Below are positions 1 to 24,848 of a DNA stretch of 24,848 bases, in pieces. The stretch is from a virus. Every line of letters starts with the position of its first letter. Position 1 is the stretch's first letter. The translations under genes and the position numbers were made by a program. The stretch spans positions 1-24,848 of the IMG/VR virus record IMGVR_UViG_3300044675_000629, one strand, 5' to 3'. The notes under the pieces were generated by a model that was not told the DNA's origin, made no database searches, and worked only from the letters and a program-made list of their open reading frames with translations.

Positions 1-117
1 TCTAATGCAAAGCTACAGAAAAAATCTCCTACTTCTTACGCTGATTGGTGTGACAAAAATGGCTTCCTTTATGCCGACAAACTTATCCCACAGGAATGGT
101 TAGATGAAAATCCTTAG
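1..117 (+). CDS. C-terminal end of an unknown gene (partial)
   Basis: The first frame is open from the window edge to a TAG at 115-117, giving 38 residues that end in WCDKNGFLYADKLIPQEWLDENP. The start lies outside the window. I do not recognise the family. The same-strand spacing to the next gene (overlap of 14 nt, or a 25-nt gap, depending on the start chosen there) puts it in the same operon. Composition is similar to its neighbours, so it is probably a real phage gene and not a chance frame. Confidence 0.6.
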   Translation, partial: SNAKLQKKSPTSYADWCDKNGFLYADKLIPQEWLDENP

Positions 118-412
118 TGTTATCAGAGAGGTACTACTTAAGATGACAACTAAACACACCTACACAAAGCCTACGACTAACAACAAAGTTCTAGTCTGGG
201 AGGTATTAGAGGGGCCATACCTACGTGATGAGTTTGATGAGGATGACTTACACGCAGGTGGTATTCCTATCGGTCTAGATGCTATGCTTGTAGTTATGGT
301 AGAAGAAGATGGTGTGATTGATACAGTGAACTTCTGGTATGATACAGAAGAAGACGCCTTAGAAGTAGTTAAATACTTTAAGGTAAACATTGGCCCTTTG
401 GAGGTTAAGTGA
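104..412 (+). CDS. Small acidic hypothetical protein
   Basis: A 102-residue protein if started at ATG 104 (AGGAA seven bases upstream), or 89 residues if started at ATG 143 (weaker AGAGAGG upstream). The stretch LRDEFDEDDLHAGG and the C-terminal half are rich in Asp and Glu, with short predicted beta strands (MLVVMV, VIDTVNFWY) and a likely helix (TEEDALEVVKYFK). No signal peptide, membrane segment or catalytic motif is visible. The sequence from residue 30 on is the part most surely translated. It ends in TGA at 410-412, sharing one base with the ATG of the phosphoesterase gene, which indicates translational coupling. Function unknown. Confidence 0.7.
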   Translation: MKILSVIREVLLKMTTKHTYTKPTTNNKVLVWEVLEGPYLRDEFDEDDLHAGGIPIGLDAMLVVMVEEDGVIDTVNFWYDTEEDALEVVKYFKVNIGPLEVK

Positions 413-1194
413 TGAGTGGTAAAACAGTAGTAGTCTTTAGTTGTGGTCACTCTGACCCATCAGTTCCTAATGATCGTTACTCTTGGTTAGGTGACTTTCT
501 ATACGATCTAAAGCCTGATTATGTTGTTGACTTGGGTGATGGCGCTGATATGCGGTCGTTAAATACATACGACACTCGTTACCCACAAGCTATTGTCTCA
601 CAATCCTATCAGGCTGACATTGAACACTACAACGATGCTATGGAACGTATGCGTTGGAAGTTCCGTCACAACAAACGTAAAAGCCCACGCTACATTGGTT
701 TTGAAGGCAACCATGAAAATCGTATTAAGAAAGCTCTTGCAACTGATCCACGGCTAGAAGGGGACAAGTATGGTATCTCTTTTAGTCACCTTCAAACAGA
801 CCATTGGTTTGATGACTACCATGAATACCATAACTCAGCCCCTGCTCTTGTAGAATACGATGGCATTATCTATGGTCACTACGTAGCCAGTGGTAACTAT
901 GGTGCAGCTATGGCAACTAAAAATCATGGTGGTTCTCTGGTAGAGAAACTAGCGTGTAGCGTCACTGTAGGTCACACACACAAGTTTGACTACCACTACA
1001 AGGGAGAAGCTCGTAAGCCTATCCACGGGCTTGTTGTGGGCTGTTTTAAAGGTGCTGATGAGACTTGGGCTGGACAGGCTAACCTAGATTGGCGTAAGGG
1101 TGTAGTGGTCAAGCGTGAAGTACAGAATGGTGATTATAATATTGAATGGGTCTCTATGGAATCGTTGAGGAAAGAGTATGGGCAAGTACTCTGA
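412..1194 (+). CDS. Calcineurin-like metallophosphoesterase
   Basis: 260 residues from ATG 412, with GAGGTT just upstream; a GTG one codon earlier is the alternative start. The metallophosphoesterase motif series is readable in order: FSCGHSD (residues 9-15), LGDGAD (41-46), GNHE (99-102), GH (155-156) and GHTH (187-190). These are the usual ligands of a two-metal centre. One deviation is that the first motif reads CGH where the family normally has DxH. The family hydrolyses phosphomono- or phosphodiesters, including nucleic acid ends and cyclic nucleotides; the substrate here cannot be read from sequence. It lies between a small acidic protein and a methyltransferase-like gene, and its last 17 nt overlap the latter. 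A role in nucleotide or DNA metabolism is inferred from the operon only. Confidence 0.85.
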   Translation: MSGKTVVVFSCGHSDPSVPNDRYSWLGDFLYDLKPDYVVDLGDGADMRSLNTYDTRYPQAIVSQSYQADIEHYNDAMERMRWKFRHNKRKSPRYIGFEGNHENRIKKALATDPRLEGDKYGISFSHLQTDHWFDDYHEYHNSAPALVEYDGIIYGHYVASGNYGAAMATKNHGGSLVEKLACSVTVGHTHKFDYHYKGEARKPIHGLVVGCFKGADETWAGQANLDWRKGVVVKREVQNGDYNIEWVSMESLRKEYGQVL

Positions 1195-1717
1195 CTTTGA
1201 GAGAAGACCAAGAGACTTCTACACTACCCCGATAGAACCTGTGATACCATTGATTGACCACCTTCCGTATTCATTCGATTACGTAGAGCCTTGTGCGGGA
1301 GATGGTCGTCTAATTAACAACATTACAGAACTGACTGGGGGTCATGGTAATTGTATCTTTGCTTCTGATATTGAGCCTTTGGCAGAGGGTATGTTTAAGA
1401 ATGATGCCTTAACCCTTGACTTTGGTGGCTATGGCACTGTAGATATGTGCATCACTAACCCACCTTGGAGTAGAGACTTCTTGCACCCTTTCATTGAGCA
1501 TTGGTTAGACATCTGCCCCACTTGGTTGTTGTTTGACTCTAACTGGAAAGAGACTAAGCAGTCGGCTGTTCTCATGACCTACTGTGCTAAAGTAATCTCT
1601 GTGGGTAGGGTCAAGTGGGTTGAAGGTAGTAAGGGTGTGGGTAAAGAAGATTGTAGCTGGTATCTGTTTGATGCCAACAAGACACATCAGACATATTTTT
1701 ATGGAAGAAGCGTATGA
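1178..1717 (+). CDS. SAM-dependent methyltransferase-like protein (probable DNA N6-adenine type)
   Basis: 179 residues. A Rossmann-type SAM-binding motif I, EPCAGDGRL, lies at residues 37-45, an acidic motif II (SDIEP) at 63-67, and the catalytic motif IV NPPW at 94-97, the pattern of amino-methyltransferases acting on adenine or cytosine. The N-terminal RDFYTTP (12-18) is common in phage adenine methyltransferases. There is no recognisable target-recognition domain and no neighbouring restriction nuclease, so it would be an orphan enzyme, perhaps protecting phage DNA from host restriction (inferred). At 179 residues it is shorter than typical Dam-like enzymes. The start overlaps the upstream gene by 17 nt, and the stop TGA overlaps the next ATG as ATGA at 1714-1717. 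Confidence 0.75.
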   Translation: MGKYSDFERRPRDFYTTPIEPVIPLIDHLPYSFDYVEPCAGDGRLINNITELTGGHGNCIFASDIEPLAEGMFKNDALTLDFGGYGTVDMCITNPPWSRDFLHPFIEHWLDICPTWLLFDSNWKETKQSAVLMTYCAKVISVGRVKWVEGSKGVGKEDCSWYLFDANKTHQTYFYGRSV

Positions 1718-2151
1718 TCACTGACCACGATATTAGGTGTATGGATACCAATGGTATTATGTGGGAATACTTTAATATTGCACCAGAAGGAAAAAGTGCT
1801 ATGACAGTTATGGAGATGGTTAAAGAGTTTAGTAAAGTTCTAGATCAGAAGATTGATACTGCCCTTTACACGCAGTTGGTTATTGAGGAATTTGATGAGT
1901 GGCTTGCTGAAGGTACTTGTGTAGAAGATGACCTTAAGGAACTGGCTGACTTGGTTTATGTAGTATATGGTTATGCCAATGCCTGTGGCTACGATCTTGA
2001 TGAAGCTATTCGTAGAGTACATGCTAACAACCTTGGTCGTTGTGTTCAACCTGATGGTTCTATCCTTCGCCGTGAAGATGGAAAGATTATCAAGAACAAG
2101 GCTTATCCTAAAGTGGATTTGAGTGATCTAATTGGTAACGGAGCAACATAA
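1714..2151 (+). CDS. MazG-like nucleotide pyrophosphohydrolase
   Basis: 145 residues. The all-alpha NTP pyrophosphatase signature is visible: EEFDE (58-62, ExxE) followed by ELADL (76-80, ExxD), which bind Mg2+ and the pyrophosphate. The conserved tail RVHANNLGR and EDGKIIKNKAYPKVDL is typical of phage MazG-like and PRA-PH-like proteins. Such enzymes hydrolyse (d)NTPs to (d)NMP plus PPi; in phages they are thought to clean or rebalance the dNTP pool. The ATG at 1714 overlaps the previous stop (ATGA) and has GGAAGAAG just upstream. Its place one gene before the ribonucleotide reductase fits a role in dNTP metabolism. The exact substrate is not determinable from sequence. Confidence 0.85.
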   Translation: MITDHDIRCMDTNGIMWEYFNIAPEGKSAMTVMEMVKEFSKVLDQKIDTALYTQLVIEEFDEWLAEGTCVEDDLKELADLVYVVYGYANACGYDLDEAIRRVHANNLGRCVQPDGSILRREDGKIIKNKAYPKVDLSDLIGNGAT

Positions 2152-2358
2152 ATGAAACAACTTCTTACCAAAAGCTGGGTTATCCGTTGGTTACGTTATG
2201 TAAATACTTGGCGGGAACATCGTAGGATTATCAAAGAACTAAATGCTATGGATGATAAGACCCTACGAGACATTGGCATTAGTCGTTGCGACATCGACAG
2301 ACTGATCTGGCTAGAATATGATAAAGAAAAACGAGGAAAGAGTAACAATGAAAAGTAA
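2152..2358 (+). CDS. DUF1127 (YjiS-like) domain protein
   Basis: 68 residues starting directly after the preceding TAA. The core WREHRRIIKELNAMDDKTLRDIGISRCDIDRLIW (about residues 20-53) matches the DUF1127 pattern: a basic helix, then LxxMDDxTLRDIGISRxDI. DUF1127 proteins are small, basic and especially abundant in Alphaproteobacteria, where some have been linked to RNA turnover and to phosphate or carbon metabolism; the molecular role is unsettled. Here the domain is carried by a phage between the MazG-like gene and nrdJ, and its last 11 nt overlap the nrdJ start. A host-takeover role through RNA metabolism is only an inference. Recognition of the domain is confident, the function is not. 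Confidence 0.85.
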   Translation: MKQLLTKSWVIRWLRYVNTWREHRRIIKELNAMDDKTLRDIGISRCDIDRLIWLEYDKEKRGKSNNEK

Positions 2359-4978
2359 CTACCTGCCAACAGACTATCAGTCCTTTATCGGAATTTCACG
2401 TTATGCCCGTTGGCTTGAGGAAAAGGGTCGCCGTGAGAACTGGGGTGAAACAGTTGACCGATACATGAAGAACGTAGTGTCCCCTCTGACCTTTGCATCT
2501 GACCTTAAGATTTACGGAGAGATCGAAGATGCTATCCTTAGCCTAGACGTTATGCCTTCCATGCGGGCTGTAATGTCTGCTGGGACTGCACTAGAGCGTG
2601 ACAACACAGCAGGATACAACTGTTCCTATATGCCTGTAGACGATCCACGATCCTTTGATGAGGCTATGTTCATTCTGTTGTGTGGCACTGGTGTAGGCTT
2701 CTCTGTAGAGCGTCAGTTCATCAGTAAGCTACCAGAAATCCCAGAACAACTAAACCCTGTCTCTGCTGTACGTATTATGGTAGAAGATAGTAAAGAGGGT
2801 TGGGCAGATGCCTTGCGTAAGGTAGTCTCGTATCTCTATGAGGGTTATATCCCAACTTGGGATGTGTCAAAAGTCCGTCCTGCTGGTGCTAAGTTGAAGA
2901 CATTTGGTGGTCGTGCTTCTGGGCCTGCACCTCTGATTGACCTGTTTAACTTTGTTGTTAAAACCTTTGTTGCTGCTAAAGGTCGTAAGTTGTCTAGTAT
3001 TGAATGTCACGACATTATGTGTAAGATTGGTGAAGTTGTTGTAGTTGGTGGTGTTCGTCGTTCTGCTATGATCTCTCTGTCTAACTTGTCTGATGATCGT
3101 ATGCGTCATGCTAAGTCTGGGGCATGGTGGGAGAACAATCCACAACGAGCCTTGGCTAATAACTCTGTAAGCTACACTGAGAAACCTGACGCTGTGTCTT
3201 TCCTTCGTGAGTGGGCAGCTTTGGTAGAGAGTGGTTCTGGTGAACGTGGTATCTTCAATCGTCAGGCATCTAAGAAACAGGCAGCTAAGAATGGTCGCCG
3301 TAAGACTGACTTTGAGTTTGGCACTAACCCATGCTCCGAGATTATTCTGCGTCCTTACCAGTTCTGTTAAGAAGATAGCAGAAGTAAAACAAGGTGAATT
3401 GCTGGGAAGCCTAAGTGCATAGCATATGGTAATCAGCAGCCAAGCCCATCAGGGATGATGTGGAAGGTTCAACGACTAGGACGAGAAACTAGAACAGTTA
3501 ATAATGTCCATACACCCAAGCGGGTGGAAGTGCCTTGCCCCTACTAACACTAGGGTGATGATATAGTCTGATCTGCATGGAAACTTGCAGGAGAATGGAG
3601 TTATAATGAAGCGTAATCGTGAAGGAAATCTTGTTGGTGAGAATGCCCGTGAATGCTCTAGTAGCACTTGCAACACCATCTTTACTCTCACAAGTAAGAC
3701 AGTTACGCTTTGCCCTCGTTGTAATTCCGAGCGTGTTAAGTCTGCGGCCCCTGAGAAAAGAATGTTTGCGAGAGCAAAAGCTAGGGCCAAAGAACGTGGA
3801 CATGAGTTTAATTTAGAACTCTCTGACATCCACATCCCAACCCATTGTCCAGTCTTGGGCATTGAACTTGTTGCTCATAAAGGCAGGTCTGGCGGAAATC
3901 CCAATAGTCCAGCCCTTGATCGTGTTGACAACAATAAGGGTTATGTGAAAGGCAACGTAATGGTTGTTTCTCACCGAGCAAATATGATGAAGGTTGACGC
4001 TTCCCCAGAGGAGTTAATCAAGTTTGCAGAATGGGTTTTAACACGCTACCGCTGATAACTAGCGTCTATCAGTGAACATAAATGAATCTAACAGAAGTTG
4101 TTGTACGTGCTACCGATAACCTTGAGACACTAGAACAAAAGGTTCGTATCGCCACTATCCTAGGGACTATCCAATCCACTTACACCAAGTTCCCTTACTT
4201 GCGGGACATTTGGACGGAGAATACTGAAGAAGAACGTCTGCTAGGTGTTTCTCTTACGGGGATTATGGATAACCCTCTAATGACTACAAAGAATGCTGGT
4301 CTATCTCAAACCTTGGAGTACCTAAAGAATGTCGCTATTACTACTAATGCTGAGTGGGCTGAGCGCCTTGGCGTTCCTGTATCTGCTGCTATTACTTGTG
4401 TTAAACCATCGGGAACCGTCTCGCAACTTGTTGACTCAGCCTCAGGTATCCATGCTCGCCATAGTGCTTACTACATTAGGACTGTTCGAGGCGACAATAA
4501 AGACCCTCTTACACAGTTTATGAAAGACCAAGGTATCCCTTGTGAACCTGATGTAATGAAGCCAGCACAGACGAGCGTGTTTAGCTTCCCTATGAAGGCT
4601 CCTACGGGTGCAGTGGTAACGGCTGACCTTAGTGCCATCGACCAGCTAGAGATGTGGTTGGCCTATCAGCGTAGTTGGTGTGAGCATAAACCATCTGTCA
4701 CTATTAACGTAAGGAAAGATGAATGGTTTGAAGTAGGTGCTTTCGTCTACAAACACCTTGATGAGATGTCTGGCGTATCTTTCTTGCCATACAACGAACA
4801 TACTTACCAACAAGCTCCCTACCAAGAAATTGATAAGGATACTTACGAGAAAGCACTAGCCCTAATGCCAAAAGGTATTGATTGGTCTAAGCTTTCAGAG
4901 TATGAAGTAGAGGATAACACATCAGGATCACAGACCTTCGCTTGTGTGGGTTCTTGTGAGATTGTTGATGTGACGTAA
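2348..4978 (+). CDS. nrdJ: Class II (adenosylcobalamin-dependent) ribonucleoside-triphosphate reductase, intron-split gene: join(2348..3367,4085..4978)
   Basis: Two exons give a 637-residue protein: exon 1 of 340 codons and exon 2 of 297. The start is ATG 2348 because GAGGAAAG lies seven bases upstream; an in-frame ATG at 2318 lacks this. The sequence follows the monomeric Lactobacillus-type RTPR (about 740 residues): SRYARWLEEKGRRE near the N-terminus, the first active-site cysteine in NCSYMP (C92), GGVRRSAM, GIFNR, then NPCSE with the presumed thiyl-radical C329 and E331, and C340 eleven residues later, the spacing of C408/C419 in RTPR. A C-terminal CVGSC (C627, C631) is the likely shuttle pair that takes electrons from glutaredoxin or thioredoxin. 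The enzyme makes dNTPs from NTPs, independent of oxygen but needing B12. Without splicing, translation stops at TAA 3368-3370 and the product would lack the C-terminal barrel. Confidence 0.93.
3368..4084 (+). ncRNA. Group I self-splicing intron (subgroup IA-like) in nrdJ
   Basis: 717 nt between TGT 3365-3367 and AAT 4085. Exact joining restores the conserved reading FC|NLTEVV. Helices found by eye: P1, exon TTCTGT 3362-3367 with guide GCAGAA 3378-3383, with the required U-G pair at the splice site; P3, CAAGG 3390-3394 with CCTTG 3533-3537; P4, TGCTG 3400-3404 with CAGCA 3434-3438; P6, CATCA 3447-3451 with TGATG 3456-3460; P7, GACTA 3474-3478 with TAGTC 3564-3568; P7.1, GGAC 3479-3482 with GTCC 3506-3509 and an inner AACT/AGTT; P7.2, CACCC/GGGTG 3513-3526; P8, CCCTA/TAGGG 3539-3555; P9, CTGCA/TGCAG 3573-3590; a 3' hairpin CTGATA/TATCAG 4052-4072; possible P10, AGAT 3373-3376 with ATCT 4086-4089. 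The intron ends in G4084, the expected terminal G. P7.1/P7.2 are a mark of IA introns. Subgroup assignment is less certain than the intron itself. Confidence 0.93.
3606..4055 (+). CDS. Intron-encoded HNH-type homing endonuclease
   Basis: 149 residues from ATG 3606, with GGAG 3597-3600 upstream; a TTG at 3585 inside P9 is a weaker alternative. N-terminal cysteines C17, C22, C36 and C39 (the last two as CPRC) look like a zinc-binding knuckle. The C-terminal half carries PALDRVDNNKGYVKGNV (103-119) and VSHRANMMK (121-129), a nuclease motif common in phage HNH endonucleases, followed by a helix ASPEELIKFAEW. The expected role is to cut intronless nrdJ alleles near the insertion site so that repair copies the intron. 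It is placed after P9, outside the catalytic core, as usual for group I intron ORFs. Its stop codon falls inside the 3' terminal hairpin 4052-4072. Cleavage site and activity are inferred. Confidence 0.85.
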   Translation: MKRNREGNLVGENARECSSSTCNTIFTLTSKTVTLCPRCNSERVKSAAPEKRMFARAKARAKERGHEFNLELSDIHIPTHCPVLGIELVAHKGRSGGNPNSPALDRVDNNKGYVKGNVMVVSHRANMMKVDASPEELIKFAEWVLTRYR

Positions 4979-4990
4979 TCATGTTATAAT
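4962..4990 (+). promoter_or_regulatory. Candidate sigma70 promoter (extended -10)
   Basis: TTGTTG at 4962-4967, a 17-nt spacer, then TATAAT at 4985-4990 preceded by TGT, giving the extended -10 TGnTATAAT. The -35 overlaps the end of nrdJ. The predicted start, about 4996-4998, lies just before the tRNA and falls inside an inverted repeat. This would drive the tRNA and the glutaredoxin-phoH-DUF3310 group separately from the upstream operon. It is a pattern match only. Confidence 0.5.
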
Positions 4991-5021
4991 ACCTAGGACA
5001 GGATCAGCTTTTGTCCTAGGT
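4991..5021 (+). terminator. Inverted repeat / hairpin after nrdJ (terminator, processing site or operator)
   Basis: ACCTAGGACA 4991-5000 pairs perfectly with TGTCCTAGGT 5012-5021, a 10-bp stem with an 11-nt loop. Only three T follow, so as an intrinsic terminator it is weak. It begins directly after the TATAAT box, so a transcript started there would lack part of the 5' strand, while read-through RNA from nrdJ would contain the whole hairpin. As DNA it could also be a repressor operator covering the start site. The sequence does not decide between these. Confidence 0.5.
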
Positions 5022-5027
5022 TTCATA

Positions 5028-5104
5028 CTACCACTAGCTCAACTGGATAGAGCAAGAGCCTTCTAAGCTCTAGGTTCCGTGTTCAACTCACGGGTGGTAG
5101 ACCA
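5028..5104 (+). tRNA. tRNA-Arg (anticodon UCU), CCA encoded
   Basis: The full cloverleaf is readable: acceptor CTACCAC 5028-5034 with GTGGTAG 5094-5100, D-stem GCTC 5037-5040 with GAGC 5050-5053, anticodon stem AGAGC/GCTCT 5055-5071 with loop CTTCTAA (anticodon TCT at 5062-5064), T-stem CCGTG/CACGG 5077-5093 with loop TTCAACT, discriminator A and a genomically encoded CCA at 5102-5104. It reads AGA codons. AGA is rare in GC-rich alphaproteobacteria, so this tRNA may help translate phage late genes (inferred). Confidence 0.96.
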
Positions 5105-5123
5105 ACCAACATAAGGGGGTAAC

Positions 5124-5348
5124 GTGTACACAATTATTGGCCGTGAAGATTGTTTTTGGTGTAATGCTGCTATAGAACTGTTAGATGAGCCTTACGTTTA
5201 TTATGATTACACAAGTCTTCCTGTTCTAAATCTTTTGATGAAGCAGTGTGAAATGAAGACTGTACCACAGATTTGGGAGAATGCTGTTTATATTGGTGGC
5301 TACGTAGAGTTAGAAGCGCACATTAAGAATAAAGAAAGTGAACTATGA
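5124..5348 (+). CDS. Glutaredoxin
   Basis: 74 residues with a GTG start at 5124 behind AAGGGGG (5113-5119). The redox motif CFWC lies at residues 10-13, the cis-proline loop TVP at 46-48 and the glutathione-site GGY at 58-60, all in the expected spacing for a minimal glutaredoxin or NrdH-like fold. It reduces disulfides with glutathione or thioredoxin reductase. Directly downstream of nrdJ, it is the probable electron donor for the reductase's C-terminal cysteines. It overlaps phoH by four bases (ATGA, 5345-5348). Whether it is glutathione- or thioredoxin-reductase-coupled cannot be told from sequence. Confidence 0.9.
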   Translation: MYTIIGREDCFWCNAAIELLDEPYVYYDYTSLPVLNLLMKQCEMKTVPQIWENAVYIGGYVELEAHIKNKESEL

Positions 5349-6058
5349 ACCTCAGTGATGATGAAGGCCAAGGCTCTCGTAAGTCTAAGCGTGTGACTAA
5401 GTACAAGAACGCTGACGTAAAACTTACTTCTGGTCTTGTTGCTAAGACACCTAAACAGCAAGACTTGATTAACGCCCTGAAGTCTAACACTCAGGTTTTC
5501 ATCCTTGGGCCTGCTGGTACGGGGAAGACTTATGTTACAGCAACCTATGCTGCTGACCTATATACCCTGAAGAAGATTGATAAGATCGTAATTACACGGC
5601 CTATGGTATCTGTTGGTAAGGAGTTGGGGTTCCTAAAGGGTGATCTACACGAAAAGACTATGCCTTGGGCCTTGCCTGTCATTGATGTACTAGAGAAGCA
5701 TTTGGGTAAGGCTACAGTAGAAATTGCTATCAGAAGTGGCAACATCGAAATGGCTCCCTTGGCTCTTATGCGCGGACGATCTTTTGAGAATGCCTTTATC
5801 ATTGTTGACGAGACACAGAACATTACTACCCACGAACTTAAGATGCTATTGACAAGGGTCGGTGAAGGCTCTACTATTGTACTTAATGGTGATGTGCAAC
5901 AAAGCGATCTTAAAGAAGCTGATGGACTTACTAAAGTCATTCACCTAGCTAAGAAACATCTGCTTCCTGTCTCTATTGTAGAGTTTGGGGTGGAAGACAT
6001 TATTAGATCAGACATTACGGCCCAGTGGGTCAAAGTGTTCATGCTTGAAAAACTATAG
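5345..6058 (+). CDS. phoH: PhoH-like P-loop ATPase
   Basis: 237 residues. The Walker A GPAGTGKT is at 55-62 and the Walker B FIIVDETQN at 151-159, with ITRPMVSVGKELGFLKGD (83-100) and the downstream GD of LNGDVQQSD typical of PhoH. The first 35 residues are basic and probably disordered. PhoH proteins are ATPases, some with RNA helicase activity. They are common in phage nucleotide operons and are named for phosphate-starvation induction in E. coli, although their role in phages is not settled. The start overlaps the glutaredoxin stop. No PIN nuclease domain is present, so it is the short phage form. Confidence 0.93.
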   Translation: MNLSDDEGQGSRKSKRVTKYKNADVKLTSGLVAKTPKQQDLINALKSNTQVFILGPAGTGKTYVTATYAADLYTLKKIDKIVITRPMVSVGKELGFLKGDLHEKTMPWALPVIDVLEKHLGKATVEIAIRSGNIEMAPLALMRGRSFENAFIIVDETQNITTHELKMLLTRVGEGSTIVLNGDVQQSDLKEADGLTKVIHLAKKHLLPVSIVEFGVEDIIRSDITAQWVKVFMLEKL

Positions 6059-6073
6059 GTGTAAGGAGAAGCT

Positions 6074-6529
6074 ATGAGTAAAATTGAAGTAGGAAGTGAG
6101 TGGGTAGCTAAGGTAGATGAACCTTGGGCTGCTGAGGTGTACTTAGATGAGCAAGTTACAGTGACGTATGCTGACCCTAAAACTGGATCACTTACTTTTA
6201 AAGATGGTCGTAACGAATTGTGGAGTGGTAACTTAGGGAAGTGGGAAAAATACTTTGCACCAGTGGAGCAAGGACTTGGTTTCTTTGACTGCCCAGATAT
6301 TGACGACACTGGGAATATTGTTGATAACGTAAATAGCCCATCTCACTATGGACAGGGTAAGATTGAGGCTATTGAATACATCTCTGACTTCCTTACCCCA
6401 GAGGAGTATCAAGGTTACCTTCGTGGAAATATCGCTAAGTATCTTCACCGCTTTCCCTATAAGAATGGTATTGAAGACCTAAAGAAAGCACAATGGTACT
6501 TGGAACGTCTAATCCAAGAAGTAGAATAG
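6074..6529 (+). CDS. DUF3310 domain protein with N-terminal extension
   Basis: 151 residues with AAGGAGAAGCT just upstream of ATG 6074. Residues 86-148 carry the DUF3310 pattern: VNSPSHYGQGKIEAIEYI, GYLRGNIAKYLHR and a C-terminal KKAQWYLERLI helix. The domain is found almost only in phages and is sometimes annotated as nucleotide-kinase-like without biochemical proof. The first 65 residues form a separate, beta-rich segment (WVAKVDEPW, VTVTYAD, SLTFKDG) that could be an SH3-like fold. This is the last gene of the + strand operon, followed by a strong terminator. Function unknown. Confidence 0.88.
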   Translation: MSKIEVGSEWVAKVDEPWAAEVYLDEQVTVTYADPKTGSLTFKDGRNELWSGNLGKWEKYFAPVEQGLGFFDCPDIDDTGNIVDNVNSPSHYGQGKIEAIEYISDFLTPEEYQGYLRGNIAKYLHRFPYKNGIEDLKKAQWYLERLIQEVE

Positions 6530-6532
6530 CAA

Positions 6533-6569
6533 AAAGCCGCAAGCGTCCGTTATGGATACTTGCGGCTTT
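6533..6569. terminator. Bidirectional intrinsic terminator between convergent operons
   Basis: AAAGCCGCAAG 6533-6543 pairs with CTTGCGGCTTT 6559-6569, 11 bp, and can be extended inside by GTCC/GGAT around a GTTAT loop after one mismatch. On the + strand the stem is followed by a T-rich stretch; on the - strand the five A at 6531-6535 become a U tract. It lies 4 nt after the last + gene and 20 nt after the last - gene, so it can end both operons. Confidence 0.9.
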
Positions 6570-6588
6570 ACTTATTTGTATTGTAGTG

Positions 6589-6978
6589 TTATTTCTTACG
6601 AGAGAACAGACTTCTGATACCCCTACCAATCTCATTAGGGCTAGGCAACAACCAACCAAGCACAAGTAGCAGGATTACCCAAGGGGGTACTTCATTAACA
6701 GTCACACTCTCTACTGTTTCAGTTTTAACTCTGTTGTTGTCTGTAGACTGAAAGACCCTATCAGCAGTGTCAAACTCTAACCTCTGTTCAGTGTTATTTG
6801 TTGTCCCTAGGGTCTGTGTGTTTGTCTTACCAATCTGGGTGTTGGCCGCTACGTTAGTTCCCCTTCCCGTCAGAAGGCCCAGTGGACTTGTCCCGCAACT
6901 TGCTATACTGGTCAAGACCAAAAGCAGCAGTAGCAAACGTGAAGATGGGCCAAACGAGAATTTCGATAATTTTAGCAT
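6589..6978 (-). CDS. Candidate unimolecular spanin (u-spanin) lipoprotein
   Basis: 129 residues. The N-terminus has a basic start, a run of seven Leu/Val (15-22) and a lipobox TSIASC ending at C28. A Gln/Asn/Thr-rich ectodomain (29-97) follows, then a C-terminal membrane segment VPPWVILLLVLGWLLP (97-112) and a basic cytoplasmic tail. An outer-membrane lipid anchor plus an inner-membrane C-terminal segment in one protein is the defining layout of u-spanins such as T1 gp11 (about 130 residues), which fuse inner and outer membranes in the last step of lysis. GAGGT six bases before ATG 6978 lies inside the upstream gene, which overlaps by 125 nt. It belongs to the lysis cluster. The alternative is an o-spanin or an unrelated membrane lipoprotein. 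Confidence 0.7.
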   Translation of the reverse strand: MLKLSKFSFGPSSRLLLLLLVLTSIASCGTSPLGLLTGRGTNVAANTQIGKTNTQTLGTTNNTEQRLEFDTADRVFQSTDNNRVKTETVESVTVNEVPPWVILLLVLGWLLPSPNEIGRGIRSLFSRKK

Positions 6979-7063
6979 CTTTTACCTCTACAACATAAAA
7001 TAGCCATAGCAGAAGAATGACCGCTACTTCCCTCTTGAATGTCTTCTTCACAATTTGTCTCAT
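6854..7063 (-). CDS. Small two-helix membrane protein, holin candidate
   Basis: 69 residues: a basic N-terminus (MRQIVKKTFKRE), hydrophobic segment 1 at about 12-27, a short turn with charged residues (VKDAK), segment 2 at about 32-50, then a polar tail (QYSKLRDKSTGPSDGKG). Two membrane helices with both ends polar fit a class II holin. Downstream of the endolysin and next to a spanin candidate, that role is likely but rests on topology and context only. The C-terminal 42 codons overlap the u-spanin gene in another frame and contain that gene's ribosome binding site. Confidence 0.65.
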   Translation of the reverse strand: MRQIVKKTFKREVAVILLLWLFYVVEVKDAKIIEILVWPIFTFATAAFGLDQYSKLRDKSTGPSDGKGN

Positions 7064-7068
7064 GGGCT

Positions 7069-7323
7069 TTACTTATTTCTTTCAAGATGCTCCCTGATGC
7101 CTTTGATATTCTCGTCAATACGAGCTAAAGTAATTGCTTGGCTCTGTACAACAACCTCTAGGCTGGAAGTCCTAGCATCAAGACGTATAATTTCTTCAGC
7201 GTTAGAATCAATATCGTTTCTAAGGGAAGCTGCAAACCAGATGATAGCAACTGTTTGACAAGCAATAGCAAACACAAGTGTTAGGGGTACACTCTTAGAC
7301 AAGTGCCAAGGTTCATCAGGCAT
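7069..7323 (-). CDS. N-anchored coiled-coil membrane protein of the lysis cluster
   Basis: 84 residues. One membrane segment at about 11-33 (VPLTLVFAIACQTVAIIWFA) is followed by a heptad-like helix (34-80, NDIDSNAEEIIRLDARTSSL and on). This layout is that of an inner-membrane spanin subunit (Rz-like) or of a holin-associated protein. Because a u-spanin candidate lies two genes downstream, an i-spanin would be redundant; both genes could instead be an i/o pair. It overlaps the endolysin stop region by 8 nt and is close to the holin candidate (5-nt gap). The gene is certain, its role is not. Confidence 0.7.
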   Translation of the reverse strand: MPDEPWHLSKSVPLTLVFAIACQTVAIIWFAASLRNDIDSNAEEIIRLDARTSSLEVVVQSQAITLARIDENIKGIREHLERNK

Positions 7324-7756
7324 TGAATAGGTCTCTCTCTTTTTTCCTACGTATGGTAAGACCTCTGAGTGGGATCATCTTACCCGTTTGTCTGTCTCTC
7401 TGTTTGTCCCACATTAGGAAGGCATCAGCAGCCCCCTTGTAGTCCCCTGAATTTACCTTACGAAGCACTGTTGACTTAGAGAATGCCCCAGCGCCTATGT
7501 TGAAGATTAGAGAGCCTATAGCATCCCTCTGGTTCTGTGTGAGAGGCACTTTGACTAAGCTGTCGATAGTGTCTTCTACCCAAGCCAAATCTTCTCTGAG
7601 GAACTGTTCAGCTTGGGCAACAGTGATAGTCATATTGGGTTTAGCATTCTTAGTGTGACCCCAACCAATAGTCCAAACATCATTCTTTGTTGGTAGGTAA
7701 GAGGTCAGCCTAAGTTCTTCATGCTCTTTGATAGCATCTACGTTTTTAATGCGCAT
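7316..7756 (-). CDS. Endolysin, T4-type lysozyme (GH24 muramidase)
   Basis: 146 residues. The N-terminal EELRLTSYLPTKNDVWTIGWGHT holds the GH24 active site. E13 aligns with the catalytic Glu11 of T4 lysozyme and T29 with Thr26. At the place of T4 Asp20 this protein has P22, with D26 three residues before T29, a variant seen in many phage lysozymes. LTQNQRDAIGSLIFNIGAGAF (92-112) and the C-terminal LRGLTIRRKKERDLF are also family-typical. It cleaves the MurNAc-GlcNAc bonds of peptidoglycan. There is no signal peptide or signal-anchor helix, so it needs a holin for export, consistent with the downstream genes. It overlaps the upstream 63-residue gene by 11 nt. Confidence 0.93.
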   Translation of the reverse strand: MRIKNVDAIKEHEELRLTSYLPTKNDVWTIGWGHTKNAKPNMTITVAQAEQFLREDLAWVEDTIDSLVKVPLTQNQRDAIGSLIFNIGAGAFSKSTVLRKVNSGDYKGAADAFLMWDKQRDRQTGKMIPLRGLTIRRKKERDLFNA

Positions 7757-7937
7757 TGTTATCTACCTCTGACCAAACCCAAACTTCTTGTGGACCCTCT
7801 GGTAAAACAGAGACTATACGCCAAGGGGCATCCACTGGTACGGAAAGGGTAGCTAAATACTCTAGAGTCCCTTCATATTCTGGGGCAGGGAAGACCCGCG
7901 CAACAGAACCATCCTCATTTGAAAAAAGTAAAAACAT
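7746..7937 (-). CDS. Small hypothetical protein, possibly tail-fibre associated
   Basis: 63 residues starting at ATG 7937, with AAGG upstream. The C-terminal half reads VDAPWRIVSVLPEGPQEVWVWSE, which resembles the short proteins that follow tail fibre genes (an assembly-chaperone-like PWR/LP pattern), but the similarity is weak. No membrane segment is present. It sits between the last fibre-like gene and the endolysin, overlapping the latter's start by 11 nt. Coding is supported by tight packing on both sides. Function unknown. Confidence 0.6.
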   Translation of the reverse strand: MFLLFSNEDGSVARVFPAPEYEGTLEYLATLSVPVDAPWRIVSVLPEGPQEVWVWSEVDNNAH

Positions 7938-7947
7938 GTTTTATACC

Positions 7948-8574
7948 TTATACATTACCAAAGACTACAAAATTAAAGGCAGCATCACCTGCATTTAGGG
8001 CGGAAGTCTCGAAATTAACTTCAAAGACAGTTGTGGATATTACACGAGTCCCAACAAATCTTCGTGCAGATTGTGCAGAAGCCCCGATAGGAGTGGCTTG
8101 TGGGGAATAATTAACGCTTGGCATAGCTGTGGTCATGGTTACTTGGTAAACACCTGTTGAGATTTTAGTGCTAGATGTTACATTAGCAGAGCCTGTCTGT
8201 AATGCACCTGCACTGCTGACAATACCAAAAGCCCTAGCAGAGAACACAGGGGCTGATCCTGTGGCCCTTAAAGCATTACGTACACCAAGGGGAGTGATAA
8301 CTTTTGTATTATTAGTTCCAGTCTCTGCTTCCGCTTGTGTAGCTACAACTGCTCCGCCAGAGTTATCTAGCAAGATAATCCAATCAGAGTTAGCAGCATT
8401 CCTCATCTTGAGGGTATTAGTCGTAGTATCATACCAAAGTTGATAGGCAACAGTCCCCGTAGGGGTCGTAGCGCCAGAGTTATTGGACTGTACAGCGGCA
8501 AGTACCTCATTAACCCTTCCCCTAAAGACTAGCCCACTAGAGTTTGCAATTTCATAGTCTGTCGTTTGAGCCAT
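7948..8574 (-). CDS. Tail fibre / appendage protein
   Basis: 208 residues, rich in Ala, Thr, Ser and Asn. The central ATQAEAETGTNNTKVITPLG (about 78-97) is a motif seen again and again in phage tail fibres just before the receptor-binding part. Upstream, TPTGTVAYQLWYDTTTNTLK resembles fibre repeat sequence (WYDTTTNTLKMR). The C-terminal 90 residues are predicted mostly beta and may form the host-contact tip. The start shares a base with the previous stop (TAATG at 8574). It is the last structural gene before the lysis cluster. It would be attached to the tail-tip hub; receptor unknown. Confidence 0.75.
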   Translation of the reverse strand: MAQTTDYEIANSSGLVFRGRVNEVLAAVQSNNSGATTPTGTVAYQLWYDTTTNTLKMRNAANSDWIILLDNSGGAVVATQAEAETGTNNTKVITPLGVRNALRATGSAPVFSARAFGIVSSAGALQTGSANVTSSTKISTGVYQVTMTTAMPSVNYSPQATPIGASAQSARRFVGTRVISTTVFEVNFETSALNAGDAAFNFVVFGNV

Positions 8575-9071
8575 TAGGCCACCTCATCTGCATAAAGTCT
8601 AAGTTTTGATACTGCCGCATTAAAAGCTGGGTTGGCAGTGGTTAGGATAGCCCTTGCTTGCACAAGCCTTGCTTCAATCTCTGTGTTGTCCACACGGCTG
8701 TACTCTGTAAACACTGGTGAACCTGATGGTGCATCGTCACTCTGCCTAAACTCAACAACACAATCAACTTCTGCCCCATCGGTGTCATCTATATTAAGCC
8801 AAGTATCAATGTCCTCTGTCTTATCATCAAAGAGACTGAAAATATTAAGGGCGTTTAACTCTATAAGACTGCGCAACCTAATCCTTTTAACCGACCCAAA
8901 ATCAAAAGTGTTTGCAAAAGTGTAGATACCTTGGGAGAGTATCCCACCATTATAATCAACATCCTCTACGCCATCGACATCTTCCCAATCATCAATAGCT
9001 AAAGCACCATCAATAACTAGATTACCATCTGCAACACCAAGATTTTGTTTAGTTCCTGAAAAGACAGCCAT
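8574..9071 (-). CDS. Putative tail-tip / fibre-network protein
   Basis: 165 residues, acidic (many Asp), behind AGAGGAAA upstream of ATG 9071. It has VVEFRQSDDAPSGSPVFTEYSRVDNTEIEARLVQARAIL (about 104-143), a beta strand plus amphipathic helix similar to C-terminal parts of host-specificity (J-like) tail proteins. It directly follows the hub gene with a 3-nt gap, and may be a split-off domain of the hub. It is not predicted to have enzymatic activity. Structural role inferred from context and composition. Confidence 0.6.
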   Translation of the reverse strand: MAVFSGTKQNLGVADGNLVIDGALAIDDWEDVDGVEDVDYNGGILSQGIYTFANTFDFGSVKRIRLRSLIELNALNIFSLFDDKTEDIDTWLNIDDTDGAEVDCVVEFRQSDDAPSGSPVFTEYSRVDNTEIEARLVQARAILTTANPAFNAAVSKLRLYADEVA

Positions 9072-9074
9072 AGT

Positions 9075-11177
9075 TTACGTTTCCTCTTGCAAGACACCAA
9101 CAGATGTGAAAGGTATAACTTGAATACCTTTTGTTTCTACCATAGAAACTGGCCCCTGCCTTAACCCACTATCTTCAGCCCTAATTAGATAAGTCCCATT
9201 TTTCAATGGCACAACAGCAATACTTTCATTACCACCAACCCTGTCCATAGAGTAACTGTTTTGCCAAGTAGGGGTAGTAGCTTCGCTATGACGAATAACA
9301 ATGTTACCACCAAGTCTAACGTCAAGATCAACAGACCTCTGCCACTTCAAAATAGCTAGACCCCCAGCACTTTGGAGAGTTACTCCTTGTAGTTCTTCTG
9401 GAATTGCAGTTAAACCAAAGATAGTTTTTGTAGAGGTTGAATACTCAGATGAAACACCTAGTAAGTTTACATACTTGACCCTTATTTCCCAAGTACCTGT
9501 TTCTACGTCCCTAAGTTCAGTGAAAGTTTGAGTTGTTTCTGGCAGAGATAGAAAATCACTTGTTATTGGTGCGCCTTCTAGAGTAGCAATCCTACGGGCT
9601 TGTACAACATACTTCTCAATAAAATCATCTTCTGCTGCGTCCCACTTTATGTCAAGGAGAACACGTGCGCCTAGGCCATCTCTTGTCGCATATAGCTGTT
9701 CTGTGATAACAGGAGCGCCTGTTAGACTAGTCGAGAATGGGTCAGGTAGGGTTGTGTTGTTGTTTTCAAATGGTTGTCCAGTAACTGAAGTAAAGACCCC
9801 CTCAGAGATTTCCCTTAATACCAATCGAGTTTGTAGATCAAGACCTTCCGTCAGACCAAAAGTCCACTCGGTTATTTCAAAAGGTTTTTCACTCCAACCG
9901 AATCTTTCGTTAGTGACCTTAACAAAATCTCCCACTTGAACTTGAAAAGCTCTCATACCAAAAGACGCACTAAAAGTAAGTTGTTCTCTGTTACGATTAA
10001 GAGCTATTCTGGCAATCCTTTGGGCTGTTTTGCTTGAGGAAGTGAATGGCAACGAAAGGTCTAATACATTTACCAAACCATTATCAGTAGCTAAGTAAGA
10101 TGCTTCAGTAACCTCTGGATAATCAGCGGGCTGATAGTCACTCTCTGAACCCTTGAACTTTCCCTTAACAGAGTTAAAACTGTCCCTACGAGAATGTCTT
10201 GTTGAAAGAGAAATACCTGATCTTAAGTCATCCTCATCAAAAGACACAAGAGGTTCTGTCCAAGATGCAGCCTTAATACGCCACTTACCTTGCCCGTACC
10301 AAAGTAGCCCACCCATGCTAGTCAACAAATCATTTAACACAGTTTCTGGAGCGGAGCCTGTAACAAAAGCCCCGTTGCAAGTGTAACGCTTTTCTCCCTC
10401 TACAGTTTGATTGCAGATAGCCACAGCAGTATTAACTAGATCATCATCTATTCTACTCTCTGGTTGGTCTAACCCGTAAGAAGAAGTCAGATAGTCCCTT
10501 ATACAGAGGGCGGGGTTATCACTCCAAGCTGTGACATTGTTTGCAGGATTAAGTACTTTCTTGCCACGTATGACAGCAGATACTGAAGGCACACCATTTG
10601 GAAAAGCGTCCGTATCGTAGGTAAAACGTACATATAAATAAGCTATACCTTGCAGTTTGTGGTCAGTTGTCCATCTCCCACTAGAAGCAGCTAGAGTGGA
10701 TGTTGCAGAAATGAGCAGTGGATCGGCTGTCTGTGTTGTTGTGCCAAGGTAGCGTTTAATTAACACTAGTCCTTTATAACGAGAGGGTGAAGTCACATTA
10801 CCAGCCGCATCAAGAGTAACAAGATCATCATTAAGGTATATTTGTTGGTAACTTTCGATCTCATGTCCAGCAAAAGCAATAACTCTGTTTAGAAACTTGT
10901 TCTTGGTTCCAGTAGAAGAGTCGTATATACGAACACCACCAACCTTAGTTTCTCCGTAAATGATTTGATGGTCTAAAGCAGAACCAGATGTACCTTGAAG
11001 ACTGTAACCACCACTAGAACGGCCAAGACTGCTTGAAGGCTTTGGGGTGAGTGCATTAAGGGCAGCACCCATAGCTGTAGTAAGCATGAAATAAGTAAAC
11101 GCACTAGAGATAGCTATGTTACCCGCTACTACGCCCACACCAGTTGATATAGCCGCAACAAGGGCTGATATTGCCAT
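9075..11177 (-). CDS. Tail-tip hub protein (J-like / GTA gp15-like)
   Basis: About 700 residues from ATG 11177, which shares one base with the preceding TAA and has GAAGG upstream; an upstream in-frame start at 11225 adds 16 residues without this support. The N-terminal MAISALVAAISTGVGVVAG begins a 45-residue hydrophobic, Ala/Gly-rich stretch typical of this family, followed by a large beta domain (IIYGETKVGGVRIY, GHEIESYQQIYLNDD) and two fibronectin-III-like modules in the last 230 residues (LLDIKWDAAEDDFIEKYVVQ; ILKWQRSVDLD). Such proteins close the tail tube and contact the host. In the GTA-like order it follows the DUF2163 gene and one intervening gene. The exact domain boundaries are estimates. 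Confidence 0.85.
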   Translation of the reverse strand: MAISALVAAISTGVGVVAGNIAISSAFTYFMLTTAMGAALNALTPKPSSSLGRSSGGYSLQGTSGSALDHQIIYGETKVGGVRIYDSSTGTKNKFLNRVIAFAGHEIESYQQIYLNDDLVTLDAAGNVTSPSRYKGLVLIKRYLGTTTQTADPLLISATSTLAASSGRWTTDHKLQGIAYLYVRFTYDTDAFPNGVPSVSAVIRGKKVLNPANNVTAWSDNPALCIRDYLTSSYGLDQPESRIDDDLVNTAVAICNQTVEGEKRYTCNGAFVTGSAPETVLNDLLTSMGGLLWYGQGKWRIKAASWTEPLVSFDEDDLRSGISLSTRHSRRDSFNSVKGKFKGSESDYQPADYPEVTEASYLATDNGLVNVLDLSLPFTSSSKTAQRIARIALNRNREQLTFSASFGMRAFQVQVGDFVKVTNERFGWSEKPFEITEWTFGLTEGLDLQTRLVLREISEGVFTSVTGQPFENNNTTLPDPFSTSLTGAPVITEQLYATRDGLGARVLLDIKWDAAEDDFIEKYVVQARRIATLEGAPITSDFLSLPETTQTFTELRDVETGTWEIRVKYVNLLGVSSEYSTSTKTIFGLTAIPEELQGVTLQSAGGLAILKWQRSVDLDVRLGGNIVIRHSEATTPTWQNSYSMDRVGGNESIAVVPLKNGTYLIRAEDSGLRQGPVSMVETKGIQVIPFTSVGVLQEET

Positions 11178-11629
11178 TATAACACCTTCGAGTAAATATT
11201 TTCTATGTGCTTGTAGCCTAGCCAAACAAGTAAAGAATCAAAAGGTTTATGCCTTTTAGTGTTCACAATAATAACGTCAACACCATCTGCCTTTAAGCAC
11301 TTCTCAGCAAATTTCATCAACCTTGGGCCAGTAAAACCTTTGCGGTAGTTTTGGTCAACAAAGAGAAGATCATTATAGGCAAACAAGTTATCTTTGTAGT
11401 GGATGTGAGCCTTGACGAAAACAACAAAATATCCAACAAGTTTATTATCTGCATCCCTTGCAGTAAATATCTTTAGTACCCCTGCATCCTCTAAGTTAGC
11501 ATAAGCATCCCAATCTGGATTTAACTTAATCTTATCTTTGTTGAGGGCTATTTCTTCCCAGTGTTTTTCTAGCAAGGGTATAGCATCTGCTTTAGATGTC
11601 ACCAAAGATTCTTGTTGGTAAGTTATCAT
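11177..11629 (-). CDS. GNAT-like acetyltransferase-fold protein in the tail-tip cluster
   Basis: 150 residues. A GNAT pattern is visible: KIFTARDADNKLVGYFVVFV (53-72, strands 2-4), LLFVDQNYRKGFTGPRLMKFAEKC (88-111, where the acetyl-CoA pyrophosphate loop would be, R..G.T/G), then DVIIVNTKR and the C-terminal LGYKHIENIYSKVL. The canonical Q/RxxGxG/A motif is only loosely kept (RKGFTG). It is translationally coupled on both sides: ATGA with the DUF2163-like gene, TAATG with the hub. In GTA-type tails this position holds an NlpC/P60 peptidase; no Cys-His peptidase motif is found here. It may modify a tail protein or be structural; unknown. Confidence 0.7.
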   Translation of the reverse strand: MITYQQESLVTSKADAIPLLEKHWEEIALNKDKIKLNPDWDAYANLEDAGVLKIFTARDADNKLVGYFVVFVKAHIHYKDNLFAYNDLLFVDQNYRKGFTGPRLMKFAEKCLKADGVDVIIVNTKRHKPFDSLLVWLGYKHIENIYSKVL

Positions 11630-12258
11630 CGTGGTGCAGCCTTCCCCCAGAAGATTTCTTTGTCTTGTAGTGATGCAACATACTCTAGCCCACGATCAGT
11701 AGGAAACCTAGATTTTTGGTCTTCATTAGTAAAGCGTCTCACAACAGGGCGCTCAAGTTTAACCAAGACGTTTTCTACTGCAATAGAGATATTAGCTGTG
11801 TCAGAGGTTTCTTCTATGCCCATCTGGTCAAGTTCCCCAGAGAAGATTTCAGTTAGGCTAATCCCAGAGTCTTCTGGGGCTAATAAACTACCATCTTCTA
11901 ATAGTAAACGAAAGCTCGATTCTTGTAAGATAGCCTCACTGTTTAGATCAAGACCAAAATAAATACGACATTCACGCCCCTGATAGGGTTCTTGTAGGGC
12001 TAAAGAGAGAAAACTAGATGGTATTCCAGAGACTGAGATAACTGCCCCCTTAGCTTCCATCTCAGTAGTCTCAGACACAGATGAGATATTAAGGAGTTGA
12101 CCAGCACCTAGGTAAGTCTTATCATCAATAACTAAGTCACCATACCCTGACCATAGATAAAGAGGCGCACTATCAAGTTCTAGTTCAACAGCAAAGAATG
12201 GTGCAAGGACTTCTTTTGATAGTTCTGCGACTGTGACTATACCTATATCTCTGCTCAT
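11626..12258 (-). CDS. DUF2163-like tail protein (GTA gp13 position)
   Basis: 210 residues. LYLWSGYGDLVIDDKTYLGAGQLLNISSV (33-61), a beta domain with VSGIPSSFLSLAL, and the C-terminal RFTNEDQKSRFPTDRGLEYVASLQDKEIFWGK (about 175-206) fit the DUF2163 / rcc01696-like family of tail-tip proteins. These lie between the distal tail protein and the hub and probably form a ring or adaptor of the baseplate-like tip. It overlaps the GNAT-like gene by ATGA. No catalytic residues are apparent. Family call by eye, moderate confidence. Confidence 0.7.
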   Translation of the reverse strand: MSRDIGIVTVAELSKEVLAPFFAVELELDSAPLYLWSGYGDLVIDDKTYLGAGQLLNISSVSETTEMEAKGAVISVSGIPSSFLSLALQEPYQGRECRIYFGLDLNSEAILQESSFRLLLEDGSLLAPEDSGISLTEIFSGELDQMGIEETSDTANISIAVENVLVKLERPVVRRFTNEDQKSRFPTDRGLEYVASLQDKEIFWGKAAPR

Positions 12259-12277
12259 GCTATCATCCCCTTAAAAT

Positions 12278-13000
12278 TTATACTGTGATGGCTAAGGTAC
12301 GGCTCGTCTCAAGTAGCTGTGTCCCATCGCTTACAAAAGTAACAACAAATCTACGGGCTGAAACAGTGCCTGTCACCAAAGTTGTAGTAGCTTTAAAGCC
12401 TGAACCAAATGTTACTGTTCTGGAAGTAGTTCCACTAGTCACAATAATAACACGGGCAGTTGTACCAGCGGGGGGTACAGTCGTTGTCAGGGTAATATTA
12501 GCACTAACTGTGACTTGACTAACATGGTTTGTTGCCAAGGCTTGTGCGACAGTATTAGTACCCACGTTAGCAAACAAACGGGTCACTTGACCATTAACAT
12601 CCAAAGTGGAACTTGGTGTTTTACCAATACCTAAGCCAGTGCTATTTACTCTGATACGTTCAAGGCCGTTTGTTTCTACTGTTACTGTGTCATCAGCAGG
12701 AAAACGTATAGCAGTGTCAGTGTCGCTTGTGTGGACGATCTTATCTGCAACAGAGAGGTCACCTGAGAATGAACCAGTTGTTGCATCTACTGTAGAGGGT
12801 GTGGTAGCTCCAACAGGTGTCCCATCAATAGTACCCCCGTTAATGTCGATAGTGCTGAAAGCAGGTAAGTTAAGTAAAAACTCACCTCTGGTGATACTCT
12901 TTGTTTCGACTGCACTTACGTCCACAATAGGCAACAAATCATCCAGAGCAGCATTAGCGCCAGTTAATGGAGTAAGTTCTGAGATTTTCTTATCTGTCAT
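12278..13000 (-). CDS. Fibre-like structural protein inserted in the tail-tip cluster
   Basis: 240 residues. The N-terminal KISELTPLTGANAALDDLLPIVDVSAVETKSITRGEFL (4-41) is a short attachment-like module common in phage fibre and spike proteins (ISxLT..DxLPIVD..). It is followed by GGTIDGTPVGATTPSTVDATTGSF and a GIGKTPSSTLDVNGQV segment typical of tail fibres, then a Thr/Val-rich beta C-terminus. It is separated from its neighbours by 10 and 19 nt. A fibre-type gene here, between the distal-tail-like and DUF2163-like genes, is an insertion relative to the minimal GTA order. It probably forms a side appendage. Confidence 0.7.
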   Translation of the reverse strand: MTDKKISELTPLTGANAALDDLLPIVDVSAVETKSITRGEFLLNLPAFSTIDINGGTIDGTPVGATTPSTVDATTGSFSGDLSVADKIVHTSDTDTAIRFPADDTVTVETNGLERIRVNSTGLGIGKTPSSTLDVNGQVTRLFANVGTNTVAQALATNHVSQVTVSANITLTTTVPPAGTTARVIIVTSGTTSRTVTFGSGFKATTTLVTGTVSARRFVVTFVSDGTQLLETSRTLAITV

Positions 13001-13010
13001 ATTAACTACC

Positions 13011-13595
13011 TTATAGTGCTTCTACGCAATCAAAACTAATACCATAAATACTGGCATTGTCGATGCTGAATGATTGTTGATTGCCTGATAGACGGAACCT
13101 ACCAACAGTGTTACTTAGTGTTACAGTAGCCCCTGTCACAGCAGAACGTAGCTTAGGCCAAATCTCTATTGTCCCGTTGCCACTTCGATCAACAAGAACC
13201 TTATGGAGAGTTGCTGTACCACTTGAACCAAGCTGAATATAGTCACCAGCCAACAGAGTTCCCGTCATAGTGATAGTAGGACTAGATGAGCCAGCAGTCC
13301 CCGTAAGGGTAGCTGAGGTAGCTGTACCTCTAGCCGCTTTAGCATTAGGGTCACCTAACAGGAAGGTTCCTACGGGCCCATTTAGAGCCAATAGAAAAGC
13401 ATTCCAAGGTTCAGCTAAATCTCTACGAACTGGCGGGATAGAAACTGAAGCTGTCCACCTCTGCCCTGCATGACGGATTATTTGTTGCTGGAAGGTGAAG
13501 GGAGATTGACTAATGGCAACAGCATTATTAGCAGACAGTGTGATGTTAGCGATACCAATAGACGTGGGTAGTGTTAGTGGATAACTAATTGCCAT
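13011..13595 (-). CDS. Distal-tail / minor tail protein
   Basis: 194 residues. MAISYPLTLPTSIGIANITL at the N-terminus, FQQQIIRHAGQRWTASVSIPPVRRDLAEPWNAFLLALNGPVGTFLLGDP (34-82), then GDYIQLG, LHKVLVD, IEIWPKLR and FRLSGN in order match a widespread siphophage minor tail family found directly after the tape measure. It is likely the equivalent of a distal tail or tail-tip adaptor ring that starts tail tube assembly. The central Ala/Thr/Gly segment (85-110) may be an insertion loop. No enzymatic motif. It is placed one gene downstream of the tape measure, 11 nt apart. Confidence 0.75.
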   Translation of the reverse strand: MAISYPLTLPTSIGIANITLSANNAVAISQSPFTFQQQIIRHAGQRWTASVSIPPVRRDLAEPWNAFLLALNGPVGTFLLGDPNAKAARGTATSATLTGTAGSSSPTITMTGTLLAGDYIQLGSSGTATLHKVLVDRSGNGTIEIWPKLRSAVTGATVTLSNTVGRFRLSGNQQSFSIDNASIYGISFDCVEAL

Positions 13596-13606
13596 AGGGT
13601 CTTTCC

Positions 13607-15958
13607 TTAGTTAAAGGCGGCTTTCATTTGTCCACCACGTCTACGAGCATCAATAACGGCACTCTTAGTTGCACTTGTAATCTGTGGCATAAGTTTAGCC
13701 ACTTCAGCACGAATAGCGGCAGGATCAGAACCACCAGCTACATTGATATTATTAACTACGTTTACTGAACCAGAACTACCTTCAACAGAAACACCTAGTT
13801 TACCATTTTTACCTCTTTTCAAAGGCATAATAGCTTCTGGGCCAGCTTCACCCATCAAACCAGTTTTACCACCCGCCATAGGGAAGTAAGTAGGGCCACC
13901 AACAACACCACCATTAGCATAGGCTTGGATTTGCTTACCAGCACTAAAAGCACCACCATCAGCAAAACCTATTGCACCTACAATAGAATTAACCATCCGT
14001 TTGACAACAAGAATCTCATACAGTTGTGCGATAACAGCCGTTGCCATGTCTTTAAAGGCATCCTTGACACTTTTTGTCCCGTCAACCATAGACATGAAAG
14101 CCTCTGTCATGCTAGACCTCAGAACGTCCCCTATCTCTTTGTGTTGAGACTCCATTTGCTCTAAGAGTTCTTTCTCTTTGTTAATGGCTTCAAGACGAGC
14201 CACAGCACCTTGGATAGCTGCCTCAGAGTATTGCTTATCAGAGCCTTGGATAGCTTGCATAACCTCTTTGTATGCTTCTGATGTACCAAGCAGTTCTTTC
14301 TCAAGTTCTACTCTCTTTAGAAGTGCTTCAAGAGCATCTGGACTAGCAACACCCCCGCCACCACCACCGCCATTACCTGTGCTTGGTAACATTGGGATAC
14401 CATTTGGCCCAATCATGGGCATACCTGCACCAACATTAGCACCACGAGAGCCATATCTTTGCATGGCTTGCCCGCCAGCGGAAAACTCAAATTGAAGTTG
14501 CTTTAACCTATCACTAGCAGCAAGATTAACCATGTTTGTAGCAGCACTTAAGGATATGCCCAAGTTGTTGGCAAGTACTCTGGCGGCTTCTGCTGCCCTA
14601 TTGATACCACCTTCGATATTTACAGTGGAAAGGCCCAGAGCATCAAGGTGTGCTTCACCAATACTCTTAGCAATTTCAGCCCTCTTTTTAGACTCCTCAA
14701 CGATAGTTGACAAGATAGAGATACCTAATGCTCTCTTTGCTTCTAGGTCACGAAGACCTTGTTCATTCTGAGCATCAATACGGGCGTTATTCATCTCCCG
14801 CGCCTTAGCAAGTCCAACTTCTTGTTGATAGGCCACTAGTTCAGCTTTAGCTTTTTCTACAGCAGCCTTAGCCGCTAGCTCTTGTAGTGAAGCAATCCTT
14901 TCCACCTGAACGATGTTTGGAGTAAGGTCTGTACCCATATATTCTTGAGTAGCTGCATATTCGCTGGCCGCTATAACTGCTGTTTCGTAGGCAACTGTCA
15001 GTCTTGAAAGCTCTGCTTGCGCTGAATTTAGGGTTTTGTTGAACTCAGGGTTAAAGGCTTTAATATTTTCTAGTCTGAGTTCTTCAGTGGCATCTCTTAA
15101 TTCTTTAAACGCATCTACAGTTTTTTGAGTTTCTTCCTTAGTCCTAGTCATATAGGCAAGAATACCAGTAATGATAGGGATAGCAATACCAAGACCAGTA
15201 AAGACACCAATCATGGCCATTGATTTTGATAACTGCGCGCCTAGACCTGCAAGCTGGGTCATCTGCTGACCAAAAGCAACAAAGAAGTTAGTCCCAGACT
15301 GGACTTGAACTGCTAAGTCACCTACTTGATAACCGACTTGCTGAGTAACTAGACCAAATTGGTTTGTGTAACCTTTAGTCTGGTTTACACCCCTTCCAAA
15401 AGTAGAGAAAACACCAGTGCCTGTGGCCATCTCTTGGTTTAGTTTATCAAGGCTAATTCTTTGTTGCTCAGCAGTAATAATACCAGCCTTACGGGCAACA
15501 GAAAGGTCGTTGAGTTCTTTAGAGTAAATCTGCATAGCCAAGTGGCCTTCGACAAACTTATTCTTAAGTCTTTCTTCTTCTGCTGCTGCCCTTGCAGTTT
15601 CTGCTGCTTCTCGTTTCTTTTGTTCACTAACTTGTTTGTTAAGGGCAATAGTTTCACGACGAGCTTGTGCTAAAGCTTTCTCCTCGTCTTTCGCTTGTTT
15701 AGCAGCAGCAGTCGCTTCTTTCTGAGCCTTGTTAGCAGCTAAAATAGACTTTGTTACGCCATCAACTTGTTTACCATAAGCACCAGAGTTCTTTGCTAGT
15801 TTTTCCAGAGAGGCGTTTAGCTGGGCGTCACTTATCTGATTTCTTTCTCTAGCTTTGATGAGCTTCTCGATATTATTCTTTAACGTCTGCGTAGTCTTAA
15901 TGGCAGTGAGAATACCTTTAGTCTCTACCCCAATAGTTAAAAAAATGTCATCAGCCAT
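13607..15958 (-). CDS. Tape measure protein
   Basis: 783 residues from ATG 15958 (MADDIFLTIGVETKG), chosen because GGGGGTGG lies just upstream; an in-frame start at 15982 lacks it. The N-terminal 150 residues are Lys/Glu/Ala-rich coiled coil. A hydrophobic central part (about 220-275, MAMIGVFTGLGIAIPIITGILAY) could insert into the host membrane. A run of seven glycines (about 530-537) is followed by a second helical region, and the C-terminal LMGEAGPEAIMPLKRGKNGKLG is a family hallmark. The protein sets tail length; at the usual 1.5 angstrom per residue this predicts roughly 115-120 nm (inferred). It overlaps the T part of the upstream chaperone gene by 8 nt. Confidence 0.93.
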   Translation of the reverse strand: MADDIFLTIGVETKGILTAIKTTQTLKNNIEKLIKARERNQISDAQLNASLEKLAKNSGAYGKQVDGVTKSILAANKAQKEATAAAKQAKDEEKALAQARRETIALNKQVSEQKKREAAETARAAAEEERLKNKFVEGHLAMQIYSKELNDLSVARKAGIITAEQQRISLDKLNQEMATGTGVFSTFGRGVNQTKGYTNQFGLVTQQVGYQVGDLAVQVQSGTNFFVAFGQQMTQLAGLGAQLSKSMAMIGVFTGLGIAIPIITGILAYMTRTKEETQKTVDAFKELRDATEELRLENIKAFNPEFNKTLNSAQAELSRLTVAYETAVIAASEYAATQEYMGTDLTPNIVQVERIASLQELAAKAAVEKAKAELVAYQQEVGLAKAREMNNARIDAQNEQGLRDLEAKRALGISILSTIVEESKKRAEIAKSIGEAHLDALGLSTVNIEGGINRAAEAARVLANNLGISLSAATNMVNLAASDRLKQLQFEFSAGGQAMQRYGSRGANVGAGMPMIGPNGIPMLPSTGNGGGGGGGVASPDALEALLKRVELEKELLGTSEAYKEVMQAIQGSDKQYSEAAIQGAVARLEAINKEKELLEQMESQHKEIGDVLRSSMTEAFMSMVDGTKSVKDAFKDMATAVIAQLYEILVVKRMVNSIVGAIGFADGGAFSAGKQIQAYANGGVVGGPTYFPMAGGKTGLMGEAGPEAIMPLKRGKNGKLGVSVEGSSGSVNVVNNINVAGGSDPAAIRAEVAKLMPQITSATKSAVIDARRRGGQMKAAFN

Positions 15959-16690
15959 TAGCCACCCCCATATAGACTCCATCTAACCTAATAATTGCTT
16001 CTATCTCCCAAGCATCTATTGGTGTTTCAGTCAGTTCTTTCCACGCTTTTATCTGTTCAAAGGTAATTGGGTTAGGCCCAGAAAACCCTGCACTTCTTCT
16101 GTTACTCAACGTCAAAAAGGCAGACCAGACGTGACTTAAGATCATTGGGAAATCTGTCGGGGGTTCCAATGCTTCAAGTCTACGTCCAATCTGCCTTTCT
16201 ACTTGTTCAAGATGCTCTCGTTCTGTAATGCCGTCCTTGTCAGGCTTGTTGAGCTTAAACTGATGTTCAGCCCACTCGCACAACTGACAAGTTAGGCTTT
16301 CATAAAACCCAGAATTTCTTCCGATGCTTGTTCAATTTGAGCCTTGATCCAAAATACTTTATCGTAAACCTCACGAGCTTTATCTAGAGACAACTTAGGC
16401 TTCTCACCACTAAAGGTAATATTCCATTCTTTTGTTGTCTTAGCTAAGCTATCAAGGGAGATTTCCTCAATTTCTTCTGCTGTAATATCTTTAGTCCCTT
16501 TGCCTTGCATCTTCTTAAGACGCTTATTAGTCATCTCATGCAGAACTTTCTTGTATTCTTTAGAGTGAGGGGCAAATAGGGTAATCGTCATGTCACTCTT
16601 GTCTTCATTCTTAAGCACTTCATCAGTGGCGGGATGCTTAAGCGTAACAACAATAACTTCAGATTTAGGGGTCAGGTCTAGCAAGTCCAT
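15951..16690 (-). CDS. Tail assembly chaperone GT fusion, made by -1 frameshift
   Basis: The 0 frame runs 16690-16304 (129 codons, ending in LGF). After a one-base slip at 16304-16310 the -1 frame continues 16304-15951 as YESLTCQLCEWAEHQ and on, about 246 residues in all. The -1 frame has no stop between the slip site and its end, and no good own start: the only candidate, TTG 16283, lacks a Shine-Dalgarno sequence. The T part contains FPMILSHVWSAFLTLSNRRS and a C-terminal ITFEQIKAWKELTET..AWEIEAIIRLD, typical of the second tail chaperone. By analogy with lambda gpG/gpGT, the fusion binds the tape measure (T domain to tube protein) during tail assembly and is absent from the virion. Confidence 0.85.
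16292..16690 (-). CDS. Tail assembly chaperone G
   Basis: 132 residues, with AAAAGG nine bases before ATG 16690. Sequence: MDLLDLTPKSEVIVVTLKHP, a short beta domain, then a Lys/Glu-rich helical part (EYKKVLHEMTNKRLKKMQGKG; EREVYDKV-like end with KAREVYDKVFWIKAQIEQ) finishing EEILGFMKA before TAA 16292-16294. It lies between the tube and tape measure genes, the conserved place of gpG-type chaperones, and shares its first 129 codons with the GT fusion. The usual large excess of G over GT is controlled by the low frameshift rate (known for lambda; not measurable here). Confidence 0.85.
   Translation of the reverse strand: MDLLDLTPKSEVIVVTLKHPATDEVLKNEDKSDMTITLFAPHSKEYKKVLHEMTNKRLKKMQGKGTKDITAEEIEEISLDSLAKTTKEWNITFSGEKPKLSLDKAREVYDKVFWIKAQIEQASEEILGFMKA
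16304..16310 (-). promoter_or_regulatory. Programmed -1 ribosomal frameshift site GGGTTTT
   Basis: On the - strand the 0 frame reads CTG GGT TTT ATG, so G-GGT-TTT is a perfect X-XXY-YYZ heptamer allowing both tRNAs to slip back one base (GGG, TTT). It is 9 nt before the G stop codon, and the -1 frame is open into the T region. No strong hairpin follows directly; lambda's site also lacks a strong one. Position and frame match the G/GT mechanism of long-tailed phages. Confidence 0.88.
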
Positions 16691-16726
16691 TCGGGTTATC
16701 CTTTTAGGTTCTGTCGGGGGTTTTTT

Positions 16727-16794
16727 GTCGGGTCAGTAATTAGTGCGAGGAAGCATAAGACCCGACACCTATGCTTCCTCTACCCTAGCTAGGG
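16727..16794 (-). promoter_or_regulatory. Structured intergenic RNA: hairpin with possible pseudoknot, plus palindrome
   Basis: Between the tail tube stop and the chaperone start (115 nt). On the - strand, GAGGAAGCATA pairs with TATGCTTCCTC (coordinates 16747-16757 and 16770-16780), 11 bp with a 12-nt loop. Nine loop bases, TGTCGGGTC (16759-16767), are complementary to GACCCGACA downstream (16726-16734), which would form an H-type pseudoknot. A second copy of CCCGACA (16712-16718) could compete. A perfect 12-bp palindrome CCCTAGCTAGGG (16783-16794) lies just after the tube stop codon. No U tract follows the hairpin, so a simple intrinsic terminator is unlikely; processing, attenuation or translational control are open. 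Confidence 0.6.
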
Positions 16795-16805
16795 ATTCTT
16801 AACTA

Positions 16806-17717
16806 TCAAGCAGCACGGGTGATGACCAAGTTAGAAAGCTCAGTTGCATCATACAAAGCCACGAAGGACATATTGATGATACGGCTGGTTGGGCCATCTA
16901 CAGGGACATCAGCACTGTTGATCTTAATACGGGGGAATAGGAAGGTGTAGGCGTTAGTCCCAGTTGGGTCATTTACCGACACTTCAAGTTCTGTTTCAGT
17001 CTCATTCAAGAAGCGGTTAATCAGAGCCGTATCTTCAAAGTAAGCTGTAATAGTGCCTTCAATCTCTGCGCGACCATATTCAAGCGAAGGGGCAGAACTG
17101 TCACCAATCACGAAAGTAGGGGCAAAGGAGTTATTCAAAGTAAAGTCAAGACCAGTTACGATAGCTACAGCAGAGCTTGAGCCTACGTTACCGATAGCAA
17201 TGTCACCTGAATAAGCATCAAATGGGGCATTGTTGGCAGCGGCTGTCTGGGTCTTCTGAGTTGCGCTGACAGTCATATCCTTACCAACCATACCGAAGGT
17301 CGTAGTGACCATCTGGTTAGGTGCTAGAGAGATTGCCATAGTCGATACTGTCATACCAGTAAACAGACGGGCTTGGTCAATGTCAGCAGCGTAATCTTCA
17401 ATAGACAAGAACTTGGGGGTAACCCCAACCTTTAGCACGTTAGTAGAAAAGGTGTTGAGCATAGCCGACTCTAGGAAAGCGTCATAAACACCATCACGAA
17501 GGTCAACAACAATATCACCAGCTACTTGACGATTACCATGACGATCAACACGAGGCATACGATCAGCCTGAATGTCATTGCCAGCAACACGATCTTTAGT
17601 CAAATTCAGCGAGTGAGTAGAGAAAGGAAGGTTAGTGAAGTTACCAGCAGGCGTAGTACCGAAGGTTGCTTCTGTAACAAACGATAGGCTGGAACGAGAG
17701 CCTTGTGAAAAGGGCAT
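16806..17717 (-). CDS. Major tail tube protein
   Basis: 303 residues, AGGAG upstream of ATG 17717. The N-terminal SQGSRSSLSFVTEATFGTTPAG (4-25), GNRQVAGDIVVDLRDGVYDAFLESA, the middle GMTVSTMAISLAPNQMVTTTFGMVGKDM and the C-terminal DVPVDGPTSRIINMSFVALYD are features of the siphophage tube protein family (Phage_tube_2 type). Hexamer rings stack on the tape measure to form the tail shaft. It is the most strongly expressed tail gene in such phages, and the structured intergenic region after it may help keep it more abundant than the chaperones (inferred). It follows the tail terminator gene, as usual. Confidence 0.9.
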   Translation of the reverse strand: MPFSQGSRSSLSFVTEATFGTTPAGNFTNLPFSTHSLNLTKDRVAGNDIQADRMPRVDRHGNRQVAGDIVVDLRDGVYDAFLESAMLNTFSTNVLKVGVTPKFLSIEDYAADIDQARLFTGMTVSTMAISLAPNQMVTTTFGMVGKDMTVSATQKTQTAAANNAPFDAYSGDIAIGNVGSSSAVAIVTGLDFTLNNSFAPTFVIGDSSAPSLEYGRAEIEGTITAYFEDTALINRFLNETETELEVSVNDPTGTNAYTFLFPRIKINSADVPVDGPTSRIINMSFVALYDATELSNLVITRAA

Positions 17718-17738
17718 TTTAGTGTCTCCTGTGGGGAA

Positions 17739-18161
17739 TTATTTATAAAGGAACCAGCCGATGTTTACAGCGACATAATACCAAGGATTGTCAATGAAGC
17801 CATTATCTCTTTCTGCGTAATCAACAGAAACTATGATAGTCTCAGAGGCAGCATTGGTGAAAGAAATGTCAGTTGTAGCATCGAAGGCTTCAATCACCTT
17901 GTCGGCTAGATCGTCAGCAGTAGCAGGGCCATTACCCTCTGGTGTGTAGCAGAAGACTGTAAAGACCCCTTCATACCTCTGCTGGGGGTTAGTGCCTCTT
18001 ACAGCGGGTCTACGGGAGGTGGGGATAAACTTAGCTTGAACGAATGAAGTGCCTGTAGTTGGGCTAAAAGCTACGTTCTCGTAAGCAATAGCGGGGATAC
18101 CTGAAACAGCAGCTAGTCTAACCTCTAGTGCAGCCCTGATGTCATCATAGACGCTTGCCAT
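17739..18161 (-). CDS. Tail terminator / completion protein
   Basis: 140 residues: an N-terminal helix VYDDIRAALEVRLAAVSG (4-21), PAIAYENVAFSPTTGTSFVQAKFIP, RYEGVFTVFCYTPEGNGPATADDLADKVIEAFD and a C-terminal NPWYYVAVNIGWFLY. This alpha/beta pattern and gene position (between the gp10-like protein and the tube) fit the DUF4128 / tail terminator family, whose hexamer caps the tail tube and joins it to the head. Its ATG overlaps the upstream stop by one base (18161). Confidence 0.82.
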   Translation of the reverse strand: MASVYDDIRAALEVRLAAVSGIPAIAYENVAFSPTTGTSFVQAKFIPTSRRPAVRGTNPQQRYEGVFTVFCYTPEGNGPATADDLADKVIEAFDATTDISFTNAASETIIVSVDYAERDNGFIDNPWYYVAVNIGWFLYK

Positions 18162-18622
18162 TATCTAAACTTGCTCCTAATCTTACGGAAGACATGATAC
18201 CCTTCTCGTTTACCCTCTTTTGTAGGCCACCCGTCTTCTACATGTCTAGCATGGGGCGCTCTGTTACGGAGGGTGAATTTGAGTTTGCCAGCTTCTAGCA
18301 ACTGCTTGATGTTTATGCCGCTGATGTCTGATAAGAGGTTGTTGTAACCTTCTTCTTTCTTTGCAGCTTGGTCTTGCTTAGTAGGCTTATTCCTAGAGGT
18401 TCTTTTTCGTCCACCACTAAATCCAGCAGCGCCTATAGAAAAAGAGGTAACGTAAGCCCCAGTATCAACACCACCACCAAGGCCACCCTCTTGTAGTGCT
18501 GTGTGAGTTGCGTAGTAAGAGATTTCCTCTAGCCTTTTCTCTATTTTTTCTGCTGCCATACTTTGAAGTTTAGTTGTGTATGCACTGAATGTAGATTTTA
18601 CTTTAGCAGGGTCAGTTGACAT
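18161..18622 (-). CDS. HK97 gp10-like neck protein / tail completion
   Basis: 153 residues. DTGAYVTSFSIG (about 53-64) followed by a basic disordered stretch (GGRKRTSRNKPTKQDQAAKKEEG) and the C-terminal FTLRNRAPHARHVEDGW..GYHVFRKIRSKFR are typical of gp10-like proteins that act at the head-tail joint or in tail completion. It is coupled to both neighbours: 18161 and 18622 are shared with the next and previous genes. No enzymatic motif is visible. Confidence 0.8.
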   Translation of the reverse strand: MSTDPAKVKSTFSAYTTKLQSMAAEKIEKRLEEISYYATHTALQEGGLGGGVDTGAYVTSFSIGAAGFSGGRKRTSRNKPTKQDQAAKKEEGYNNLLSDISGINIKQLLEAGKLKFTLRNRAPHARHVEDGWPTKEGKREGYHVFRKIRSKFR

Positions 18623-18978
18623 TACTCAGAAACCTCACAGATATAGCAAACAGCAGCCCCAGCATTAAACACAGTGGTTACTTTAACGATGGTTACATTG
18701 TCCCCTTGTCCAACAATCAAGTCTTCATCATCAGGGGCAACAGCAAGTCCAAGGGCAGGTACGATGCACCTACGAGTACCCCTGCGAAGTTCATCATCAG
18801 TGGGTAGACCAACAGAGAAGTTAAAGAAGTAACCACTAAATGTGTAGTCTGTTGTTGCAGACCCTGTTACAGTGCCAGTAGAGGGACTATAAGTTCCAGC
18901 AGTGGTCTTCTTTCTAAGGGTGAGTTCTTTACCAAAGTCTTTAACCAACCTGAGAAGGTCGTAGGAACGAAAGGACAT
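18622..18978 (-). CDS. Head closure protein (head-tail joining)
   Basis: 118 residues. It has LVKDFGKELTLRKKTTAGTY (11-30), a glycine/threonine-rich turn (SPSTGTVTGSATTDY), FSGYFFNFSVGLPTDDELRRGTRRCIVPAL and a C-terminal beta segment DEDLIVGQGDNVTIVKV. This beta-barrel pattern is that of the head closure ring that seals the portal vertex after packaging. Two cysteines near the C-terminus (VCYIC) are unusual in this family. Gene order (adaptor, closure, gp10-like, terminator, tube) supports the call. Confidence 0.82.
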   Translation of the reverse strand: MSFRSYDLLRLVKDFGKELTLRKKTTAGTYSPSTGTVTGSATTDYTFSGYFFNFSVGLPTDDELRRGTRRCIVPALGLAVAPDDEDLIVGQGDNVTIVKVTTVFNAGAAVCYICEVSE

Positions 18979-18988
18979 AACCTACTCC

Positions 18989-19444
18989 TTATTCATACTC
19001 AGGGGTGTCATAACTTGGTGGGTTCTTGAAACGATCCCTACGGAAGCTACCTTCAATCCTATTTGTGTTGGCTCTTACAGCTTCCACTCCAGACTTAGTG
19101 ATACCACCAGCAAGGATACCGATTGCAGCACCATCCGTCTTCCCTCTGTAGTCAAGTTGGTCTGCGAGGCTTTGGTAATGCTTAGCAAGGTCAGAGTAGT
19201 TAGCACTTAGAGCGCCATCCAACTTAGTTGTGACCATACGGGCATACTTAGAAGAAATAGCTTTTGCAATCCAACCAGCAGCAAGGTAGGTATTGTCATC
19301 ATTCAAGCTTAAGCTAAATGTGATTTCTTCATTCTGTACTTGTTGGTCTGTGGTATCGGTATCACCAACAAGGAGACGAACAGTGTTAAGTCGGCCAGAG
19401 GAAGTGGTAGTATTCAGATCAGCGGCACTATACGACCAAGCCAT
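18989..19444 (-). CDS. Head-tail adaptor (connector) protein
   Basis: 151 residues. SGRLNTVRLLVGDTDTTDQQVQNEEITFSLSL (16-47) and AAGWIAKAISSKYARMVTTKLDGALSANYSDLAKHYQSLADQL (56-98) match the all-helical adaptor that forms a ring under the portal (gp6/gp15-like). The C-terminal part (GGITKSGVEAVRANTNRIEGSFRRDRF) is a basic extension that may contact the portal or DNA. It is separated by 10-23 nt from its neighbours. Confidence 0.82.
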   Translation of the reverse strand: MAWSYSAADLNTTTSSGRLNTVRLLVGDTDTTDQQVQNEEITFSLSLNDDNTYLAAGWIAKAISSKYARMVTTKLDGALSANYSDLAKHYQSLADQLDYRGKTDGAAIGILAGGITKSGVEAVRANTNRIEGSFRRDRFKNPPSYDTPEYE

Positions 19445-19467
19445 AAATTCGTCTCCAAGTTAGTTAC

Positions 19468-19896
19468 TTATTCACCGAGAAGGTTATCTCGAATGCGGTA
19501 AAAATCTTCTGAAATCCAAGGGTTCGATAGCAGGAACCTGCGAACAAGCGCACGTTGTTTATCGTCAAGTGTGGACTTTTTACAACGCTTACGCTCAAAT
19601 TCAGTGGTGCTAGAGGTTCTGGATTTCACTTCAGAATTAAGCAGGTTTACTAGGCTTGCTAGTTTTTGACCATCCATCTCAGAGAGACGATCACCTACTT
19701 TGTTCTGGACTTCTAATTCTCTGTTGTGGTAGATGTAACCAGAGGCGTATAGGATAGCCACCTTTTCTTCTGTTACATTGTGCATACCAACCCAGTTAAA
19801 GTGGTCACCACGCTTTAGGCTCTTGCCATCAGCTACGAAGGGAACTTTAACGAATACGGGCCAATCAATTTGGAAACCTAGATAGCTAGGGTGCAT
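19468..19896 (-). CDS. Hypothetical protein between capsid and adaptor genes
   Basis: 142 residues with AAGGAT upstream of ATG 19896. The N-terminal half (VFVKVPFVADGKSLKRGDHFNWVGMHNVTEEKVAILYASGYIYHN) looks beta-rich; the C-terminal half is helical and basic (KVGDRLSEMDGQKLASLVNLLN; KRCKKSTLDDKQRALVRRFLLSN). I do not recognise the family with confidence, although proteins of this kind at this place are common in marine siphophages. It could be a capsid accessory or an assembly factor. It is preceded by a hairpin (19947-19972) that separates it from the capsid gene, so its expression may be lower than that of the capsid. Confidence 0.7.
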   Translation of the reverse strand: MHPSYLGFQIDWPVFVKVPFVADGKSLKRGDHFNWVGMHNVTEEKVAILYASGYIYHNRELEVQNKVGDRLSEMDGQKLASLVNLLNSEVKSRTSSTTEFERKRCKKSTLDDKQRALVRRFLLSNPWISEDFYRIRDNLLGE

Positions 19897-19946
19897 TTGG
19901 ACAAATCCTTGTGAGATTACTATTATGTTCTTTTATAATTGGGTTA

Positions 19947-19972
19947 TACCCAAGGCTTTTACACCTTGGGTA
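19947..19972 (-). terminator. Hairpin downstream of the major capsid gene
   Basis: TACCCAAGG and CCTTGGGTA (19947-19955, 19964-19972) form a 9-bp stem with an 8-nt loop, 20 nt after the capsid stop codon. No U tract follows on the - strand, so it is more likely a partial terminator or an RNA-stabilising 3' structure than a full stop. Downstream genes have no obvious own promoter and need read-through. Confidence 0.55.
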
Positions 19973-19992
19973 AACCATTGTTTTAGGTTAGA

Positions 19993-21006
19993 TTAAGCAA
20001 CGATAGTAGCGAAGAACACACCCAGATCAGCGCCCACAACCTTCATGTCGTAAGCCATCTTAACTTGGATCATCTCAGCAATCTGCTGGCGCTTCAGTGC
20101 ATCGTCCGAGAACGATTCAACAGTAACACCCAAGTTGCTTACGCCCGAAATGTTGTTCCAAGCGAAGGTCAGACCAGCAGCAGGGGTCATCAGACCAGCC
20201 GAGCTAGGGGTGTAGGTCAACAGTGCCGACTTACCACCGATGAAAGCATTCGATTCCGAAAGGCCTTCAGCGCCAGAGTTCTTAACTGCTTCCATGACGT
20301 AGAAGTTCTCTACTTCAAAGATTTCAGCCAGCTTAGCGTCAGTGATCAGAGCAGTGTTCGATACAGTAGCGCCACCATTTAGACGGGCAAGAACCGAAGG
20401 GTGGTTGATCAGGATGTCACGAACTTCTTTACCAACAACCATCGTGTTGGGCTTGAAGCCACCCGACTTAAGCTGCATGGTACGACGAGCCAAGGTTACG
20501 TCCACGATAGGCGTAGCATTGGTGTAATCCGACCACTGAGTAACTTCAGCCACAGTGTCATCAGAAGCGTTAGCAACACCAGTAAACTCGTTACCCCAGA
20601 CACCCGTTGCAAAGAACGTCGAAGCAAACTGCTCCTCACGATCAATCAACATACGATTTACTAGAGTGGTTGCACCAGTCGCACGGATGTCCAGCATAGC
20701 GTCTTCGTTAGCCAAAGTCTGCTCATCGAAGTCCATACCCAGACCATAAACGTCTGCAAAGTACGAGCTATTCGAGATTGCCATACCGATACGATTTACT
20801 TCAGTACGGGGAGCAAGTTTCTTTACATCACCTGAGCGGTTCATATTCGCACGATCATAGATGTAGTACTTGTCCGACTGACGCTGCACACCCACAGTTG
20901 GGAACACTTTGTCAGCGATAAAGTTAGTTTGCGATTGCACATAAGCCAGCGTCAGGTTGCTGAGTGGCTGATCGATATGTACACTGGAGGGGGTCAACAT
21001 AGGCAT
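19993..21006 (-). CDS. Major capsid protein (HK97 fold)
   Basis: 337 residues, AAAGGAT upstream. The N-terminal SSVHIDQPLSNLTLAYVQSQTNFIADKVFPTVGV (7-40), then YYIYDRANMNRSGDVKKLAPRTEVNRI, MVVGKEVRDILINHPSVLARL (about 189-209) and the C-terminal HK97-type end (DALKRQQIAEMIQVKMAYDMKVVGADLGVFF) match the lambda gpE-like capsid family (PF03864 type). There is no long N-terminal scaffold domain; a separate scaffold-like gene lies two genes upstream. It follows the decoration protein gene, the usual order. No sign of frameshift or truncation. Confidence 0.92.
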   Translation of the reverse strand: MPMLTPSSVHIDQPLSNLTLAYVQSQTNFIADKVFPTVGVQRQSDKYYIYDRANMNRSGDVKKLAPRTEVNRIGMAISNSSYFADVYGLGMDFDEQTLANEDAMLDIRATGATTLVNRMLIDREEQFASTFFATGVWGNEFTGVANASDDTVAEVTQWSDYTNATPIVDVTLARRTMQLKSGGFKPNTMVVGKEVRDILINHPSVLARLNGGATVSNTALITDAKLAEIFEVENFYVMEAVKNSGAEGLSESNAFIGGKSALLTYTPSSAGLMTPAAGLTFAWNNISGVSNLGVTVESFSDDALKRQQIAEMIQVKMAYDMKVVGADLGVFFATIVA

Positions 21007-21034
21007 AGTAATTATCCTTTATCTATACTTGGAG

Positions 21035-21409
21035 TTACGCAGGAACAACGTTGCCACCAGAGATCAATTCAATCTCGATGACTTGGTTGATCACAGCAGC
21101 TTCTTTGGCGTAACCCATAACCACATTACCCGAAGCGGCAGTCAGAGCCAGTCCAGCAGCGGTAGTCGTGATAGCAGCACCAGCAGCAATAGTACCACCA
21201 GAAATAACCATTACCGAACCGCTACGGGTCACAGTAACAGCAGTATCAGCAACACCACCGACAAGGCAGACACCGATAGCTTGTTCACCAGCCGAGTTAG
21301 CCAAGATGACTTTGCCAGTTGATTCCAAAGTAACAAATTTAAATTGTGCAGCCGAAAGGTCAGCACCAGCGATGAAAGTGCGGTTATCGCGAGATTGCAT
21401 AACAGCCAT
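21035..21409 (-). CDS. Head decoration (capsid cement) protein, DUF2190-like
   Basis: 124 residues, Ala/Gly/Val/Thr-rich and beta-dominated: GADLSAAQFKFVTLESTGKVILANSAGEQAIGVCLVGG (15-52), SGSVMVISGGTIAAGAAITTTAAG, and a short C-terminal strand. This is the DUF2190 / capsid-cement pattern, a trimeric protein that binds the outside of the expanded capsid. It lies immediately before the capsid gene, 28 nt away, and is presumably made in comparable amounts. Confidence 0.85.
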   Translation of the reverse strand: MAVMQSRDNRTFIAGADLSAAQFKFVTLESTGKVILANSAGEQAIGVCLVGGVADTAVTVTRSGSVMVISGGTIAAGAAITTTAAGLALTAASGNVVMGYAKEAAVINQVIEIELISGGNVVPA

Positions 21410-21411
21410 AA

Positions 21412-22218
21412 TTATTCCCCTTTATAGGATTTGTTAATAAGAGCTTTACCTTTATCGGTCATAGCTACAGCCGCATAAGCCTTAGCATAGTCACTCTTCT
21501 TCATGTTGTTTTCGGTCATATAAGTCTTAACCATTGCGTCCATTTCTTCAGAAGCATTGGCAAAAGTACCATCCATAGCCGACTTACCGACTTCATCCAT
21601 AGCAGCGGCGAAAGCAGCATCAGCAGCCTTGAGTGCCTCTACAATAGCTTTGTCATCAGCAAAAGATTTCAGCAACGATTTGGCAACATTAACATCAAAG
21701 TGAGGCAAGGTTTCCCCAGCGCGTTTAGTCAGTTCAATGTCAGCTTTTTCAATCTCGTGTTGCTTCTTAGAAACTTCTGCTTCTTCTAGAGCTTTCAGAA
21801 CTGGGGCAGGGATTTCAGACTTGGCAATGGAAACACCACCAACTTCAATCATCTCTACAGCAGCCTTCTTTTCAATTACGTCAGCAGAAACAACGTAACC
21901 AGCCTCATCCAGACCCTTTTGCAGACGATCAACCTCAGCGGTCAGACGTGCAACATCAGCCTTCATGGCTTCCATCGGGTCGGGCTTTGCTTTTGTTTTA
22001 GGCTTTGCCATATCATAGCCGAGAGCCTTCATAGCTTCATCACGACCGCAAGCCTTTTCTTCCATGTAAGCCTTAACTTTGGCTTCCATATCTTCATCCA
22101 TTTTCTCAAATCCCTCTGAGTTGTCGCGCTTAAAGAGACTTACCATTGCCTGTGCGTTGGCAGGTCTATCCACCAAGGAAAGTTCCTCAAGCTGCAAGTT
22201 TTTAAGGAGGTTAGGCAA
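21412..22218 (-). CDS. Scaffold-like coiled-coil protein
   Basis: 268 residues from TTG 22218, one base after the protease TAA, with AGGAG seven bases before it. The alternative GTG 22272 has no ribosome binding site and would overlap the protease gene by 53 nt. A short N-terminal module ELSLVDRPANAQAMVSLFKR is followed by long charged helices (MDEDMEAKVKAYMEEKA; VARLTAEVDRLQKGL) and an Ala/Lys-rich C-terminus, the usual look of a capsid scaffold that is degraded by the prohead protease. The ELSLVDRPAN motif also occurs at the ends of some XkdF-type proteases, which suggests a cleavage or domain-junction site (inferred). Confidence 0.75.
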   Translation of the reverse strand: MPNLLKNLQLEELSLVDRPANAQAMVSLFKRDNSEGFEKMDEDMEAKVKAYMEEKACGRDEAMKALGYDMAKPKTKAKPDPMEAMKADVARLTAEVDRLQKGLDEAGYVVSADVIEKKAAVEMIEVGGVSIAKSEIPAPVLKALEEAEVSKKQHEIEKADIELTKRAGETLPHFDVNVAKSLLKSFADDKAIVEALKAADAAFAAAMDEVGKSAMDGTFANASEEMDAMVKTYMTENNMKKSDYAKAYAAVAMTDKGKALINKSYKGE

Positions 22219-22219
22219 G

Positions 22220-23410
22220 TTAAATCTCCTGTTTTTGAGCGCGTCCACCAATGGAAAACGCTGCGAGTTCACCGCTTTTCACACGCTCCCAGACGGAATC
22301 ATCGAATACTTTGTAAGCAACAACCCATCCTTCGCGGTTAGAGTGGATACCTAGAGCATCACCAATTTCTTTAGTGATAGGGAGAGAGTGTACAACAACA
22401 CCAACTTGCTCACCACTGTGCATAGCCTTACCAACTCGCACATGCTCCATAAATTCATTTACGGCCTTGACCAAAGTGTCAGCTTCAATCATATCGCCTT
22501 GGCGGTCAATAACAGGCTCACCATCTTCAGTGATTACAGAAGCCCAGCCAAAAACCATTCTCTGTTCATCATCAACCTTAAGGATTTTACCCTCAATACT
22601 GGATTTTGTCATTTCACTCACCGAGGTATCCGCTTCCCACATACGGCAAGACCAGTACTTAGCTGAAGTCTTGTCTGTTGCGGTGTCACAAGAGTGTCTA
22701 GCACGGAAGTTTGCACGAGCCTTTGGGTTATCCCTGCGAATTTGCATATTAGGATCACCAAAGGTTACTCTTTTAACTTTGTCACCATCTTGCACGAACA
22801 CTTCAAACTTCTTGTTGCCATCTTGAATACGGCGGGGCTTGTTCAGAGAGACAGTTTTACCCTGATACTCAGCCTTCTGTACGTCTTCCTTCAGGAGTTC
22901 CTGAATGACCATCTGCAACATAGCCATACGCTCGCTGGAAAGGGTCTCTGGCTCGTCTTCCTCGTCTTCAGCACCATAGTATGCCAAATAAGCCTCATGG
23001 CTCTCAGCGGGCATAAAAACGGCCTGTCCGTTATATTCAGAAACGTGAGTATATCCACCAAAACCCATATCATAGCTACGGGCTACAGCTTCTTGTTCAG
23101 TAGTGAAGATGTCGTTAGCGTATTGTGCTTTTTTCATGTCAGGCAACAAATCCTTATCGTGATTAGCAGTCTTAGCCCCACGATAGATTTCTAGGAAGCT
23201 GTTGACCCTTGCGTATGCCCACTGTTCTTTAGAAGTCACGTTAGGGCGAACTGACGAAGGGTTAGTCTTATAAGCACCGATACCACGATCAAAGACTTGT
23301 TTAAGTTTAGCAGCAGTTACACGGCCATGTTTCTCGCCATACTTCTCGTTGAAAGTTTTGGCCTTGTCTGCTAGAGTGTCCATGACACCTTTTTCAATAT
23401 CATCAGACAT
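22220..23410 (-). CDS. Multidomain prohead protease (XkdF-like) with two accessory domains
   Basis: 396 residues. Residues 22-80 (GEKHGRVTAAKLKQVFDRGIGAY; NPSSVRPNVTSKEQWAYARVNSFL) form a DUF5824-like domain. Residues 185-260 (VSLNKPRRIQDGNKKFEVFV; FGDPNMQIRRDNPKARANFRARHSCD with C241; SAKYWSCRMW with C255) form a second, Cys-bearing domain known from phage head gene clusters. Residues 272-390 (GKILKVDDEQRMVFGWASVI; HSGEQVGVVVHSLPITKEIG; GWVVAYKVFDD) form the XkdF-like serine protease domain, with H331/H341 and S342 as candidate catalytic residues. It would process scaffold and capsid during head maturation. Residues 145-180 are an acidic linker. The roles of the two N-terminal domains are unknown. 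Confidence 0.8.
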   Translation of the reverse strand: MSDDIEKGVMDTLADKAKTFNEKYGEKHGRVTAAKLKQVFDRGIGAYKTNPSSVRPNVTSKEQWAYARVNSFLEIYRGAKTANHDKDLLPDMKKAQYANDIFTTEQEAVARSYDMGFGGYTHVSEYNGQAVFMPAESHEAYLAYYGAEDEEDEPETLSSERMAMLQMVIQELLKEDVQKAEYQGKTVSLNKPRRIQDGNKKFEVFVQDGDKVKRVTFGDPNMQIRRDNPKARANFRARHSCDTATDKTSAKYWSCRMWEADTSVSEMTKSSIEGKILKVDDEQRMVFGWASVITEDGEPVIDRQGDMIEADTLVKAVNEFMEHVRVGKAMHSGEQVGVVVHSLPITKEIGDALGIHSNREGWVVAYKVFDDSVWERVKSGELAAFSIGGRAQKQEI

Positions 23411-23413
23411 TCT

Positions 23414-24223
23414 TTATACTACCTTTGCTAAGTAACCTTTGAAACTGGTGAACACTACAACATTGTTGGCACTACTTTCTACTCTCACTCGAATATCACA
23501 GTTCTTAGGGATAATGACTGCTGGGTCTAGGTCAACAGTCCAAGGAGAGGAATTTGTAGCACTAATAGCAGCTACCTGACGGAAGACTTTCCCAGCTTCT
23601 CGTATCTCTACGTAGAAATCAGCAGCACCAGATTGCTTAAGACTAAGAGAACCAAAACCACCTGTTAGGATGAAGTAGTCCTTGTCACTGAATGTAGTTG
23701 CAGCCTTAAAGGATTCTTGTAACCCAAGAGGGATGTCAATGTGGATTTTACTTGTGTCAGTTGGAATACCATTCGTGAGAGCAGTATTCTCGTAAACAAC
23801 AACTCTACCAGTTAGCGAAACACCATTGTTGTTATAAATTATCGACACTCTAGCAAGTGGGATTGGTAGTGCTACCCTAGTTCTTCCATTCAAGTTGACA
23901 GTCTGAGAGACAAAGGTAAACTTTTGGTCTGTACCTGTCCCTGAGACTGTATGACCTTCAATGTAGATGCTTTCAGTATCCGCAATAGCACTAGACGAGA
24001 TGCTATCAATGATGTTTGTTGAGACATAGGTTTCATTACCACCTACTGTCCAAACTGTCTGCAAAGACCCTGTAGATAGTTCAGCGGACTTACCGAACTT
24101 AACTAGGGTCTTCGCTTTATTTTGGATTGAGACCACTTCATTAAACTGTCTGTAGATTTCTCTCTCAGCTTGAACCAGTCTTCCATCAGGAACCTCATAG
24201 CCACGTCTTTCCCAGCTAGTCAT
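23414..24223 (-). CDS. Hypothetical virion protein between portal and protease
   Basis: 269 residues from ATG 24223 (MTSWERRGYEVPDGRLVQ), which overlaps the portal end by 8 nt; an upstream in-frame extension to 24400 reads as the portal gene in another frame and is rejected. A short helical N-terminus (LVQAEREIYRQFNEVVSIQNKAKTLVKFG) is followed by a long beta-rich part (VWTVGGNETYVSTNIIDSIS; VSIIYNNNGVSLTGRVVVYENTALTNG; DFYVEIREAGKVFRQVA) suggestive of a structural protein such as a head fibre. I do not recognise the family. The position between the portal and protease genes supports a head role. Confidence 0.7.
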   Translation of the reverse strand: MTSWERRGYEVPDGRLVQAEREIYRQFNEVVSIQNKAKTLVKFGKSAELSTGSLQTVWTVGGNETYVSTNIIDSISSSAIADTESIYIEGHTVSGTGTDQKFTFVSQTVNLNGRTRVALPIPLARVSIIYNNNGVSLTGRVVVYENTALTNGIPTDTSKIHIDIPLGLQESFKAATTFSDKDYFILTGGFGSLSLKQSGAADFYVEIREAGKVFRQVAAISATNSSPWTVDLDPAVIIPKNCDIRVRVESSANNVVVFTSFKGYLAKVV

Positions 24224-24848
24224 TAGTTGGAACCTCTGGTGCAGCAGTGGGAAGATCAGGGTTATAGTCCAGTTCAGCAATCGCCATAAGATCAGAGATA
24301 ACTTCTGGGTGATTACTAACGTCAATACCTGCACCATTAAGGTTACGCAGGAAGGAAGACAGTTCGCGCAGATCGTGAGGTGCAACATCACCAGCAACAA
24401 TCTTTGGCATCAGGGCATAGTCTAGGCCATTCAACTGCCACAGACGCTCTAGCAACTGCTTGTTAAGAACATCTACGATTGCTTGGATGTAGGACTCAAG
24501 TGCGCGTAGGAACATATCAGTCTTAGTCTTAGAGAGAGCATAAGAGCCACCCTGAGAACCTAGCAACAAAAACTCCGACAACACAGAACGAGCAATGTCA
24601 TGCTGGTATCTACGTACAATAGGGTCAATGTTGATATTGCGAGTACCACTCGAAGACATAAGTTCTACATCAACAAGACGGATATTTGTAGGCGCACCAT
24701 CTTTGTCTGGGTAAGTGTCAGAGGGTAGGACAATGTAGCCCTGCTCGTTAAACTTAACATCCCGTAGGATTGTAGCTAGGCTCTGTACAAAGGCTTGTTG
24801 TTCAGTAGAAGCACTAGCAGATAGGTACTCAGAGGGAATACGAGCAAC
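24216..24848 (-). CDS. Portal protein, C-terminal part (partial)
   Basis: The frame is open from the window edge (24848) to TAG 24216-24218, 210 residues. An internal ATG at 24659 is not the true start, because 63 open codons precede it (VARIPSEYLSASASTEQQAF and on). RNINIDPIVRRYQHDIARSVLSEFLLLGSQGGSYALSKTKTDMFLRALESYIQAIVDVLN and LLERLWQLNGLDYALMPKI are typical of the wing and crown region of phage portals (DUF935-like). The portal is the dodecameric ring for DNA entry and exit. The terminase is probably just beyond the window edge. Confidence 0.82.
   Translation of the reverse strand, partial: VARIPSEYLSASASTEQQAFVQSLATILRDVKFNEQGYIVLPSDTYPDKDGAPTNIRLVDVELMSSSGTRNINIDPIVRRYQHDIARSVLSEFLLLGSQGGSYALSKTKTDMFLRALESYIQAIVDVLNKQLLERLWQLNGLDYALMPKIVAGDVAPHDLRELSSFLRNLNGAGIDVSNHPEVISDLMAIAELDYNPDLPTAAPEVPTND

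Follow-up and report, generated by a model that had tools for sequence, protein, structure and literature searches.

Between the tail tube gene and a probable tail-assembly chaperone gene, a large group of marine phages carries a previously undescribed RNA element. It is composed of a small hairpin (P0), a longer hairpin (P1, 11–13 bp, with the loop GUCGGGU) and two to four CCCGA-type repeats in an unstructured, G-poor linker. From the sequence comparisons, it is considered rather probable that the loop of this structured late-mRNA element swaps between a proximal partner and the chaperone start site and in this way controls chaperone translation.

Setting and parts of the element

The window, 24,848 nt in length, is a fragment from the record of an uncultured phage, and the element lies on its minus strand. 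The closest named phage was found to be Roseobacter phage CRP-6, the representative of a marine group that is abundant and has RCA roseobacters as hosts (PMC6918029). Upstream of the element, a tail tube protein of 303 aa is encoded (16806–17717, minus strand; Pfam PF18906 Phage_tube_2, E = 2.5e-47; PHROG 290). Downstream is a 132-aa ORF (16292–16690, minus strand) without a family match, which on the basis of its position is probably a gpG-type tail-assembly chaperone gene; the next ORF (15951–16283) encodes a tail-assembly chaperone (PF23812 Phage_TAC_18). A slippery GGGTTTT is present near the 3' end of the probable chaperone gene (about 16300–16310, minus strand), 16 nt ahead of the stop; the −1 frame past it runs on without a stop for 100 codons, reaching into the TAC_18 ORF, and the site occurs in the window clade only. 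The window also contains a group I intron (Rfam RF00028; 3358–3590, plus strand) that splits a ribonucleotide-reductase-like gene, an HNH-like ORF beside the intron (3585–4055, plus strand), a tRNA gene (Rfam; 5028–5101, plus strand) and, after the capsid gene, another long hairpin conserved in the window clade (GGTTTACCCAAGG/CCTTGGGTATAACCC, about 19940–19981, minus strand), the sequence of which differs among relatives.

Read 5' to 3' on the minus strand, the element begins with P0, in which CCCU and AGGG enclose the loop AGCU (palindrome CCCTAGCTAGGG, 16783–16794). P1 follows, with the 5' arm GAGGAAGCAUAGG (16768–16780) and the 3' arm CUUAUGCUUCCUC (16747–16759); 11 bp are formed between GAGGAAGCATA (16780–16770) and TATGCTTCCTC (16757–16747), or 13 bp when the G-U and G-C pairs adjoining the loop are counted. 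The loop GUCGGGU (16760–16766) is the seed of the pseudoknot helix S2. Nine loop bases, TGTCGGGTC (16767–16759), are exactly complementary to GACCCGACA (16734–16726), within which lies the proximal partner ACCCGAC (16727–16733), the 3' strand of S2. An alternative partner, the middle copy CCCCCGACA, is located at 16712–16720 and is followed by the Shine-Dalgarno sequence AAAAGGA of the chaperone gene (16699–16705). The original prediction had described an 11-bp hairpin with a nine-base loop complement, a second CCCGACA (16718–16712) and a 12-bp palindrome (16794–16783), all of which were found exactly where it had placed them, and its loop lengths of 2 and 12 nt are correct for the 11-bp/9-bp version. 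A further copy, absent from that prediction, was found in the spacer between AAAAGGA and the chaperone ATG, where ACCCGA (16691–16696) includes CCCGA at 16695–16691.

When both strands of the window were scanned for exact hairpins of 9 bp or more with a loop-downstream complement of 8 nt or more, this hairpin-plus-complement arrangement was unique. The nested folding energy did not differ significantly from that of shuffled sequences (z = −0.86) and was excluded from the evidence; the fold energy alone being unremarkable, the case rests on conservation. P1 starts about 27 nt past the tube stop, and the dimensions of P1 and S2 resemble those of coronavirus frameshift pseudoknots. Phage pseudoknots stimulate frameshifting elsewhere, for example in the capsid gene of Listeria phage PSA (PMC5009743), but a role in stimulating programmed frameshifting or readthrough of the tube gene is highly improbable here, with the hairpin so far beyond the stop codon, a widely varying gap length and, in 138 of 170 gaps, both other frames already closed ahead of P1. 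The closed alternative frames and the intergenic position of the element largely refute this reading.

Conservation and covariation in related phages

Relatives were gathered by protein-guided scans, which gave several hundred loci, and 236 distinct tube-chaperone gaps of related marine phages were collected. The hairpin with the GUCGGG loop and a partner 3' of P1 is kept in 236/236 of these gaps, a count of phylogenetically dependent sequences and so not of independent events. When the search relied on the DNA pattern and took no account of the proteins, 67 contigs were obtained, and the same tube-chaperone junction was present in 64 of the 66 examined. With a covariance model of P1, one copy per record was detected in 14 long phage records, and no second copy elsewhere in the genome was found in these records or in the window. 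A direct DNA search for the element among named phages gave no match, CRP-6 having been reached via protein only, and no relatives of the tube protein were found in a bacterial genome collection. The length of the gap between the tube and chaperone genes varies widely, and the conserved portions are limited to the loop, its partners and short flanks. Extra genes are located between the hairpin and the chaperone start in L128, L246 and L502 (HNH homing-endonuclease-like in L128 and L502), and a repeat of about 25 nt (TTACGCTATGACGTAAAGATCATAA) is present in one or two copies between the proximal copy and the chaperone RBS in L018, L030, L031, L045, L058 and L308.

All 12 of the P1 pairs counted show compensatory changes, with both sides changed (220 cells, 57 distinct hairpins), and 99.6% of P1 cells are paired, compared with 65.6% in shuffles and 49–61% with slid partners. 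P1 also presents 236 G-U cells versus 6 A-C cells (82 hairpins); the opposite strand would carry mismatches where the element strand has G-U. This asymmetry indicates that the functional molecule is the minus-strand RNA, the same that encodes the tube and the chaperone. GC-rich inverted repeats might also suggest an intrinsic terminator or a DNA-level operator, but the sequence just 3' of P1, GCACUAAUUACU, has no U tract, in agreement with the earlier claim that this is not a plain terminator, and the G-U/A-C asymmetry is that of the RNA of one strand; both readings are largely refuted and can be given hardly any weight. At the place of P0, a hairpin of 4–9 bp was found in 230 of the 236 distinct gaps, with the loops AGCU (146), ACGU, GNRA (GCAA, GUAA, GAAA) or UUCG. 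The palindrome is a second, small tetraloop-type RNA hairpin and not a protein-type palindrome.

The loop and the proximal repeat likely form an H-type pseudoknot, with an S2 of about 7 bp stacked on P1. The loop abuts the 3' arm of P1 and begins 1–3 nt after its 5' arm, and the predicted geometry has a 5' loop of 1–3 nt, 0 nt between the helices and a third loop of mostly 8–16 nt. The linker is G-poor (4–5% G), and the first CCCGA-type match, to which the proximal partner was assigned, lies mostly 8–16 nt from the twelfth stem pair. Since the loop core is invariant, the S2 core gives no covariation signal. The seventh S2 pair was found to be U-A in 194, G-C in 6, G-U or U-G in 9 and A-U in L415; the base 5' of CCCGA changes together with loop position 7 in several lineages, and the tree indicates that the G loop at this pair arose more than once. 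Loop changes without a matching partner change were found in L276, L282, L389 and L529, and no covariation was detected between loop position −1 and the base after CCCGAC. Copies number two to four per gap in 169 of the 170 gaps counted, and the changes in their CCCGA core comprise 86 C>T and 2 A>G versus 11 that are incompatible with loop pairing. Being mostly C-to-U, these changes retain G-U pairing with the loop; in L184, each of the three copies has a different C-to-U. Judged on these alignments, the covariation is decisive for the P1 stem and modest for the S2 helix. The RNA pseudoknot with alternative partners that was originally predicted is well supported, by a stem that covaries in related phages, an invariant loop and a complementary partner present in every gap. 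The statement that the element matches no known feature type is likewise well supported, and no family of Rfam 15 matched it at gathering or permissive thresholds.

The copy at the chaperone start site and proposed translational control

Within the stretch made up of the chaperone AUG and the 12 nt preceding it, 5–7 contiguous bases can pair with the loop in 236/236 gaps, compared with 114 of 962 other gene starts (12%) in the same loci, some of which are orthologs of the CCCGA-start gene candidates considered below. The start-site copy is of the CCCGA/CUCGA type, between the Shine-Dalgarno sequence and the AUG, and among the window genes listed, CCCGA is found at the chaperone start only. In distant phages with abutting genes, and likewise in L436–L445 and L400, the hairpin and the start-site motif are absent together. 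It is mainly this co-occurrence that led to translational control being proposed. The switch between two pairings envisaged originally has to be amended in one respect: besides the second CCCGACA, the conserved RBS copy is the functionally telling alternative partner. Protection of the mRNA 3' end alone, with the hairpin or pseudoknot blocking 3' exonucleases and stabilizing the tube message, would suit a strong structure right after an abundantly needed gene, and a conserved hairpin, though a different one, is found after the capsid gene too. Nevertheless, any hairpin would serve for this, and the invariant loop and the RBS copy would be left unexplained; as the sole function it is quite unlikely.

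In the favored cis switch, pairing of the loop with the proximal repeat (the pseudoknot) would leave the chaperone start free, while pairing with the RBS copy would close it by blocking 30S binding, and the upstream repeats would compete for the loop. Chaperone translation would be kept low and adjustable relative to that of the tube encoded just upstream, and the hairpin and pseudoknot may additionally shield the tube message at its 3' end. The duplex energy of the proximal pairing is about −11 kcal/mol versus about −8 to −10 kcal/mol for most RBS copies, and the RBS-paired state is therefore expected to be a minority absent a trigger. By default, chaperone translation would thus be no more than partially repressed, with a putative trigger or kinetic control. 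Control of the tube-to-chaperone ratio is the best-supported purpose that can be inferred, and few chaperones per many tube subunits fits gpG/gpGT biology (PMC5009743). This ratio in siphophages has mostly been discussed in terms of frameshifting within the chaperone gene, and the element is a candidate for a second layer, acting on initiation.

A point against the cis switch is that the RBS motif is found at other genes without a hairpin in cis. In eight element-bearing genomes, a small sample in which starts were called by a simple procedure, CCCGA was found in the Shine-Dalgarno-AUG spacers of 14 starts versus 2.24 expected, the chaperone being excluded, and of the remaining non-overlapping permutations of these five letters most were depleted in those spacers. 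In five phages that lack the element, among them phages of the same host group such as CRP-7, which is from the same host strain, CCCGA starts were at expectation (4 versus 3.46). The enrichment being tied to hairpin genomes, a shared factor accompanying the hairpin is suggested, either the loop acting in trans or a phage protein. Tentatively, the GUCGGG hairpin, in the abundant late tube message or in a processed 3' fragment, may pair with and repress the CCCGA starts of several phage genes, the chaperone being targeted in cis and the others in trans, with the proximal repeats as a safety catch. Such action is in line with the enrichment in genomes with the element and not in those without it, with the recurrence of the start motif at orthologous genes (the early 183-aa gene, a 77–81-aa gene and the post-capsid gene) and with an invariant loop beside a fast-changing stem, as would fit several targets. 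However, the targets differ among genomes, no further target is present among the starts identified in the window, and pairings of 5–6 bp are weak without a chaperone protein. It is possible, though doubtful, that the phage possesses its own trans-acting antisense module, located in the 3' region of the late tube message, in which the loop would shut CCCGA-start genes, early ones included, as late mRNA accumulates, the pseudoknot setting the threshold.

The uncharacterized early 183-aa gene (MARYTMEMVLEYA...; L549–L562, G001, G005, G007, CRP-6 and G008) has CCCGA or CTCGA at its start in several lineages; no family match was found for it, and its structure prediction (pLDDT 39) was unusable. 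In the CRP-6-like clade, no GUCGGG hairpin accompanies the CCCCGAC that the post-capsid gene carries in its Shine-Dalgarno-AUG spacer (19 of 85 distinct gaps); these loci are L082 (CRP-6; 960–990) and the post-capsid gaps of L084–L125, L133, L157, L160, L282 and L314.

The protein alternative is a phage or host protein that recognizes CCCGA or the pseudoknot near starts, with the hairpin nucleating or modulating its binding. An operator of this kind would resemble the action of T4 RegA or gp32, it is consistent with an RBS motif shared across genes, and the layout of a pseudoknot plus unstructured repeats overlapping the RBS is like that of T4 gene 32 (PMC3014915). No candidate protein was found, though, and a protein operator alone leaves the exact complementarity of loop and motif and the G-U-compatible changes unexplained; this reading is held to be rather unlikely. 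For the element itself, the abundant ocean group to which it belongs (CRP-6-type, PMC6918029) has a cultured phage and host. With its strong covariation, its single copy and the corresponding sites at several gene starts, the element clearly adds a testable case to phage RNA regulation.

Comparison with known systems

The element resembles the RBS-sequestering SAM-II and preQ1 riboswitches as an H-type pseudoknot at a bacterial start region, but it lacks an Rfam match and conserved ligand-pocket bases, and a riboswitch was rejected for want of the latter. Its helix sizes are similar to those of frameshift pseudoknots in the structural genes of phages and viruses, but the element is intergenic, 3' of a stop codon and in a region of closed frames. 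In the repZ/repA pseudoknot of IncI and IncL/M plasmids (ColIb-P9), a hairpin loop pairs just 5' of the downstream start to control its translation, the pairing activates, an antisense RNA competes at the loop, and there is coupling to a leader peptide. The present element is likewise intergenic, with a loop that can pair beside the downstream start (here in 236/236 gaps), but its partners are repeated, whereas repZ/repA has no repeated partners. The autoregulatory pseudoknot of gene 32 in T4, T2 and RB69 is similarly a phage mRNA pseudoknot 5' of a start, followed by unstructured repeats that reach the RBS (PMC3014915). It precedes an SSB gene, whose product binds it, and in a 2010 review it was described as possibly the only viral pseudoknot in translational autoregulation (PMC3014915). 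Unlike in T4 gene 32, the repeats here complement the pseudoknot's own loop, P1 is long, an extra hairpin is present and the gene is different, the downstream gene preceding the Phage_TAC_18 chaperone ORF and not being an SSB gene. By analogy, the element would represent mRNA start-site control by a pseudoknot, working like the T4 gene 32 leader and IncI repZ, in a gene context common to neither.
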